Below the pieces are notes generated by a model. That model saw only the letters and a list, made by a program, of their open reading frames with translations, searched no databases and was not told where the DNA came from. 64,000 nt of DNA from Bacteroidota bacterium (GTDB lineage: Bacteria > Bacteroidota > Bacteroidia > B-17B0 > Aurantibacillaceae). The stretch's first letter is position 1. Every line of letters starts with the position of its first letter. Where the stretch lies: assembly GCA_018267825.1 (NCBI GenBank), contig JAFDXR010000013.1, positions 78,275 through 142,274 on the forward strand. Direction: 5' to 3'. Made by a program: the position numbers and the translations under genes. Positions 1 through 64,000 of the stretch are shown here, one piece after another.

Positions 1-513
1 CATTCCATTTTCAAATCCAGGCGGGAGATCCCATTGTTTTTTCTGTGTATAAAATGTCATGGGCATCTGGTTCAGGTAACCGTTTACGCGCTGAATGTGC
101 GAATTGGTGTGCTGCCCGGAGCCAATAATATAATTAACCGTTTCCGTTCGCGAAAAAACCGTATCCCGTTTGTCGAGTCTGAATTCTGTGATCTGCAGGC
201 TATCATGACTCCACGACGCACTGTAATGCATATCGGAAAAAGAATCGTAGATCACATGCTGCGAGAAATCGGCAGCTGACTTACTCCGGCTGGCAACATC
301 GAAAGACCGGCCCATGCCTGTATTGATAAAGGTTTGGTATATATCCTGGTGGCAAAGTGCGCAGGTCTGAATACCTACGTAATGCGCAGAATCTGCATGA
401 TTGAGATACAGTAATGTATCTTTCACTTCATGATGCTGCGCTGTACCTCCACCCTCCGGGGTATGGCAGGCAAGCATGATAAAAAATATACCTATCAGAA
501 AAAAATACTTCAT
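1..513 (-). CDS. multihaem cytochrome c-like lipoprotein, partial (left edge)
   Basis: The reading frame starts at an ATG at 513 and stays open to the window edge (171 codons), so the 3' part is missing. It begins with a short hydrophobic stretch ending in a lipobox-like IMLAC (Cys17), which predicts an exported lipoprotein. A haem-attachment motif CALCH follows at about residue 50, inside a YVGxQTCxxCHxxIY context. That context is typical of cytochrome c-554/multihaem proteins of the phylum, which often carry further CXXCH motifs or TPRs downstream; that part lies outside the window. The ATG overlaps the stop codon of the upstream acetyltransferase (ATGA), so the two are translationally coupled and in one operon. 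The haem motif and lipobox are seen directly. The family name is inferred from the local motif only. Confidence 0.75.
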   Translation of the reverse strand, partial: MKYFFLIGIFFIMLACHTPEGGGTAQHHEVKDTLLYLNHADSAHYVGIQTCALCHQDIYQTFINTGMGRSFDVASRSKSAADFSQHVIYDSFSDMHYSASWSHDSLQITEFRLDKRDTVFSRTETVNYIIGSGQHTNSHIQRVNGYLNQMPMTFYTQKKQWDLPPGFENGM

Positions 514-1037
514 GAAGCCTTTACCAACTGCATCATCCATTCATCTTCAAACTCACCGTCGGCAATGCGGTTCCAGTTTTCTTTAAGGCCGCATTTTTTG
601 AATCCGTTCTTTTCAAACAGACGGATACTGGGCTCGTTGCTTGTACCGACATTGCAATACAGCTGTTTCAGTAATAGCGTATTGAATGCATATTCTGTAA
701 TCAACCGGAGTACCTCGGTGGCAAAACCATTGTTACGAAACGTTTCGTCGACCAGGATGCCCACACCAGCCCGCTGGTGAAAAGGTTCGAAATCAAAAAG
801 ATCTATAGCCCCCACGGCATCATCGGAGCCGTGCTTGCAGGCAATGAGCCGGAGTTGTTTATTGGTATAAATATCGTTGTGCTGATTGGCAAGAAATTGC
901 TCCAGAACAAATTTACTGAATGGTGCCTGGGTATTGCTCACGCGCCAGATAGAAGTGTCATTCTCCCATTTGTATAACAGGTTAAGATCTTCAGGCTCCA
1001 TGGCCCTCAGGTAAATATGTTTACCACTCAAAAACAT
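510..1037 (-). CDS. GNAT-family N-acetyltransferase (RimJ/RimL-like)
   Basis: This 175-residue protein fits a single acetyltransferase (GNAT) domain of the Acetyltransf_3 type. It opens with YLRAMEPEDL, has a central acidic strand (GAIDLFDFEP), the acetyl-CoA loop region RAGVGILVDETFRNNGFATE (Q/R-x-x-G-x-G/A variant), and the late NEPSIRLFEKNGFK motif that these enzymes use for CoA packing. Relatives acetylate ribosomal protein N termini, polyamines or antibiotics; the substrate cannot be told here. It lies between a conserved unknown gene (its start meets that gene's stop region at 1037) and a cytochrome lipoprotein (ATGA overlap), in an operon led by the dapF region. Confidence 0.85.
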   Translation of the reverse strand: MFLSGKHIYLRAMEPEDLNLLYKWENDTSIWRVSNTQAPFSKFVLEQFLANQHNDIYTNKQLRLIACKHGSDDAVGAIDLFDFEPFHQRAGVGILVDETFRNNGFATEVLRLITEYAFNTLLLKQLYCNVGTSNEPSIRLFEKNGFKKCGLKENWNRIADGEFEDEWMMQLVKAS

Positions 1038-1576
1038 CAGTCTTTATAAAAGGCTTCCCGTTCTTTCCGGATCACTTCCTGCAACTGCTTCGAAGAATAT
1101 TCCGGCAAACTAAATTTACCATTTTCCATCGACTTTTCATCGATATTTATAAATATTCGTTGACCCAGATAATCGTTCTCCTCGAGGCGTCGAACCATAT
1201 CAAACAGCAACTCCTCTTCCTGCAGAGGCAGTGCGTAGAACTCCTGGAAAAATAATTTAAGCGGACTGAGGCATGTTGCTTCATAAGGCTTTACCGACTG
1301 AAACTGCTGAACCTGGTGCTGAAAAATATGCAGCTGGTGATCATTGCTGAACACCGGATGCTTTCTGAGTTGCAGAAATACAGTCTCTATTTTTTTCTGC
1401 TGAATTGTTTTCAGAAGCACGTCCAGCTTCACATCCAGCTCATGGCCTTTAATGGTCAGTGAATTATAATTCCCGTCGGCCATAAATCCCACATGCGGCG
1501 GAACCCTGTTTGCATGAAGCAAAACAAGCCATGTGCCTTTCAGCAGGAGGGTCGAAACCGGAACATTATCAGTCAT
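1037..1576 (-). CDS. conserved hypothetical protein
   Basis: I do not recognise a named family. The ATG at 1576 gives about 179 residues; a TTG at 1594 that overlaps the dapF stop would add six. The ATG is preferred because a TTG start is not needed for coupling. The protein has no signal peptide or membrane segment. The N-terminal half reads as alternating strands (TLLLKGTWLVLL, SLTIKGHELDVKLDVLL), and the C-terminal half is rich in Gln, Glu and Leu and probably helical, ending in a charged helix. It is tightly packed between dapF (15-nt gap) and the acetyltransferase, so it is co-transcribed with them. Nothing in the context fixes a function. Confidence 0.7.
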   Translation of the reverse strand: MTDNVPVSTLLLKGTWLVLLHANRVPPHVGFMADGNYNSLTIKGHELDVKLDVLLKTIQQKKIETVFLQLRKHPVFSNDHQLHIFQHQVQQFQSVKPYEATCLSPLKLFFQEFYALPLQEEELLFDMVRRLEENDYLGQRIFINIDEKSMENGKFSLPEYSSKQLQEVIRKEREAFYKD

Positions 1577-1590
1577 GGGAGTTGAGAAGA

Positions 1591-2379
1591 TCAATTATCG
1601 GCGATTTCTATTTCGCCTTTAAATACAAAGGTTGCGGGACCTTCGAGCCAGATATTATAAAATGTATTTTCGAGTACTTTATCAAACTTCACATTCAATT
1701 CACCACCCGGTGTTTTTACGCGGCAATTGTTTTTACCGGTAGCAAGGCCCCGTGCAGCAGCCACCAAAGCAGAAGCGGTAACACCGGTACCGCACGACAG
1801 GGTTTCATCTTCAACACCACGTTCGTAGGTTCGTACAAAAAGTACATCATCGAGTTTCTCAATGAAGTTCACATTCGTGCCTGTTTCTTTGAAACGCTCA
1901 TTGTTGCGTATCTTACTTCCTTCCGAAAACACATCGGTATGGGCAACACCTTCCACAAACTTAACGTAATGCGGAGAGCCCGTATCCAGAAAATAAAAAT
2001 CGCTGCCGGTCTCGATTGTTCGTACATCGTTCATTTTAAGCGACACAATATCGTTTTCTATTTTCGCTTCATGCAGACCATCTACTGCAAGGAATTTAGC
2101 TTCCTTACCGATAAGCCCAAGGCGTGCTGCCAGGGCCGTAATACAACGGCCACCATTACCGCACATGCTGCTTTCATTACCATCGCTGTTGAAATAAACC
2201 ATTTTAAAATCAACGCCTGGCTCAAGTTCCAGTAACATCAGGCCATCAGCACCGATGCCGAAACGGCGATCACACAGCAAACGGATCTGCTCTACCGACA
2301 ACGACAATTTCATATCGCGGTTATCAATCAGTACAAAATCATTTCCTGTGCCCTGGTATTTATAAAATTGCAGGATCAT
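1591..2379 (-). CDS. dapF: diaminopimelate epimerase
   Basis: DapF interconverts LL- and meso-diaminopimelate, the last step before meso-DAP enters peptidoglycan or lysine synthesis. The 262-residue length is usual. Both catalytic cysteines are present in their signatures: Cys73 in NESSMCGNGGRC and Cys196 in ETLSCGTGVTA. The N-terminal YQGTGNDFVLID motif is also intact. It is cytoplasmic. The gene follows a membrane-anchored protein with a 4-nt gap and precedes a conserved unknown, so it sits second in a five-gene minus-strand operon. All family hallmarks are visible. Confidence 0.97.
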   Translation of the reverse strand: MILQFYKYQGTGNDFVLIDNRDMKLSLSVEQIRLLCDRRFGIGADGLMLLELEPGVDFKMVYFNSDGNESSMCGNGGRCITALAARLGLIGKEAKFLAVDGLHEAKIENDIVSLKMNDVRTIETGSDFYFLDTGSPHYVKFVEGVAHTDVFSEGSKIRNNERFKETGTNVNFIEKLDDVLFVRTYERGVEDETLSCGTGVTASALVAAARGLATGKNNCRVKTPGGELNVKFDKVLENTFYNIWLEGPATFVFKGEIEIADN

Positions 2380-2383
2380 GCGA

Positions 2384-3007
2384 TTAATTTATTCTTGCTA
2401 AAAGATTGGAATCGTTGACACGCTCCATCGGTTTAAACTCAGTACCAGCTGAAAGCTTATAAACCTGCTCTTCACTCTTCAGGTAAAAGCCATCATCAAC
2501 TTTGTAAATGGTGACATTCGAAAAATCGGAAGCGCCATACAAGATCACACGGTTACGGGTCATCCTGTAGCCTTTTGAATTCAAGGGTGTTTTCCAGAAC
2601 TCCACAAAAAACATATTCGGAAAATCATCACTGCTGACTCCGGCCAGTTGCCCGGTGAGTGTGTCTTTACGTGTACCGTCGAGATCAATTACCTTGATCG
2701 TTTTGATAGAAATAAGTTCTTCTTTGGCCACATTGATACCTGCATCTTCTTTCAGCAAATTGTCTACTTCATTGTAATCAATCTCCGGCGATTTACTGGT
2801 ATTGATTTTTTTACCGGGAGTGCGTTTTTCAGGCTTGGTTTCAGGCTTCTCTCCCGGAATGGTTTCTACAATTTTTATTTTTTCGGTATTGCTCGAACGC
2901 ATGCGTTTAAAATACCCATCGATCTTGAAAATAAAAAAGCCCACACCGATCAGTAACCCAATGGTAACACCGAAAACAAAGGCAGGTATCTTGCGCTTAA
3001 ATCTCAT
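2384..3007 (-). CDS. single-pass membrane protein of unknown function
   Basis: This 207-residue protein has a basic N terminus and one membrane segment at about residues 10-28 (VFGVTIGLLIGVGFFIFKI). A Lys/Pro/Glu-rich linker (about 45-75) is followed by a C-terminal domain of about 130 residues with a late strand-rich part (FVEFWKTPLNSKGYRMTRNR, VTIYKVDDGFYLKSEEQ). With the positive-inside rule, the C-terminal domain should lie in the periplasm. Similar proteins next to dapF occur in this phylum, but no function is known to me. It is the first gene of the dapF operon and is divergent from the htrA gene. Confidence 0.75.
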   Translation of the reverse strand: MRFKRKIPAFVFGVTIGLLIGVGFFIFKIDGYFKRMRSSNTEKIKIVETIPGEKPETKPEKRTPGKKINTSKSPEIDYNEVDNLLKEDAGINVAKEELISIKTIKVIDLDGTRKDTLTGQLAGVSSDDFPNMFFVEFWKTPLNSKGYRMTRNRVILYGASDFSNVTIYKVDDGFYLKSEEQVYKLSAGTEFKPMERVNDSNLLARIN

Positions 3008-3087
3008 AAAACAGCCATGTAAAGTTAAACAATTTTAAGCGCAGTTAAGTATTGTTAAAAACAAAATAATAACCCTAACTTTCATTG

Positions 3088-3095
3088 TAATTTTG
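3088..3095 (+). promoter_or_regulatory. -7 promoter box for htrA-like gene
   Basis: TAATTTTG matches the Bacteroidota -7 consensus TAnnTTTG exactly and lies 35 nt before the protease start codon. No convincing -33 TTTG box sits 19-21 nt upstream, so this is a partial match. Confidence 0.5.
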
Positions 3096-3130
3096 CGTTA
3101 TAAATTCAGTTTCAACAAAAACCATAGTAT

Positions 3131-4603
3131 ATGAAAAAGATCATTTCAGCCGTTTTTGTAGGAGCAATTGGTGGAGCCGTTGCTCTCTTTACAAATCATT
3201 ATTTTTTCGATCATGCTCCAACAGTATCGCAAATTAATTACAACCCTTACCAGGCACCGGTAAAGTATACTTCCTATTCCGGAGCCGCCATAGCTTCTGC
3301 TCCCGATTTTGTTGCATCTGCTGAAAAATCGGTGAATTCGGTTGTGCATATTAAAACCACGTCCGAAGGTAAAGTCAATGTAAACTATGATCCGTTTCAG
3401 CAATGGTTTTATGGTGGCCAGCGCCAGCCATACATCCTGCAGGGAAGCGGCAGTGGCGTTATTATCAGCGCCGACGGCTATATTGTAACCAACAACCACG
3501 TGGTGGCCGACGCCGACAAAATTGAGGTTGTTCTCAACGATAAACGTTCGTATAGCGCCGATGTGATTGGCACAGACCCAAACACAGATCTGGCACTTAT
3601 TAAAATCAAGGAAAGCGGCCTGCCATTTATTACCTATGGCAATTCCGACGATGTAAAAGTTGGCGAATGGGCACTTGCTGTGGGCAATCCATTTAACCTG
3701 AACTCTACGGTTACTGCCGGTATCATCAGTGCCAAAGGCCGCAATATCAATATCCTCGAAGGGAGTGCCAATGCTGCCGGTGGCAGTGTAGCCCCGATCG
3801 AATCGTTTATTCAGACCGATGCTGCCGTGAACCCGGGAAACAGCGGTGGTGCACTTGTAAATACAACCGGCGATCTCATTGGTATTAACACGGCTATTGC
3901 CTCCAACAATGGGTCATACCAGGGTTATTCATTTGCTATACCGGTCAATATTGTAAAAAAAGTGGTGAGCGACCTGGTGGAGTTCGGAACCGTGCAGCGC
4001 GCTTTTATTGGTGTAAGTATTCAGGATATTGACGCAAAATTCGCACAGCAAAAAAACATTAAACAATTGCGCGGAGCATATGTGAATGGCTTAACTGTAA
4101 ATGGTGCCGGTGAAGAAGCCGGGATCAAAATCGGGGATATTATTACAAAAGTAGAAGGTGTGCCGGTGAAAGGCACCTCCGAATTGCTCGAGCAGATTGG
4201 CAAATTCAGACCAAGCGATAAGATCACTGTGACCGTGATCCGCGACGACAAAGAGGTGATGCTCCCGGTGGTTTTGAAAAACAAAGAAAACAGCCTGGGT
4301 GTTATTAAAAAAGCCGAGGTTGCCAGAACGTCTATCAACTCCCTGGGTGCCACTTTCGAAGAACTCTCACCAGAGGACCTCAGCAAGCTCAAAATCACCA
4401 ATGGTGTTAAAGTGAGTAAGCTGACCCAGGGTAAATTATCCTCTGCCGGAATCCGCGAAGGTTTTGTGATTACCTCGATCGATAAAAAGAAAATGAGCTC
4501 GGTGAAAGATATCCAGGCGAACCTGGAAAATAAAACGGGCGGTGTTTTAATTGAAGGCGTTTATGCCAATGGAACCAGGGCTTTTTATGGTTTCGGAATG
4601 TAA
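3131..4603 (+). CDS. HtrA/DegP-family periplasmic serine protease
   Basis: This 490-residue Do-like protease/chaperone degrades or refolds damaged envelope proteins. A membrane anchor or signal at residues 3-20 leads into the trypsin-like domain. The triad is readable: His123 in TNNHVVADAD, Asp153 in NTDLALIK and Ser238 in NPGNSGGAL. Two PDZ domains follow (about 280-375 and 395-490). The first has the typical AGIKIGDIITKVEGV core; the second is more divergent. A Ser/Ala/Gly-rich insertion (about 209-222) lies in the LA-loop/strand region between His and Ser. It is probably monocistronic, divergent from the dapF operon, with a -7 box at 3088. Confidence 0.95.
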   Translation: MKKIISAVFVGAIGGAVALFTNHYFFDHAPTVSQINYNPYQAPVKYTSYSGAAIASAPDFVASAEKSVNSVVHIKTTSEGKVNVNYDPFQQWFYGGQRQPYILQGSGSGVIISADGYIVTNNHVVADADKIEVVLNDKRSYSADVIGTDPNTDLALIKIKESGLPFITYGNSDDVKVGEWALAVGNPFNLNSTVTAGIISAKGRNINILEGSANAAGGSVAPIESFIQTDAAVNPGNSGGALVNTTGDLIGINTAIASNNGSYQGYSFAIPVNIVKKVVSDLVEFGTVQRAFIGVSIQDIDAKFAQQKNIKQLRGAYVNGLTVNGAGEEAGIKIGDIITKVEGVPVKGTSELLEQIGKFRPSDKITVTVIRDDKEVMLPVVLKNKENSLGVIKKAEVARTSINSLGATFEELSPEDLSKLKITNGVKVSKLTQGKLSSAGIREGFVITSIDKKKMSSVKDIQANLENKTGGVLIEGVYANGTRAFYGFGM

Positions 4604-4753
4604 TACGAAGAGACTCTGCGAACGGTAACGGTAAACCAGTAGCATTAATCAGGAAAGGCGGCGTACTACAAATTGCATGCCATTATTTTTGATACTTCTT
4701 ATACAACATTTTGTCTATCAATTCGTTATCATGGTAGATTAAGGCTTTATTAA

Positions 4754-4785
4754 ATTGTAATTATTAATTTATTGAACTACTTTTG
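4754..4785 (+). promoter_or_regulatory. Bacteroidota-type -33/-7 promoter of rpoD
   Basis: TTG at 4755-4757, an exact 20-nt spacer, and TACTTTTG at 4778-4785 (consensus TAnnTTTG) form a well-spaced primary-sigma promoter. Transcription should begin near 4790, giving a leader of about 20 nt before the rpoD ATG. Confidence 0.7.
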
Positions 4786-4809
4786 CTAGCTTAAAATAAC
4801 AATATCATC

Positions 4810-5673
4810 ATGAGGCAACTAAAAATCACCAAATCCATCACCAATCGCGAGAGTGCGTCTTTAGACAAATATCTCCAGGAAATTGGCCGTGAGGAATTAA
4901 TTACCGCGGAAGAAGAAGTAATCCTGGCTAAGAAAATTAAAGACGGCGATCAACGTGCATTGGAAAAATTAACCCGCGCAAACTTACGTTTCGTGGTGTC
5001 TGTTGCCAAACAGTATCAAAACCAGGGCTTAAGCTTACCGGATTTAATCAATGAAGGGAACCTCGGCCTGATCAAAGCTGCACGCCGTTTCGATGAAACA
5101 CGTGGATTTAAATTCATTTCTTATGCCGTATGGTGGATTCGTCAGAGCATTTTACAGGCTTTGGCTGAACAGTCACGTATTGTGCGTTTACCATTAAACC
5201 AGGTTGGTTCTTTAAACAAGATCAACAAAGCGTATTCCAAACTGGAGCAGGAATTTGAGCGTGAACCAAGCGCTGAAGAGCTTGCCGAAATTCTGGATCT
5301 GCCAATTGACAAAGTAGCTGATACCATGAAAGTGAGCGGTCGCCATGTGAGCATGGATGCTCCGTTTGCCAACGGCGAAGAGAGTTCACTGATGGACGTG
5401 CTTGTGAATCATGATTCACCACGCGCTGATGGCGGTCTGATCAACGAATCATTATCAAAAGAAATTGATCGTGCTTTATCTACACTGACTGAAAGAGAAC
5501 GCGATGTAGTAAAGCTGTTTTTCGGAATCGGATTAAATCACGGACTTACCCTCGAGGAAATCGGTGATAAATTTGACCTGACCCGCGAACGTGTTCGTCA
5601 GATCAAGGAAAAAGCCATTCGTCGCCTGAGACACAGCTCCCGCAGTAAACTGCTGCAACAATATTTAGGTTAA
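4810..5673 (+). CDS. rpoD: RNA polymerase primary sigma factor (sigma-70/SigA type)
   Basis: This 287-residue protein has sigma regions 1.2 to 4 but no region 1.1, the usual short form in Bacteroidota. Region 1.2 is [18 protein letters not shown]. Region 2 contains [17 protein letters not shown] and the core/-10 helices ending in [13 protein letters not shown]. Region 3 runs over [16 protein letters not shown], and region 4 ends with an intact helix-turn-helix ([20 protein letters not shown]). This factor recognises the TTTG/TAnnTTTG promoters seen throughout the window. It is monocistronic, bounded by its own promoter and a strong terminator. Confidence 0.97.
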
Positions 5674-5675
5674 TA

Positions 5676-5710
5676 AAAAAATCCCCGGTCCAACACCGGG
5701 GATTTTTTTT
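5676..5710 (+). terminator. rpoD intrinsic terminator (bidirectional)
   Basis: Stem ATCCCCGGT (5681-5689) pairs with ACCGGGGAT (5695-5703) around a 5-nt loop, followed by T8. An A-run on the left side lets it also stop the converging minus-strand gene. Confidence 0.9.
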
Positions 5711-5742
5711 GACTTTTATTTTCTTATGGTCCGTAATCCTAC

Positions 5743-7338
5743 TTATTTCTGAATTTGCAATTTCGTGGTTATACGCCCCTGGCCGTCCGATACTTCAAGC
5801 AGGTATATTCCGGAAGCCTGGTCCTCCAATGGAATTGTTATTCCATATTCCGCAGATGTTTCATAACGCTGGTACACTGTGTTTCCTAATATGCTTTTAA
5901 GCGTTACGAGTACTTGTTTCCCATTATATTCTGCCACACGGATTGTGACATACCCGGTAGCAGGATTCGGAAATACAAATACTCCGGAAGCCTGGTTCTG
6001 TTCGTTGATGCCAACATAAGTACAGGCATCTGTTACAAGGACACCGCTACTCACCGTATATGGCGCTGCTTTACGCACTGTAGGTGTTGCCGCAGAAAGC
6101 ATTGAGCCTGATCCGGCAATAACATGATGCGAACGTTTGTTGTTCGGGATCAAAGCTTGTTTACAGCCGCTATTCAACATTGAGTCTGTTTTCACAAGGT
6201 AAACATCGTAATATGTGCCCCCGTTAAAACTGTTTGAGTTTCCGCATAATACATACCCGCCCCGGTTTGTGGCAAATACGGCATTTCCTTCATCATCGCC
6301 TGTAGCACCATAGGTATATTCGTGCAACTGATTTCCATTGGCATCCAATTTCAGTAACAAGGCATCGAAGTTTCCGGCACCATAACTGATGGTGTATCCG
6401 CCGATAATAAATGTGCCATCTGGAGCCTGCCGCACAGACTGACCGCATTCAAAAGCAGGACCACCGAATGTATGCACCCAAAGTGTATCGCCGTTGGCAT
6501 CGGTCCGGATTGCCAGTATATCTATATCGTTGCTGGTGCTGTCGGTACTGTAGCCACCGGTTATAATAAATCCTCCATCACTGGTCTGCTGCATGGAGTT
6601 GCCCCAATCGGAGCCTTTGAAGCCGTATGTTTTCGTAAAAAGCGGGTTACCGAGTGAATCGGTTTTCAATAGAAAAGCATCGCCGTTGGGTTCGGCAAAA
6701 GCATTGGTGTAGCCTGTAATCATAAAGCCCTTATCGGATGTTTGTACAATGCTGTAGGCATCTGTAATATTGTAATTCCCTCCCAGAGATTTCGACCATT
6801 TCACATCACCGAGCTGGCCTGTTTTGATCAGGTATATTCCGGCAGAGTCGGACCCGGTGCGGTAGGTTGTGGTATAGCCTGCCATAATGTAGCCACCATC
6901 GCTGGTCTGGCGTACAACATTACAAAAATCGTTGAGGCTACCGCCGTATAAGCCTGTCCAGAGTGTGTCGCCTGTAGCGTTGGTTTTTATGAGCGTGGCA
7001 TTGTATCCGCTGGATGCAAAGCTTTTGGTATACCCCCCGATAATAAATCCACCGTCCGCTGTTTGTTGAACCGAATAGCCCTGGTCCTGGTGCGATCCCC
7101 CGTGATAAATCCTTGACCATTGCAGACTCGCCAGGGAATCTGTTTTTAAAAGGTAAATCCCATCCCCATAGTTCTGTGTGAACCCCCCGAATGCAAAACC
7201 ATGATCGCTGCATTGTTGTATAAAAAAACCGGATTCATCATCAATACCTCCCATGCTTTTCTGAAACATGGATTGCGCCTGCGAGAGCAGGTTCAATAAA
7301 CAACATACTAACACTATGATATATGATTTTCTCTTCAT
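5743..7338 (-). CDS. secreted seven-repeat beta-propeller protein with T9SS sorting domain
   Basis: This 531-residue protein starts with a signal peptide (cleavage after about AQA at residue 22). Seven repeats of about 50-55 residues follow, each with a W-x-x-x-YGG start and a core QTxDGGFIIGGYT, suggesting a single seven-bladed propeller (about 25-400). A linker leads to a C-terminal Por secretion domain: VFPNPATGYVTI opens it and GIYLLEVSDGQGRITTKLQIQK closes it. Such proteins cross the outer membrane through T9SS and are displayed or released. The function is unknown; ligand binding or adhesion is plausible. It converges on rpoD. Confidence 0.88.
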   Translation of the reverse strand: MKRKSYIIVLVCCLLNLLSQAQSMFQKSMGGIDDESGFFIQQCSDHGFAFGGFTQNYGDGIYLLKTDSLASLQWSRIYHGGSHQDQGYSVQQTADGGFIIGGYTKSFASSGYNATLIKTNATGDTLWTGLYGGSLNDFCNVVRQTSDGGYIMAGYTTTYRTGSDSAGIYLIKTGQLGDVKWSKSLGGNYNITDAYSIVQTSDKGFMITGYTNAFAEPNGDAFLLKTDSLGNPLFTKTYGFKGSDWGNSMQQTSDGGFIITGGYSTDSTSNDIDILAIRTDANGDTLWVHTFGGPAFECGQSVRQAPDGTFIIGGYTISYGAGNFDALLLKLDANGNQLHEYTYGATGDDEGNAVFATNRGGYVLCGNSNSFNGGTYYDVYLVKTDSMLNSGCKQALIPNNKRSHHVIAGSGSMLSAATPTVRKAAPYTVSSGVLVTDACTYVGINEQNQASGVFVFPNPATGYVTIRVAEYNGKQVLVTLKSILGNTVYQRYETSAEYGITIPLEDQASGIYLLEVSDGQGRITTKLQIQK

Positions 7339-7412
7339 ATCCGGGTATTCTAATTATTTCATTCTTTGCAGAAGCTCGCTGATAAAATTTTTCAAAAAAA
7401 ATTCAACCCGAT

Positions 7413-7820
7413 TTATTCCTTTGCTTTAAAAGCAGACACAGCAAGCATGATCCAGCCGGTGATCAAAACAATGCCACCGATGGGTGTTACAGGGCCCAGA
7501 AATTTCAGGCCTTCGAAGCCTGTAAGGCCACGTGTACATAAAAAATACAGTGAACCTGAAAACAGGATGACCCCCCAGAAAAAACAGGCGTAGGCCCAGT
7601 CGAGCCATTTATTGGGTTTGATCTGGTTCCAGAGCAATACAATGAGCATAACAATGGTGTGATACATATGGTACCTGACGCCGGTCTCGAAGCCTGCCAG
7701 CTGATCGGGCGTAACCAGTCCTGATTCGATTTTCGATTTCAGGAAGTGCGCCCCGAGCGCGCCAAGCGACACCGCCAGTGCCCCCATCAGGCCCACGGTT
7801 AATATTTTTGAAGGTTTCAT
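7413..7820 (-). CDS. DUF423 family inner-membrane protein
   Basis: This 135-residue protein has four hydrophobic segments, and the N-terminal ALAVSLGALGAHFLKSK and internal YHMYHTIVMLIVLL motifs are hallmarks of DUF423 (YwdK-like) proteins. The family is small and widespread, sits in the cytoplasmic membrane and has no established function. It lies 17 nt downstream of the DUF4476 gene, so the two are likely co-transcribed. Confidence 0.9.
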   Translation of the reverse strand: MKPSKILTVGLMGALAVSLGALGAHFLKSKIESGLVTPDQLAGFETGVRYHMYHTIVMLIVLLWNQIKPNKWLDWAYACFFWGVILFSGSLYFLCTRGLTGFEGLKFLGPVTPIGGIVLITGWIMLAVSAFKAKE

Positions 7821-7837
7821 GGTTGTTTTAAAATATA

Positions 7838-8953
7838 TTATTTACCGTATAGTTTATTGAACTCATCTTTTGTTTCGGCAAAATCGAAAATGTCGGACAG
7901 TTTATAGAATTCCTGTTTATCGACGACCACACGATATGAAGATTTTACAAAATCGATACGCTCCCTGTCGTGATGAAACGATGTGGCCATCAGCCTGATC
8001 TGTTCACAGCTGAAGCAATTGCCGGACAACTGTTTTTTTGCCACTTTCAATTTTTCATTTTCATAAGCAGCAGCTTTCAGTGCAGCCATCATCTGGGTCA
8101 TTTTCTCTGCCCCGACTGCTTCTTTGCAGGCCAGTTTTTGTTGTTTTTCGATCCGGGCAATTTCTTCCAGGTAATTATCGTAGTCTTCCTGAATGGATTT
8201 GTATACCAGAACCTCTCTCAGGCGCGAGGCATTTTGTTTATCTGTGAGGTGCCAGTAGCCCTCTTTACAAGCTTTCAGTTTATCAAGTTCTATGGTAAAA
8301 TAGGATACCAGTTCCATGAGTTGTGCAACTGAATAACAATTATTCTGAATGACATCGGTAACGTAGGCTGATTTCCGTTCCAGGTCATTGGATTTGTTCA
8401 TGAGTTGCGCAAAATAACGCATTTCATGCTGACTTAAACTTGTATCGCAGGATCTTGAATCTGTATGATAGTTATTAAAAAAAACAGGTTTATTGTCTTT
8501 TGCTTTGTACAGTATGCCATATATACTGTTATCGATCATCGGAACTACTTCTTTCGGAGCCTCAGGAATAGGAGGCTTCTCCGGGCCGGAGGTATCATTG
8601 ACGGTCACAAAACGGAGGGCATGAAGCGCTTTGGGATTTGTATACGAATCGGTAATGACGTAGGTAAATTCTTTGTTCAGATATTTTTTATCGTTTCCGA
8701 TGGTAATAACAGGGTAAAACACGGTAGAATCTTTCGCTTCCTGGAATTTTATCTTCAGGCGAAGTACTCCTGGTGAAATGGCAAAGGCTTTTACATTACT
8801 TTGTGGCACTGTATTAATCACATCGTTATTAACCGTCAGGATAAAGCGTTTGCCAGTAGCGCTGAAAATAACCAGGTCATTGGTTTGAGCATGAAAAACC
8901 GTTTGAAGAAAGAAAATGAAAACGAGAATCAAACCGGGTCTAAACATGAACAT
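7838..8953 (-). CDS. exported protein with two DUF4476-type domains
   Basis: This 371-residue protein has a signal peptide (about residues 1-22, ending in FHAQT). The N-terminal half (25-130) is strand-rich, like other DUF4476 proteins. Two helical DUF4476-like units follow: one at about 165-225 (DTSLSQHEMRYFAQLMN, then NCYSVAQLMELVSYF) and one at about 300-371 (NCFSCEQIRLMATSF, ending in DIFDFAETKDEFNKLY). Each contains the conserved Cys/Leu helical motif. The family is almost confined to Bacteroidota and has no known function. It is divergent from the saccharopine-dehydrogenase-like gene across a 52-nt promoter region. Confidence 0.85.
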   Translation of the reverse strand: MFMFRPGLILVFIFFLQTVFHAQTNDLVIFSATGKRFILTVNNDVINTVPQSNVKAFAISPGVLRLKIKFQEAKDSTVFYPVITIGNDKKYLNKEFTYVITDSYTNPKALHALRFVTVNDTSGPEKPPIPEAPKEVVPMIDNSIYGILYKAKDNKPVFFNNYHTDSRSCDTSLSQHEMRYFAQLMNKSNDLERKSAYVTDVIQNNCYSVAQLMELVSYFTIELDKLKACKEGYWHLTDKQNASRLREVLVYKSIQEDYDNYLEEIARIEKQQKLACKEAVGAEKMTQMMAALKAAAYENEKLKVAKKQLSGNCFSCEQIRLMATSFHHDRERIDFVKSSYRVVVDKQEFYKLSDIFDFAETKDEFNKLYGK

Positions 8954-8967
8954 TTATTAGATTACAA

Positions 8968-8987
8968 CAAATTTAGGTTTATTTTTG
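8968..8987. promoter_or_regulatory. overlapping divergent -7 promoter boxes
   Basis: On the minus strand, 8968-8975 reads TAAATTTG, and on the plus strand 8980-8987 reads TATTTTTG; both match TAnnTTTG exactly. They serve the DUF4476 gene and the saccharopine-dehydrogenase-like gene respectively. The two boxes are only 4 nt apart, so the promoters probably exclude each other. Neither has a clear -33 box. Confidence 0.55.
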
Positions 8988-9005
8988 TAGCGAATTACGA
9001 ATTTT

Positions 9006-10334
9006 ATGACCAACATATTAATCATAGGTGCCGGCCGCTCTACATCCAGTTTAATTACATACATGCTTGAGCATGCTGCCGCAAATCAATGGAAAATAAC
9101 CGTATCGGATGCTGATCTGCAGCTGGCCCAGCAAAAAACCAAAGATTTTGGTCATGTGGCACGTGCTGTGGCATTTGATGTCACCAATGCATCGCTTCGT
9201 GAACAACTTATCGGTGAATCTGATTTTGTGATTTCAATGCTTCCGGCATTTATGCATGGTGATGTGGCCCGCGATTGTGTGAGGCTTGGCAAGCACCTGG
9301 CAACTGCCAGTTATGTGAGTGCTGACATGAGAGCGCTTGATGCGGAAGCTCAATCCAAAAATATTTTGCTTTTAAATGAATGTGGCCTGGATCCGGGTAT
9401 TGATCATGCATCGGCCATGAAAGTGATTCATGAAATACAGGAGAAAGGTGGTATTATAACCGGCTTCAAATCGTACTGCGGCGGCCTGGTGGCACCTGAG
9501 AGCAATGATAACCCATGGGGTTACAAGTTCAGCTGGAATCCGCGCAACGTGGTTCTGGCCGGGCAAAGCACGGCTCAGTATATTGAAAACGGTCAGCTGA
9601 AATTTATTCCTTATAATCGTCTGTTCACACAAACCGATACCATTGAGGTAGAAGGCTACGGTCGTTTTGATGCCTATGCCAACCGCGACAGTATCAGTTA
9701 CCGCGAGCCTTACGGCCTGCAGTCTGTTTCATCCATCTTACGTGGCACATTGCGTATGCCAGGTTATTGCAAAGCCTGGAATGTATTTGTTAAACTTGGT
9801 TTACTGGATGAATCCTACAAAATTCATGATGCCCATAAATTAAGTTATACGGATCTTATTGCCTCTTACCTCCCGAATGGCAATGGCCCGGTAAAAGACA
9901 GGCTGATTGCATTCATGGGTCCGGAAATAGATGCCGATGTTATTGAAAAACTGGAATACCTGGAGCTTTTCAGTCATAAGCCCATCAAAAGAACCGAAGG
10001 CTCCCCTGCCCTGCTGATACAGGATTTACTGGAAGAGAAATGGTTACTGAAACCAGGCGACAAGGATATGATTGTAATGCAGCACCAGTTTGAATATACC
10101 CTGCAGGGTGCTGTTAAAAAATTAAATTCTTCGCTGGTCGTTATCGGTGATGATGAAATTCATACAGCCATGGCAAAAACGGTGGGGCTGCCTCTCGCCA
10201 TTACCATTAAGAATTTTCTGACCGGTAAATTTAAACTCTATGGTGTGCAAATCCCTACTGTAAAAGCCATTTACGAACCTCTTCTGGAAGAGCTTGAAAC
10301 GATGGGAATCTGCTTTATAGAAAAGGAATTATAA
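9006..10334 (+). CDS. saccharopine dehydrogenase-like NAD(P)-dependent oxidoreductase
   Basis: This 442-residue cytoplasmic enzyme has an N-terminal Rossmann domain with the dinucleotide motif GAGRSTSS (residues 8-15) and the DVTN strand end that follows. The C-terminal saccharopine-dehydrogenase domain has the conserved NECGLDPGIDHASAM segment (about 125-139) and the SYCGGLVAPESNDNPWGYKFSW segment that forms the substrate pocket. Family members (LYS9-like) oxidise saccharopine to glutamate and aminoadipic semialdehyde; in bacteria related proteins also act in lysine or polyamine metabolism, so the exact substrate is open. It converges on the histidine kinase gene, overlapping it by 6 nt. Confidence 0.88.
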   Translation: MTNILIIGAGRSTSSLITYMLEHAAANQWKITVSDADLQLAQQKTKDFGHVARAVAFDVTNASLREQLIGESDFVISMLPAFMHGDVARDCVRLGKHLATASYVSADMRALDAEAQSKNILLLNECGLDPGIDHASAMKVIHEIQEKGGIITGFKSYCGGLVAPESNDNPWGYKFSWNPRNVVLAGQSTAQYIENGQLKFIPYNRLFTQTDTIEVEGYGRFDAYANRDSISYREPYGLQSVSSILRGTLRMPGYCKAWNVFVKLGLLDESYKIHDAHKLSYTDLIASYLPNGNGPVKDRLIAFMGPEIDADVIEKLEYLELFSHKPIKRTEGSPALLIQDLLEEKWLLKPGDKDMIVMQHQFEYTLQGAVKKLNSSLVVIGDDEIHTAMAKTVGLPLAITIKNFLTGKFKLYGVQIPTVKAIYEPLLEELETMGICFIEKEL

Positions 10335-11603
10335 GGGTTGGGAAGACAGAAATTCGATATGAATGCTGTGTAACCCGTTCTCATAATTGTAATTGATCTT
10401 GTATCCGTAATAGTCGCAGATTTTTTTCACGATCGATAAGCCGAGGCCCAACGATTCGTTTGATTTTTCGCTATAGAACCGATTGAAGAAATCGCTCACG
10501 GATGCTTTCGGGGCATGTCCTGTATTGGCAATAGTCAGTATGTTTCCCTGGAGTGTAACATGTATGGTTCCGTTGTCAACATTATGCTTAATGGCATTTT
10601 TAATCAGGTTATCAATCAATACTTCAGCCAGGATACTATCCATTTTCACCGTCATATCGCTCATGTAGCTTTCGGCCAGTTTCAGATTTTTGTTCTGCAG
10701 AAAATCAACAAAGAACGAGATTCTTTCCTGAACCAGTTTCGCTACATTGATGTCGTATGTTTTGTTGTATTGGTGGTTCTCGAGTTTACTTAATAAGCTG
10801 AGGCCCTGGTTCAGGGTCACGAGTTTCTGTACTTTTTTCATGGCCACACTCAGCAACTGGGCCTGGTTTTCGGTCAGGTTTTCGTCCTGGAGGCATTGTT
10901 CAATTTTAGTACTGATAACAGCCAAAGGTGTTTGCACTTCATGGGCCATGTTTTCGGTAAACTCTTTCATGGCCTTGTAATCGTCGATCAGGTTTTGAGA
11001 CATCTTGGTTACTTTGGCACTCAGGATACTAAATTCATGCGTAGTGGTTGGAATCGGCTCGATGCGTTTCAGATCGTGAATCTCGAATTTCTCGATATAC
11101 TTAATGAGCTTATCAACTGGTGAAAACAAACGGTAATACACAAAAACGTTAACCAGTACGAGCATCACCAGCATGCCAAGGCCTGTAATGAGCATAATGG
11201 GTAAAATGCTGTCAGCCTGATCCTGGATTTCGTCAATAGTATACTGGATACTGACTCTGTAAAATTTGCCATGATGATTTACATCAAACACTACCATTTC
11301 GGTTGTAAAAGACTCGTCTTCCCACTCCTCTTCTTCCTGAACCGTTTGAAACACCGGTGCCGTATGCTCTATTTTCGCAATAGGTTGTATGCGTATAATA
11401 TCACCGATGTTGTGTTTGAACTCCATGATATTCTCCTGTTTCTGCGACATGCGGATAAAATCCACGCAGTCGGCCAGGAGGTGTTCACGGGTTTCGTTTT
11501 GTATTTTACTGCGAATAAAACTATAGATGGAGTACTCTCCCAGAAAGAGAATAATTACCGAAACAATGGTATTAATGATGATATTTTTGGATACCAGTTT
11601 CAT
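10329..11603 (-). CDS. sensor histidine kinase
   Basis: From the ATG at 11603 the protein has 424 residues; a TTG at 11615 would add four. It has two membrane segments (about 8-28 and 134-157) flanking a periplasmic sensor of about 105 residues with an acidic patch (EEEEWEDE), and then a HAMP-like linker. The phospho-acceptor is His221 in MAHEVQTPL. The C-terminal ATPase domain has an N box (DNLIKNAIKHN), a degenerate G1 box (TIANTGHAP, where DxGxG is usual) and a G2 box (SLGLGLSIVKKI). It starts 8 nt after the regulator's stop codon. Cognate partner and cluster target are inferred from position; the signal is unknown. Confidence 0.93.
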   Translation of the reverse strand: MKLVSKNIIINTIVSVIILFLGEYSIYSFIRSKIQNETREHLLADCVDFIRMSQKQENIMEFKHNIGDIIRIQPIAKIEHTAPVFQTVQEEEEWEDESFTTEMVVFDVNHHGKFYRVSIQYTIDEIQDQADSILPIMLITGLGMLVMLVLVNVFVYYRLFSPVDKLIKYIEKFEIHDLKRIEPIPTTTHEFSILSAKVTKMSQNLIDDYKAMKEFTENMAHEVQTPLAVISTKIEQCLQDENLTENQAQLLSVAMKKVQKLVTLNQGLSLLSKLENHQYNKTYDINVAKLVQERISFFVDFLQNKNLKLAESYMSDMTVKMDSILAEVLIDNLIKNAIKHNVDNGTIHVTLQGNILTIANTGHAPKASVSDFFNRFYSEKSNESLGLGLSIVKKICDYYGYKINYNYENGLHSIHIEFLSSQPL

Positions 11604-11611
11604 GCTTTTCC

Positions 11612-12292
11612 TCAAGCCTGGAATTTATAACCTACGCCGTATACCGAGCGGATATAATCGTTGCACCCGGCCTGCAGCAGCTTTTTGCGAAGGTTTTTAA
11701 TGTGTGTGTAAATAATTTCATTGGATACATCCATGTCGGAGTGACTGCTCCATACACTGAAAGAAATAGCATCTTTCGTAATCACTTTACCGGCGTTGGA
11801 AATGAAGTACATCAGGAGTTCATATTCTTTTTGTGTGAGGGGCAGTGGCTTGTCGTTGACGAGCACAATCTTCTTCACTGTATCTGCTTTGATTTCGAAA
11901 AATTCGATATCGTTATTGCCTTTGAATTTATTACGACGTACCAATGCATTAAGCCTGGCATTGAGTTCCGACATATGAAATGGTTTCACCAGGTAATCGT
12001 CAGCACCGGCATTGAGCGCCTGTACGCGCATATCGAGTTCATCTATGGCGGAAAGAATGATAATACCGGATTCAAATTTTTTACGCTTGATGTGATTGAT
12101 CAGATCCGTTCCATGTCCGTCGGGCAGGCGGAGATCAAGAAGTATGATATCATACTGTTTTTCTGATAATGCTTCCAGTGCATCTGCATAGGTCATAGCA
12201 ATTCTGCATTGATACTGGAAGTGTTCTAGATAGGAAGACACCTCTTCTGCAAGGTTTCTTTCGTCTTCAACAATGAGGATATTAATACGCAT
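11612..12292 (-). CDS. OmpR/PhoB-family response regulator
   Basis: The ATG at 12292 gives 226 residues starting MRINILIVEDE, the correct start of a receiver domain; an upstream TTG-type extension is not needed. The receiver has the acidic pair at 10-11, phospho-acceptor Asp53 in LLDLRLPDG and the late LVKPF lysine. The C-terminal winged-helix DNA-binding domain (about 130-226) has LTQKEYELLMYF and the recognition region YTHIKNLRKKL, and ends YGVGYKF. Such regulators bind tandem direct repeats; three candidate 11-bp repeats lie at 12374-12406, just upstream. It is first gene of the pair with the kinase. Confidence 0.95.
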   Translation of the reverse strand: MRINILIVEDERNLAEEVSSYLEHFQYQCRIAMTYADALEALSEKQYDIILLDLRLPDGHGTDLINHIKRKKFESGIIILSAIDELDMRVQALNAGADDYLVKPFHMSELNARLNALVRRNKFKGNNDIEFFEIKADTVKKIVLVNDKPLPLTQKEYELLMYFISNAGKVITKDAISFSVWSSHSDMDVSNEIIYTHIKNLRKKLLQAGCNDYIRSVYGVGYKFQA

Positions 12293-12373
12293 AACGGTTC
12301 TTTTGGTGAGGTAAATGTATAACAATTACAGAAGATTCAAAACCCCGATAAATACTAATAAAAATCAGGATTT

Positions 12374-12406
12374 CTTCAGTATTACTTCAGTGTTCCTTCA
12401 GGCTTT
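12374..12406 (+). promoter_or_regulatory. three helically phased CTTCAG repeats, candidate response-regulator site
   Basis: CTTCAG occurs at 12374, 12385 and 12396, exactly 11 bp apart, with similar 5-bp spacers (TATTA, TGTTC, GCTTT). OmpR-family regulators such as PmrA bind half-sites with this period. The array lies between the regulator gene and the 12444 cluster, immediately upstream of a weak -7 box (TTATTTTG, 12412-12419), the place expected for an activator. Binding is inferred. Confidence 0.6.
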
Positions 12407-12443
12407 TTTTGTTATTTTGGTACATCTTTAAACCCTCTGATTT

Positions 12444-13250
12444 ATGAAAAAAAATTTACTCATTCTTTCGACTGCTATCCTTGCCGGAGGCATTATTCTT
12501 TTTTCGACACATTCAAATGGTCGTGCTAACTTAGCCGGTGCACCAGGTTATACAACAGGTTCGCCGGGTGATGGTGCCAATTGTACAGATTGCCACGCTG
12601 GTACGGCTGTTTCAGGAGGTACCATTACATCGAACATTCCAGTAACAGGTTATGTGCCTGGCTCAACGTATTCTTTTTCTGCTTCTATCAGCGGAAGTTC
12701 TACCAACAACTACGGTTTCGAAGTGGGTTGTGAAGATTTACTTGGTAATGTTCTCGGAACATTATCGGCTCCCGGTACAGGTGCTAAACTTGTGAGTGGA
12801 AGTAAATTTGTAACACATTCTTCTGCACCAACCGGAACCTCCAAAACATGGACGTTCAGCTGGACAGCTCCGACAAGCAGCACAATCACATCGGTGACAT
12901 TCTATGGCGCATTTAATGTTGGTAACAATGATGGTACACAAAACAACGACGTTACCAAAAACACAAGCGTAACCTACTCTATCAGCACTGAAGGCATTCA
13001 GGAGCAGCAAGCTAAAACAGCTGTTAGTATTTTTCCTAATCCTGTTGTTAACTCGTTACACCTCTCTTCTTCTGAAGAACTGGCAAAAGCCTATATTTAT
13101 ACTTCAGATGGTAAATTGGTAAAAGAAATCAGTGCCGGTGAATTATCATCGAAAGTTATTGATGTTGTGTCGTTACCGAATGGCCACTATTTCCTGATTG
13201 TGAAAGGTGCTCATTCTGCAGCTTCTGCAACAGCATTTATTAAAGAATAA
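12444..13250 (+). CDS. secreted choice-of-anchor V domain protein with haem motif and T9SS sorting domain
   Basis: This 268-residue protein has a signal peptide (about 1-25). A mature N-terminal GAPGYTTGSPGDGANCTDCH segment carries a canonical CTDCH haem-attachment motif at about residues 48-52. A Reeler-like beta domain follows (about 55-180), of the kind called choice-of-anchor V in Bacteroidota, and then a C-terminal T9SS type A domain (IFPNPVVNSLHLSS to the end). It should be displayed on the cell surface, possibly as a haem protein. It is first in the 12444-15654 cluster, facing the two-component system, and is followed by a long hairpin that may separate its expression from the downstream genes. 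Confidence 0.85.
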   Translation: MKKNLLILSTAILAGGIILFSTHSNGRANLAGAPGYTTGSPGDGANCTDCHAGTAVSGGTITSNIPVTGYVPGSTYSFSASISGSSTNNYGFEVGCEDLLGNVLGTLSAPGTGAKLVSGSKFVTHSSAPTGTSKTWTFSWTAPTSSTITSVTFYGAFNVGNNDGTQNNDVTKNTSVTYSISTEGIQEQQAKTAVSIFPNPVVNSLHLSSSEELAKAYIYTSDGKLVKEISAGELSSKVIDVVSLPNGHYFLIVKGAHSAASATAFIKE

Positions 13251-13262
13251 AAACAGGTAAGA

Positions 13263-13315
13263 AGGAAACAAAGTGACAGGCCACTACATGAGATTACCCC
13301 TGCACTTTGTTTCCT
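13263..13315 (+). other. long intergenic stem-loop inside the cytochrome cluster
   Basis: A perfect 13-bp inverted repeat, AGGAAACAAAGTG (13263-13275) and CACTTTGTTTCCT (13303-13315), is extended inside by CAGG/CCTG with one bulged A. No T-run follows, so it is more likely an mRNA-stabilising or processing structure, or a weak terminator, than a standard terminator. Confidence 0.65.
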
Positions 13316-13356
13316 GACACCAAAATAAAATCAGTTAACGTTTATCCGATTCAGAT

Positions 13357-13749
13357 ATGTTTAATTCGAAACCTTACCTGCGATCCCGTCTCGGCATTTT
13401 CTTTGGAGCGGTTCTTTTTACAGGTATTTTCACAAACTGCCAAAATAAGCCCGTTATTCCTGATACACCGGCTATTTCATTTACAACAAACATTCAGCCC
13501 ATTATTGCCTCTTCCTGTAGCGCTGATGGTTGTCACGGTACAATTAATGCCACCTCTCCTTCTCTGCTCACCTACGACGAAGTGATGAGCATTGTAACCG
13601 CCGGTGATGCCCATAAGAGCAAGTTTTACACAGTGAGTGTAAAAAACACGGGCGATGACAGAATGCCAAAGCCTCCGGTTGCTCCCCTTACAGATGAACA
13701 GTTGAAAATGATTTACCTGTGGATTATGCAGGGCGCAAAAAACAATTAA
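13357..13749 (+). CDS. small exported cytochrome c-like protein with CX4CH motif
   Basis: This 130-residue protein has an N-terminal signal (about 1-28); the following Cys may be lipidated, though the preceding FTN is a poor lipobox. A cytochrome-like region reads NIQPIIASSCSADGCHG: the haem motif has four residues between the cysteines (CX4CH) instead of two. A later RMPKPPVAPLTDEQLKMIYLWI segment supplies a candidate Met axial ligand and the C-terminal helix of class I cytochromes. Stretched motifs of this type occur in Bacteroidota proteins; haem loading here is not proven. It is 13 nt upstream of a sister gene. Confidence 0.75.
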   Translation: MFNSKPYLRSRLGIFFGAVLFTGIFTNCQNKPVIPDTPAISFTTNIQPIIASSCSADGCHGTINATSPSLLTYDEVMSIVTAGDAHKSKFYTVSVKNTGDDRMPKPPVAPLTDEQLKMIYLWIMQGAKNN

Positions 13750-13762
13750 TTATTCAGAATCT

Positions 13763-14155
13763 ATGAAGTCTATATTATTTATTTCGGGGGTTTGTGTGTT
13801 ACTGCTCAGCAGTTGCTACAAAGACAAGTACGAAGAATTATACCCTGCTATCGGCTTATCGACAGCATCCTGCGATACAACTGCAGTTCCTTCCTTCAGC
13901 ACTGACATTATGCCTATTTTGAACACCAGCTGTGGTACTACCGATAACTCCTGCCATTCGGCATCTGCTACCAGTGGTACTAACCTCACCACCTGGGCCG
14001 GTGTAAAAATTTCGGCTCATAACGGTTCCCTGGTTGGTGATATTACATTTGATCCAAGCTACAATCCAATGCCAAAAGGAGCCTCTACCAAAATCGACAA
14101 TTGCAGCATCAATAAAATCATTAAATGGGTTAACTCCGGTTACCCGAATAACTAA
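13763..14155 (+). CDS. small lipoprotein, cytochrome c-like with CX6CH motif
   Basis: This 130-residue lipoprotein has a clear lipobox (LLLSSC, Cys at about residue 18). It resembles the upstream gene in layout: a DIMPILNTSC...SCH segment where the two cysteines are separated by six residues (CX6CH), a later PMPKGAS segment that could give the Met ligand, and a C-terminal helix ending KWVNSGY. Two extra cysteines (about 37 and 114) could form a disulfide. The protein should sit in the outer-membrane inner leaflet or on the surface. It is separated by 8 nt from the DUF5777 gene, so these are one transcript. Confidence 0.72.
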   Translation: MKSILFISGVCVLLLSSCYKDKYEELYPAIGLSTASCDTTAVPSFSTDIMPILNTSCGTTDNSCHSASATSGTNLTTWAGVKISAHNGSLVGDITFDPSYNPMPKGASTKIDNCSINKIIKWVNSGYPNN

Positions 14156-14163
14156 TTGCTATT

Positions 14164-15072
14164 ATGAAGAAGTTCCCTGTTTTTTCAAGCTCTTCCAAAC
14201 TTATTGCCAGTTTCCTTTTTGTTATTTCCTGCAATAACCTGGTTTCTCAGGATGACATGTTATCAATGGCTGATAACGGTAAAAAACAAAAAGACTATGT
14301 GTATGCCACATTCAAATCGACGCGTAACATCAACTTCCATACCTGCGAAGTTGTTGGCCGCAGAAGTCTTGATTTTCGCATCTCTCACCGTTTCGGATCT
14401 ATGAACAGCGGCACTTACAATGCCTGGGGCCTAGATCAGACAGCTAACGTGCGCCTGGGGCTTGAATACAGTCCCGACGGACGTTTCATGGTTGGGATCG
14501 GCCGTAGCTCTTACGAAAAAATGACGGATGGTTTTGTGAAATTCAAAATCCTTCGTCAGACATCAGATAACCGGCAACCTGTAACCATTACCTGGTTTTC
14601 ATCCATGTATTGCACCTGGCTGAAAGACGATCAGAAGGCAACAACGGGCATTGACCGTTATGCACACTTCGAGCATCGCCTGTCGTATGTACACCAGCTG
14701 ATCATCGGCCGCAAATTCGGTTCCCGTTTTTCATTACAGGTAGCGCCGGCTTATGTTCACTACAACCTGGTGCAGAAACTCACCGACAAAAATGACCTGT
14801 TCCTGATTACCGGACTGGCCCGTTTCAAAGTAACACAACGTATCGCGCTGACATTTGAATACGCTTATCGCCTAAACAATTACAGCCGCGATAAATTCTA
14901 TGACAGTATGGGGGCCGGTATTGATATAGAAACCGGTGGACACGTATTCCAGGTACATGTTGTAAACTCATTTGGTATGTGCGAAAACCAGTATTTTATG
15001 TATACCAACAGCGCCTGGAACAATGTCGGTATTCGTTTAGGATTTAATATTTCAAGGGTATTTGCTTTATAA
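14164..15072 (+). CDS. DUF5777 family outer-membrane beta-barrel protein
   Basis: This 302-residue protein has an N-terminal export signal (about 1-28), then a periplasmic stretch and repeated amphipathic strands (RSLDFRISHRFGSM, NVRLGLEYSPDGRFMVGIG, ALTFEYAYRLNN). The C-terminal strand ends in hydrophobic/aromatic residues (GFNISRVFAL), as expected of a barrel. YATFKSTRNINFHTCEVVGRRSLDFRI-type N-terminal wording is characteristic of DUF5777, a Bacteroidota family of unknown function often found beside cytochrome-like and YceI genes. Here it lies between the two small haem-motif proteins and yceI, which supports a role in the same envelope pathway. Confidence 0.82.
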   Translation: MKKFPVFSSSSKLIASFLFVISCNNLVSQDDMLSMADNGKKQKDYVYATFKSTRNINFHTCEVVGRRSLDFRISHRFGSMNSGTYNAWGLDQTANVRLGLEYSPDGRFMVGIGRSSYEKMTDGFVKFKILRQTSDNRQPVTITWFSSMYCTWLKDDQKATTGIDRYAHFEHRLSYVHQLIIGRKFGSRFSLQVAPAYVHYNLVQKLTDKNDLFLITGLARFKVTQRIALTFEYAYRLNNYSRDKFYDSMGAGIDIETGGHVFQVHVVNSFGMCENQYFMYTNSAWNNVGIRLGFNISRVFAL

Positions 15073-15093
15073 TCATTTTAAAAAATCAGTCTT

Positions 15094-15654
15094 ATGAAAA
15101 AATTCACACTCACAGGTATTATCATTTTATCTTTCGTTTCGGTATTAAATGCTCAGATTTTCAAAGGGAAATCAGATGCTACCAATATATCTTTCTTCTC
15201 CAAAAACACGATGGAAGATATTTCGGCTTTGAACAAAAATGCAACCATTATGCTGAATACAGCTACTAATGATATCCAGGCTCGTATTACCATGACCTAT
15301 TTCAAATTCAAGAGTGCTCTTATGGAAGAACATTTCAATGAGAACTATGTAGAATCTGAAAAGTATCCTTCAAGTGTATTTATGGGTAAAGTGAACGAAA
15401 AAATTGACTGGACCAAAGATGGCGAGCACGCTGTTACGGTTACAGGTAAATTAACCCTTCACGGTGTGACGAAAGATGTAACCATGACTGGTACCATCAC
15501 TAAAAAAGGAAATGAAATTATCATTGAGTGTAAAAAATTACCGATCCGCCTGGCCGACTACAACATTAAAGTGCCATCACTGTATGTGCAAACCATTGCC
15601 GAAGTAATTGATGTAACGGTAAGCTCTGTGATGGAGCCTTTCGTAAAAAAATAA
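15094..15654 (+). CDS. YceI family periplasmic protein
   Basis: This 186-residue protein has a signal peptide ending near LNAQ (residue 20) and a YceI lipocalin-like barrel. Readable parts are SDATNISFFSKNTMEDISA, EKYPSSVFMGKV and LTLHGVTKDVTMTGT, the last being the family's most conserved strand pair. YceI proteins bind isoprenoid chains or other amphiphiles, so it may carry a quinone or lipid for the cytochrome cluster it closes. It is 21 nt after the DUF5777 gene and ends at a strong terminator. A paralogue lies at 60200. Confidence 0.88.
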   Translation: MKKFTLTGIIILSFVSVLNAQIFKGKSDATNISFFSKNTMEDISALNKNATIMLNTATNDIQARITMTYFKFKSALMEEHFNENYVESEKYPSSVFMGKVNEKIDWTKDGEHAVTVTGKLTLHGVTKDVTMTGTITKKGNEIIIECKKLPIRLADYNIKVPSLYVQTIAEVIDVTVSSVMEPFVKK

Positions 15655-15674
15655 TCACACGGTTATTCAAAATA

Positions 15675-15708
15675 AAAAATCCCCGGAAGATCTTCCGGGG
15701 ATTTTTTT
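15675..15708 (+). terminator. intrinsic terminator of the cytochrome/YceI cluster
   Basis: Stem ATCCCCGGAAGA/TCTTCCGGGGAT (15680-15701) is a near-perfect palindrome followed by T7; the A-run on the other side makes it usable by the converging stress-protein gene. Confidence 0.9.
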
Positions 15709-15729
15709 ATGATATAAATTAAGCAGGTA

Positions 15730-16635
15730 TTAAAAACCCGAGGTTCCCGATAAAATACTGAAGCCTGCATTTTCAGGATGCTCTTCCGGTTTAAAGCTGA
15801 TAACAGGTGCTTTGGAATGATGAATTACCTGCAGGGCATAAGGACCGAGGAAAAATCCACTGATCTCGGCATCCTGGTCGGTCATGATCGCAATCAGGTC
15901 GGCACTTTTACTTTCAGCGTACTTCACTGTAGCAATCGCACGGTTTTTTACTTTATCGATGAGCTCAGTAGAGCAGGATACACCGGCGTCCTTTGCTGCC
16001 ACTTCTACCTGGCGCAGGATCACCTCGAGAGGTCCTTTTTCCTGTGGTTCGTTTTCACCAACAATAGCCACCGCATATACATGTGCCGAGAAAATTTTAG
16101 CAAGTTCCAGTATAGGAACTACTTTTTGGCGTGTATGGCCGGAGGTATCAATTGGCAGAATGATTTTTGTATATCCGAGTCGTTCGGCATATTGGCTCAT
16201 GGTAATAACCGGACAAGGACTCTTGGTTATCACCTTCAGGGCATTACTACCGATGATCAGGTCTTCCCAGGCCGAGTAGCCATGGGTTCCCATAACAATA
16301 ACGCCGGCTTTAATTTCTTTGGCATAGTTTACAATCTCTTTTGTCGGGCTTCCTGAGTTTACCATACAGGTTACTTCCACACCGTGTTCTTTACGGATAT
16401 CGGCAGCAATTTCCTCCAGTTTTTTCTGAACTGTAGCGCTTGCTTCATCAATATTTTCCAGGGTTACAACCGGTTCAAATGCATTGTATTTCTCCCAGTG
16501 GCGGGTGATAATATGCACAAGAAATACTTCACCTTTGCAGTACTGCGCCAGAAAAGCACCATGCTTCAGGGCCAGCATAGAGGTTTCAGAAAAATCGATC
16601 GGAATAACGATCTTTTGAGTGTTTAAGTGTATCAT
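15730..16635 (-). CDS. tandem universal stress protein (two UspA domains)
   Basis: This 301-residue cytoplasmic protein has two Usp domains (about 1-148 and 155-280). The first has the ATP-binding pattern G-x2-G-x9-G-S (GTHGYSAWEDLIIGS), so it probably binds ATP. The second has ILPIDTSGHT at its start but its loop (MTDQDAEISGFFLGPYAL) lacks the full glycine motif, so it may not bind nucleotide. Such tandem proteins respond to stress or low oxygen in other bacteria. It is monocistronic, converging on the cytochrome cluster. Confidence 0.93.
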   Translation of the reverse strand: MIHLNTQKIVIPIDFSETSMLALKHGAFLAQYCKGEVFLVHIITRHWEKYNAFEPVVTLENIDEASATVQKKLEEIAADIRKEHGVEVTCMVNSGSPTKEIVNYAKEIKAGVIVMGTHGYSAWEDLIIGSNALKVITKSPCPVITMSQYAERLGYTKIILPIDTSGHTRQKVVPILELAKIFSAHVYAVAIVGENEPQEKGPLEVILRQVEVAAKDAGVSCSTELIDKVKNRAIATVKYAESKSADLIAIMTDQDAEISGFFLGPYALQVIHHSKAPVISFKPEEHPENAGFSILSGTSGF

Positions 16636-16750
16636 AGGTTTTGGGTTAGACGTTTTGTTTCAAGAAAGGTACAAGTTTAAAACGAAAAATCATAGCATGA
16701 TTCTAATCATTTAAAAAGCTGCCGAATCACATGCCGGTATTCACGTATGA

Positions 16751-17350
16751 TTATACGCAAACCACGTATATAAATGCAAGCCCCAGTAATGAGGTAACCC
16801 CAACCAAACCATGCCTGGTAAGGTGCATATTGAAATTGTAAATAAAACAGACAATAAACATCACAAACAGGCACACAAAAAACAAAGGATACACGCCTAT
16901 ATGAAAATAGTCTTCGCCCTCATAGAAAAGGCGGGCTTTCAGAATTTTTCCGAACAAAAAATCGCGGCCTATCCACACCGCTTCATCCTTTTGCGGCACA
17001 CTGAATAAATTCTCCGTTTTCAGGCTCAGGTCAAGCCCATCCACAGTCTGCAGGTGCACATCACTGATAGACCGCTTTTCGACACCAGGCCTCACAGGTT
17101 CATAGCTGGTGTATAAGCTCTGTACATGCGTTTTCTCCCAATGGCACAAAAAGAAGGCACTCAATACAATGTACGATAAAATAAAAACAAAGAATACATT
17201 AACCCGGTTCAGGTTTTTATAATACGTGGTTTTCTTAAACGCCTGCAATTCCTGCGTTTTGCGCAGTTTTTTAAGCTGTATGAAGTAATATAATTCCTCT
17301 GGCGACAGAGGTATCCGGTTCTTTCTTCTCTCTGCTGAACTCGGTTGCAT
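16751..17350 (-). CDS. three-pass membrane protein of unknown function
   Basis: This 199-residue protein starts with a charged cytoplasmic region that includes a possible coiled coil (about 15-45, LYYFIQLKKLRKTQEL). A membrane segment (about 50-70, VNVFFVFILSYIVLSAFFLC) leads to a periplasmic domain of about 75 residues and two closely spaced membrane segments at 150-172 and 180-198. I do not recognise the family. It lies 6 nt downstream of a glycosyltransferase, which suggests a joint role in envelope glycolipid or cell-surface work, but that is inference. Confidence 0.7.
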   Translation of the reverse strand: MQPSSAERRKNRIPLSPEELYYFIQLKKLRKTQELQAFKKTTYYKNLNRVNVFFVFILSYIVLSAFFLCHWEKTHVQSLYTSYEPVRPGVEKRSISDVHLQTVDGLDLSLKTENLFSVPQKDEAVWIGRDFLFGKILKARLFYEGEDYFHIGVYPLFFVCLFVMFIVCFIYNFNMHLTRHGLVGVTSLLGLAFIYVVCV

Positions 17351-17356
17351 GAATTG

Positions 17357-18313
17357 TTACAGATTGATTTTCTTTTCGAGCAGGTAATGATTTCTCACGG
17401 GCGAATTGCGCAGGATAAGCTCCCCGAGGAATCCTGCCAGAAACATCATACTGCCCAGAATCATGGTAGTAAGTGAAATATAAAAAGATGGCCGTTGGGT
17501 AATGAGCCGGGCCGGTAAATGATTAAACACATGGTACAACTTGCTGCAGCCAAGATAAAAGGCCACACCAAAGCCTACAAAAAACATAATGGTACCGATG
17601 AGCCCGAAGAAATGCATAGGACGTTTCCCGAATTTCGAAAGAAACGTAATTGTCATCAGGTCGAGAAAACCATTGATGAAGCGATTCCAGCCAAATTTAG
17701 AAACACCGTATTTACGGGCCTGGTGCTGTACGGGCTTTTCAGTGATTTTTGAGAAGCCTGCATTTTTGGCCAGTACCGGAATAAAACGGTGCATCTCACC
17801 ATATACTTCAATACTTTTTATAACCTCGCGGCGATAGGATTTCAATCCGCAGTTCATATCGTGGAGCTGAATACCACTGATCTTGCGGTTGGTCCAGTTA
17901 TAAAGTTTGCTCGGCAGGTTTTTGGTGATGGCATTATCGAAGCGTTTCTGTTTCCAGCCGCTAACAAGGTCATTGCCATCGCGTATAATCATCTGATAGA
18001 GTTCCGGGATTTCATCGGGGCTATCCTGCAGATCGGCATCCATCGTAATAACCACATCACCCTGGGCTTCTTCAAAGCCAACATGAAGGGCCGGCGACTT
18101 CCCATAATTGCGGCGGAATTTAATCGCTTTCACACAGGGATTTTCCTTTGACAGGGTTTCAATAACCTGCCATGACTTGTCCTTACTGCCATCGTCCACA
18201 AAAATAATTTCATAGGTATACCCATTCTGATCCATGACACGCTTGATCCAGGCATGTAACTCGGGTAATGACTCCTCTTCATTAAAGAGTGGAATAACAA
18301 CAGAAATATTCAT
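17357..18313 (-). CDS. family 2 glycosyltransferase (polyprenyl-phosphate sugar transferase type)
   Basis: This 318-residue protein has a GT-A domain at the N terminus: ISVVIPLFNEEESLPEL, FVDDGSKDKS, and the metal-binding DADLQDSPDEI (about 90-100). Two C-terminal membrane segments (about 230-255 and 270-295) follow an amphipathic stretch (KFGWNRFINGFLDLMTITFL). This is the layout of GtrB/DPM1-like enzymes that load glucose or another sugar onto undecaprenyl phosphate for flipping and use by GT-C enzymes. It leads a two-gene operon with a membrane protein. The donor and acceptor are not determined. Confidence 0.92.
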   Translation of the reverse strand: MNISVVIPLFNEEESLPELHAWIKRVMDQNGYTYEIIFVDDGSKDKSWQVIETLSKENPCVKAIKFRRNYGKSPALHVGFEEAQGDVVITMDADLQDSPDEIPELYQMIIRDGNDLVSGWKQKRFDNAITKNLPSKLYNWTNRKISGIQLHDMNCGLKSYRREVIKSIEVYGEMHRFIPVLAKNAGFSKITEKPVQHQARKYGVSKFGWNRFINGFLDLMTITFLSKFGKRPMHFFGLIGTIMFFVGFGVAFYLGCSKLYHVFNHLPARLITQRPSFYISLTTMILGSMMFLAGFLGELILRNSPVRNHYLLEKKINL

Positions 18314-18445
18314 AGTTTGAACGCTAAATTTAGCCTAAAAAACGCTAAAAAAGCCCCACAAATGTTGCGAAAATTTGGGGATTTATGAAATTTTAGGCTT
18401 TTAGTCCTCATACAGGCCCGGAAGAAGAGAAATACCACGAAAAAA

Positions 18446-18476
18446 TTTCGCTGCTGCGAAATAAATAGTAATTTTG
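18446..18476 (+). promoter_or_regulatory. promoter of the SRP RNA gene
   Basis: The -7 box TAATTTTG (18469-18476) is a perfect TAnnTTTG match placed 5 nt before the predicted RNA start. TTTC at 18446-18449, 19 nt upstream, may serve as the -33 element. Confidence 0.65.
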
Positions 18477-18480
18477 CAGT

Positions 18481-18575
18481 GGGTAAGTCTTTCACGACCA
18501 GCTCCTGTTGAATCCCCCAGGTCGGGAACGAAGCAAGGGTATACGGTTGAGCGGTGCGATGAAAGTAGCTTACCC
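18481..18575 (+). ncRNA. ffs: small signal recognition particle RNA (4.5S type)
   Basis: The ends pair (GGGTAAG 18481-18487 with CTTACCC 18569-18575), forming the long hairpin of the bacterial small SRP RNA. The Ffh-binding loop is recognisable at 18517-18535 as CCAGGTCGGGAACGAAGCA, close to the universal AGGTCxGGAAGGAAGCA pattern with the GGAA tetraloop shifted to GGAAC. Length is about 95 nt. The RNA binds Ffh and directs ribosomes making membrane proteins to FtsY. A T7 tract at 18576-18582 ends it. The rest of 18314-18662 holds only its promoter and the leader of the transaldolase gene. Confidence 0.92.
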
Positions 18576-18583
18576 TTTTTTTA
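18576..18583 (+). terminator. T-tract ending the SRP RNA
   Basis: A run of seven T follows directly on the closing stem of the SRP RNA, so the RNA's own hairpin acts as the terminator. Confidence 0.7.
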
Positions 18584-18662
18584 TTTTCAAAACTTGTTAA
18601 TATTCTCAGCCGGCTTCCCGGAATATTCCCCTAATTTTACGGCTTAACCTTATTATCACACT

Positions 18663-19310
18663 ATGAAATTTTTTATTGATACCGCCAACCTGGCGCAAAT
18701 TAAAGAAGCACAAGACCTCGGTGTACTGGATGGTGTAACAACCAACCCTTCGCTTATGGCCAAAGAAGGCATTAAAGGCAATGACAACATTTTAAAACAT
18801 TATGTAGACATCTGCAATATCACCACCGGTGATGTGAGTGCAGAAGTAATTGCCACCGATTTTGACGGCATGGTGAAAGAAGGTGAATTACTGGCCGAAC
18901 TTCATCCGCGCATTGTAGTGAAAATACCTATGATCAAAGACGGCGTAAAAGCCATTAAATATTTTACCGAAAAAGGCATCAAAACAAACTGTACCCTGGT
19001 GTTCAGTGCCGGACAGGCCTTACTGGCCGCCAAAGCCGGAGCTACATATGTATCGCCTTTTGTAGGCCGCCTCGATGATGTAAGCACCGATGGTATGGAT
19101 CTGATCAGCGATATCCGTATCATTTACGATAACTACGCATACGAAACACAGATTCTCGCTGCATCTATCCGTCACCCGCTTCACATTATACAATGCGCGA
19201 AGTTGGGCGCCGATGTGGCCACATGTCCTTTGAGTGCTATTACCGCACTGCTCAATCACCCGCTCACCGACAAAGGCCTTGCTCAGTTTCTGGCCGATGC
19301 CAAAAAATAA
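18663..19310 (+). CDS. transaldolase, TalC/Fsa-type short form
   Basis: This 215-residue TIM-barrel class I aldolase has the Schiff-base lysine at Lys87 in RIVVKIPM. The start [16 protein letters not shown] and the [26 protein letters not shown] and [11 protein letters not shown] motifs are all family markers. Annotation of this group often reads fructose-6-phosphate aldolase. The acid/base position here is Glu61 (VSAEV), as in transaldolases, rather than the Gln of E. coli FSA, so transaldolase activity in the non-oxidative pentose phosphate pathway is more likely. It is a single-gene unit between the SRP RNA and a terminator. Confidence 0.93.
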
Positions 19311-19329
19311 CATTTCTCTCCCATTCAGG

Positions 19330-19360
19330 CAGCCTGTTCACCAAGTGAACAGGCTGTTTT
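19330..19360 (+). terminator. intrinsic terminator after the transaldolase gene
   Basis: A perfect 12-bp stem CAGCCTGTTCAC (19330-19341) and GTGAACAGGCTG (19345-19356) with a 3-nt loop is followed by TTTT. Confidence 0.8.
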
Positions 19361-19459
19361 GCTAAGTGCCCCTTCCCGAAGCTGCTCCTGCTCCATAATT
19401 TTACCCGGACCTGTTACTTTTTCTTCCTGCCCTCATTTATAATCTTAAACCCGTTTAAC

Positions 19460-20365
19460 ATGAAAAAACGTATTCTGAAAACAGCCACGTGGCTTATTCT
19501 TGGCTTTGCAGTCCTGTTTTGTTTCCGCCTCGCTTATAGCTACTCCGAAAAATCGACACACGATGAGGAAGACGGTGTGTTTGATTTTATAAGTGATGAG
19601 TTGGTGAGTCGTAAAAACTATGCCAGCGACCGTTATAAGTACATTAAAAGTGAAATGCCTGCACAGGCTGAAAACACAGCTGTTGCAGGTACCATGGATG
19701 TGAGCCAGAAGTATGAAAAAACGGCACTCATGCGCTCAAAGTCCACGCAGTTTGAAGAAGACGAAAAAACACTGCGCAAACGGATTCGTGATTTTAATGC
19801 CATTATACAATATGAGCAAAACACAGGGAACAAGGGCAACAGAAGGCTCAGCCTCATGATCGGTGTGAAGCCTGAGAAGTTCGACAGTTTTTATGTGGTG
19901 CTGAAAAAAATCGGCAATAGCAAACAAGCCGATATTACCAAAGTGGATAAAACCAGTGAGTACAAAAAACTCAATGCCCAAAAAATTTCGCTCGAAAAAG
20001 TGCGTGAATCATTGATCCAGCTCAAAAACCAAAACGGGAAGATAGATGAGTTCATGAACCTCGAAAACCGTATCCTGGAGCTGGAAGAACAATTGCAGGA
20101 CCTGGGTGTGCAGATCGGTGATTTTGACGAGGAAAATGAATTCTGTACGATCAAATTCTCCATGAGCGAAGGCAAGGCCCCGATCCCGATGAGCTTTATG
20201 CACCGTGCAAAGGTATCGTTTGAGTGGGCACTCACCGAATACTTCTGGCTCATGCTGGTACTTACGTTTGTTGCTGGTTTCAGTTACCTGTTTCTACTTA
20301 TCATCGATAAGCTACGCATTTTGCAAGGCATTGCCAAAGGCTTACAGGATAAACCGAAAGAATAA
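19460..20365 (+). CDS. DUF4349 family membrane-anchored protein
   Basis: This 301-residue protein has an N-terminal membrane segment (about 8-26) and a C-terminal one (about 257-280, YFWLMLVLTFVAGFSYLFLLII), with a long central domain predicted to be outside the cytoplasm. The central region contains a coiled coil (about 170-225, KLNAQKISLEKVRESL to ELEEQLQDL) flanked by strands (LSLMIGVKPEKFDSF and CTIKFSMSE). This arrangement is typical of DUF4349 proteins, which are often anti-sigma-like or adhesive and have no confirmed role. No neighbours share its transcript; a terminator lies before it. Confidence 0.85.
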   Translation: MKKRILKTATWLILGFAVLFCFRLAYSYSEKSTHDEEDGVFDFISDELVSRKNYASDRYKYIKSEMPAQAENTAVAGTMDVSQKYEKTALMRSKSTQFEEDEKTLRKRIRDFNAIIQYEQNTGNKGNRRLSLMIGVKPEKFDSFYVVLKKIGNSKQADITKVDKTSEYKKLNAQKISLEKVRESLIQLKNQNGKIDEFMNLENRILELEEQLQDLGVQIGDFDEENEFCTIKFSMSEGKAPIPMSFMHRAKVSFEWALTEYFWLMLVLTFVAGFSYLFLLIIDKLRILQGIAKGLQDKPKE

Positions 20366-20385
20366 AGCGAAATGCAATAGACCTG

Positions 20386-20393
20386 TAATTTTG
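20386..20393 (+). promoter_or_regulatory. -7 box candidate upstream of the GT-C-like gene
   Basis: TAATTTTG matches TAnnTTTG, 166 nt before the start codon at 20560. If used, it gives a leader of about 160 nt. No -33 box is evident, so it may be a chance match. Confidence 0.35.
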
Positions 20394-20559
20394 CCGAACC
20401 AAATACACATTGCTTGTTCCTGGAAATCACATCCATGTGACAACAAATGCATAAAAAACAAGTGCTTTCGCTCCTTTTCAGAGTTATCTTTTTCATAAGA
20501 TTTCAAGTCTATTTTCAGGCTTATAGGAATAAATTCTCCATAAAACACTATTTTTAATT

Positions 20560-22320
20560 ATGGAGAATGTACAGAAACCGGTCAGAGGCATCATAAAGCA
20601 TGAGTGGATTTTATTCTATATATTTATTACTATAAACCTGATTCCGGCGGTTAGGTATTCCTTTTTTCCTTCTGCTGATGGTCCCGCCCATCTATACAAT
20701 GCCAGGCTAATTCAGCATTTGCTATCCGGGTCATCTGATTTGTTACATCAATACTACAAATTCAACAATGAAATTGTTCCTAACTGGGGTGGGCATTTTA
20801 TTCTGACCTGCCTGATATCTGTTTTTCCGGCAAATCTTGCTTCAAAAATTTTTATTGGTCTAGGTTTGTTTTTCCTGCCTGTGAGTTTCAGGTATTGTGT
20901 CAAAAAATTAAATCCCGAAGGGATCTGGATTTCGTACCTCATTATTCCGTTCACCTATTCATTTATGTTATGTATGGGCTTTTACAATTTTTTTATTGGA
21001 CTGGCGATCCTGTTCTTTGCCATCGGAAAACTGGTAGACTATCGAAATAATCCCACAAAAATATCATCTTTACTTATTCTCTTCGTGCTCATCACATCAG
21101 CCTATCTGTGTCACCTATTTGTATTCCTGAGCCTTGGCATGTTTATTTTCTTCCTGTTTTCAATTGACCTTCTACAGTCATTTCTGGTCCCGGAACGCCG
21201 GAACGAAATAGTCAAAAAAGCACTTTGGCTTTTGCTTGTGTCAGCGCTTCCTTTGGCTCTAACCATTCACTATTTTTCGCATGCACACGGCAATAACGAT
21301 AAAGTGTATCTGCTAAAAACAGAATTGCTAGCATGGCTTACCAACTGCAGGAGCATTATCTGCTACAATGTAGAAGATGAATCCATGTTCACCACTTTTG
21401 TTTTTTTAACAGTCATGCTTTTATTTTCTATTGCTCTTAACCGCCGGATTATTGAATTTATTGACAGCATGAAACAACAACGGCCGGGTATAAAATCGAT
21501 CGTTTCAGGCATGCAGCTATCGGATGTATTTCTGGCCCTTTTGTGCATTTTCATGGTTCTGTATTTTAAATTGCCTGACTCCGATTCTTCAGCAGGTTTT
21601 ATATCATCCCGCCTTAATCTCATGCTGTTTTTATTTGCTATTCTATGGATCTCAAATATGAATTATTCAAAGTGGTCATTTCTATTGATAGTGGGCGTCG
21701 TTTCTTTTTCACAATACAAACTCTTGAAAGCACATGATCATGTATTTTCTGACCTTAATCATGAGGTAAGCGAGATCATGTGTATTGAACCTGCGGTAAA
21801 AGCAAACAGTGTGGTTCTGCCTGTTAATTACTCTAAAAACAGGCTCACTGGGCATAACTCCAATTATTTAGGGATCAACAAACCCCTTGTTATTATTGAA
21901 AATTATGAGTGCAACAATGCGTATTTTCCTTTAAGCTGGAACTGCAAACAAGATATGTTTGATCTAGCACATTCAAACTGGTCGCGGCTTGATGAGATTC
22001 TTGACAATACCAAACCTGAAACTCTTAGAAACGTTGATTACATTTTTGTTCAGGGGAAAAAAGAATTTCCAGATTCGCTAAAGGCAAGGGTTTTACAGCA
22101 ATATGGAATCGCCAAAGAAACAGATAACTTCCTGTTGCTTGAAAAAAAAAAGCGTTTTTGCTCTGATGAAAGGTATACAGGAAAGGCACACTTTTATTCG
22201 CCTACGGAGCATAAAAGAATCTTATCAAGTTCAGGAGAATCCTTATTTCACGTTTTTCGAATCGGCAATATGACCGTTCTCACACATCAGTGTGCGGGCG
22301 GAGAATTTACTGTAGAGTAA
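20560..22320 (+). CDS. polytopic membrane protein, GT-C glycosyltransferase-like
   Basis: This 586-residue protein has about ten membrane segments in its first 400 residues and a soluble C-terminal domain of about 190 residues. An acidic motif in the first periplasmic loop ([13 protein letters not shown], Asp40) resembles the catalytic loop of lipid-linked-sugar GT-C transferases. That would place it with polyprenyl-sugar-using enzymes or O-antigen-type mannosyltransferases, but I cannot name the family. It looks more A+T-rich than the genes around it. Its last 78 nt overlap the 3' end of ftsE on the other strand, so its C-terminal tail is constrained by or captured from that gene. Confidence 0.7.
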
Positions 22321-22926
22321 AATATCGTGGGTTGCGAAAATCACGGAACGGCCTTGTTTGCTGATATCGAGGAGCAGTTTCATGATTTCTTCGGAGGTTT
22401 CCGGATCGAGGTTACCTGTCGGCTCATCTGCCAGGATCACTTCGGGATCGTTGATCAGGGCGCGTGCAATGCTTACACGCTGTTGCTCGCCACCGCTGAG
22501 TTTAAAGGGCATTTCAAGTTCCTTGTTTTCAAGGTTTACTTTCTTAAGAACGTCTTTGATCCGGAGTTTTATTTTTTCTTCATCCTTCCAGCCTGTGGCT
22601 TTCATTACGAAGCGCAAATTTTCATACACATTGCGATCGCTCAACAGCTGAAAATCCTGGAATACAATACCAAGTTTACGGCGTAAATAAGGTACCTCCT
22701 TACGCTTAAGCTGTTGCAGTTTGAAACCTGCCACCTCGCCTGTACCCTGCTTCAATTCTACATCGCCGTAAATGGTTTTGAGTAAACTACTCTTGCCACT
22801 ACCCGTTTTTCCAAGCAGGTAAACAAATTCGCCTTTTTCAATACTCAGGTTCAGGTTACTGATTACAGGAACAATTCCCTGGTAAATGGTGGCCGAATGA
22901 AATTCTATAACAGGATCGCTTGTCAT
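22243..22926 (-). CDS. ftsE: FtsE-type ABC transporter ATP-binding protein
   Basis: This 227-residue ATPase has Walker A at 39-46 (GKTGSGKS), signature LSGGEQQ at 143-149, and Walker [13 protein letters not shown] at 163-174. The switch histidine is in FATHD. Length and the short FtsE-like layout (no extra C-terminal domain) fit FtsE, which with FtsX activates cell-wall hydrolases at the septum. FtsX is not adjacent, which is common in this phylum. LolD-like transporters are similar, so the name is not absolute. The 3' end overlaps a membrane-protein gene on the opposite strand by 78 nt. Confidence 0.88.
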
Positions 22927-23130
22927 ATTTTTACGTTCACTAAAGTAACTTTTTGTTCGGTGGACTGTTATAACAGCATCATTCTTCTTTTAACACGCAT
23001 GGGTTAATAACTACAAAACCAACCAGTTAAAGCGGCGTAGTACGACACTTAATTTTATAAGGATTTTCAGGCATGATACTTTACCCCGTGTAAAGCGATT
23101 GCCCGTATAATTTTTTGAACGATCATAACC

Positions 23131-26100
23131 ATGCGTAAACATATCTTATTTCTCATTTGCCTCACTGCAGGTTTTTTAGGCTTTGCCCAGAAAACGCAAT
23201 TCTATCTCGATAAAGAAGCACTTTATAAATCGGGGCTCGAGCTTTTTGATAAAAAGCAATACACGGCTTCGGAGAAGGCCTTCATTGATTACATGGCAAC
23301 AATTCAGGGAAACACCCTGCTGAAAACCGATGCGGAGTTTTACGCTGCTGCCTGTGCAGTGGAATTATTCCACAAAGACGGTGAGTGGCGCATGCGCGAG
23401 TTTATTGAGCATCACCCGGAAAGCAATAAAATAAAGACCGCATATTTTTACCTGGGAAAATCCAATTTCCGGAAAAAGAAATACGACGAAACCATCAAGT
23501 ACCTCGAGAAAGTTGATATCTATGAGCTTTCCAAAGAAGACCTTGCAGAGCTTTATTTCAAGAGGGGCTACAGCTATTTTGAAACATCGAATTTTGAAAA
23601 AGCGAAAACCGATTTTTATGAAATAAAAGATGTAGACAATAAGTATGCACACCCGGCAAACTACTATTACTCGCATATTGCCTACCACGAAAAGAATTAT
23701 GAAATAGCCCTGCAGGGCTTTAACCGCCTGCTGAACAACGAAACATTCGGCCCTGTTGTACCATATTACATTACACAGATTTACTTCATCCAGGGAAAAT
23801 ACGAAGAGGTTATAAAAAATGCTCCTGCCCTGCTCAACGACAGCAACCACATTCAGAAAGCCGGTGAAATTAACCGCATGATCGGTGAATCTTATTTCCA
23901 TACCAAAGACTACGGCAATGCCCTTACGTATCTGAAACGCTCCGAAAGCAGCGCCGGGCTTAATGTACAGGGTAACTACCAGTTGGGCTACTGCTACTAC
24001 CAGATAAAAGACTACACAAATGCCATGGCCCATCTCGAAAAAACAGTAGATGCTAAAGACAGCCTCGCTCAAAATGCATGGTATCACCTGGCCGATTGTT
24101 ACATACAAGCCAACGACAAAAATAAAGCGCGCAATGCCTATTATGCTGCCTATAACATGGATTTTGACCCCATGATCAAGGAAGATGCATTGTTCAGCTA
24201 CGCCAAACTCTGTTATGAGCTATCGTTTGCGCCCTACAACGATGCCGTGAATGCATTCAATACCTATATCAAAAATTACCCGGCATCGGCCCGTAAAGAC
24301 GAAGCCTATAAATACCTGATCAACGTATACTCCACCACCAAGAACTATAAAGAAGCCATCGCATCCATTGAAAAGCTTCATCCACAGGAACCTCAATTAA
24401 AAACGGTGTATCAAAAGCTGATCTATTTCCGCGGTGTTGAGTTTTTCAATAACAACGTTCCCGACAGCGCTGAAGCTTATTTTAAAAAATCGCTCCGTAT
24501 CAATTTCGATAAAACCTACAATGCACTTTCGTTATATTGGTTAGGTGAGATTTCTTATCAACGCAAGGATTATTCAACCGCCATTGAAACCTGGAAGTCC
24601 TTTCAGATCAATGAAGGCGCCTTCAGCCTGAAAGAATACGATCTTTCCAATTACAATATAGGCTATGCTTATTTTCAGCAAAAAGGAAAAGACAATTTTG
24701 CCAATGCCAATATCGCATTCCGGAAATTCCTGCTCACTAAGCAAACCTACGATGTTCATAAAATCGCTGATGCCAATGTACGTACAGCCGATTGTTACTT
24801 CATGACAGGCGACTATGCACAAGCCGCCGACCGTTATGAAACAGCCATTGCTCTTAACAAAGTAGATGTTGACTATTGCATGTATCAGAAAGCGCTTTGC
24901 AGTGGACTTGTGAAGAACTACAAAGAAAAAATAAATGACCTGAAAGCCATTGAAACCAAATACCCGAAATCCAATTACCTCGCTTCTTCTATATATGAAA
25001 TTGCAGAAACCTACTCGCAGAACACCAATGAGCCTGGCAATGCCATTGAATACTACGAACGTATCTTAAAAGAATACCCTAACTCCTCGTTTGTGAACAG
25101 TGCACTCGCAAACATCGGGCAGATTTATTATAACCAGAACCAGGACGAAAAAGCCTTCACATATTTTGATAAGCTCGTGAAGAAAGATAAAAACAGTCCC
25201 GAGGCGAAAGAAACAGCACTTCCCGACATCCGTAAAATATTTGAAGAAGCGGGTAAGATCGATGAAATGGAAGCGTATTTCAAAGCGCTTGGCAATCCGC
25301 TGGCCAGCAATGAAATTGAAAGCTCACTTTATGAAGCAGCCCGTAAAGCCTATTACGATGAGAAGAATTTTGACGCTGCCATGTCGAAATTTGAAAGTTA
25401 CATCACTAAATATCCGGATGGCAAGTACATTCTGGAAGCGCAGTATTGCTATGGCGAATGTACCTACAGCAAAGCTATGTTCGACAAGGCCCTGGCAGCC
25501 TACCAATATGTGATCGGCAAACCACGGAACCTGTACAGCGAAGCATCACTCATAAAAGCCTGTTACATTTTGTATAAAGACAAAAAATATGAAGATGCTT
25601 TGCCTTTATACCAGCAGCTGCAGGAATATGCCGAAACCCCGGCCAACAAACTTACCGGGCGCCTGGGAGCCATGCGCTGTGCCTTTAACCTGAACCGTTA
25701 TGAGACAGCACTGACAGAAAGTAACGGTGTATTGACCACCGAAAAAATAAGTCCGCAACAAACCAACGAGGCCAAATACGACAAAGCGCGCTCCCTGTTC
25801 GAACTGCAGCGTTATGATGATGCGCTTATTGAATTCAAAGCCATGGCCAAAACTTCCAGGAACCTGACCGGTGCCGAAGCCCTTTACTATATTGCCAGGA
25901 TCTACTACGTGAAACAGGATTACAAGGAAGTGGAGAAAACCATTAACAGCCTGGTTAGTTACGATTACAGCAACGACGATTGGAACACCAAAGGCTTGCT
26001 CCTGCTGGCTGACAGCTATATGGCACGTGGCGATGATGCCGATGCCGAACTGATGCTGCAAACCATTCTCGACAGCAAACCGAAACAGGAATATGTGGAT

Positions 26101-26292
26101 GAAGTGAATACCCGGATGGAAAAAATAAAATCGAAGAAAGCCGCACGACTGATGCAGGAACAGCAAAACAACCAGATGAATGTTGAGTTCAAGTCAAGCA
26201 ACGGCGACAAGGATTTATTTGATCAGCTGTACGAACAGCGCCAGGACAGTCTAAAAAAAGAACAAACCATTCAACCAAACGAACCGAAATAA
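23131..26292 (+). CDS. large exported tetratricopeptide-repeat protein
   Basis: This 1053-residue protein has a signal peptide (about 1-20, ending GFAQ). Almost all the rest is TPR-like helical repeats, including clear units such as YFKRGYSYFETSNFEKAKTD, YQLGYCYYQIKDYTNAMAHLE and LYYIARIYYVKQDYKEVEKT. The C-terminal 60 residues are charged and Gln-rich. It should lie in the periplasm or be a periplasm-facing scaffold. It is 25 nt upstream of an outer-membrane barrel gene; this pair is common in Bacteroidota, but its function is unknown to me. The size suggests a scaffold for envelope assembly rather than an enzyme. Confidence 0.88.
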   Translation: MRKHILFLICLTAGFLGFAQKTQFYLDKEALYKSGLELFDKKQYTASEKAFIDYMATIQGNTLLKTDAEFYAAACAVELFHKDGEWRMREFIEHHPESNKIKTAYFYLGKSNFRKKKYDETIKYLEKVDIYELSKEDLAELYFKRGYSYFETSNFEKAKTDFYEIKDVDNKYAHPANYYYSHIAYHEKNYEIALQGFNRLLNNETFGPVVPYYITQIYFIQGKYEEVIKNAPALLNDSNHIQKAGEINRMIGESYFHTKDYGNALTYLKRSESSAGLNVQGNYQLGYCYYQIKDYTNAMAHLEKTVDAKDSLAQNAWYHLADCYIQANDKNKARNAYYAAYNMDFDPMIKEDALFSYAKLCYELSFAPYNDAVNAFNTYIKNYPASARKDEAYKYLINVYSTTKNYKEAIASIEKLHPQEPQLKTVYQKLIYFRGVEFFNNNVPDSAEAYFKKSLRINFDKTYNALSLYWLGEISYQRKDYSTAIETWKSFQINEGAFSLKEYDLSNYNIGYAYFQQKGKDNFANANIAFRKFLLTKQTYDVHKIADANVRTADCYFMTGDYAQAADRYETAIALNKVDVDYCMYQKALCSGLVKNYKEKINDLKAIETKYPKSNYLASSIYEIAETYSQNTNEPGNAIEYYERILKEYPNSSFVNSALANIGQIYYNQNQDEKAFTYFDKLVKKDKNSPEAKETALPDIRKIFEEAGKIDEMEAYFKALGNPLASNEIESSLYEAARKAYYDEKNFDAAMSKFESYITKYPDGKYILEAQYCYGECTYSKAMFDKALAAYQYVIGKPRNLYSEASLIKACYILYKDKKYEDALPLYQQLQEYAETPANKLTGRLGAMRCAFNLNRYETALTESNGVLTTEKISPQQTNEAKYDKARSLFELQRYDDALIEFKAMAKTSRNLTGAEALYYIARIYYVKQDYKEVEKTINSLVSYDYSNDDWNTKGLLLLADSYMARGDDADAELMLQTILDSKPKQEYVDEVNTRMEKIKSKKAARLMQEQQNNQMNVEFKSSNGDKDLFDQLYEQRQDSLKKEQTIQPNEPK

Positions 26293-26317
26293 TTGTACCA
26301 ATAGTATTTGATAAGCT

Positions 26318-28102
26318 ATGCAAAAAACCATCAGGAATTATAACAGCGACACGATTCTGCCAAGCACCCGCTATGGCAATGCCGCGTTATACGAACAAAA
26401 TCAGTATGCGCAGAAACGCCGGATCAAAAGACTACAGTGGTTCTTTGTCATTCTGCTGCTGCTGGGTTATATCACAGCTACACTGGCACAAACCGGTGTA
26501 AACGGTTATACCATGACCAACATCAGCGTATTTGATCCTACGATTAAAGATGCTGTGAAGTACGGTGACCTGCCTGAAATCAAAGACAGTGTAAAACGCA
26601 TCGATAATATTCCTTATGGCATCAACTCCAAACCCCTCAACAACAAATACGAGGTCATGCCGATTGAGGCTGCTAAAATGAAGAATGAGCCATTGAGCAA
26701 ACTATACCGCTCGTTGCTGAAGATAGGTATGGGAACATACACCACACCTTATGGTGAAGCCTGGATAAACAGTGTGCGCACACGCGACGTAGCTTATGGC
26801 TTTCATTACAAACACCTTTCGTCATCGTCGCACCTGAGGGATGTTGGATACAGTGGCTATTCTGATAATGAAGCTGAATTATTCGGAAAGAAATTTTACA
26901 AAAAACATACACTTACAGGTGAGTTCAACTACAAGCGCAACGTGATTCATTATTACGGCTATGACACTACCATGAACGATGTTACAAAAGACTATACCAA
27001 ACAGCGTTACCAGTTATTTGAGCCAACGGTAAGGCTACAGAGCCATTATACCGACAGTACCAAAATAAACCATGATATTAAGCTGGGTTATTATAACCTG
27101 ACCGATAACTACAACGTCGCTGAAAATAATATCAAGCTCAATACCCTGATGAATACATACATCAACAAAGAGCGGTTGTTTGTGAACCTCGATGCCGATT
27201 TCTATAACCACAAATTACAGAAAGACACATTTAACAACTTCATTCTGAAAGTAAACCCATACTTTGAAGCACATGGCAAAAAATGGCGGGCAGATATAGG
27301 ACTTGCTGCGACTATGGATTATTTCAGCAATGCCGGCAGTACCAAATTTTACTTTTACCCGCAGCTCAATGCCCAGTACGATGTATATGAAGGTATCATT
27401 ATACCTTATGCCGGCATAAACGGAGGACTTCAGAAAAATTCACTCCGCAGCCTGAGCGGACAGAACCCATTTATAAGTTCCCAGATCAATTACCGCAACA
27501 CAAATACCAAATTCAATGTGTATGGCGGTTTAAAAGGAAATCTGAGCTCCACACTCAGCTATGATGCCAAAGTAGCCTACTCTATGATCGATAGCCTTCA
27601 TTATTTTGTGATTGATTATTCAGACAACACCACCATGGATAACAAATACAAAGTGCTTTATGATAACACCAACCTGCTTACGGTGGGCGGACAGCTGAAA
27701 TACCAGTATAAAGAAAAAATTCATTTCATTGTGAAGGGAAACTATTACAACTACAAAACCAAAACCCTCACACGCCCTTACCATCGTCCGGATTTCGATC
27801 TGACATTTTCTACCATATACAACCTGAAAAGCAAGATCATCCTGAAAGCCGATGTCTTTGTTTTGGGTAATCAATGGGCGCTCACAGAAGTATATGACAA
27901 TGCCAGTGCTTCTTATGTAACACAGCCGAAGCTTTTGAAAGGCGTGGCCGATATTAACCTCGGCGCTGAATACAGATACAGTAAAATGTTGTCTTTCTTC
28001 GTCAACTTCAATAATATCGGGAACTTTCGTTACTACCGCTGGGAAAAATACCCGAGCCAGCGATTCCTGTTAATGGCGGGAATTACCTTTGTACCTTTCT
28101 AA
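26318..28102 (+). CDS. outer-membrane beta-barrel protein paired with the TPR protein
   Basis: This 594-residue protein has a hydrophobic segment at about 42-58 (FFVILLLLGYITATLAQ) that looks like a signal peptide but is preceded by about 40 polar residues, an unusually long n-region. No nearer in-frame ATG lies before the hydrophobic core. After a linker (60-120) come many alternating strands (YGFHYKHLSSSSHLR, HTLTGEFNYKRNVIHYYGY, INLGAEYRYSKMLSFFVNFNNIG), and the protein ends in FLLMAGITFVPF, a good terminal barrel strand. It has no TonB plug that I can see, although the barrel resembles TonB-receptor ends. It forms an operon with the TPR gene. Confidence 0.78.
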   Translation: MQKTIRNYNSDTILPSTRYGNAALYEQNQYAQKRRIKRLQWFFVILLLLGYITATLAQTGVNGYTMTNISVFDPTIKDAVKYGDLPEIKDSVKRIDNIPYGINSKPLNNKYEVMPIEAAKMKNEPLSKLYRSLLKIGMGTYTTPYGEAWINSVRTRDVAYGFHYKHLSSSSHLRDVGYSGYSDNEAELFGKKFYKKHTLTGEFNYKRNVIHYYGYDTTMNDVTKDYTKQRYQLFEPTVRLQSHYTDSTKINHDIKLGYYNLTDNYNVAENNIKLNTLMNTYINKERLFVNLDADFYNHKLQKDTFNNFILKVNPYFEAHGKKWRADIGLAATMDYFSNAGSTKFYFYPQLNAQYDVYEGIIIPYAGINGGLQKNSLRSLSGQNPFISSQINYRNTNTKFNVYGGLKGNLSSTLSYDAKVAYSMIDSLHYFVIDYSDNTTMDNKYKVLYDNTNLLTVGGQLKYQYKEKIHFIVKGNYYNYKTKTLTRPYHRPDFDLTFSTIYNLKSKIILKADVFVLGNQWALTEVYDNASASYVTQPKLLKGVADINLGAEYRYSKMLSFFVNFNNIGNFRYYRWEKYPSQRFLLMAGITFVPF

Positions 28103-28151
28103 TAACCAGGAAGTATACTGCCTGATACCTCTGTTTGCTGCATTTTCGTAT

Positions 28152-28174
28152 TTACGGAACAGTATATTCCGTAA
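28152..28174. promoter_or_regulatory. perfect palindrome upstream of the flavin reductase gene
   Basis: TTACGGAA (28152-28159) and TTCCGTAA (28167-28174) are perfect inverted repeats separated by 7 nt, centred 41 nt before the start codon. The symmetry is that of a dimeric repressor site. It could instead be the terminal hairpin of the preceding operon, but no T-run follows. Confidence 0.45.
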
Positions 28175-28204
28175 TTTCATACTTTCATTTTAAACCCGAA
28201 TTTT

Positions 28205-28753
28205 ATGAATATTGAAATAATTGCCGGAAGCCCGAGAAAACCGAGCCTCAGCCTGCGTGTGGCAAAACACCTGCAAACAATCCTGAACGAAAAACACGGC
28301 CACCATACAGGCCTTATCAACCTCCAGGATACCATATTTCCTTTTATACAGGATGTATGGAAAAGCGCAGACCATGCGCCTGTTGAATTCCAACCCATTG
28401 CCAAACGTGTATTTGAAGCGCATGCGTTTATTATTGTAACCCCCGAATATAATGGCGGGTATTCGCCTGCTATCTCCAATTTCTTTGATCATTTCCCGAA
28501 ACAACTCCGCAAGACCTTTGGTATTGCAGCAACATCACCGGGAGCTTTAGGGGGAATCAGGGCGGCACAAAACCTCCTGTTGTTCAACGCCGGCTTGTTT
28601 GGCATCACATCTCCACAGATGCTTATTGTTCCACAGGTTGATAAAAAGTTTGACGAGCAGGGACAATTAATGGATGAAAATTTCAAGCTGAGTCTCGATA
28701 ACTTTACGGCCGAATTTTTATGGCTGGCCGAGCGTGTAGCCAATGCACTTTAA
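28205..28753 (+). CDS. NADPH-dependent FMN reductase family protein
   Basis: This 182-residue flavodoxin-like protein has the FMN phosphate loop AGSPRKPSLSLRV (residues 7-19, GSxRxxS type) and the second flavin loop VTPEYNGGYSPAISNFFDHF. A third typical element is ATSPGALGGIRAAQNL. Relatives use NAD(P)H to reduce FMN, chromate, quinones or azo dyes. It is cytoplasmic and monocistronic, with a palindrome upstream and a terminator downstream, which fits a redox- or xenobiotic-inducible gene. Confidence 0.92.
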   Translation: MNIEIIAGSPRKPSLSLRVAKHLQTILNEKHGHHTGLINLQDTIFPFIQDVWKSADHAPVEFQPIAKRVFEAHAFIIVTPEYNGGYSPAISNFFDHFPKQLRKTFGIAATSPGALGGIRAAQNLLLFNAGLFGITSPQMLIVPQVDKKFDEQGQLMDENFKLSLDNFTAEFLWLAERVANAL

Positions 28754-28790
28754 GCTGAAATAATAACATTCAAACCACCAAATTTTTCTT

Positions 28791-28820
28791 AAAAAAACGC
28801 CCTTGAACAGGGCGTTTTTT
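28791..28820 (+). terminator. intrinsic terminator after the flavin reductase gene
   Basis: Stem ACGCCCT/AGGGCGT (28797-28803 and 28809-28815) with flanking A-run and T6 forms a clear terminator. Confidence 0.9.
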
Positions 28821-28921
28821 ATTAACATTTGTTAGTAAAATGCAAGCATCCAAATAGCTGAAAATCCCAATAAAATCAGTATATTTAAAGAATATACAAA
28901 AAAGATTTTATTGTTGAGTTT

Positions 28922-30874
28922 ATGGAAGAAACGACCACAGAAAAGAAAAATTACGGTGCCGATAATATACAGGTATTAGAAGGTTTAGAGGCAGTAAGAA
29001 AACGTCCTGCCATGTACATTGGTGATATAGGTGTAAAAGGCCTCCATCACCTCGTTTATGAAGTAGTTGATAACTCGATCGATGAGGCCCTCGCCGGCCA
29101 TTGTAAGAACATTTTTGTTACTATAAACGAAGATAATTCCATTACCGTTAAAGACGACGGTCGCGGGATTCCAACCGATATTCACCCTAAAATGGGCGTA
29201 AGTGCCCTGGAAGTAGTAATGACCGTGCTCCATGCCGGTGGTAAATTTGATAAAGACACCTATAAAGTTTCCGGAGGTCTTCACGGGGTTGGTGTAAGCT
29301 GCGTAAATGCCTTATCTACCCACATGAAAACCGAAGTACACCGCGATGGTAAGATCACTGTGCAGGAGTTCAGCACCGGTAAACCTTTATACCCGGCCAA
29401 AGTTGTGGGTGAAACCACTTATCGCGGCACTATCCAGACCTTCAAACCGGATCTGAGTATCTTCACTGTGAGTGAGTACAACTACACAACCCTGGGCAAC
29501 AGGATGCGTGAACTGGCTTTTTTAAATAAAGGCATTAATATAACCTTATCAGACCTCCGCAACCTGGATGAAAACGGCAATCCTGTATCGGAGAACTTCT
29601 ACAGCGAAGGCGGTTTACGCGAATTCGTTTCTTACCTCGATGGCACCAAGGAAAAACTGATTGATGAGCCGATCTATATCGAAGGTGAAAAAGGCGGTAT
29701 TCCTGTTGAAGTAGCCATGCTTTACAATACCTCATTCAGCGAAAGCATTCAGAGCTATGTAAACAATATCAATACACACGAAGGTGGTACTCACCTGGCG
29801 GGCTTCCGCCGTGGATTGACCCGTACCCTGAAATCCTATGCCGATAAAAACGGTTTATTAAGCAAAGTAAAATTCGAGATCAATGGTGATGACTTCCGCG
29901 AAGGACTTACTGCCGTTATCTCTGTAAAAGTAGCCGAGCCTCAGTTTGAAGGGCAAACCAAAACCAAACTCGGCAATAACGAGGTGATGGGTGCCGTAGA
30001 TCAGGCTATCAGTGAAGCTTTGGCCAATTACCTGGAAGAACATCCAAAACAGGCCAGGTTGATTGTTGACAAAGTAGTGCTTGCCGCTACAGCACGTCAT
30101 GCAGCCCGTAAGGCCCGTGAAATGGTGCAACGTAAGAGTGTGATGTCCGGTTCCGGATTACCGGGTAAACTGGCCGATTGCGCCAGCGGCGACCCTGTAG
30201 CCTGCGAGTTATTCCTGGTAGAGGGTGATTCGGCGGGTGGTACAGCCAAACAAGGCCGTAACCGTGAATACCAGGCTATTCTGCCTTTACGTGGTAAAAT
30301 CCTGAACGTAGAAAAAGCACTTGAATATAAAATTTACGAAAACGAAGAGATCAAGAATATTTTCACAGCACTAGGTGTATTCCGCGGTACTACCGAAGAT
30401 GAGCGTGCCCTGAACATGGAAAAGCTTCGTTATCACAAGATCATCATCATGTGTGATGCCGACGTTGACGGGTCTCACATCACAACACTGATCCTTACCT
30501 TTTTCTTCCGTCACATGAAAGAACTGGTTGAAAAAGGACACGTATACATTGCCACACCACCGCTATACCTCGTTAAAAAAGGAAAAGACCAGCGCTACTG
30601 CTGGAATGAAGAGCAACGTGAGATTGCCGTGAAAGAAATGGGCGGTGAAAAAACAGACAGCGTAAACGTACAGCGTTACAAAGGTTTGGGTGAGATGAAT
30701 GCCGAGCAATTGTGGGAAACTACCCTCAACCCGGAATTCCGCACCCTGCGCCAGGTAAATATCGACAGCGCTGCAGAAGCCGACAGAGTATTCTCTATGC
30801 TCATGGGCGATGAAGTACCGCCACGCCGCGACTTCATTGAGAAGAACGCGAAATACGCGAAAATTGATGCCTAA
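28922..30874 (+). CDS. gyrB: DNA gyrase subunit B
   Basis: GyrB is the ATPase and TOPRIM subunit of gyrase, which introduces negative supercoils. The 650-residue length is usual for Bacteroidota. The GHKL ATPase starts ADNIQVLEGLEAVRKRPAMYIG and has the DDGRGIPTDIH loop and the GGLHGVG motif. The transducer follows, then TOPRIM with EGDSAGGTAKQGR and the metal-binding MCDADVDGSH. The C-terminal YKGLGEMNAEQLWETT motif is intact. gyrA is not in the window. The gene is monocistronic, bounded by terminators. Confidence 0.98.
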   Translation: MEETTTEKKNYGADNIQVLEGLEAVRKRPAMYIGDIGVKGLHHLVYEVVDNSIDEALAGHCKNIFVTINEDNSITVKDDGRGIPTDIHPKMGVSALEVVMTVLHAGGKFDKDTYKVSGGLHGVGVSCVNALSTHMKTEVHRDGKITVQEFSTGKPLYPAKVVGETTYRGTIQTFKPDLSIFTVSEYNYTTLGNRMRELAFLNKGINITLSDLRNLDENGNPVSENFYSEGGLREFVSYLDGTKEKLIDEPIYIEGEKGGIPVEVAMLYNTSFSESIQSYVNNINTHEGGTHLAGFRRGLTRTLKSYADKNGLLSKVKFEINGDDFREGLTAVISVKVAEPQFEGQTKTKLGNNEVMGAVDQAISEALANYLEEHPKQARLIVDKVVLAATARHAARKAREMVQRKSVMSGSGLPGKLADCASGDPVACELFLVEGDSAGGTAKQGRNREYQAILPLRGKILNVEKALEYKIYENEEIKNIFTALGVFRGTTEDERALNMEKLRYHKIIIMCDADVDGSHITTLILTFFFRHMKELVEKGHVYIATPPLYLVKKGKDQRYCWNEEQREIAVKEMGGEKTDSVNVQRYKGLGEMNAEQLWETTLNPEFRTLRQVNIDSAAEADRVFSMLMGDEVPPRRDFIEKNAKYAKIDA

Positions 30875-30899
30875 TACGACCGTAAAATCCGAATAAAAT

Positions 30900-30933
30900 A
30901 AAAGCCCCCGTGTTTCATCGCGGGGGCTTTTTC
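30900..30933 (+). terminator. gyrB terminator (bidirectional)
   Basis: AAGCCCCCG (30902-30910) pairs with CGGGGGCTT (30920-30928) and is followed by T4; the A-run on the left allows use by the converging lipoprotein gene. Confidence 0.88.
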
Positions 30934-30937
30934 ATTT

Positions 30938-31432
30938 CTAATCAGCCAGCTTAAATGCCTCTTTTACATTATAGTAGTTGGCATAATTCAGGTTTGGAAA
31001 TTGATGTTTCATGGCCGGTGGAATAATCACAATACGAATCACAGCTCCAACCGGAGCAGATGGCGCACTATGATCATTATTGTAATAATACAGCTTGGTC
31101 CAGTGTAATCCATACTCTGCCATCAGTGTTGAATAACCATCACTAAAAGGCAGCTGAAAAAATGAACTGGAATTCATAAAATAAGTTTGAACCGATCCAC
31201 TGACATATGTCGCCGAATCAAGCTGCGGAACCGGAATATAGTCACTGTAATACACATTGCTACTGGATAAAGTCCAGCTTGTAACAGCAATAGTACCGGT
31301 ACTCACTACATTAGCATTGCCATGAACGCCCTGTGCCCCCTGTGGGCCCGTAGGTCCCTGCGGACCCGTTTTCTTTTTACAAGAAGCTGCTGTCATTAAG
31401 ACCAACAGTAAAGGAAGAATTTTATACCACAT
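30938..31432 (-). CDS. lipoprotein with short collagen-like stretch
   Basis: This 164-residue protein has a lipobox (MTAASC, Cys18) followed by KKK and a short collagen-type Gly-X-Y run (GPQGPTGPQGAQGVHG, about 22-37). A beta-rich domain of about 125 residues follows, with aromatic strands (NVYYSDYIPVPQL, LHWTKLYYYNN) and no known catalytic motif. Proteins of this form are frequent in Bacteroidota. The collagen stretch is too short to form a long fibre and may act as a trimerising stalk. Its function is unknown. Confidence 0.8.
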   Translation of the reverse strand: MWYKILPLLLVLMTAASCKKKTGPQGPTGPQGAQGVHGNANVVSTGTIAVTSWTLSSSNVYYSDYIPVPQLDSATYVSGSVQTYFMNSSSFFQLPFSDGYSTLMAEYGLHWTKLYYYNNDHSAPSAPVGAVIRIVIIPPAMKHQFPNLNYANYYNVKEAFKLAD

Positions 31433-31547
31433 ATTGTTTTTTGTGGTAAAGGTAATTGCACGATATGTCCTGATTTATGATCTGGGTTAGCCTGAAAAAC
31501 TGAATGTTATCAGTTTCAATAACATGTGCTGATGCTCCCCGGCTATC

Positions 31548-34500
31548 TTATTGCTGAATAACCAGCTTCTGTGAAGTAACAGTGCTGCTGCTCTTTATAA
31601 GCACCGTATAAACACCCGCTCCGAGCTGCATGGCATTGATAAGCGCTTTACCGGAACCGATTACCTGGTGATATACATCCATGCCGGTTTCACTGTAAAT
31701 GGTAATATCCAGCGACTCGTCCGAATGACTCTCAATCACAAACATACCTTTAGCCGGATTCGGATATATTTTCACCGGAAGGCCGCTATCATCAAAATTC
31801 AGGGAGCGTATAGCCGAATAGCTGTAGTGCCCGTCAAAATCAACCTGTTTCAGCCGGTAGTAATTAATCCCAACAGAAGGCAAGCTGTCGCGCAGGCTGT
31901 AATGTTTGGTTTCGAGCGAGTTCCCGGCGGCACTGACCTTGCCAACCTGCCTGAAATTTTTGGCATCGGTACTTTGCTCTACTACAAAATAGCTGTTATT
32001 ATGCTCAGTGGCCGTAGCCCATGTCAGCAAGGCCATACGATCCTGTTTGGCAGCATCAAAACTCAGAAGCTCTATCGGAAGTGTATTCAGGTTCGTAAGC
32101 TTCGCAACAAACATAGGGCTTGAACCGTAGGTAAATGTGATCGGAATTGTACCAAAAGTCAATGGGCTCGACCATGTGCTCCCTGTTACATAAAGATTGG
32201 CTGAAGCATCGATATAAATAGCTGATGGTGACTCGGAACTTGTACCACCTACCTGAATCAGGTTAGGGCTGTAGTTTCCTGTGGTATCATCCTGTTTTAT
32301 AAAATACATATCGCTGGGCTGTACACCGGTAACAGTAGGTCCTGAACTGATCGTTGAAGCGTTTGTCAATGTACTGGTTCCCACGGTAACCGAATTACTT
32401 CCAAAATAAGCGCACCAATATACATCGCCATCACTGGTGTTTCCAATCGATACAGCTCTCTCATTACCGGCACCGGCCTGTTGCGATGACCAGATCGGGC
32501 TTCCGCTGGCGTTGAAATTTGTACAAAATCCATCTTCACCTCCACCGTTTGTCAGTGTTGTGGTGCCAATGGCAAGACTGGTACTGGTAAAATAACCACA
32601 TACGGCTATATAACCAGCAGCACTTGGCGAAACGCTCACATCCAGTATCACATCGCTTCCTGTGCTTCCTACCCTGCTTCCCCATTGCGCAACACCACTA
32701 CTATTTAGCTTCGCCACAAACCCGTCGTTGCTTCCGGCGGTGGCCAGTGTGGAAGTTCCCAATGCCAATGAACTGCTGGTGAAATAACCGGCTATAAACA
32801 GGTTACCGCTGGCATCCATGCAAATCGAATTCACAACATCTGTGCTGGTTCCACCATATTTCCTGGCCCAGATCACAGCACCGGTGCCATCAATCTTCGC
32901 TACAAAAATATCACTGCCTCCGCTGCTTGTAAGTGTATTGGTGCCGATCACTACTGTATTGGCAAAATACCCTGCGACATAAGCATTTCCGGAAGGATCT
33001 GTACAGATCGTTTGCAACACATCACTCCCCGTACCACCTATGCGAAGCCCCCACAAAGGATTGCCGCTACCATCCAGTTTTGCCAGGTAAGCATCATTGC
33101 TTCCGGCATTGGTTAAAGTAGATGAAGCCAGTGTTAAGGTTGAACTCACAAAATACCCTCCTACAAATACATTACCGGAACCATCTTCTGCAATGGCATT
33201 AGCATAATCGTTGCCGGATGCTCCGAAACCTGTAGCCCACAAAGGATTACCGGTCGGATCATATTTTATAACCACGACATCCGACATACCATTGTTACGC
33301 AGTGTACTTGCCCCTACGATCATGGTACTTGTATTGTAATTTCCGCAGGCATAAGCATTGCCCGCTGCATCGGCCCATACAGAGGTACCGTTTGTTCCCT
33401 GTGGGGTACTGATATCTTTGCCCCATTGCGGTGTCCCACTGCTGTTATATTTTATCAGGAAGGCATCGTCACCCGCCTGTGTTGTAACAGTAACGCTTCC
33501 CACGGTAAATGAAGTTCCTGTTCCGCCACCGAAAATAATATTACCACTGGCATCGGTGGCTGCTGCATAAGGAATCTCACCCCACACAGTACTGGCATTG
33601 GCACTGCTATATGCCGACCATGACACAGCGCCTGCGCTCCCGAGCTTGGCAACAATATAATCCTGGCTTCCGCTGTAGCTGCCGTTTGTATAGGTTGTTG
33701 CGCCAACGGCAATCGTTGCCGACGTAAAAGCCATGGTAAGAAATACATTGCCCGAACCATCTACCGAAACACCATTGGCATAATCGTTATTGGTACCACC
33801 GAAGCGGGCAGCCCATTGCGCCGTGCCCGAAGCATTATAACTGCACACAAAAGCATCCTGGTAACTGGTTGTTCCACCATTGGTAAGTGTTGTGGTACCA
33901 ACTGCCATGGTAGCACTGTAGAAAAATCCGGCGGCGTAAATATTATCCGAAGCATCAATAGAAATAGCATTGCTCTGATCGGCAGATGTTCCGCCGAATT
34001 TCAGGGCCCAGCTTACTGTGCCCGAATTCGAGAGCTTGCCGATGAAACAATCATTGCTTCCGGTCGTACTGAGCGTTGTAGTGCCCACCACCATGGAGCT
34101 GCTTCCAAAATATCCGCTCACAATTACATTATCACTATGATCAACCCTTACGCTTGTTGCATAATCATTGGATGTTCCGCCGAAGCGCCTGGCCCATTGC
34201 ACCGTTCCGCTGCTATTGAACTGAGCCACATAAAAATCGTTATTTCCGGAATTGGTAAGTGTATTGGAGCCGATGGTTAGTGTTGTTCCGGAACCATAAT
34301 ACCCCACCATAAACACATTCCCCGAAGCATCCGTAGCTACACCGGTTGCGGTTTCATTACCGGTATTGCCATAGCCCTGGGCCCATTGAAAATTTCCGGA
34401 GGCATCATACTTTGCAATAAAAATATCGTTGCCACCGGCATTGGTGAGGGTTGTGGTTCCTATAGCCAGGGTTGAACTCGTATAATAGCCACAGAAATAA

Positions 34501-34889
34501 ATGTTTCCGGAGGCATCGGTTGTAACGGCATTTGCATATTCGTTACCGGTACTTCCTATTTTTGCAGCCCATTGTAAGGTTCCGGCTGAATTATATTTCG
34601 ATACCCAGGCGTCTACATTGCCACTGCTGACAACGGTAGACGTTCCAAAAGACAAAGAGCCCTGACTGAAATAACCCGCTGCAATCACGTTATCAGAGCC
34701 ATCTACTGCTATGGCATTGGTACGTGAGGTTCTGGCGCCCCCTGCATTTTTCGCCCAGATCCAGGTTGGCGTGGTGGTTTGTGCATCGACTGAAGCGCAA
34801 CATAAAAAAGCACAAAGAATACTTAAAAAACATGGTACAGACCATGTCATCATTTTCCTATTGGTACGGGAGTTCCAATTTGAAATCAT
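31548..34889 (-). CDS. secreted 14-repeat beta-propeller protein with T9SS sorting domain
   Basis: This 1113-residue protein has a signal peptide (about 13-36; starts at Met1 or Met13 are both possible). Fourteen SBBP-like repeats of about 55-63 residues follow (about 45-935), each with a W-x-x-x-xGG start, an AxxxDxSGNVxxxGYF core and a TLTNxGxxDxFxAKxxxSG end. Fourteen is twice seven, suggesting two seven-bladed propellers. A domain starting LPIELLSFDA at residue 937 (fibronectin-like) and a T9SS type A domain (about 1040-1113, from KIYPNPAKGMFVIES) end the protein. It should be surface-exposed. The end module is shared with the giant protein at 47446. Confidence 0.9.
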   Translation of the reverse strand: MISNWNSRTNRKMMTWSVPCFLSILCAFLCCASVDAQTTTPTWIWAKNAGGARTSRTNAIAVDGSDNVIAAGYFSQGSLSFGTSTVVSSGNVDAWVSKYNSAGTLQWAAKIGSTGNEYANAVTTDASGNIYFCGYYTSSTLAIGTTTLTNAGGNDIFIAKYDASGNFQWAQGYGNTGNETATGVATDASGNVFMVGYYGSGTTLTIGSNTLTNSGNNDFYVAQFNSSGTVQWARRFGGTSNDYATSVRVDHSDNVIVSGYFGSSSMVVGTTTLSTTGSNDCFIGKLSNSGTVSWALKFGGTSADQSNAISIDASDNIYAAGFFYSATMAVGTTTLTNGGTTSYQDAFVCSYNASGTAQWAARFGGTNNDYANGVSVDGSGNVFLTMAFTSATIAVGATTYTNGSYSGSQDYIVAKLGSAGAVSWSAYSSANASTVWGEIPYAAATDASGNIIFGGGTGTSFTVGSVTVTTQAGDDAFLIKYNSSGTPQWGKDISTPQGTNGTSVWADAAGNAYACGNYNTSTMIVGASTLRNNGMSDVVVIKYDPTGNPLWATGFGASGNDYANAIAEDGSGNVFVGGYFVSSTLTLASSTLTNAGSNDAYLAKLDGSGNPLWGLRIGGTGSDVLQTICTDPSGNAYVAGYFANTVVIGTNTLTSSGGSDIFVAKIDGTGAVIWARKYGGTSTDVVNSICMDASGNLFIAGYFTSSSLALGTSTLATAGSNDGFVAKLNSSGVAQWGSRVGSTGSDVILDVSVSPSAAGYIAVCGYFTSTSLAIGTTTLTNGGGEDGFCTNFNASGSPIWSSQQAGAGNERAVSIGNTSDGDVYWCAYFGSNSVTVGTSTLTNASTISSGPTVTGVQPSDMYFIKQDDTTGNYSPNLIQVGGTSSESPSAIYIDASANLYVTGSTWSSPLTFGTIPITFTYGSSPMFVAKLTNLNTLPIELLSFDAAKQDRMALLTWATATEHNNSYFVVEQSTDAKNFRQVGKVSAAGNSLETKHYSLRDSLPSVGINYYRLKQVDFDGHYSYSAIRSLNFDDSGLPVKIYPNPAKGMFVIESHSDESLDITIYSETGMDVYHQVIGSGKALINAMQLGAGVYTVLIKSSSTVTSQKLVIQQ

Positions 34890-35032
34890 GTCATTCTCGG
34901 GAATTTAAAGCAATTTAGTTCTTTCCCTCAAAAAAAGCCTCACTGTTTTCCGCAATTTCATTAAAATTTACCGCAAATTAGCCTGAACGCAACATATAGC
35001 CGAAACTCCCGGCTCAAAAATGTACCGGTTGC

Positions 35033-37105
35033 TTATTGTTCGCTGAACACCGCCGAAGCGTCTATGTCCAGGTTTTTGAATAAGAAGCCCAGTTTATAAG
35101 CTGTTGATTCCTGATCTGTTTTCAGGATATCGGCTGCAGACTGTCCTGCTTTTTTCTCCTGCTTTAAAATATAAGGCATGGTATTAAGGCCGTTTTCCTG
35201 CAGGCCTGCAATGAACTTATAACTATGCTGAATAGCGGCTTGATGGTTCGAATTATCAGCAATAACTAGTGTTGCCGGGTATTTTACATCTTTTCGTATA
35301 GCCTGGAGCGGCGTGTACCTTCCAAGTTTTTCGAAACCTTCTTTATGATCACTGGAACCATATGCGCCTGAAAACACATCATGAAAATGCTGGTACCTGA
35401 GCATGTCGGTCAATGGCATATCGGTAATAACAGCTTTAAACAGGTCGGGTTGCTGTGTCATGGCGAGGCTTGCCTGCCAACCCGCAAAACAAGAGCCTTC
35501 TATGGCCATCTTATCGCGGTTCACATATTTCTGTCCCGATAAATAATTGGCCGCCATGATAAAATCCGACAAGCCGTTTTTCACCCCTGCAGTTTTCCAC
35601 TTTTTATCCTGAATGGCAATCACAGCAAGTACGCCACCATTTTCGATCCAGATGATATTTCCCGGATCATAGGCTGTATTAATATAATTTCCGGGGTTCT
35701 CTTCCCCGCGAAGCAGGAGAGCCGCTGTACCATCAGGTTTCATGCCTTTTTTGCAGGTCAGATACAATAAGGCATCCAGGCTGTCGGCCGTTTTATATTT
35801 CAGGACCTTTGTCTCAAATTTATTCGGATCAAAATTGATGGGCGATTTTGCCTGGGGCTCCGATGTCAGTTTCTCCGTATCAAACTTATAAACGGTTGTC
35901 GGGAAATAAAAAGAGGATACGTAGTAATACGTTTGCTGATCATAATAACGTGCATCGAAACCCCTGACGGTGCAACCCACGGGAAAATTAAATGTTTTGA
36001 GTGATTTGCCCGTTGTATCGAAAACAGTGGTTGAAAAGGCCCCGTTTAAATGATACAGGCAGATAATATGTCCCTGCGAATAGCTGGCATTTACCAACGT
36101 GTTTTTATACGCTTTCACGATCTCTCTCGGCTGACTGATGCCTCTGGTAGGTTCACTCATCACGATACGGCGTGCCGGCGAACCTATGTCGGTGATCAAA
36201 AGAAATTTATTCCCGATATTATCCAGCAGCCTGTATCCACCGTTTGTACTGAGTGGTGTGGTAATAAAGGGTTTTATATCGACTGTTGGAAACATGTCAA
36301 GCCCCGCATACAGCATGCCTTTCAGGGTTTCGCCATTCTCTTTGATGAGATCATGCAATACCAGGTATTTCTCATCGTTACTGACTTCAAAGCCGGCATT
36401 CGCCATATCGTTACTATTAAAAGTATATACAGGCAGGTCTTTGCGGGGGTCATTTCCCACTTTGTGATAAAAAAGCCTAATTGTTGTTTTGGCAGAATCG
36501 TTCTTCATATAGAAAAATCCGTTGCCGTGCCAGCCAATAGAGGCAGAAACCGCATGTTCAACAACCTCGGGCAGCATGCGCTGTTTGTCGATGTTATAGG
36601 TGTGAATGGCAAATTTATTTCCATCTTCATGACTGATCGAAAAAGCCACAAAGCGATCATCAGCCGAAAGTTCAAACTGTTTTATCACAGGAATCCGGCT
36701 TGCATTTCCACGAAAATTATCTGTTGTGAATGCAGGTTTATCTGCGTCATCAGGCGATAGCCTGTAATAAAGCGTTGTAGGGTTTTCGGGATCATCGGTA
36801 TGAAAAAAATATTTACCTTTTTTTACGAGCGGAGTAGCCACATCGGCACCGTACTTCTGGAGCCTGGTATTGATCCCAACCGTGAATGCCAGCTTTTTGG
36901 AATATTTTACAGCTACTTTTTCCTGTTCTTCGAGCCAGGCTATAGTTTTCGGAGAATTTACCTCTTCGAGCCACCGGTAAGGGTCGGCAATCTTCGCACC
37001 AAAATAATCATCTGTTGTATTTGATTTTTCCGTGGCAGGATACTCCATAGGCTTTTGCCCGAGCATGGCCAGGGGCAATAATAAGAGAGCCGATATCTTT
37101 TTCAT
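35033..37105 (-). CDS. prolyl oligopeptidase (S9A) homologue with degenerate active site
   Basis: This 690-residue exported protein (signal about 1-16) has the full S9A layout: the N-terminal DDYFGAKIADPYRWLEEV motif, a seven-bladed propeller (about 75-410), and an alpha/beta-hydrolase domain. The nucleophile position Ser538 remains (EGSCFAG), but the usual GGSNGG elbow is changed. The loop that normally carries the catalytic Asp (DHDDRVVP) reads ADNSNHQAA (616-624), and the catalytic His position reads KAGQSAA, with Gln655. Active enzymes cleave after Pro in short peptides; this one appears to be a pseudoenzyme, perhaps a binding protein. There is no frameshift. Confidence 0.88.
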   Translation of the reverse strand: MKKISALLLLPLAMLGQKPMEYPATEKSNTTDDYFGAKIADPYRWLEEVNSPKTIAWLEEQEKVAVKYSKKLAFTVGINTRLQKYGADVATPLVKKGKYFFHTDDPENPTTLYYRLSPDDADKPAFTTDNFRGNASRIPVIKQFELSADDRFVAFSISHEDGNKFAIHTYNIDKQRMLPEVVEHAVSASIGWHGNGFFYMKNDSAKTTIRLFYHKVGNDPRKDLPVYTFNSNDMANAGFEVSNDEKYLVLHDLIKENGETLKGMLYAGLDMFPTVDIKPFITTPLSTNGGYRLLDNIGNKFLLITDIGSPARRIVMSEPTRGISQPREIVKAYKNTLVNASYSQGHIICLYHLNGAFSTTVFDTTGKSLKTFNFPVGCTVRGFDARYYDQQTYYYVSSFYFPTTVYKFDTEKLTSEPQAKSPINFDPNKFETKVLKYKTADSLDALLYLTCKKGMKPDGTAALLLRGEENPGNYINTAYDPGNIIWIENGGVLAVIAIQDKKWKTAGVKNGLSDFIMAANYLSGQKYVNRDKMAIEGSCFAGWQASLAMTQQPDLFKAVITDMPLTDMLRYQHFHDVFSGAYGSSDHKEGFEKLGRYTPLQAIRKDVKYPATLVIADNSNHQAAIQHSYKFIAGLQENGLNTMPYILKQEKKAGQSAADILKTDQESTAYKLGFLFKNLDIDASAVFSEQ

Positions 37106-37190
37106 GTTTTAAAAATTTGGGAGCGTATTTACCGCATAAAGCAGGTTTAAATGTCGCGATTTATCTTTAAATACCATGTTAAGATTTAAA

Positions 37191-37217
37191 CAAAAAAAGC
37201 CCGGATTTACCGGGCTT
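37191..37217 (-). terminator. terminator of the 37273-38205 gene
   Basis: On the minus strand AAGCCCGG/CCGGGCTT (37210-37217 and 37197-37204) with a 5-nt loop is followed by T7. Confidence 0.85.
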
Positions 37218-37272
37218 CAGAGTTTGATGTTGCACCCTGCCGGGGCAAATTTTCTATATTTCGCTCTATCTT

Positions 37273-38205
37273 CTACTTAATGAACTTATGGAATTGTCCC
37301 AGTACTTTTGGCGATATAAGGTCAGTGCCCATCGCATAACAAACTGTATGGCCCGTTTTTGCATTCACCGCATTCTGAAAACGCAAAATACTGCCCATTG
37401 AAGCGCCTCCACCTTCCGCAATTGTTGTTACAGTAGCTAATACAACAACAGCACAAGCTACATCGCTTCTTTGATCGTACATCGCATTATCCCATTCTTC
37501 GTCAGAAACGACTTTAAAAGAGTAAGGATACTGTTTTTTTACTTTTTCAAGATTGATATCCTCTTCGCAATCTTTTTTACGCACAATTAAAGTAAGGTCT
37601 TTTAACTGAGATCCTTCGGTTTCTGATTCATCATAACCAATGCCATATACATCAGTCTGCCTCATTTCGGGCTTTGCTGCTACTTTCCTGGCCAGGTCAT
37701 TGATTCGATATATAGCGTAAATATAATCGCCAAGCGAAGGATTATTTCCTAATCTGCATTGGGCGATTACACGGTCTTCCTTGGGGTCTGGCATGAAAAG
37801 TTTGCATACCTGATACGTAATTGAAAAATACACCTGATTAGAGCCCTTTGCGGTCGCATTGCGTGTGCCATCATCCACTATCATATAGACATACTTATCC
37901 GGGAATTTATCAGTCAGAATTTTTACCGAATCAAACTCCACGAAACGGATTGAATGAGTCAGATTCCAGAATTTAGAAAACGATTTTCTGATCGCCTCGT
38001 TCCCCTTCTGCATCTTTAACTCATACGCGGCAATCTCATCCATTTTCCCCTTATCCTTCAACTTTGCAAGGTATTTCACATCCGGTTGATACAGTGCTAC
38101 GAGTAAGGTACGTGTCTTTAGTTTTTCGAATGAAGGGCCTAAGCCTTCCTTTGCTGTAAGGGAGCTTACAGCCATAATAAAAACAGAAAAAATAAGCGTT
38201 CTCAT
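37273..38205 (-). CDS. exported protein of unknown function
   Basis: This 310-residue protein has an N-terminal signal (about 1-18, ending SSLTAK). I recognise no family. The body is mixed alpha/beta: an early TRTLLVALYQPDVKYL, a charged helical stretch (45-75), a YVYMIVDDGT strand-turn, and a late hydrophobic segment (VACAVVVLATVTTIAEGGGASMG, about 248-270) that could be a second membrane or buried helix. It has four or five cysteines that might form disulfides outside the cytoplasm. It lies 19 nt downstream of pyrH but has its own terminator, so it may be read with pyrH or alone. Confidence 0.72.
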   Translation of the reverse strand: MRTLIFSVFIMAVSSLTAKEGLGPSFEKLKTRTLLVALYQPDVKYLAKLKDKGKMDEIAAYELKMQKGNEAIRKSFSKFWNLTHSIRFVEFDSVKILTDKFPDKYVYMIVDDGTRNATAKGSNQVYFSITYQVCKLFMPDPKEDRVIAQCRLGNNPSLGDYIYAIYRINDLARKVAAKPEMRQTDVYGIGYDESETEGSQLKDLTLIVRKKDCEEDINLEKVKKQYPYSFKVVSDEEWDNAMYDQRSDVACAVVVLATVTTIAEGGGASMGSILRFQNAVNAKTGHTVCYAMGTDLISPKVLGQFHKFIK

Positions 38206-38224
38206 AAGGTAAATTCTTAAGTTA

Positions 38225-38947
<723 letters not shown>

Positions 38948-39017
38948 TTAGAGATTCTGCCCTGGCCTTATACTGGTCCCGTGCCAGCTCCAGGACAATT
39001 ATATCGCGGGAGTATGC

Positions 39018-39050
39018 AAAAAAAATCCCGACTGTTTAAGTCGGGATTAA
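39018..39050 (-). terminator. tsf terminator
   Basis: On the minus strand the stem AATCCCGACT/AGTCGGGATT (39048-39039 and 39033-39024) is followed by a T-run (39025-39018). Confidence 0.88.
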
Positions 39051-39064
39051 TTTAAGAAAAAAAA

Positions 39065-39889
39065 TTATGCCAGTGAGTAACGTTTGAAAGCCGTTACAGT
39101 GAGGTCTTTTTCAATACCCTGTAAATACTGACGGATGCTCAGTTTGTTATCTTTAATATATTCCTGGTTCAATAAAGTAGATTCTTTGTAGAATTTAGCA
39201 ATTTTACCCTGCGCAATTTTTTCTACCATGTCTTCAGGTTTACCTTCCTGGCGGATTTGCTCGCGGGCAATTTCTAATTCGCGTTCCAGCATTTCTGTAG
39301 AAACATCGTCTTTATCAACAGCTACAGGAGCCATAGCAGCGGTTTGCATCGCTACGTTTTTAGCATCATCGTCGCTCAGGTTTTTGTTGAAACCAACAAC
39401 TACAGCCAGGCGGTTACCAGGGTGGTTATAAGCTACTGTTTTCTCAGCTTCGATTTTACCAAAATAACCGATGTCGATTTTCTCACCGATTTTACCAACC
39501 TGCTCCATAAATTTATCACCGATAGTGATGTTATTATCGAACGGTAATGCTTTAATAGCATCGATAGATGCTGCATTTTTATCTAATGCGATGTTAGCAA
39601 CGGTTTCAGCGAATTGAATAAAGTCAGCATTTTTAGCTACGAAATCGGTCTCGCAGTTCACACTGATAACGATGCCTTGTTTACCATTAGCGGTTGTTTT
39701 TGCTAAAACAACACCTTCTTTAGCATCTCTGTCCTGACGGTTAGCTGCTACTTTAGCACCTTTTTTACGTAAAAAGTCAACGGCTTGTTCAAAATCACCA
39801 TTGCTTTCTTCGAGTGCTTTTTTACAATCCATCATACCAGCGCCGGTTTGTTGGCGCAATTTGTTCACATCTGCTGCTGTTATTGCCAT
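39065..39889 (-). CDS. tsf: translation elongation factor Ts
   Basis: EF-Ts is the guanine-nucleotide exchange factor for EF-Tu. The start is the ATG at 39889 (MAITAADVNKLRQQTGAGMM), giving 274 residues; the frame is open 51 nt further upstream but that part lies in the rpsB terminator. The N-terminal UBA-like domain with TGAGMMDCKKALEES and the core motif NCETDFVAKN are diagnostic. It lies downstream of rpsB, from which it is separated by a terminator-like hairpin. Confidence 0.97.
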   Translation of the reverse strand: MAITAADVNKLRQQTGAGMMDCKKALEESNGDFEQAVDFLRKKGAKVAANRQDRDAKEGVVLAKTTANGKQGIVISVNCETDFVAKNADFIQFAETVANIALDKNAASIDAIKALPFDNNITIGDKFMEQVGKIGEKIDIGYFGKIEAEKTVAYNHPGNRLAVVVGFNKNLSDDDAKNVAMQTAAMAPVAVDKDDVSTEMLERELEIAREQIRQEGKPEDMVEKIAQGKIAKFYKESTLLNQEYIKDNKLSIRQYLQGIEKDLTVTAFKRYSLA

Positions 39890-39919
39890 TTTTTCTGAGT
39901 GTTTGTTTGATTTGTATTT

Positions 39920-39958
39920 AAAAAAAAGCGGCCAATCCATAGAATGGAGGCCGCTTTA
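39920..39958 (-). terminator. terminator/attenuator between rpsB and tsf
   Basis: On the minus strand AAAGCGGCC-type arms (39957-39949 and 39936-39928) with inner CCAT/ATGG pairs form a strong hairpin, followed by T7 at 39927-39921. Position in the middle of the operon suggests partial read-through to reduce tsf relative to rpsB. Confidence 0.75.
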
Positions 39959-39974
39959 TAATAGGGTTATTCAA

Positions 39975-40826
39975 TTATTTTTTTGCGGCTGTTTTTTTAC
40001 GTGGACGAGTACCTTTGGCTTTGCCTTCTTCGTCGTCAGTTTTAAGACCTTTTACGTTCAGGCCTTCTACCAGCTCTTCAGCTTCTTCTTTAGAAGATGC
40101 TGAACCTTCTTTTTCTTCCTGAGCAGTTTCTTTATCGAGTTTACGCTCTCCTAAACCTTCCGTGATTGCTTTGCACATTACCTCAACGATGTAGGCAATA
40201 GATGTAGAAGCATCGTCGTTAGCCGGAATAGCGTAATCAACGAAATTAGGGTTAGAGTTTGTATCTACGATGGCAAATGTCGGGATACCCAGACGTTTTG
40301 CTTCTGCTACAGCGATATGTTCTTTTGTAATATCAACGATAAACAAAGCTGAAGGTAAACGTGTCAGATCAGCGATAGAACCAAACTGAACTTCCAGTTT
40401 TGCTTTCTCACGTGATTTTGATAAACGTTCTTTTTTAGAGATATTATCAAAGGTTCCGTCAGTCATCATCTTTTCGATAGATGTCATTTTACGGATACTT
40501 TTGCGGATAGTCGCAAAGTTAGTTAACATACCACCTGGCCAACGCTCAGTTACATAAGGCATGTTTACTGCTTTTACTTTATCGGCTACGATATCTTTCG
40601 CTTGTTTTTTGGTTGCTACGAATAAAATCTTCTTACCGGAACGTGCGATCTGCTTTAAAGCAGTGGCAGCTTCTTCGATCTTAGCAACAGTTTTGTTAAG
40701 GTCGATGATATGAATGCCATTTTTTTCGGCGTAGATATATGGAGCCATGGCTGGGTTCCACTTTCTTTTTAAGTGACCGAAGTGAGCACCTGACTCAAGT
40801 AATTCGTTAAAAGATGTTCTTGACAT
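39975..40826 (-). CDS. rpsB: 30S ribosomal protein uS2 with C-terminal tail
   Basis: This is the 30S protein uS2, 283 residues. Start: SFNELLESGAHFGHLKRKWNPAM. The conserved RWPGGMLTNFATIRKS and PSALFIVDITKEHIAVAEAKRLGIP blocks are present. The standard domain ends near residue 230; about 50 extra residues follow that are first acidic (KEETAQEEKEGSASSKEE-like) and then strongly basic (RPRKKTAAKK). Such tails occur in related phyla. It lies between rpsI and tsf in a typical operon and uS2 often autoregulates this operon. Confidence 0.97.
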   Translation of the reverse strand: MSRTSFNELLESGAHFGHLKRKWNPAMAPYIYAEKNGIHIIDLNKTVAKIEEAATALKQIARSGKKILFVATKKQAKDIVADKVKAVNMPYVTERWPGGMLTNFATIRKSIRKMTSIEKMMTDGTFDNISKKERLSKSREKAKLEVQFGSIADLTRLPSALFIVDITKEHIAVAEAKRLGIPTFAIVDTNSNPNFVDYAIPANDDASTSIAYIVEVMCKAITEGLGERKLDKETAQEEKEGSASSKEEAEELVEGLNVKGLKTDDEEGKAKGTRPRKKTAAKK

Positions 40827-40850
40827 GTTTGTATTATCGTGATTAAAATA

Positions 40851-41237
40851 TTAACGTTTGCTGAATTGGAAGCGACGACGGGCTTTTTTCTGACCAAATT
40901 TCTTACGCTCAACCATACGTGGATCGCGGGTAATTAAGCCTTCTGCACGCAGAGCTGATTTGAACTCAGGATTGATCTCAACCAGTGCTTTGGCAATTGC
41001 CAAACGTACGGCCTGAGCTTGTCCTGTAGTACCACCACCATTTACATTTACTTTTACATCATACTCTTCACGAACTTTTGCATTGTTCAGAGATTGTTGT
41101 ACATAGTACTGTTGAGTAGGGGTTTTGAAATAGTCTTTATAGTCTCTGCCATTGATCACGATCTCGCCTTTGCCTTTTGTTACATAAGCACGGGCAACAG
41201 ATGTTTTGCGGCGACCTGATGTGTTAATCACTTCCAT
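40851..41237 (-). CDS. rpsI: 30S ribosomal protein uS9
   Basis: This 128-residue ribosomal protein has the starting TSGRRKTSVARAYVTKGKG, the GGGTTGQAQAVRLAIAKAL core and the C-terminal KKARRRFQFSKR tail whose last residues contact P-site tRNA. It lies 8 nt downstream of rplM, the universally conserved pairing. Confidence 0.98.
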   Translation of the reverse strand: MEVINTSGRRKTSVARAYVTKGKGEIVINGRDYKDYFKTPTQQYYVQQSLNNAKVREEYDVKVNVNGGGTTGQAQAVRLAIAKALVEINPEFKSALRAEGLITRDPRMVERKKFGQKKARRRFQFSKR

Positions 41238-41244
41238 TCTTAAA

Positions 41245-41703
41245 TTATGCTATAATCGTTTTTAAATCCACTTTTTTAGGTTGCTGAGCTTCATGTTTGT
41301 GCTCAGTACCTGCGTAAACGAATAAGTTCGTATTTAACGCACGGCCTAAACGGCCTTTTGGCAACATCCCGTGAACGGCATGCTTGATAATTTCCGTTGG
41401 TTTACGGTTTAACAGCTCTTTTGGAGTTGCAAAACGCTGACCTCCCGGATACCCCGTGTAACGGATGTATTCTTTCTCATCCATTTTTTTACCTGTAAAA
41501 CGAACTTTATCAGCGTTAATCACAATGATATTTGCTCCGCAATCTGAATGAGGAGTAAATCCTGTTGTGTGTTTACCACGGATTAAATACGCAATTTTAG
41601 AGGCTAAACGGCCTACTACTTCATTTTCAGCGTCGATCAATAACCACTCCTTATTAGCAGTGCTTTTATTGACAAATTTGGTTTTATAACTTAATGCGTC
41701 CAC
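41245..41703 (-). CDS. rplM: 50S ribosomal protein uL13 (GTG start)
   Basis: This 152-residue protein has the SYKTKFVNKSTANKEWLLID start and the VVGRLASKIAYLIRGK, NAVKVRFTG-like NADKVRFTGKK and HAVHGMLPKGRLGRA motifs. The start codon is GTG at 41703-41701. It opens the rplM-rpsI-rpsB-tsf operon and is driven by a strong promoter at 41739. Confidence 0.97.
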   Translation of the reverse strand: MDALSYKTKFVNKSTANKEWLLIDAENEVVGRLASKIAYLIRGKHTTGFTPHSDCGANIIVINADKVRFTGKKMDEKEYIRYTGYPGGQRFATPKELLNRKPTEIIKHAVHGMLPKGRLGRALNTNLFVYAGTEHKHEAQQPKKVDLKTIIA

Positions 41704-41738
41704 GACTTCTTAATTAACAGTTTTTCTAAATAGGGGTG

Positions 41739-41770
41739 CAAATGTATATAATTATTTCTGTTCCAACAAA
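41739..41770 (-). promoter_or_regulatory. -33/-7 promoter of the rplM operon
   Basis: Read on the minus strand: TTTG (41770-41767), an exact 20-nt spacer, and TACATTTG (41746-41739). This is the cleanest Bacteroidota consensus promoter in the window, fitting a highly expressed ribosomal operon. The leader is about 30 nt. Confidence 0.8.
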
Positions 41771-41816
41771 TTTTTAGTTTCTTTTTGTTGAAAAAAACAG
41801 CCTGCACCCCTCATTT

Positions 41817-44705
41817 TTATTTTACAGGCTCCCCGTTTACGTCTAATTCCACAATTTCATAGCCCAATTTCTGAAGTTTCTCGAAATTGGAAGCCTTATC
41901 TCCAACAACCAGGATGATCATATTGTTGTACGGCAGATTCTTTTTAGCCTCATTACTTACCTCATCCTGGCTAATATTTTTAAGAATCTCAGCCTGTTTA
42001 GCCACATAAGACTTATCCAGGTTATAATCTACCAGGCGTTTTACGAAGCCCAGTTTCTGGAAAGGCGACTCGTATTTGAGCGCATCGGCCTGGCCCATGG
42101 CGTTTTTGGTAAAACTCAGTTCATCGGCAGTGATACCGCCATCGGCATATTTCTTAAGTTCCGTCATGATATCCACCACGGAACTGTCGGTCGCATTTCC
42201 GCGTACACCGGCACTGATCACATATGGTCCGGCAAATTTATCGCCGCTGAAAGAGCCACGGGCACCGTATGTAAAGCCACGAACCTCGCGGAGCAGGTAA
42301 TTGATACGACTGTTGAACGCCCCTGCAAAAGCATAGTTCATGATGGTGTTTTTGTAGAACTCACCGGTAGCATCATACGGCAGGCTCATACACCCTACAC
42401 GGATCTCCGACTGAGGAGCACCTTTTTTATCGATAAAATACAGTTTGGTTTTGTCAATTTTAGTTGAATTTACAGCCAGGTTCATTTTCGAATCCGGGGC
42501 CGGAAGCTTATTGAGGAAAGCAATTTTCATAATGGCATTGTCTTTCTCAATATCACCGCTGATAGCAATGGTAATGCCTTGTTTGCTAAGTTGTTTGTAA
42601 TAAGCCTTGAGATCGTCGATCGTGATTTTATTCACTGTTTCAGCTGTTCCAAGAGCCGATAATGACATAATGTTGTCACCACCGTAAAGCAGTTTGGCAA
42701 ACGCGTTGTTGGCAATAGCTGTAGGTTGTGTAGCCTGGTTGGCAATGGCATCCAGTTGTTCTTTTTTCACAAGGTCAAAATCCTCTTGCGAGAACTTCGG
42801 CATAAATAACATTTCCTTAGCAAGTGCCAGCGTAGAATCCAGATTCTGCTTCAGGGCCGAAACCTGCATCACAAGCTCATTGTTTGTCGTATAGAATGAA
42901 ATATCGCTGCCCAAACGTTCGAGTTTGTTGCTGATCTCTTCGGAGCTGTGTTTTTCTGTAGACTCGCCAAGAATAGAGCTCAGCATGTAAGCTGTACCGG
43001 CCTTGTCTTTGTTTTCGAAACGACGGCCAGCCCAGAAACTCAACTGGATATTTACTTTCGGAATTTCGTTGGATGTGATACCAATCACTTTTGCGTTATT
43101 GCTCAGGGTAGATTCCCAGTATGCCGGTAATGGCACCAGTTTGGCAGGCGCTGCTGCCGGTTCTTTGGAACGATCGAAATTATCTTTAGGCTCGGTGTAT
43201 GACAGGTTTTTGTATTCCGCACTTTCCTGTTCAATGGTGCGATCATACATTTTCCAGCTGTCGTCGTGGGCTTTAAGTTCGCCCTTTCCTTTGGGCACGC
43301 AGCTCAGAACAACCGCATTTTTACCTTTAATGTATGTATTATAAACCCGCATGATATCTTCTTTTGTCAGGCGCAATACATTGGCGAGTTCAATTTTCAG
43401 GTAATTAGGATTATTGGCGTAAGTCTGGTTGGCAGCCAGCTGAGTACCTTTGCCCTGCACAGTCGCCAGGCCATTGTATAAATTACTCTGGTATGTGGTT
43501 TTATATTTCAGCAGGTCATCATCGGTAACACCAGCCTTTTCCCAGTTTTCGAGGGTCTGCTTCACTTGTTTATCAATATCAGACAAAGATGTTCCGGCAT
43601 TGGCACGGATCTGAATTTCGAACTGACCGGCCAGTTCACGTGAGTAGTTATAAGCATTGGCACTTACCGCTTTTTTCGATTTAATGAAATCCACGTAGAA
43701 CGGTGAGCTTTTCGACGAGGAAAGAATTTCGCCTAAAGCTTCAAGCGCTGCTTCGTCTTTATCCATGGATGGTACAGAGGCAAAGGTGATTTTATAAAGC
43801 GGGAAACGGATATTGTCTTCGTAAGAAATATAGCGGGTCTCGGTAAGTCCGGCAGGTTGTTTTGCCATGGCTTTCACTTCGGGGCCACGCGGAATAGATC
43901 CGAAATATTTATTGGCCAGTTTTACCACCTCTTCTGTATTCACGTCGCCGGCTACAGTAAGTACAGCATTATTTGGACCATACCAGCGCATGTAAAAGCG
44001 CTTCAGATCGTTTACATCCACGCGATTCAGATCCTCGATGTATCCGATAGTAGTCCATGAATACGGGTGTCCTTTCGGGAATAAGGCTTCACCTGTTTTT
44101 TCGCCGATAAGTCCATAAGGGCGGTTATCGTAGTTCTGGCCGCGTTCATTTTTCACAGTGGCGCGTTGCACTTCAAACTTACGTTGTGTCACAGAATCGA
44201 GCAGGAAACCCATACGATCAGACTCCAGCCACAGCATTTTTTCGAGCTGGTTTGAGGGCACGGTTTCGAAGTAGTTGGTACGGTCAGTATTTGTTGATCC
44301 GTTAAGGGTTCCACCGGCTTCGGTAATGATTTTAAAATGCTGTTCATCGGCCACGTGTTTGGAGCCCTGGAACATCATGTGCTCGAAGAAGTGGGCAAAT
44401 CCGGAACGTCCCTGCTGTTCGCGTGCAGAGCCTACGTGATAGGTTACATCGACATAAACAACCGGATCGGAATGATCTTCGTGAACAACGATGGTGAGCC
44501 CGTTTTCGAGCACATATTTTTTATAGGGAATCACCAGCTCATTGCCTTTTTTTACAACAGTTTCCAGCAGTTTTGGAAATGTTGCTGCCGGCCTGGCAGT
44601 GGTTTTCGCCACCGTTATGGTGGTTGCAGAATTTACAGTGGTTGTTACCTGGGCGGTCATACTAACAGCGATGCAGGCAACAGCAGAAATCAGCGTTTTT
44701 TTCAT
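41817..44705 (-). CDS. M16 family zinc metallopeptidase (two-domain, exported)
   Basis: This 962-residue protein has a signal peptide (about 1-19) and two M16 halves. The first half has the inverted zinc motif HFFEH (His105, Glu108, His109) in GFAHFFEHMMFQG and a distal Glu in the KNERGQNYDNRPYG region. The second half has no HxxEH, as usual for the regulatory half. A linker at about 480-530 separates them. Family members digest peptides in a clam-like chamber; exported copies in Bacteroidota probably process peptides in the periplasm. It lies between rplM and rpsA but is separated from rpsA by three hairpins. Confidence 0.94.
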   Translation of the reverse strand: MKKTLISAVACIAVSMTAQVTTTVNSATTITVAKTTARPAATFPKLLETVVKKGNELVIPYKKYVLENGLTIVVHEDHSDPVVYVDVTYHVGSAREQQGRSGFAHFFEHMMFQGSKHVADEQHFKIITEAGGTLNGSTNTDRTNYFETVPSNQLEKMLWLESDRMGFLLDSVTQRKFEVQRATVKNERGQNYDNRPYGLIGEKTGEALFPKGHPYSWTTIGYIEDLNRVDVNDLKRFYMRWYGPNNAVLTVAGDVNTEEVVKLANKYFGSIPRGPEVKAMAKQPAGLTETRYISYEDNIRFPLYKITFASVPSMDKDEAALEALGEILSSSKSSPFYVDFIKSKKAVSANAYNYSRELAGQFEIQIRANAGTSLSDIDKQVKQTLENWEKAGVTDDDLLKYKTTYQSNLYNGLATVQGKGTQLAANQTYANNPNYLKIELANVLRLTKEDIMRVYNTYIKGKNAVVLSCVPKGKGELKAHDDSWKMYDRTIEQESAEYKNLSYTEPKDNFDRSKEPAAAPAKLVPLPAYWESTLSNNAKVIGITSNEIPKVNIQLSFWAGRRFENKDKAGTAYMLSSILGESTEKHSSEEISNKLERLGSDISFYTTNNELVMQVSALKQNLDSTLALAKEMLFMPKFSQEDFDLVKKEQLDAIANQATQPTAIANNAFAKLLYGGDNIMSLSALGTAETVNKITIDDLKAYYKQLSKQGITIAISGDIEKDNAIMKIAFLNKLPAPDSKMNLAVNSTKIDKTKLYFIDKKGAPQSEIRVGCMSLPYDATGEFYKNTIMNYAFAGAFNSRINYLLREVRGFTYGARGSFSGDKFAGPYVISAGVRGNATDSSVVDIMTELKKYADGGITADELSFTKNAMGQADALKYESPFQKLGFVKRLVDYNLDKSYVAKQAEILKNISQDEVSNEAKKNLPYNNMIILVVGDKASNFEKLQKLGYEIVELDVNGEPVK

Positions 44706-44863
44706 AGGGTATATAAGTGAAGGTTTTTGGTTGTTTCTTGTTAGGGATTACGAATATAAGGTATAAAACCCAAGAAAAACAGTTTTTGGATGAACGGTCC
44801 GTGAACAGGATATAAAGATTTTTTGCTGTGTTTAACCCCGACGGATTGCCTCTACGTATAAAA

Positions 44864-44962
44864 ACCCAAAACCCCACGCATGGTGGGGTTTTGGGCTCTC
44901 AAAAAACTAAAAACCATGGCGAGTTTTTAGTTCAATCCCCTCTAACTCGTAGAGGGGAATTA
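44864..44962 (-). terminator. three successive hairpins downstream of rpsA
   Basis: Stems: CCCAAAACCCCAC/GTGGGGTTTTGGG (44865-44877 and 44883-44895), AACTAAAAA/TTTTTAGTT (about 44905-44932) and CCCCTCT/AGAGGGG (44937-44943 and 44951-44957). The last lies 14 nt beyond the rpsA stop codon. The first has an extremely stable 13-bp stem. Together they probably end the rpsA transcript. The remainder of 44706-44975 has no gene. Confidence 0.7.
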
Positions 44963-44975
44963 TGTTTAAGAAGGA

Positions 44976-46766
44976 TTATTTACCTTCCATTTTGCTTTTC
45001 AGGTCAGACAGAGCAGAAATATCACCCAAAGTGGTTTTCTCCATGCTGTCTTTCACTTTTTTCACTGCTTTTTTAGTGTCTTCGCGGTCCGCTTTTTTAG
45101 CATCTTTATCTGCTTTGCGGGCTTCTTCTTTCACTTCTTCATGAAGACGTGCGTGAGAAACTACAATGCGTTTTGCTTCTTTGCTGAACTCGATCACTTT
45201 GAAATCAGCTACTTCTTCTGCTTTTAAAGAAGTACCGTCAGCTTTCACCAGGTGACGTGCAGGACAGAATCCTTCAACACCATAAGTTAAGTTGATTGTA
45301 GCACCTTTATCGTTTACAGAAGTAACAGTTCCCTGGTGTACTGAATCGATTGTGAATACAGTTTCAAATACATCCCAAGGGTTATCTTCGAGTTGTTTGT
45401 GACCTAATGATAAGCGGCGGTTTTCACCATCGATTTCAAGAACAACCACATCCATTTTATCGCCTACTTTGCAGAACTCAGACGGATGTTTGATTTTTTT
45501 GCTCCATGATAAATCAGAGATGTGAACTAAACCATCAACGCCTTCTTCCATTTCAACGAACACGCCGAAGTTGGTGAAGTTACGCACAGTACCTGTATGA
45601 CGGGATCCTTTTGCGTATTTCTCCATGATCATGTTCCAAGGATCAGGGGTTAATTGTTTAATACCTAAGCTCATTTTGCGTTCTTCGCGATCCAGGGTTA
45701 ATACCACTGTTTCTACTTCGTCGCCAACTTTGAGGAAATCCTGCGCACTGCGTAAGTGCTGGCTCCAGCTCATTTCTGATACGTGGATCAGACCTTCAAC
45801 GCCCGGAGCGATTTCAACAAATGCACCGTAGTCAGCTAAAACAACAACTTTACCTTTGATTTTGTCACCAACTTTGATATCAGTGCTTAATTTTTCCCAA
45901 GGGTGTGGGGTTAATTGTTTTAAACCTAAAGCGATACGTTTTTTGTCATCATCGAAATCGAGGATTACCACCTGAATTTTCTCGTCTAATTTCACGATTT
46001 CTTCAGGGTGGTTAATACGACCCCATGATAAGTCCGTGATGTGGATTAAACCGTCAACACCACCTAAGTCGATGAACACACCGTAAGATGTGATGTTTTT
46101 AACAACACCTTCCAGTACTTGTCCTTTTTCGAGTTTAGAGATGATATCGCGTTTCTGACTTTCGATTTCAGCTTCGATAAGAGCTTTGTGAGATACAACC
46201 ACGTTTTTGAATTCGTTGTTGATTTTCACCACTTTAAACTCCATGGTTTTACCCACGTAGATATCGTAATCACGGATTGGTTTAACATCGATCTGAGAAC
46301 CTGGTAAGAATGCTTCGATACCGAATACATCCACGATAAGACCACCTTTGGTACGGCATTTAACGTAACCTTTGATGATTTCATCATTATTAAGGGCTTC
46401 ATTAACACGATCCCAGCTTTTACCGGCACGTGCTTTTTTATGAGATAAGATCAGCTGACCGCTAGCGTCTTCAGCTTTCTCAATAAATACCTCAACTTTG
46501 TCACCTACTTTTAAATCCGGGTTATAACGGAATTCAGAAAGAGCAACAACTCCGTCTGATTTGTACCCGATATTAACTACAACTTCACGTGTGTTTTTAG
46601 ACACTACTGTACCTTCAATCATTTGAAGATCAGAGATGGTGCTTAAGGACTGTCCATAAAGCTCATCTAATTTGTTACGTTCTTCGGTCGAATAATTATC
46701 ATTCTTCTTCCCAATAGAACCCCAATCGAAATCAGGATTCCCAACTTGTGCATTGTTATCTGCCAT
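44976..46766 (-). CDS. rpsA: 30S ribosomal protein bS1 (six S1 domains)
   Basis: S1 binds mRNA on the small subunit and helps start translation, especially where leaders lack Shine-Dalgarno sites, as in this phylum. The 596-residue protein has six OB-fold S1 domains at about 55-120, 135-205, 220-290, 305-375, 390-465 and 475-545; the most typical are GVVKNITSYGVFIDLGGVDGLIH and GTVRNFTNFGVFVEMEEGVDG. A Lys/Asp/Glu-rich tail (about 550-580) follows the last domain. It is monocistronic, with a structured leader upstream and three hairpins downstream. Confidence 0.97.
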   Translation of the reverse strand: MADNNAQVGNPDFDWGSIGKKNDNYSTEERNKLDELYGQSLSTISDLQMIEGTVVSKNTREVVVNIGYKSDGVVALSEFRYNPDLKVGDKVEVFIEKAEDASGQLILSHKKARAGKSWDRVNEALNNDEIIKGYVKCRTKGGLIVDVFGIEAFLPGSQIDVKPIRDYDIYVGKTMEFKVVKINNEFKNVVVSHKALIEAEIESQKRDIISKLEKGQVLEGVVKNITSYGVFIDLGGVDGLIHITDLSWGRINHPEEIVKLDEKIQVVILDFDDDKKRIALGLKQLTPHPWEKLSTDIKVGDKIKGKVVVLADYGAFVEIAPGVEGLIHVSEMSWSQHLRSAQDFLKVGDEVETVVLTLDREERKMSLGIKQLTPDPWNMIMEKYAKGSRHTGTVRNFTNFGVFVEMEEGVDGLVHISDLSWSKKIKHPSEFCKVGDKMDVVVLEIDGENRRLSLGHKQLEDNPWDVFETVFTIDSVHQGTVTSVNDKGATINLTYGVEGFCPARHLVKADGTSLKAEEVADFKVIEFSKEAKRIVVSHARLHEEVKEEARKADKDAKKADREDTKKAVKKVKDSMEKTTLGDISALSDLKSKMEGK

Positions 46767-46870
46767 TTTTTACTTTACTTGTATCCGGCGTTTCAGGGCC
46801 ACCGAAGCTGTTTATGATTTAATTTTACCCCCTGTTTTTACCCTGATTAAAAATGGGGGCTACAAATATA
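46767..46870 (-). promoter_or_regulatory. rpsA promoter and structured leader
   Basis: On the minus strand TATATTTG (46870-46863) matches the -7 consensus; transcription should start near 46858. The roughly 90-nt leader then opens with a hairpin pairing CCCCC and TTTTTA-type arms (about 46857-46824), and a GC-rich TTCGGTGG...CCGGA region follows. The structure could allow S1 to bind its own leader and autoregulate. Confidence 0.5.
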
Positions 46871-47013
46871 GCGTTTTTTTGAGCCCTTTCCGGAGAAAAC
46901 CACACTTAAAAAAATATTTATGTGATTAAAAATCAATAGATTACTAATTCACTTTGATTTTGATTTTCCCGATAAATAATATATATTTCGTTTAAAATAA
47001 AGCCCGTTCTTAC

Positions 47014-47400
47014 ATGAACTCCATCGTTACAAAAGGCATAGAAATATCTGTGAACACGTTGTATGCTTCACAACATTCGCTTCCAAAACAGGGGCGTTAT
47101 TTCTTCGTGTATTTTATAACCATTACCAATACCAACGACTTCACGGTGAAGTTGCTGAAACGCCATTGGGATATAACCGACGCCTTTGGCATGAAGCGCG
47201 AAGTGGACGGTGAAGGTGTGGTCGGTGAGACGCCGGTGCTGGAACCCGGCGAAAGTTTCTCCTATAACAGCGGCTGCGACCTGGACTCGGATATAGGAAA
47301 AATGAGCGGCTATTATACGATGGAAAAACTGGTGGACAGCACACAGTTCCATGTCACCATTCCGGAATTTCAGATGGTAATCCCGGCCAGGCTGAATTAA
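47014..47400 (+). CDS. apaG: ApaG domain protein
   Basis: This 128-residue protein is a complete ApaG immunoglobulin-like domain: FVYFITITNTNDFTVKLLKRHW, ITDAFGMKREVDGEGVVGETPVLEPGESF and a G-x-M-x-G-x-Y motif (KMSGYYTMEKL). ApaG proteins in enterobacteria affect Co/Mg levels and Ap4A metabolism, and the fold also occurs in F-box proteins; the exact activity is unknown. It is a single gene divergent from rpsA; the weak -7 box TATATTTC (46982-46989) precedes it. Confidence 0.95.
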   Translation: MNSIVTKGIEISVNTLYASQHSLPKQGRYFFVYFITITNTNDFTVKLLKRHWDITDAFGMKREVDGEGVVGETPVLEPGESFSYNSGCDLDSDIGKMSGYYTMEKLVDSTQFHVTIPEFQMVIPARLN

Positions 47401-47424
47401 AAAAGCCCCATATTCACAGGGCTC
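47399..47424 (-). terminator. terminator of the giant surface-protein gene
   Basis: On the minus strand AGCCC/GGGCT (47423-47419 and 47408-47404) with a 10-nt loop is followed by a T-run. The stem is short. Confidence 0.5.
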
Positions 47425-47445
47425 TAATCGTTAGTGAGAAAATTC

Positions 47446-50400
47446 TTATTGCACCACAATGCGCGTACTTACAGGATCGTCGGCACCATTGTTCATGATG
47501 ATATAATATACGCCAGGGGCCAGGTGCGAAACGTCGATGGTTTCTTTGGTACTGCTTACCGTATACTCTTTTATAACGTCATCTCCATATGAATCCACCA
47601 CTTTAATGGTGGTATTTTTACTGTTTTGTTTCAATTGTACCCATACTTTATCCGCGCTTGGATTCGGGAATATTTTCACGTTGTCATCACCAAAATTCAC
47701 TGCTACCATATTGGTGTAACGGTAGGCACCGCTTTTATCAACCTGTTTCAGACGATAATAGGAAAGTCCCTGGTATGGACGCGGGTCAACCGATGTATAA
47801 TGTTGTTCTGTGAGGCTGTTGCCGTCGCCATAAGCTTTTACAGTTCCCACATATTCAAACGTACTTCCATCCTGGCTGCGCTCCACATCAAAATGGTCAT
47901 TATTTTTTTCGGTAGCTGTGGTCCATGCCAGGTTCACCTGTTTATCGACCTGTTTGGCATCAAAGCTTAACAGTTCAATGGGCAGCGGATTGTAGATGCC
48001 CCCGATTTTGTTGGCCAGTGTAAAACGGCTGAATGAGTTGAATGCCGATGGCGAAGATGTGGATACCACACTGCCTGTAAGGCTTGCTCCACCAGCATAA
48101 GCCGGAGCGCCGGAGCCACCGATATCGATCCAGGCCGATGTTGCTGTATAGGTGTTTTTCGCAATAGTGAGCGTAGACCCGTCAATAACACCATCGTTGG
48201 CTCCGAAGTAAATGGTGATGGTCTGGTTACCGCTCAAACCTGCTGTAGGCACGGATGGTGCTGAACCTGTGACCGTACGTCCGATATCCCAGTAGTGCAC
48301 ATGAGATACGTTATTGATCGTTGGGGGATATGCCCAACCTAATGATGCAGCATTGTAAATAAACAATTCAGAGTTATAGGTATATGAGGTACCGTTACTG
48401 TGTGTAAGTCCGAGCACTACCGGACGCCAGTCGCCCGATTTGCCAATCGGAAAATTCAATGTGCGCGCTCCTGCCACTGCCATATCATAGTTCATTGGCC
48501 CCTCAACATAACTCGCACTATTGCCAATGGTTGTTGTTGAGGCATTGTTCATATTCAGAATATTGGTTTGTGTTGTATTCATGATACCACTTGTTGGAGT
48601 AAAGTATACCGACACATTGATGCGTGTATTGAGTGTAACCGTGTTGGACGCTTTATTGAGAACCAGTCGCGTGAAAACCGGGTTGGCAACAGTTCCCGAC
48701 TTATTGATAGTTTGTGCGTTTGTTCCGGTAAGCGTTGCTATACCATTACCCGCACTCCCGAATGTAATGGTATAGGTGCCTGTAGATGATACCGTAATAT
48801 TGCCTGCATACGTACAGTTGGCGTTGTAATTCGGATAAACAGGGCCAGAATTATTCTGCGCAAATGTAATATCACCATTGTAGGCATCCGCTGTTCCATT
48901 GGCCATAAGCAGGTAGCCTGTTCCCACATCTGTTAATGTAGTGGTTCCGTTAAATATGTTGCCTCCCGGACTTGCATCATTGGCAGTACCGTTTTTAGTT
49001 GAATTAACCACACCGTTGAATGTTGATGTATTAAACAGTAATCCAGGGCTTACAGAAGTTATATCGCCATTAAACGTTGATGCGGGACCGTACTGTATGT
49101 AGCTCGTACCGGTCGTTGTTATATTTTGTGCAGTGGCTCCCAGCTGAGTGAAATTTCTCATAATGAGCCCGCCGGTATTAAACCCCGATGCACCTACAGA
49201 GATTGTTTTACCGGCAATCAGTGTAGCTGTACCGCTGTTACTACCGAAATATACACCGGCACCATTGACGCAGTTAACGGTGATATTATCGTTGAAGGTG
49301 GCATTGTTTGCCGAATAAGAAGCGACATAAATCCATGACCCGGCAGATGTAGGTGCATTATTGAATGTAACCGGACCACCAAAAATATTATTGGTGCTGT
49401 TGTAGGCCACATAAATATGTGAAGAGCCAAGGTTATTGAATGTGGTGGTGGTATTGAACTGATCACTGTTTCCGTTACCAAACAGGAGATAACCGCTCCC
49501 TGTATTGGTTATAATGGTGGTGCCATTGAATACATTTGTACCATTACTGTTATCGTTGGTTGTACCATTCTTGGTACACGTAGCAGTCCTGTTAAATGTA
49601 CCACCATGGAAATACAGCCCCGGGCTTTGACTTGAAATATCGCCATCAAAAGAAGATACCGGGCCATATTGAATATAACTTGTCCCCGTAGTCGTAAAAC
49701 TCTGTGCGGTGTTACTTACCTGGGTAAAGTTTTTCAGGATTAAGCCTCCTGCATTAAATCCACCGGCACCAATAGTAATTGTTTTACCGGCAGTGAGTGT
49801 TGATGTGCCGGTACCGCTTCCGAAAGATACACCGCCACCATTCACGCAATTCACAATAATATTTCCATTGAAAGTCGAATTATTGGCCGTCGCATTTGCC
49901 ACATAAATCCAGGAGTTGGTAGAAGTGGGTGTATTATTAAAAGTTACCTGCCCGGCAAAAATATTGTTTGCACTGTTATAGGCCACGTAAATATGTGAAG
50001 AACCCTGATTATTGAACGTTGTTGTGGCCCCGTTAAACTGATCGCCTGTTCCATTACCGAATAACAGGTAACCGGAACCTGTATTATTCATAATAGTGGT
50101 TCCGTAAAAAATATTATTCCCATTGCTTTGGTCGTTGCTTGTTCCTGTTTTTGTACAGGTAGCATTGCTGTTGAATGTACAGCCATGGAAATAAAGACCT
50201 GGACTGCTGGAGGTCACATTTCCGCCGAGCGATGAAAAAGGGCCATATTGCAGATAAGTGGCTGTTGAATTCAGTGTGAGGTTTATCGGAGCGTTACCAA
50301 GCTGCGTGAATGAGCGCAGAATCAGATAACCTGCATTGTATCCTGTAACTCCTACCGAAATGGTTTTGGTTGCGGCCAGTGTAGCTGTTCCTGTACTTCC

Positions 50401-53400
50401 GCAGAAATAGATCCCCTGGGCACTTCCATTTGTATTCACGGTAATATTACCGTTGAACATATTGCCGGTCGATACCCATGCCGGAAGAACTCTTTCAGTA
50501 CCAAAATCATTGAAAGTTACATCCCCGTTGAAAATATCGGCATAGGTCCAGCCCATACCCATATAACCTGAGCCGGTATTGGTGAACACACCTGTTGAAT
50601 TAAAGGTGTTTCCACTGCTCCATGAATCATTTGCTGCACCGGTTTTTGTAAAATCAACCGTTCCGTTGAAAGTCGATTGGATCACGTTATTGAATGAAGG
50701 AGATACCCCTGTAAAATTTCCACCGATGGTACTGTTCGGACCTATGGTCATATAATTGGCCGAAGGCAACAGACTCAGTGTTACCGGTGCGTTACCCAGT
50801 TGCGTAAACCTTGTGAGGATAAGATACCCTGCAGAAAATCCTGCAGAACCTGTCATGATGGTTTTTGTAGCAGCAACAGTTGCAGTTGCTACCGCCGATC
50901 CGCCACAAAAATAAATACCGGTGCCACTTGTTGCGCTTACCGTTATATTTCCGTTAAACAGGTTTCCTGCCGAACTCCAGCAAGGCAATATACGTTCGGT
51001 ACCGGCATTTGTAAATGCCACATCTGCATTCCATGTATCCGGGGTTCCATTACCGAACATAAGGTAGCCGGCGCCTGTATTTGTAAAAGAAGAAACCGCA
51101 TTAAACGTGTTTCCCCCTGAACCCGGATCATTGTTGGGCCCTGTTTTCACTGAATTCACAGTGCCATTGAATGTGGCGCCGTTGAAGTAAACACTCGGTG
51201 TATTACTGGTGAGGTTTCCGCCAATAATTGTATTGCGCGCAAAAAGAAGATAGGTTGATGTACCTGTGAAATTAAGGTTCATCGGAGCATTACCCAGTTG
51301 TGTAAATGTATTCAACTGCAGAAATCCGGCACTGAAGCCTGCCGCGCCAACAAGGATGGTTTTACCCGATGCCAGTGTAGGTGTTCCTGTTCCTGACGAC
51401 CAGCCCAGGTAAATACCTCCGGTACCTGTAGAAGTTACTGTAATGTCATCATTGAATAAATCATTGGAATTGTATCCAAGCATAAAATAACCGGTGTTGC
51501 TTTGCTGATTGATTGCCAGTGTGGAGTTGAAAATATTCTGAACCTGGTTATTGTGATTGGATGTGCCTCCGGTTTTGGTAAATGCAGCCGCACCGTTAAA
51601 TATACCACCCTGCAGGTATATATCGGGTGCAGTCACTGTAATAGGAGCATTAAATGTGCAATTGATATTGGGTTTCACAACCTGGAAATTAGCCGTACCT
51701 GTCAGTGTCAGGTTAATTGGCACATTGCCTAATTGTGTGAAACTTCCAAGCTGCAGATACCCTGCACTATAACCGGATGAGCCTATCAGAATGGTTTTTC
51801 CGGCCGCTAAAACCGGGGCGCCTGTGCCACCCGACCACCCGAACGATATACCACCCGAACCACTGCTTGCCACTGTGATATCACCATTAAACTGATCGGC
51901 CGAATTGTAACTCAACAGAATATAACCCGTGTTGCTTTGATTTTCGAGACTTAGCGTAGAATTGAATATATTCTGTAACCCACTATTGTGATTACCGCTA
52001 TTTCCACCCGTTTTAACAAAATGAACAGCACCGTTATAAGTACCTCCCAAGGGATAAATGTCAGGTGTGGTAATATCGACCGTACTGATAAATGTGTTGT
52101 CCTGAAGTTTCACACTGGAAGTTCCGGTGGTTGTTAATGTCAATGGGGTGGCATCAGTCTGCGCGATACGGTATAATTGCAGGTAACCTGCACTGAAGCC
52201 ACCAGCCCCAACAATCACTGTTTTACCGGCAGCAAGCTGCGTAATGGGAGATGCACCACTCCATCCCAGAGCAATGCCCTGTGCTGCTCCGCTTTGCGTT
52301 ACATAGACGTTGCCATTGAAGAGGTTATTCGATGAACTCTGCCCGATAATGATACGTTCGGCATTGCTGGTATTGTTAAGGTATACATCCGCATTGAAAA
52401 TATCGCGGGTTCCGTTTCCAAACCCCCAGTAGCCACTCCCCGAATGGTTCATGGTCAACGTTCCGTTAAACGTGTTTCCACCTGAGGAGGTATTATTGGT
52501 TCCTCCATTTTTGTTGAATGTTGTATTACCATTGAGCGTTGAGTTCTGGCAATAAATATTGCCACCCGTCAGTCCCAGGTCTCCGTTAAATGTGGAGTTG
52601 TATATACCAATACCCGCCGTATTGGCCACACTGTAAGAAAGTGCCGAAGAGCCACTCTGAACAAATCCATATAAATTAACATATCCTGCGGTTACGGATG
52701 CTGGCGACACATTGATCGTTTTGCCGGCCGCAAGCGTCACCACCGGAGCCGTACCGCCAAATCCGAGCCATACTCCCTGTGCTGTTCCGCTCTGGGTTAC
52801 TGTTACATTACCATTAAACTGATTATTGGAAGAATTCTGCCCGATAATTATACGTTCGTTGTTGCAGGTATTATTGAGAAAAATATCGCCGTTGAAAATA
52901 TCGCGTGTTCCATTTCCAAAACCCCAATACCCTGCTCCGCTGTGATTTAATGTCAGTGTCGAATTGAATGTATTATTGCCACTCATGGAGTTATTTGTCC
53001 CCCCGTTTTTATTGAATACGACGGTCCCGTTATATGTAGAGGCCTGCGTATAGATGTTTCCTGCTGTAACAGTAAGTGCCCCTGTAAGCGTAGACGATAC
53101 CAGGAAAACACCACCATTTGCTCCCGGGTTAAGGTTCAATGCGCTCGCATCAGACTGTACAAGTTTATAGATATAAAATGTACCGCCCGTAAATGTACCG
53201 CAGCTAATCGTAACCCCGGTGCCTAAAGTCGTTGTACCACCTGAACCACCAAAGTAAATATTACCTGCAGAGGCTGTGTTATTGATGATTGGTGAAGCGT
53301 TGTAGGTTGCATTCCCGTTATACCCAATATAAATGTTGCCACCACCTGTTGTATTAAAAGTAACCGGGCCATTGAATACATCTGTCTTTGCTACGGAGTT

Positions 53401-53922
53401 TGTCATCAATAAATAACCTGTTCCGGCATTGGTAATAGCCGTGTTACCATTAAAAACATTATTGCCGGTCGACTGAATATTGCTGCTGTTGTTACGTGTG
53501 ATGTTGACGTTCCCATTGAACGTACTCCCGTTAAAATATACATCGCTTACCGATGCTGTGATGTTGGCACCAAGTGTGGTACCTGCAAATGTGAGAGAAG
53601 TGCCACTGGCATTGAATGTACCATTTATACAGTTGCCTCCATTCAGGGCGCTTGTACCTGTAACGTTGAGTGTAAAGCCACCCAGATTCAGTGTCCCGGT
53701 TGTGACAGTCAGGTTTGTAATTGTCTGATTTGCGGAAAGTACGCATGGATTGGCAGCCGTAACAATGTTGATATTGTCCGCCGATCCGGGAACACCATTA
53801 GGACTCCAGTTAGATGCTGTATTCCAGGCACTTGAGCTGGATCCATTCCATGTGTATGACGATTGTGCAAATGCTTGTGCGAAGCTAAATAAGCTGATGA
53901 TAAGAATAATAAAATGTCTCAT
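47446..53922 (-). CDS. giant repetitive surface protein with T9SS sorting domain (2158 aa)
   Basis: A signal peptide (1-19, ending AQAFAQ) is followed by a beta-rich head (WNTASNWSPNGVPGSADNI) typical of autotransporter-like repeat starts. About ten diverged repeats of 140-200 residues follow (about 100-1850). A unit typically contains FNGxxTxxKxG, FNxTxxxxNTGxGYLLFGNG, xFNGNITV, an A-A-G-K-T-I-x-V-G-x-x-G-F-x-A-G block and LxxFTQLGNAPINLTLTGT. The composition is extremely rich in Asn, Gly, Thr and Ser and poor in charge. A domain near 1855-1975 has NFPIGKSGDWRPV. LPIELLSFDA at 1980 and a T9SS type A domain (from 2083, KIFPNPSADKV) end it. A filamentous adhesin is likely. Confidence 0.9.
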   Translation of the reverse strand: MRHFIILIISLFSFAQAFAQSSYTWNGSSSSAWNTASNWSPNGVPGSADNINIVTAANPCVLSANQTITNLTVTTGTLNLGGFTLNVTGTSALNGGNCINGTFNASGTSLTFAGTTLGANITASVSDVYFNGSTFNGNVNITRNNSSNIQSTGNNVFNGNTAITNAGTGYLLMTNSVAKTDVFNGPVTFNTTGGGNIYIGYNGNATYNASPIINNTASAGNIYFGGSGGTTTLGTGVTISCGTFTGGTFYIYKLVQSDASALNLNPGANGGVFLVSSTLTGALTVTAGNIYTQASTYNGTVVFNKNGGTNNSMSGNNTFNSTLTLNHSGAGYWGFGNGTRDIFNGDIFLNNTCNNERIIIGQNSSNNQFNGNVTVTQSGTAQGVWLGFGGTAPVVTLAAGKTINVSPASVTAGYVNLYGFVQSGSSALSYSVANTAGIGIYNSTFNGDLGLTGGNIYCQNSTLNGNTTFNKNGGTNNTSSGGNTFNGTLTMNHSGSGYWGFGNGTRDIFNADVYLNNTSNAERIIIGQSSSNNLFNGNVYVTQSGAAQGIALGWSGASPITQLAAGKTVIVGAGGFSAGYLQLYRIAQTDATPLTLTTTGTSSVKLQDNTFISTVDITTPDIYPLGGTYNGAVHFVKTGGNSGNHNSGLQNIFNSTLSLENQSNTGYILLSYNSADQFNGDITVASSGSGGISFGWSGGTGAPVLAAGKTILIGSSGYSAGYLQLGSFTQLGNVPINLTLTGTANFQVVKPNINCTFNAPITVTAPDIYLQGGIFNGAAAFTKTGGTSNHNNQVQNIFNSTLAINQQSNTGYFMLGYNSNDLFNDDITVTSTGTGGIYLGWSSGTGTPTLASGKTILVGAAGFSAGFLQLNTFTQLGNAPMNLNFTGTSTYLLFARNTIIGGNLTSNTPSVYFNGATFNGTVNSVKTGPNNDPGSGGNTFNAVSSFTNTGAGYLMFGNGTPDTWNADVAFTNAGTERILPCWSSAGNLFNGNITVSATSGTGIYFCGGSAVATATVAATKTIMTGSAGFSAGYLILTRFTQLGNAPVTLSLLPSANYMTIGPNSTIGGNFTGVSPSFNNVIQSTFNGTVDFTKTGAANDSWSSGNTFNSTGVFTNTGSGYMGMGWTYADIFNGDVTFNDFGTERVLPAWVSTGNMFNGNITVNTNGSAQGIYFCGSTGTATLAATKTISVGVTGYNAGYLILRSFTQLGNAPINLTLNSTATYLQYGPFSSLGGNVTSSSPGLYFHGCTFNSNATCTKTGTSNDQSNGNNIFYGTTIMNNTGSGYLLFGNGTGDQFNGATTTFNNQGSSHIYVAYNSANNIFAGQVTFNNTPTSTNSWIYVANATANNSTFNGNIIVNCVNGGGVSFGSGTGTSTLTAGKTITIGAGGFNAGGLILKNFTQVSNTAQSFTTTGTSYIQYGPVSSFDGDISSQSPGLYFHGGTFNRTATCTKNGTTNDNSNGTNVFNGTTIITNTGSGYLLFGNGNSDQFNTTTTFNNLGSSHIYVAYNSTNNIFGGPVTFNNAPTSAGSWIYVASYSANNATFNDNITVNCVNGAGVYFGSNSGTATLIAGKTISVGASGFNTGGLIMRNFTQLGATAQNITTTGTSYIQYGPASTFNGDITSVSPGLLFNTSTFNGVVNSTKNGTANDASPGGNIFNGTTTLTDVGTGYLLMANGTADAYNGDITFAQNNSGPVYPNYNANCTYAGNITVSSTGTYTITFGSAGNGIATLTGTNAQTINKSGTVANPVFTRLVLNKASNTVTLNTRINVSVYFTPTSGIMNTTQTNILNMNNASTTTIGNSASYVEGPMNYDMAVAGARTLNFPIGKSGDWRPVVLGLTHSNGTSYTYNSELFIYNAASLGWAYPPTINNVSHVHYWDIGRTVTGSAPSVPTAGLSGNQTITIYFGANDGVIDGSTLTIAKNTYTATSAWIDIGGSGAPAYAGGASLTGSVVSTSSPSAFNSFSRFTLANKIGGIYNPLPIELLSFDAKQVDKQVNLAWTTATEKNNDHFDVERSQDGSTFEYVGTVKAYGDGNSLTEQHYTSVDPRPYQGLSYYRLKQVDKSGAYRYTNMVAVNFGDDNVKIFPNPSADKVWVQLKQNSKNTTIKVVDSYGDDVIKEYTVSSTKETIDVSHLAPGVYYIIMNNGADDPVSTRIVVQ

Positions 53923-54170
53923 AACTCGGGAATTTCCAGACCAATGATACCTTATTATTGGATTCTTATCAATCGCGGTTTTCAGTCATTTTTGGGAAAA
54001 CTACTTACGAATGAGTAAAATTACCTAACATGGTGTCGGGCTTAACACTGACTTAATCTTACCTGAAATTCCGCCTATTTTTAAAACACGTAATTAACTA
54101 ACTACCAATAACATACACAAAAAAAGACAATCAGAAAAGGAAGTTGGTGATGAAAAAGGGATCATACCCT

Positions 54171-54413
54171 TTAATGATTAAAGGCTGCTGAATTCTTGTA
54201 CTGCAGGTACATCTGATTAAAGCGTTCCCTAACGGTTTCCACAAACGCCTCATCGATTATTTTTTTAAGTTGCTCCACCGATTTCACATCCTGCATCATA
54301 AACTTAAAAGCCTGTTCCATAGGACCTGCTTCAAACTTCACAATGAACTTATCATTCATCTGGAAAATAGAAATACTTATAGAGGGATGCGGAATGGAGT
54401 CAATAATTCTCAT
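54171..54413 (-). CDS. small conserved hypothetical protein (80 aa)
   Basis: I do not recognise the family. The protein has no signal; the first half is strand-like (ISISIFQMNDKFIVKFEAG) and the second helical with a charged end (VKSVEQLKKIIDEAFVETVRERFNQMY). This layout is common for small Bacteroidota proteins. It lies 18 nt downstream of an acetyltransferase and ends an operon. Confidence 0.65.
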   Translation of the reverse strand: MRIIDSIPHPSISISIFQMNDKFIVKFEAGPMEQAFKFMMQDVKSVEQLKKIIDEAFVETVRERFNQMYLQYKNSAAFNH

Positions 54414-54431
54414 GTTGTTGCAAATTTATAA

Positions 54432-54959
54432 TTATTCGCTCAGATATTTAACCATGAGAAGATCGGTTTGCGGATCGGTTCCCAACATAAACACATGGCT
54501 TCCAAAATTAGCGAACCCCTTGCTTTCATAAAAGCCTCTGGCTTTGAGGTTATGCTCCCATACACCCAGCCATAGTGCCACACAACCAAACGAGAGGGCA
54601 AGTTCCTGAGAATAGGCCAGAAGCCCTGCTCCTATATGCTTTTGCTGATGCGTTTTCAAAACATAGATGCGTTCCAGTTCCATAGCAGGCACAGGTTTCA
54701 ATCCATCATGTGGTGCATCAACTCTCAGCTTGAGATAGCCCACAGGCAGCGCATTTTCAAAGGCCAGAAAAAAAAGGGTGTCCGGTTGCCGGATTTCTCT
54801 CAGAAGGGCTTCTTCGTTGAAAGCTTCTGACAGATAACGTTCCATATTTTCTTTGGTATTGTCGGCAGAAAATGTTTCGGAAAAGGTTTGAATGCTCAGT
54901 GCTCTCAAAACCTCCATATCAGATGCATAGGCTCTCCTGATTTCCAGATTCCCCGACAT
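54432..54959 (-). CDS. GNAT-family N-acetyltransferase (PaiA-like)
   Basis: This 175-residue acetyltransferase starts EIRRAYASDMEVLRALSIQTFSETF and has the acetyl-CoA loop region as MELERIYVLKTHQQKHIGAGLL (Q-x-x-x-G-x-G/A) and the final WEHNLKARGFYESKGF motif. It resembles PaiA-type polyamine or small-amine acetyltransferases more than the copy at 510-1037. The substrate is unknown. It sits 5 nt downstream of the repeat protein at 54965. Confidence 0.88.
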   Translation of the reverse strand: MSGNLEIRRAYASDMEVLRALSIQTFSETFSADNTKENMERYLSEAFNEEALLREIRQPDTLFFLAFENALPVGYLKLRVDAPHDGLKPVPAMELERIYVLKTHQQKHIGAGLLAYSQELALSFGCVALWLGVWEHNLKARGFYESKGFANFGSHVFMLGTDPQTDLLMVKYLSE

Positions 54960-54964
54960 ATCCG

Positions 54965-55402
54965 TTATTCGTCGTTCTTACGAAAATTCAGGAGATTTTT
55001 CATCACACCCCACGGTGTGGTGCTGCGATCTCCGTCTTCATGGATACGAGCCTGAATGGCTCTGGCCAGGTATACAAAATGAACTTTACCCGCATGTGTA
55101 AGAGCAGCTTCCGCTTTATCGTCGCCATTTATAATATTGGCGCAGGCAGCCCAGTCGAACATTTTATTATCGATCAGAAACCGAAACGCTTTTTCATCGT
55201 CCCAGATCGTATTGACGAAAGCCGCCAGTACAAAATGTTTCCCGTCGATCAGAAATTTAAACGCCTTTTTATCGTCGCGGATGGCATCCAGCACCGCTAC
55301 AAGTTCCGGGTAATTATTATTGATCAGCCAGTTAAACGCTGCCGTATCGTGCTGCACATGCTTTGTAAACTGCTCAATAGCAAAAGTTGAATAATGTCTC
55401 AT
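54965..55402 (-). CDS. small protein of 25-residue helical repeats
   Basis: This 145-residue protein has no signal. It contains three or four tandem repeats of about 25 residues at 19-43, 44-68, 69-94 and, degraded, 95-120. The consensus is D-x-K-A-F-x-F-L-I-D-x-x-x-F-x-L-A-A-x-x-N-x-I-x-D, strongly helical, forming an alpha-hairpin per unit with a D-D junction. I know no named family; it is not a canonical ankyrin or TPR. The last 25 residues are charged. A scaffold or protein-binding role is only a guess. It lies between an NADH dehydrogenase and an acetyltransferase gene. Confidence 0.65.
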   Translation of the reverse strand: MRHYSTFAIEQFTKHVQHDTAAFNWLINNNYPELVAVLDAIRDDKKAFKFLIDGKHFVLAAFVNTIWDDEKAFRFLIDNKMFDWAACANIINGDDKAEAALTHAGKVHFVYLARAIQARIHEDGDRSTTPWGVMKNLLNFRKNDE

Positions 55403-55434
55403 GACTCTATAACGTGTTCCTCAGTTGTTTGTAC

Positions 55435-56673
55435 TCAGTTTTTTCGAAATGGTTTTACAATTAATCTCAGGGACTGATCGAAGGTAAAATATTTCCATAC
55501 CCAATTCACAAAAATGAGTACTTTATTTTTCACGCTCAATACCAGCATGAGATGCAGGAACATCCAGAATAACCAGGCCAGCCAGCCACCGAATTTAATG
55601 AAGGGCAAATCGACCACTGCCAGGTTTCTTCCGACGGTAGCCATAGAGCCCTTGTCTTTATATATAAACGGTTGCATAGTTTCCTCTCCCTTTTTCAGAT
55701 TCTTAGCCAGGTGCCGGGCCTGCGCAATAGCCACGGTGGCTACCTGAGGGTGTCCTTTGGGATATGCACTGCTCTGCATGCAGGCAATATCGCCCAAAAC
55801 AAAAATAGTGCGGCTGCCTTTCATCCTGTTAAACTCATCAACAGCAATGCGATTGCCCGGTAGAATTAATTCGGGTGGAATCCCTGAAATGGTATTACCC
55901 CTAATACCCGCCGCCCAAATGAGTATGCGCGATTCGATATTTTTGCCGGTGCTTAATACCACGGTGCGGCCATCGTAATTCTTAACCGATGTGCCGGTGT
56001 AAACATGCACGCCCAGTTTCTCCAGGTAGTGCTGCGATTTGGCAGAGGCATTAGCCGACATGGCCGAAAGCGTTTTAGGACCCGCTTCTACCAGGTAGAT
56101 ATTCATTTTACTGAAATCAATCTCGGGATAGTCTTTCGGCAAAATATGTTTTTTCATTTCAGCCAGTGACCCCGAAACCTCAACCCCTGTGGCACCTCCA
56201 CCCACAACAACAATATTGAGGTAAGCCTGCAGATTTTCCTTATCGGAAAGTGCATCTTCGAAGTTCTGCAACAGTCTGTTCCGCAGGTAAAGTGCTTCGG
56301 AGGTGGATTTCATCGGAATACTGTTCTTTTCTATTTCTTCTGATCCGAAAAAATTGGTTGTGGCACCTGTAGCAATAACCAGGTAATCGTAGGTAAAAAC
56401 ACCTATGTTGGTTTGAATGGTTTGTGCGACAGAATCTACCCGCTGCACTTCGGCATTGCGGATATGTACATTTTTATAGCCCTGAAATACCTTTCGAAGC
56501 GGAAAAGAAATAGAGCTGGAATCCAGCCCGCAGGTAGCCACCTGATAAAATAAAGGCTGAAACTGATGATAATTATTTTTGTCGAACAACCATATTTCGA
56601 AGTTCCTGTTCCGGAGTTCTCTTGCGAGACGTAAGCCTGCAAAGCCCCCTCCGATAATGATAAGTTTTTTCAT
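55435..56673 (-). CDS. ndh: type II NADH:quinone oxidoreductase (NDH-2)
   Basis: This 412-residue flavoprotein oxidises NADH and reduces membrane quinone without pumping protons. FAD motif GGGFAG (8-13) with DKNNYHQFQPLFYQVA, NADH motif GGGATG (158-163) with EVSGSLAEM, and the LGDIACMQ FAD contact (about 295) are all visible. The C-terminal segment (about 360-395: GGWLAWLFWMFLHLMLVLSVKNKVLIFVNWVWKYF, split into two hydrophobic helices) supplies membrane binding. The -7 box CAAAGTTA/TAACTTTG (56745-56752, minus) precedes it. It is first of a minus-strand group with three small genes. Confidence 0.94.
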   Translation of the reverse strand: MKKLIIIGGGFAGLRLARELRNRNFEIWLFDKNNYHQFQPLFYQVATCGLDSSSISFPLRKVFQGYKNVHIRNAEVQRVDSVAQTIQTNIGVFTYDYLVIATGATTNFFGSEEIEKNSIPMKSTSEALYLRNRLLQNFEDALSDKENLQAYLNIVVVGGGATGVEVSGSLAEMKKHILPKDYPEIDFSKMNIYLVEAGPKTLSAMSANASAKSQHYLEKLGVHVYTGTSVKNYDGRTVVLSTGKNIESRILIWAAGIRGNTISGIPPELILPGNRIAVDEFNRMKGSRTIFVLGDIACMQSSAYPKGHPQVATVAIAQARHLAKNLKKGEETMQPFIYKDKGSMATVGRNLAVVDLPFIKFGGWLAWLFWMFLHLMLVLSVKNKVLIFVNWVWKYFTFDQSLRLIVKPFRKN

Positions 56674-56744
56674 AACGAAGGCATTTTAGCTGTTCCGCAG
56701 GAAGAAGGCTGAACCATGGTTGATGCGAAACAAAAGAAGTGATG

Positions 56745-56752
56745 CAAAGTTA
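56745..56752 (-). promoter_or_regulatory. -7 box of ndh
   Basis: On the minus strand TAACTTTG matches TAnnTTTG, 72 nt before the start codon. No -33 box at the expected spacing was found. Confidence 0.45.
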
Positions 56753-56819
56753 AATGAAATAACAATGCGATACCCTGTAAACCCAATAAAAATTGAGCGG
56801 TTTATACGTATCCCGATCT

Positions 56820-59342
56820 TTAAAATTTGATCTGAAGTTTCACATTTAGCTGGCGCCGTGTGAGGTAATTTGGAATGGCATACTGTCTGCCGGTTACATC
56901 TGTTACCCAGGTATACGACACGGTATTATTAACCTGCAGAAGGTTCAGAACCTCCAGGCTCAGCCACATGCCCTTGAGGTAATGGAACGGATTTTTGGCC
57001 GGCAAATGATGATCTTCTTTTATGATCTGGTAAGCAAACCCAATATCGACACGGCGATACGGAGGCATACGGAATACCTGCTGCCAGCGCTGATGATTTG
57101 GCGGACCGAATGGAAGCCCGGTACCCACGATCATGTTCAGGTACATTTTGCACTGAGGTAATTTCGGCAGATAATCCTGGAAAAACATACCGAATGTTAC
57201 ACGCTGATCGGTAGGACGTGGTATATAACCCGGATGCTGCACAACACTGTCAACGGCTTTGTTGTTGAATGTATAGCCTGGAATAATGGTATCACCATCG
57301 CTGTTGAAATAAGTTACTTTACGATCGTCGAGTATATTCTCATACGTTTTCATGACACCGATCGTTGCCCACGATTCAATGCCTTTAATGAACTCGCCAT
57401 TGATACGAAAATCCATCCCGGTGGCATAACCCACTGAATTGTTTTTGGCATAATAACGCACTTTCACGTTGTCGATCTCATACGGAATGAGGTTTTTCAT
57501 ATCCTTATAATAGCCCGCTACAACTATTTTAAACGGGCGCCGCCACATCTTAAAATTGTAATCGGCCGACACGAGGTAATGAATAGATTGCTGTGCTTTG
57601 ATATCCGGATTCAACTGTCCTGAGAAGTCGCGCATCTCGCGGTAAAACGGCGGCTGGTAATAGTAACCCCAGGAAGCACGAAATACAATATCCCGTTTCC
57701 AGTTTGGACGCACCGACAGGGTTACGCGTGGTGAAATAACGGTTTGCTGGTTGTAACTCCAGTAATTGGCGCGTACACCACCGGTGAGTGTAAGCTCTGT
57801 AGAATCTCTGGTCTGCTTCGAATAAATGTATTCGATATAACTCATGAGGCGGTGACTTTCCAGGCTAATCTTGCTTTTCACCACATCAATAAGGTTTATT
57901 TCATTGGGGTTATAGGGGCTCACATATCCCGCAGAATCAACCATACGCCACTCACCCAGCTTATCCTGGATGCTTTCGTGCTGGTAACGCACTCCCCACA
58001 ATAATTGATTTTTGCGCCGGAAATATTTAGTGCCTTTATGCTCCAGGTTTAACACAGTGGCGTTAAGCCGGTTTCGCCCGTTATTCAGATAGGTTCCTAC
58101 ACCGCGGTTAAATGCCACCTGGCCGAAATTATCCTTGCCGAAATCGGCTTCCAGCTGATCAATATAATATTGCCCCTGTACGGTATAGTTTTCCTGCTCG
58201 TCGGTATTGTAAGCTGATACGATCAGTTTGAGTTTGGTGGTGGCATTGGGTTTAAATGTGGTGGAGAGGCCGCCCATCATGGTGTTGTATTGCATCACTT
58301 CCTGACCGTCGAAGTACACTTTAAAACTCAACGCGTTGTTTACAGTACCAAACACGGTTTCGCGGCTCGATGGCACCACCAGGTATTTATTATTGGCAAT
58401 ATTCCCCAGAAACTCCACCGACCATTTTTCATTGATGGTGAAGGTGAGAAAGGTTTGTACATCGTAAAAGCGGGGTTTATATTCCCCTTTGGTATCAATG
58501 TTTTTGAGCAGGTAGGCATTTGATTTGTAACGCGAGCCAACACTCCAGGCCAGAAGACGGTTTTTACTTACACCCTCCAGGTGAACATTGCCACCGAGCA
58601 AACTTCCGCTCACCGTACCCCCGAATTTGGTGGGTTTGCGATATGTAATATCAAGCACCGACGACATTTTATCGCCATACTTTGCTTCGAAACCACCCGC
58701 TGAAAAATTAATATTGCTCACCATGTCGGGGTTAGCAAAACTTAAACCTTCCTGTTGGCCGCTGCGCACCAGGAATGGCCGGTACACCTCAATATCATTG
58801 ACATACACGAGGTTTTCATCGAAATTACCGCCGCGTACTGAATAGCCGCTGCTGAGTTCGTTGTTGCTCGCTACACCTATCTGTGTCTTGATAATATCCT
58901 CGAGATTACCGCTTGGAGAAGGAATCTGGTAAATGTTTTTCGGATCGATATGGTACATTTCCTGGTCCTGATTCTGCCCGATGACATCAACCACCACATT
59001 GTTGCGGTATTCCATTTTTGGGCTGATAACCATTGTTTCACCGGGTTTCAGGCTCAGTTTTTTGGTTATCTGCACATAGCTGATGTTATATATAATGAAG
59101 GTAATTTCCTTACCGGCCGGAACTTCCAGTTTATAATACCCCTGGGCATTGGTTTCGGTGGCTTTGGAAGCATCTTCAACAACTGCAATCTGAGTGCCCG
59201 GTATCGGATTCCCTTCCGGATCTTTTATGGTACCTGAAACCGTAGCCGTTTGGGCATAGGTAAACAGAGACATCAGAAGGCCAAGAAAAAGTATAAGGAA
59301 TTTTTTTTGCAGCACGGATTTTATAACGGGTTGAGGCTGCAA
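56820..59342 (-). CDS. TonB-dependent receptor with N-terminal carboxypeptidase-regulatory domain
   Basis: The frame of 840 residues starts at a TTG (59342); a GTG at 59315 gives MLQKKFLILFLGLLMSLFTYAQ, a normal signal peptide, so it is an equally good start. A CarboxypepD_reg domain (about 33-110, TATVSGTIKDPEGNPIPGTQIA) precedes a plug domain (PSGNLEDIIKTQIGVASNNELSSGYSVRGGNFDEN) and a 22-strand barrel ending RRQLNVKLQIKF. It takes up or binds an unknown ligand in the outer membrane using TonB energy. No SusD partner is adjacent. A related regulatory-domain protein lies 25 nt upstream in the same operon. Confidence 0.88.
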   Translation of the reverse strand: MQPQPVIKSVLQKKFLILFLGLLMSLFTYAQTATVSGTIKDPEGNPIPGTQIAVVEDASKATETNAQGYYKLEVPAGKEITFIIYNISYVQITKKLSLKPGETMVISPKMEYRNNVVVDVIGQNQDQEMYHIDPKNIYQIPSPSGNLEDIIKTQIGVASNNELSSGYSVRGGNFDENLVYVNDIEVYRPFLVRSGQQEGLSFANPDMVSNINFSAGGFEAKYGDKMSSVLDITYRKPTKFGGTVSGSLLGGNVHLEGVSKNRLLAWSVGSRYKSNAYLLKNIDTKGEYKPRFYDVQTFLTFTINEKWSVEFLGNIANNKYLVVPSSRETVFGTVNNALSFKVYFDGQEVMQYNTMMGGLSTTFKPNATTKLKLIVSAYNTDEQENYTVQGQYYIDQLEADFGKDNFGQVAFNRGVGTYLNNGRNRLNATVLNLEHKGTKYFRRKNQLLWGVRYQHESIQDKLGEWRMVDSAGYVSPYNPNEINLIDVVKSKISLESHRLMSYIEYIYSKQTRDSTELTLTGGVRANYWSYNQQTVISPRVTLSVRPNWKRDIVFRASWGYYYQPPFYREMRDFSGQLNPDIKAQQSIHYLVSADYNFKMWRRPFKIVVAGYYKDMKNLIPYEIDNVKVRYYAKNNSVGYATGMDFRINGEFIKGIESWATIGVMKTYENILDDRKVTYFNSDGDTIIPGYTFNNKAVDSVVQHPGYIPRPTDQRVTFGMFFQDYLPKLPQCKMYLNMIVGTGLPFGPPNHQRWQQVFRMPPYRRVDIGFAYQIIKEDHHLPAKNPFHYLKGMWLSLEVLNLLQVNNTVSYTWVTDVTGRQYAIPNYLTRRQLNVKLQIKF

Positions 59343-59367
59343 ATATTGTAAAAAACTTTAAAAGAGG

Positions 59368-60033
59368 CTATTTTTTAGGGGTTTGCTGCTTGAATTTCCC
59401 TTTACGCCAGGCATCGATAAACTGGGCCCATGCAATAGGATTAAGCAGACTGATACTTGGATACTGTCCGGCCTGGTATAGTTTTGTGTATTGCTGCTGC
59501 ATTTTCATGCGGTAATTGGAAGCTGCATCCATGCTTAAACCGTTCATGCTGGCACGGAGGTCTTCATTATCCATATTCTTGGCCGCGCGATCGAGGTCCG
59601 TGTCGGTCAGGTCGAGATTGAGGATAGCCCGTTTGAAATCTTCTTTGCTTGGCCATGGGAATACAGATACCTGGGCCAATTCAACGGTGTCGCGGGTCAA
59701 AACCCGGATTATTGAATAGTGTTTCCCGGTTAGTGTATCAGGCAATTGATATGTGGCATTTTTATGTGTTACAGAAAAAAACTGGAGTTCATCGCCGGGG
59801 CTGGCTACGATGGTGAAAAAACCATAATAGTCGCTCACAGTCCCGTGTTTGGTTCCTTTTACCATAATGGACACAAAAGGAACGGGTTTGAGGCTGTCAT
59901 TTTCAACCACCACGCCCGAAATCTGGATGAATTTATCGGGGATCACGCTTGGTTGCTGCTGGTCCTTATTCTGGGCCATGGAGCAGAATCCCAGGAACAT
60001 GAAGATCATGTATATGATATGGAACTTTCTCAT
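59368..60033 (-). CDS. exported carboxypeptidase-regulatory-domain protein
   Basis: This 221-residue protein has a signal peptide (about 1-20, ending CSMAQ). A CarboxypepD_reg-like beta sandwich (about 36-120) has ISGVVVENDSLKPVPFVSIMVKG and GTVSDYYGFFTIVASPGDEL, the typical motifs. A helical charged part (130-185) and a Lys/Gln-rich end (KGKFKQQTPKK) follow. Without a barrel it cannot be a receptor; it may bind the receptor downstream or the cell surface. It heads the operon with the TonB receptor. Confidence 0.8.
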   Translation of the reverse strand: MRKFHIIYMIFMFLGFCSMAQNKDQQQPSVIPDKFIQISGVVVENDSLKPVPFVSIMVKGTKHGTVSDYYGFFTIVASPGDELQFFSVTHKNATYQLPDTLTGKHYSIIRVLTRDTVELAQVSVFPWPSKEDFKRAILNLDLTDTDLDRAAKNMDNEDLRASMNGLSMDAASNYRMKMQQQYTKLYQAGQYPSISLLNPIAWAQFIDAWRKGKFKQQTPKK

Positions 60034-60130
60034 TCTTCTGTAAAGATAAGGATTTTGAAAGCGGTATAACGCGATTAAAGTCAGTTTTTTACGGGTCGAA
60101 ACAAAAATTTAACAAAAAATAAATCAATTA

Positions 60131-60164
60131 ATGTATATACAATTAAAGTATGTACATATATTTG
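60131..60164 (+). promoter_or_regulatory. yceI promoter with overlapping inverted-repeat operator
   Basis: ATGTATATAC (60131-60140), a 7-nt spacer and GTATGTACAT (60148-60157) form a 9-of-10 matched inverted repeat. Its last T begins the perfect -7 box TATATTTG (60157-60164). The palindrome therefore fills the -33/-7 spacer, an ideal repressor position. The yceI ATG at 60200 is 35 nt downstream. Confidence 0.65.
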
Positions 60165-60199
60165 TAGCAGATTATTTTAATTTTAAAAAAACAAAACCC

Positions 60200-60772
60200 A
60201 TGAAAAAACTTTTTATTACCGCATTTATGGCAGCGAGCATGTTCTCGATTGCACAAACCACCTGGAAGATTGATGGTTCTCACAGTAAAATCGGCTTCGA
60301 TGTAACTCACTTAACCGTAAGTGAAGTGGAAGGCCGTTTAAAAATCTATGATGGCAAAATTGTATCGAAATCCGACAAAGATTTTACCGATGCTACCATC
60401 CAGTTTCTGGGTGATGTAACTAGCATCAACACCGATGATGAAAAACGCGACGCTCACCTGAAAAGTGCTGATTTTTTTGACACTGACAAATTTCCTAAAA
60501 TGATTTTCACCAGTACCTCTATGAAAAAAGGTGCGGGTAAAACATATACACTGGTTGGAGACCTTACCATTAAAGGTATCACCAAAAAAGTAACATTTGA
60601 GGTGGTTTATAACGGCACAACTGAAGATCCATGGAAAAACACCAAAGCCGGTTTTGTGCTGAAAGGAACCATTAAGCGTTCTGATTTTGGCGTGGGCTCT
60701 TCTACTCCATCTGTTATTGTGAGTGATGATGTAAAGATTGACATCAAAGTAGAACTTCTGTTACAGAAATAA
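60200..60772 (+). CDS. YceI family periplasmic protein (paralogue)
   Basis: The ATG at 60200 (190 residues) is preferred because it starts a normal signal peptide (MKKLFITAFMAASMFSIAQ); an ATG at 60131 lies inside the promoter. The YceI domain is complete: WKIDGSHSKIGFDVTHLTVSEVEGRL at the N terminus, KRDAHLKSADFFDTDKFPKM in the middle, GDLTIKGITKKVTFEV, and FVLKGTIKRSDFGVG. The N-terminal WxIDxxHSxIxFxVxHL is the standard family signature and binds amphiphiles such as polyprenoids. It differs from the cluster copy at 15094, which lacks this full signature. It is monocistronic, with its own operator and terminator. Confidence 0.93.
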   Translation: MKKLFITAFMAASMFSIAQTTWKIDGSHSKIGFDVTHLTVSEVEGRLKIYDGKIVSKSDKDFTDATIQFLGDVTSINTDDEKRDAHLKSADFFDTDKFPKMIFTSTSMKKGAGKTYTLVGDLTIKGITKKVTFEVVYNGTTEDPWKNTKAGFVLKGTIKRSDFGVGSSTPSVIVSDDVKIDIKVELLLQK

Positions 60773-60794
60773 TTTTATTTCATGGTCCCAGGGG

Positions 60795-60830
60795 AAGCCG
60801 TATCACGAGGGATACGGCTTTTCTTTTTTT
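60795..60830 (+). terminator. yceI terminator
   Basis: AAGCCGTATC (60795-60804) and GATACGGCTT (60811-60820) with a 6-nt loop and a T-rich tail. It lies right against the stop codon of the converging gene. Confidence 0.85.
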
Positions 60831-61440
60831 ATTTAATTTCAAACTCGAGGCGTTTTTCTCCTTTCAGAAATCCCTGTAGTTTATCGCCTACCTTCACCGG
60901 ACCAACGCCTTCGGGAGTGCCTGTATAAATAAGATCGCCGGTTTTAAGGGTCACAAACTGCGATACATAGGCGATTACCTTATCGAAACTGAAAAGCAGA
61001 TCGTTCGTATTACCGGCCTGGCGTGTTTCCCCGTTTATTTTGAGTTCAAAATCCAGGTTATTGAGATCGCCGAGCGTTTCTTTCTTTATGAAAGTGCCCA
61101 GAGGTGCCGAATTGTCGAACGCCTTTGCCTTTTCCCACGGCAGCCCTTTTTCCTTACACTTCTGCTGAATATCGCGGGCTGTAAAATCGATGCCCAGGCC
61201 GATTTCATCGTAGTATTTGTGCGCAAATGCCTCCTGGATATGTTTTCCTACTTTCGATATTTTAAGCACAATCTCTATCTCGTGATGCAGGTCCTTTGTA
61301 AACTCCGGGTAATAGAAAGCCTCGCCATCCTTCAATAAAGCCGTATCGGGCTTCATAAAATAAACCGGTTCGGTTGGCACCTCACTTTTCATTTCGCGGG
61401 CATGCTCAGCATAATTACGTCCTATACAAATGATTTTCAT
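60829..61440 (-). CDS. fumarylacetoacetate hydrolase family protein
   Basis: The ATG at 61440 (MKIICIGRNYAEHAREM) gives 203 residues, which is the usual short FAH-fold size; the frame is open 84 nt further upstream but without support. The metal-binding motifs are seen as HHEIEIVL (DLHHEIEIVLKISK) and the DFTARDIQQKCKEKGLPWEKAKAFD block with GD-LIYTGTPEGVGPV at the end. Family members hydrolyse acylpyruvates, decarboxylate oxaloacetate or isomerise 2-hydroxyhepta-dienedioate; the sequence does not tell which. It is divergent from L-2-hydroxyglutarate oxidase. Confidence 0.92.
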   Translation of the reverse strand: MKIICIGRNYAEHAREMKSEVPTEPVYFMKPDTALLKDGEAFYYPEFTKDLHHEIEIVLKISKVGKHIQEAFAHKYYDEIGLGIDFTARDIQQKCKEKGLPWEKAKAFDNSAPLGTFIKKETLGDLNNLDFELKINGETRQAGNTNDLLFSFDKVIAYVSQFVTLKTGDLIYTGTPEGVGPVKVGDKLQGFLKGEKRLEFEIK

Positions 61441-61512
61441 AGCTCTGGTTTTACCTGCGAATGTCTTAATTTTAGGTGATTCTTTTTGCTTTTCACTGTG
61501 AAAAAATAAAGG

Positions 61513-61520
61513 TACTTTTG
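61513..61520 (+). promoter_or_regulatory. -7 box of the L-2-hydroxyglutarate oxidase gene
   Basis: TACTTTTG matches TAnnTTTG and lies 22 nt before the ATG at 61543. TTTG at 61485-61488 is 24 nt upstream, slightly far for a -33 box. The close spacing to the ATG supports 61543 over the earlier ATG at 61528. Confidence 0.55.
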
Positions 61521-61542
61521 GCAATCATTGTTTTCTACGATT

Positions 61543-62763
61543 ATGTCACAAAATTCTTATGATATTGCAATTGTCGGTGGTGGAATTGTCGGACTGGCTA
61601 CCGCTTACAAACTCACCATTCAAAACCCGAACCTGAGCATTGTTGTTCTTGAAAAAGAAAAAGAAGTCGCTGCACATCAGACGGGCCATAACTCCGGGGT
61701 GATCCACGCGGGGATTTATTACAAACCGGGTTCATACAAAGCCAAGAACTGTGTGGCCGGCCGGCGTGAGCTGGTGCAGTTTGCCAAAGACTACAACATC
61801 CAACACGACATCTGCGGAAAAATTATTGTGGCAACCGAAGAAAGTGAACTTGCCCACATGGACAAGGTATTCAACAACGGATTGCAGAATGGCGTAGAAG
61901 GCATTGAGAAGATCGGCGCTGACCGCATCCGCGAAATAGAGCCTTATGCCAAAGGGATTGCCGGTATTTGGGTACCATGTACAGGCATTATTGACTATGC
62001 CGATGTAGCACGCAAATACGTAGAACTTATCCACGCCAAAGGCAATAACAATAAAATACTGACGGAACATAAAGTAACCGGCTTTGAGAAGAAAGGCAAC
62101 ACTACTGACATCATAACCGGGAAAGGTACTTTCAATGCGCGCTATGTGATTACATGCGCCGGTTTACAGGCTGACCGTATTGCGAAGAAAGAAGGCAAAA
62201 AATCGGATTCTGCCATTGTAGGCTTCCGGGGCGACTATTATGATCTGACAGAAAAAGGCCGTAGTAAAGTAAAGAACCTGATATATCCGGTGCCGAATCC
62301 GAAATTCCCATTCCTGGGTGTGCATTTTACCCGCATGATCAAAGGTGGTGTGGAATGCGGGCCAAATGCGGTGTTTGTATTTGACCGCGAAGGATACAGC
62401 CGTACAGCTTTCAGCATGAAAGATACTGCAGAAGCATTCGGATTTAAGGGAACCTGGAAATTTTTCGGAAAACACTGGCGTTTCGGTCTCGATGAATATC
62501 GTGGGGCATTCAGCAAAACATATTTCCTGAAACGCTTAAGGAAACTGATTCCGGATCTTCAGATGGATGATATTGTATCGGCTCGTTGCGGGATCAGAGC
62601 AATGGCGCTGGGACCTGAAGGAGAGATGCTCGACGATTTTAAAATAGAATATCACGACAATGCGATGCACGTGATCAATTCACCGTCGCCAGCTGCTACT
62701 GCGTCACTGGCGTACGGGAATGAGATTGCGCTGATGGCAAAGGAATACTTTAAACTGGCTTAA
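61543..62763 (+). CDS. lhgO: L-2-hydroxyglutarate oxidase / dehydrogenase
   Basis: LhgO oxidises L-2-hydroxyglutarate to 2-oxoglutarate with FAD and passes electrons to quinone; it repairs a by-product of malate dehydrogenase and works in lysine breakdown. From the ATG at 61543 it has 406 residues. The DAO-type FAD domain has AIVGGGIVGLATAYKL and LEKEKEVAAHQTGHNSGVIHAGIYY (family signature), and the substrate region has GxxGEMLDDFKIE and NSPSPAATASLAYG near the end. A 47-residue gene overlaps its stop codon on the opposite strand. Confidence 0.95.
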   Translation: MSQNSYDIAIVGGGIVGLATAYKLTIQNPNLSIVVLEKEKEVAAHQTGHNSGVIHAGIYYKPGSYKAKNCVAGRRELVQFAKDYNIQHDICGKIIVATEESELAHMDKVFNNGLQNGVEGIEKIGADRIREIEPYAKGIAGIWVPCTGIIDYADVARKYVELIHAKGNNNKILTEHKVTGFEKKGNTTDIITGKGTFNARYVITCAGLQADRIAKKEGKKSDSAIVGFRGDYYDLTEKGRSKVKNLIYPVPNPKFPFLGVHFTRMIKGGVECGPNAVFVFDREGYSRTAFSMKDTAEAFGFKGTWKFFGKHWRFGLDEYRGAFSKTYFLKRLRKLIPDLQMDDIVSARCGIRAMALGPEGEMLDDFKIEYHDNAMHVINSPSPAATASLAYGNEIALMAKEYFKLA

Positions 62764-62903
62764 TCTATCTCAATAGCTGCCGGGTAGCGGGCTTTCCATG
62801 ATTTTAAAGAATTTTCATTGGTTACCGTAATAACGGTGCGATGATCGATTCTGAGTTTCACTTTAAAATCGGAACTTTTTTCTTTTTTCTTTTCCGTTTT
62901 CAT
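62760..62903 (-). CDS. small basic protein (47 aa) of unknown function
   Basis: The frame runs from an ATG at 62903 to a TAA that overlaps the stop codon of lhgO. The product starts with a Lys/Glu-rich helix-like stretch (KTEKKKEKSSD) and then reads FKVKLRIDHRTVITVTNENS, a beta hairpin, with a WKARYPAA end. The DHRTVITV-type strand is reminiscent of small Bacteroidota proteins of unknown function. Codon use looks normal. There is no signal peptide. Because short frames arise by chance, protein conservation would be the key test. Confidence 0.55.
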   Translation of the reverse strand: MKTEKKKEKSSDFKVKLRIDHRTVITVTNENSLKSWKARYPAAIEID

Positions 62904-63293
62904 ATCTGTAGTTTTTTGTTTTTACCAAAACCCATGTTATGTAAAGTTTATTTTATAACCGGGTCATACTTTGTGTTATGCTGTTAACATATAACGCTCA
63001 AAGGTCCTAATTGTTACGGGAGAAAACCCGAAATTAACGTAGTTTAACTTACCCATGTAAGATGTGATGTGAGAATGTATTCAGCCCTGCCATCCGTCAA
63101 AATCGCCTTGTGGCGAGGGATACAGGCGATCGGGTTATTTCACACCTTTGAGTTGTTTTCCGGAAAAAGCTTTCGGGGGTTTATATTAAGCCAATCGTCG
63201 ATGGCATATCATAATCCATCGACAAAGCATCGCTTACTTTGCCATCCGAAAGGCGGGGTGCTAAAAGTTTAGGCTTCGAAATTCAAAAAAAAA
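62904..63293. other. 390-nt intergenic stretch with inverted repeats
   Basis: No gene could be supported here; a 67-codon frame at 63069 lacks any family motif. Three inverted repeats stand out: CGGG/CCCG near 63018-63030, ATCGCCT/AGGCGAT (63102-63108 and 63124-63130) and GTCGATGG/CCATCGAC (63197-63204 and 63216-63223). It may be a structured RNA or a repeat element common to the genome. A weak -7 box (ATACTTTG) occurs near 62967. Confidence 0.4.
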
Positions 63294-64000
63294 CTATCTC
63301 GGGTTGGAATATAAACTCACTTTAACCCCTTTGTATGAGTCATTGGAAACTTTTGCAAAAAAATGCTCATTAAGAAATGTGTCTATACTCTTATCAGTAT
63401 ACACATCGAATGAACTGACGTGCAATATTTTTTTAAATTTCATATCAGGAGGCAAATCAGAAGCCACAGATGCAAAAAAAACATTCTCTTTCTGAAGTGA
63501 TTCACTGTACTTTCTGGAGTTGAAAGCATCCCTGGAATAATAATATGTGAACAGAGGAGCAATATCTTTTGTCGAAACAATGATTGCCATATCGTCGTTT
63601 TTAAGGTCCTTTATAAGTGGCATTGCCCCTGAATAATCCATAGATTTTAATGTAGTATAATCAATCTTTATCATGGAGAAAGCGACACCAATACCAAGCA
63701 AACCCGCCGGTATAAAGGAAAGCTTTATATTACTCAGGAAAAAAGAGGGGATCAAAAGCATAAAGGGAACAGCAAACAGGATATAACGATCCAGAAAAAT
63801 TGGTGTCAGCGTTCCGGCAAAAAATAAAATAAAAACAGAGCCAATGCCACTAACCATTATAAATGATAAAACAGCGGCAGGCAATTTCTTTCTGTTCATA
63901 AAGATCCAGACACATGACACAATGTATAAGGCAAACATAATAAGCGCTAACACCTGGGTGTTACCCAAAAACTCGCCCATCACCTCTTTCAGATAACCTG
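63294..64000 (-). CDS. polytopic membrane protein, GT-C type (3' part; runs off right edge)
   Basis: The frame is open to the right edge; the visible 3' part has about 235 codons. It has about five hydrophobic segments (ALIMFALYIVSCVWIF, AAVLSFIMVSGIGSVFILFF, ILFAVPFMLLIPSFFL) and a C-terminal soluble domain of about 120 residues with a Rossmann-like opening (DDMAIIVSTKDIAPLF). The LDRYILFAVP motif is common in GT39/ArnT-like sugar transferases of Bacteroidota. The catalytic first loop would lie outside the window. An internal GTG or ATG near 63980 is not the start. Confidence 0.65.
   Translation of the reverse strand, partial: GYLKEVMGEFLGNTQVLALIMFALYIVSCVWIFMNRKKLPAAVLSFIMVSGIGSVFILFFAGTLTPIFLDRYILFAVPFMLLIPSFFLSNIKLSFIPAGLLGIGVAFSMIKIDYTTLKSMDYSGAMPLIKDLKNDDMAIIVSTKDIAPLFTYYYSRDAFNSRKYSESLQKENVFFASVASDLPPDMKFKKILHVSSFDVYTDKSIDTFLNEHFFAKVSNDSYKGVKVSLYSNPR

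Follow-up and report, generated by a model that had tools for sequence, protein, structure and literature searches.

Phased CTTCAG repeats upstream of a DUF5777/YceI cluster in a Bacteroidota genome: a predicted operator of the adjacent OmpR-family regulator

What is the role of a run of CTTCAG repeats that lies between the genes of a two-component system (TCS) and a divergent five-gene cluster encoding, among others, a DUF5777 and a YceI-family protein, and which protein would read it? Promoters in Bacteroidota differ from E. coli promoters, with few activator sites mapped so far, and a site that can be read from sequence, with fixed distances, would supply testable targets for a widespread TCS family. 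We analyzed the locus within a 64,000-nucleotide stretch of one Bacteroidota genome (contig 4, positions 78275-142274; hereafter, the window) and compared it with homologous loci in related genomes.

The repeat array, its promoter and its neighbors

The 151-bp gap at 12293-12443 has the response regulator (RR) and histidine kinase (HK) genes on its minus-strand side and the five-gene cluster on its plus-strand side (Table 1), the flanks that the first-pass annotation had described as a two-component system and a heme-protein/DUF5777/YceI cluster. That annotation had also pointed to three CTTCAG copies at an exact 11-bp period, and we found them on the plus strand at 12374-12379, 12385-12390 and 12396-12401; shuffling the window 100 times with its dinucleotides preserved never produced a phased triple of this kind, even with 3 mismatches allowed. 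The hexamer by itself is common in the window (40 observed versus 23 expected), and it is therefore the phasing rather than the hexamer that carries the signal. The three CTTCAG copies stand, but three is not the full number of half-sites: a fourth, degenerate unit, ATCAGGAT at 12364-12371 (AATCAG from 12363), lies one 11-bp step upstream of the first CTTCAG. All four units fit HTCAGnnT, a unit derived from the aligned promoters of relatives, and the array in the window can be written as [HTCAGnnT + 3 nt] x4. Position 8 is always T in the first unit of the promoter-proximal pair (20/20), and the outer pair of the window was not seen in the other aligned promoters of relatives.

The −7 box of primary-sigma promoters in Bacteroidota has the consensus TAnnTTTG. 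The final TTCAG of the array ends at 12401 and the box TTATTTTG starts at 12412, which leaves a spacer of exactly 10 nt where about 10 bp had been estimated, and the box, called weak from the outset, has 5 of the 6 consensus positions, with one mismatch. At the identical spacing, the orthologous promoters carry a −7 box with 5-6 of the 6 positions. From this arrangement, transcription is predicted to start at about 12424-12428, some 20 nt upstream of the start codon (ATG at 12444).

Table 1. Features of the locus, in window coordinates
Feature	Position	Strand	Evidence or remark
Cognate sensor histidine kinase, NCBIfam PorY subfamily	10329..11615	-	NF052314, 363 bits vs cut-off 350
OmpR/PhoB-family response regulator, which would read the repeats	11612..12292, ATG at 12292	-	Response_reg + Trans_reg_C
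Weak −7-like box TACATTTA, response-regulator strand	12312..12319	-	sequence only
Half-site 4, most distal, degenerate ATCAGGAT	12364..12371	+	HTCAGnnT match, 11 bp upstream of first CTTCAG
Half-site 3 TTCAGTAT (CTTCAG from 12374)	12375..12382	+	sequence
Half-site 2 TTCAGTGT (CTTCAG from 12385), first of proximal pair	12386..12393	+	position conserved, 12/12 TCS-linked cluster promoters
Half-site 1 TTCAGGCT (CTTCAG from 12396), promoter-proximal	12397..12404	+	conserved; TTCAG ends 10 nt before −7 box
Bacteroidota-type −7 box TTATTTTG of cluster promoter	12412..12419	+	10-nt spacing invariant, 24/24 operator promoters
anchV, choice-of-anchor V protein with T9SS sorting tail, first target gene	12444..13250	+	NF041895, PF18962; CTDCH at residue 47
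cyt1, cytochrome-like secreted protein, CX4CH	13357..13749	+	ortholog is first cluster gene in relatives
cyt2, cytochrome-like secreted protein, without CxxCH (CX6CH by eye)	13763..14155	+	sequence
DUF5777 outer-membrane beta-barrel protein	14164..15072	+	PF19089, E=4e-86
YceI-family protein, last cluster gene	15094..15654	+	PF04264, E=4e-15

The regulator combines a receiver (PF00072, E=4e-28) with a winged helix (PF00486, E=2e-19). Its best NCBIfam model is PmrA (165.5 bits; cut-off 330), and it scores 140 bits on the Bacteroidota PhoB model, for which the cut-off is 270; its closest solved structures in the PDB include PmrA/BasR entries. The kinase passes the PorY model, and two other kinases of the genome (on contigs C13 and C33), each accompanied by an OmpR-type regulator, reach 443 and 441 bits on it, so that the model describes a broad subfamily and a PorXY identity is not established. 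In the AlphaFold model of the kinase (mean pLDDT 81, pTM 0.48), a small four-stranded domain lies between two long N-terminal helices; a structure search identified no sensor homologue, the best PDB matches listed being mostly kinase cores. The kinase gene meets a saccharopine-dehydrogenase-type gene (9006-10334) tail-to-tail, and the two overlap at the kinase gene's 3′ end. On the cluster side, heme binding by cyt1 and cyt2 is uncertain, because the standard CxxCH is found only in the choice-of-anchor V protein.

Co-occurrence of the site with the two-component system and with other genes

Orthologs of the regulator are 48-67% identical to it, and in several relatives both RR and HK orthologs lie beside or near the same cluster. 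We scored the sequence upstream of the first cluster gene for two TTCAG half-sites at 11 bp followed 10 nt on by TAnnTTTG (maximum composite score 16). All 12 TCS-linked cluster promoters carried TTCAG-N6-TTCAG-N10-TAnnTTTG, with scores of 14-16, versus none of the 22 homologous cluster promoters from genomes without this TCS, with scores of 8-11; in shuffled controls a score of 14 was reached in 1 of 1020. Absence or loss of phase in orthologous loci, which the first-pass annotation had named as evidence against its reading, is thus not what we observe at the TCS-linked promoters. The contrast gives a Fisher exact p-value of 1.8e-9, which overstates independence, as the genomes are related: those bearing the TCS belong to four genera of one family, and the 34 promoters are not 34 independent events. 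Restricted to the single genus g6, the comparison stands at 7/7 with the TCS versus 0/5 without it. The one genome that looked exceptional, G089, with a score of 16 and no ortholog of the kinase found, proved not to be: its contig breaks off within the response-regulator gene, whose N-terminus is encoded there divergently, as in the other genomes. The site is missing from the cluster promoters of the many genomes that lack the TCS but keep paralogous kinases (~30% identity), which argues that the site follows this particular TCS.

The spacing was also examined on a free grid, with half-site periods of 8-14 and spacers of 5-15 and no spacing assumed. The set comprised 24 operator promoters (12 of the cluster, 8 of DUF2271 genes and 4 of Rieske or YceI genes, only these last 4 having come from a motif scan), and all 24 matched a period of 11 with a spacer of 10, with no other combination matching more than 2. 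At (11,10), none of the 22 promoters of genomes lacking the TCS matched.

Genome-wide, we scanned 32 genomes for exact matches to TCAGN6TTCAGN10TAnnTTTG (15 specified bases). The pattern occurred 12 times, always in genomes with this TCS and never in the 19 genomes without it; the reversed control pattern, with one mismatch allowed, gave 4 matches over all 32 genomes. Each of the 12 exact sites precedes a cyt1/anchV, DUF2271 or Rieske gene, and in some relatives the operator also stands before Rieske and YceI genes. Within the genome of the window, the best other site, exact in the 15 specified bases, lies ~43 kb away on the same contig (G000:C4:47679-47712; also L165:3739-5649), upstream of a DUF2271-like gene whose product has a T9SS tail. 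DUF2271 orthologs, collected by protein homology, had upstream scores of 15/16 in 8/8 genomes with the TCS and of 11 in both genomes without it, and in G005 and G071 the DUF2271 gene is located downstream of the cluster's YceI gene. The DUF2271-type protein of this genome contains TGAT, which fits the flavinylation motif [S/T]GA[S/T] (PMC8238504), and an ApbE-like gene, recognized by eye from the sequence, is convergent beside it. The Pfam DUF2271 match is sub-threshold and occurs in an ortholog only, so that homology, motif and neighbor together form the basis of the assignment.

Two weaker sites with lower scores were seen in the same genome, one before an operon for a His-rich protein and a TonB receptor (G000:C2:40672-40705) and one before a small protein adjoining a CusA-like pump (G000:C4:249484-249517). 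In G071, homologs of the receptor (78% identity) and of the small protein (40% identity) are neighbors of DUF2271 but have no operator of their own; judged from sequence, the genes at both sites are possible regulon members. In G006, which has the TCS, a DUF5777 gene of the other clade is preceded at ~1 kb by a one-mismatch operator (C164:7125-7157).

The same geometry extends to other members of the regulator family, in Pedobacter, Mucilaginibacter, Chitinophaga, Dyadobacter, Cytophaga and others. When the half-site was allowed either T or A at its second position, (11,10) scored 33 among 77 such loci and all other spacings scored 0-2; 16 of the 33 sites lie upstream of the regulator, 5 are divergent from it and 12 follow the kinase. 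A first count of upstream pairs, restricted to TTCAG and covering the 80 family loci, had given a modest 11-bp enrichment (11 forward and 7 reverse of 79), modest because many paralogs use TACAG. The genome of the window has such a TACAG-type pair beside a PepSY_like gene (G000:C13:178576-178609), with 11/10 spacing, TACAGGTTTATTACAG-N10-TAGTATTG, and the sequences suggest that paralogous regulators differ in their preference at the second base of the half-site. Operators just upstream of the family member's own regulator gene occur in Pedobacter (L058, L064, L069, L073), Terrimonas (L117) and Chitinophaga (L083, L084, L125, L132), a placement that suggests autoregulation in cultured genera.

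A predicted activator site and its alternatives

We propose, with a probability of about 0.88, that the repeats serve as operator for the OmpR-family regulator encoded next to them, which would activate both the cluster and unlinked regulon genes. In the proposed mechanism, the kinase would phosphorylate the regulator, whose dimers would bind head-to-tail on pairs of TTCAGnnT half-sites spaced by 11 bp. The proximal pair would take the place of the upstream (−33/−35) promoter element, exactly 10 nt before the TAnnTTTG box, and the bound dimer would contact sigma and recruit RNA polymerase to an intrinsically weak promoter, a class II activation as in PhoB and PmrA. The four in-phase half-sites of the window form two pairs and would hold two dimers. 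The genes predicted to be switched on are anchV-cyt1-cyt2-DUF5777-YceI and, through the same operator, the DUF2271, Rieske and YceI genes of the regulon. We infer binding by the neighboring regulator from the co-occurrence of site and TCS across genomes; activation in preference to repression, like dependence on phosphorylation, is part of the model, and contact with RNA polymerase is favored over repression because the distance to the −7 box is fixed. As to the signal, for which the first-pass annotation had suggested an envelope or redox cue, the kind of target genes leads us to guess at an extracytoplasmic redox or cofactor cue.

The repeats could instead serve another OmpR-family regulator encoded in this genome, such as those linked to PepSY_like genes at C13:176613 and C33:158597, with the neighboring regulator controlling something else. 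These paralogs are 42-47% identical to the adjacent regulator, paralogous family loci show the same architecture, and the C13 and C33 regulators could also bind such sites. Genomes that have such paralogs without this TCS lack the site at the cluster, though, and at C13:178576 the paralog's half-site is TACAG instead of TTCAG; we therefore disfavor a paralogous owner and regard it as quite unlikely. The adjacent regulator might also act as a repressor, sitting over the upstream element and blocking RNA polymerase until loss of the signal opens the promoter. The repeats do overlap the place of the −33/−35 element, where both repression and activation are conceivable, but repressor sites tolerate shifts, and a distance held at 10 nt (24/24 promoters; 33 versus at most 2 among the family loci) is what polymerase contact leads one to expect. 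PmrA and PhoB bound at such positions activate (PMC4660055), and we consider repression very unlikely. That the array arose by chance or by slippage and has no regulatory role is barely conceivable: the hexamer is indeed frequent in the window, but none of the 100 shuffles reproduced the phased triple, and both phasing and promoter distance are conserved in orthologs and at unlinked genes. Given the shuffles and the genome comparisons, we reject a chance or simple-repeat origin, short of the correlation as a whole being an artefact.

Under the preferred reading, activation by the adjacent regulator, the predicted regulon joins the DUF5777/YceI/cytochrome-like cluster, to which no function has been assigned, with T9SS-tailed DUF2271-type proteins that are predicted to be flavinylated, and because of this tie a possible role of the cluster in extracellular electron transfer becomes directly testable. 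A broader proposal, to which we give even odds, is that a large and apparently undescribed Bacteroidota OmpR-type family with PorY-subfamily kinases uses one fixed layout, [TWCAGnnT, period 11]-N10-TAnnTTTG, and that its member in this genome controls T9SS-delivered extracellular electron transfer by flavin and heme, in a system that would comprise DUF2271-ApbE, the cytochrome-like proteins, YceI and Rieske proteins. If the family-wide layout is true, whole regulons could be read from sequence across the phylum.

Comparison with known systems

The kind of system described here is already known; its operator sequence, its Bacteroidota −7 geometry and its regulon were not found in the searchable open-access literature. 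For the operator itself we found no description in that literature, most subscription journals lying outside the search. The one DAP-seq motif that we found for a Bacteroidota OmpR-type regulator, that of Riemerella PhoP, is TTTAACA, unlike CTTCAG (PMC9603813).

With the ApbE/DUF2271 systems of extracytosolic flavinylation (PMC8238504), the operator-bearing DUF2271-type gene has in common TGAT in its product and an ApbE-like neighbor, here convergent; those systems are described with a PepSY-like membrane partner, and the passages considered mention no TCS operator. The PorY-PorX system resembles the one at this locus in that the kinase passes the PorY cut-off and the first target gene has a T9SS tail. 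PorX consists of a receiver and a PglZ-type effector without a helix-turn-helix, whereas the partner in the window is an OmpR-type DNA-binding regulator with receiver and Trans_reg_C domains. We reject membership in PorXY, since the partner is a different type of regulator and the model gives higher scores to two paralogous kinases.

The first-pass annotation had likened the array to the PmrA box of enterobacteria, and the likeness holds for the geometry but does not extend to the identity of the regulator. The PmrA regulon serves lipid A modification, whereas the regulon predicted here consists of secreted redox-type proteins behind promoters of the Bacteroidota −7 type. The PmrA box has CTTAAG/NTTAAT half-sites separated by 5 bp (PMC3973317), with the −35 element inside the half-1 site (PMC4660055), and the head-to-tail order and 5-bp gap are common to both arrays. 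The half-site in the window differs in having C for A, CTTCAG and not CTTAAG, and the regulator scores at half the PmrA cut-off (165 versus 330 bits), which leads us to reject PmrA membership. The Pho box of PhoB, too, is built of tandem 11-bp repeats in place of the −35 element. This layout, in which bound PhoB contacts sigma4 (discussed in PMC4660055) as the regulator here is predicted to do, is what PhoB has in common with this locus, while half-site sequence, phylum and target genes are all distinct. Shared with OmpR/PhoB-type operators as a class are the receiver and winged-helix regulator, direct repeats of 10-11 bp and a fixed distance to the core promoter, all of which are found at this locus.
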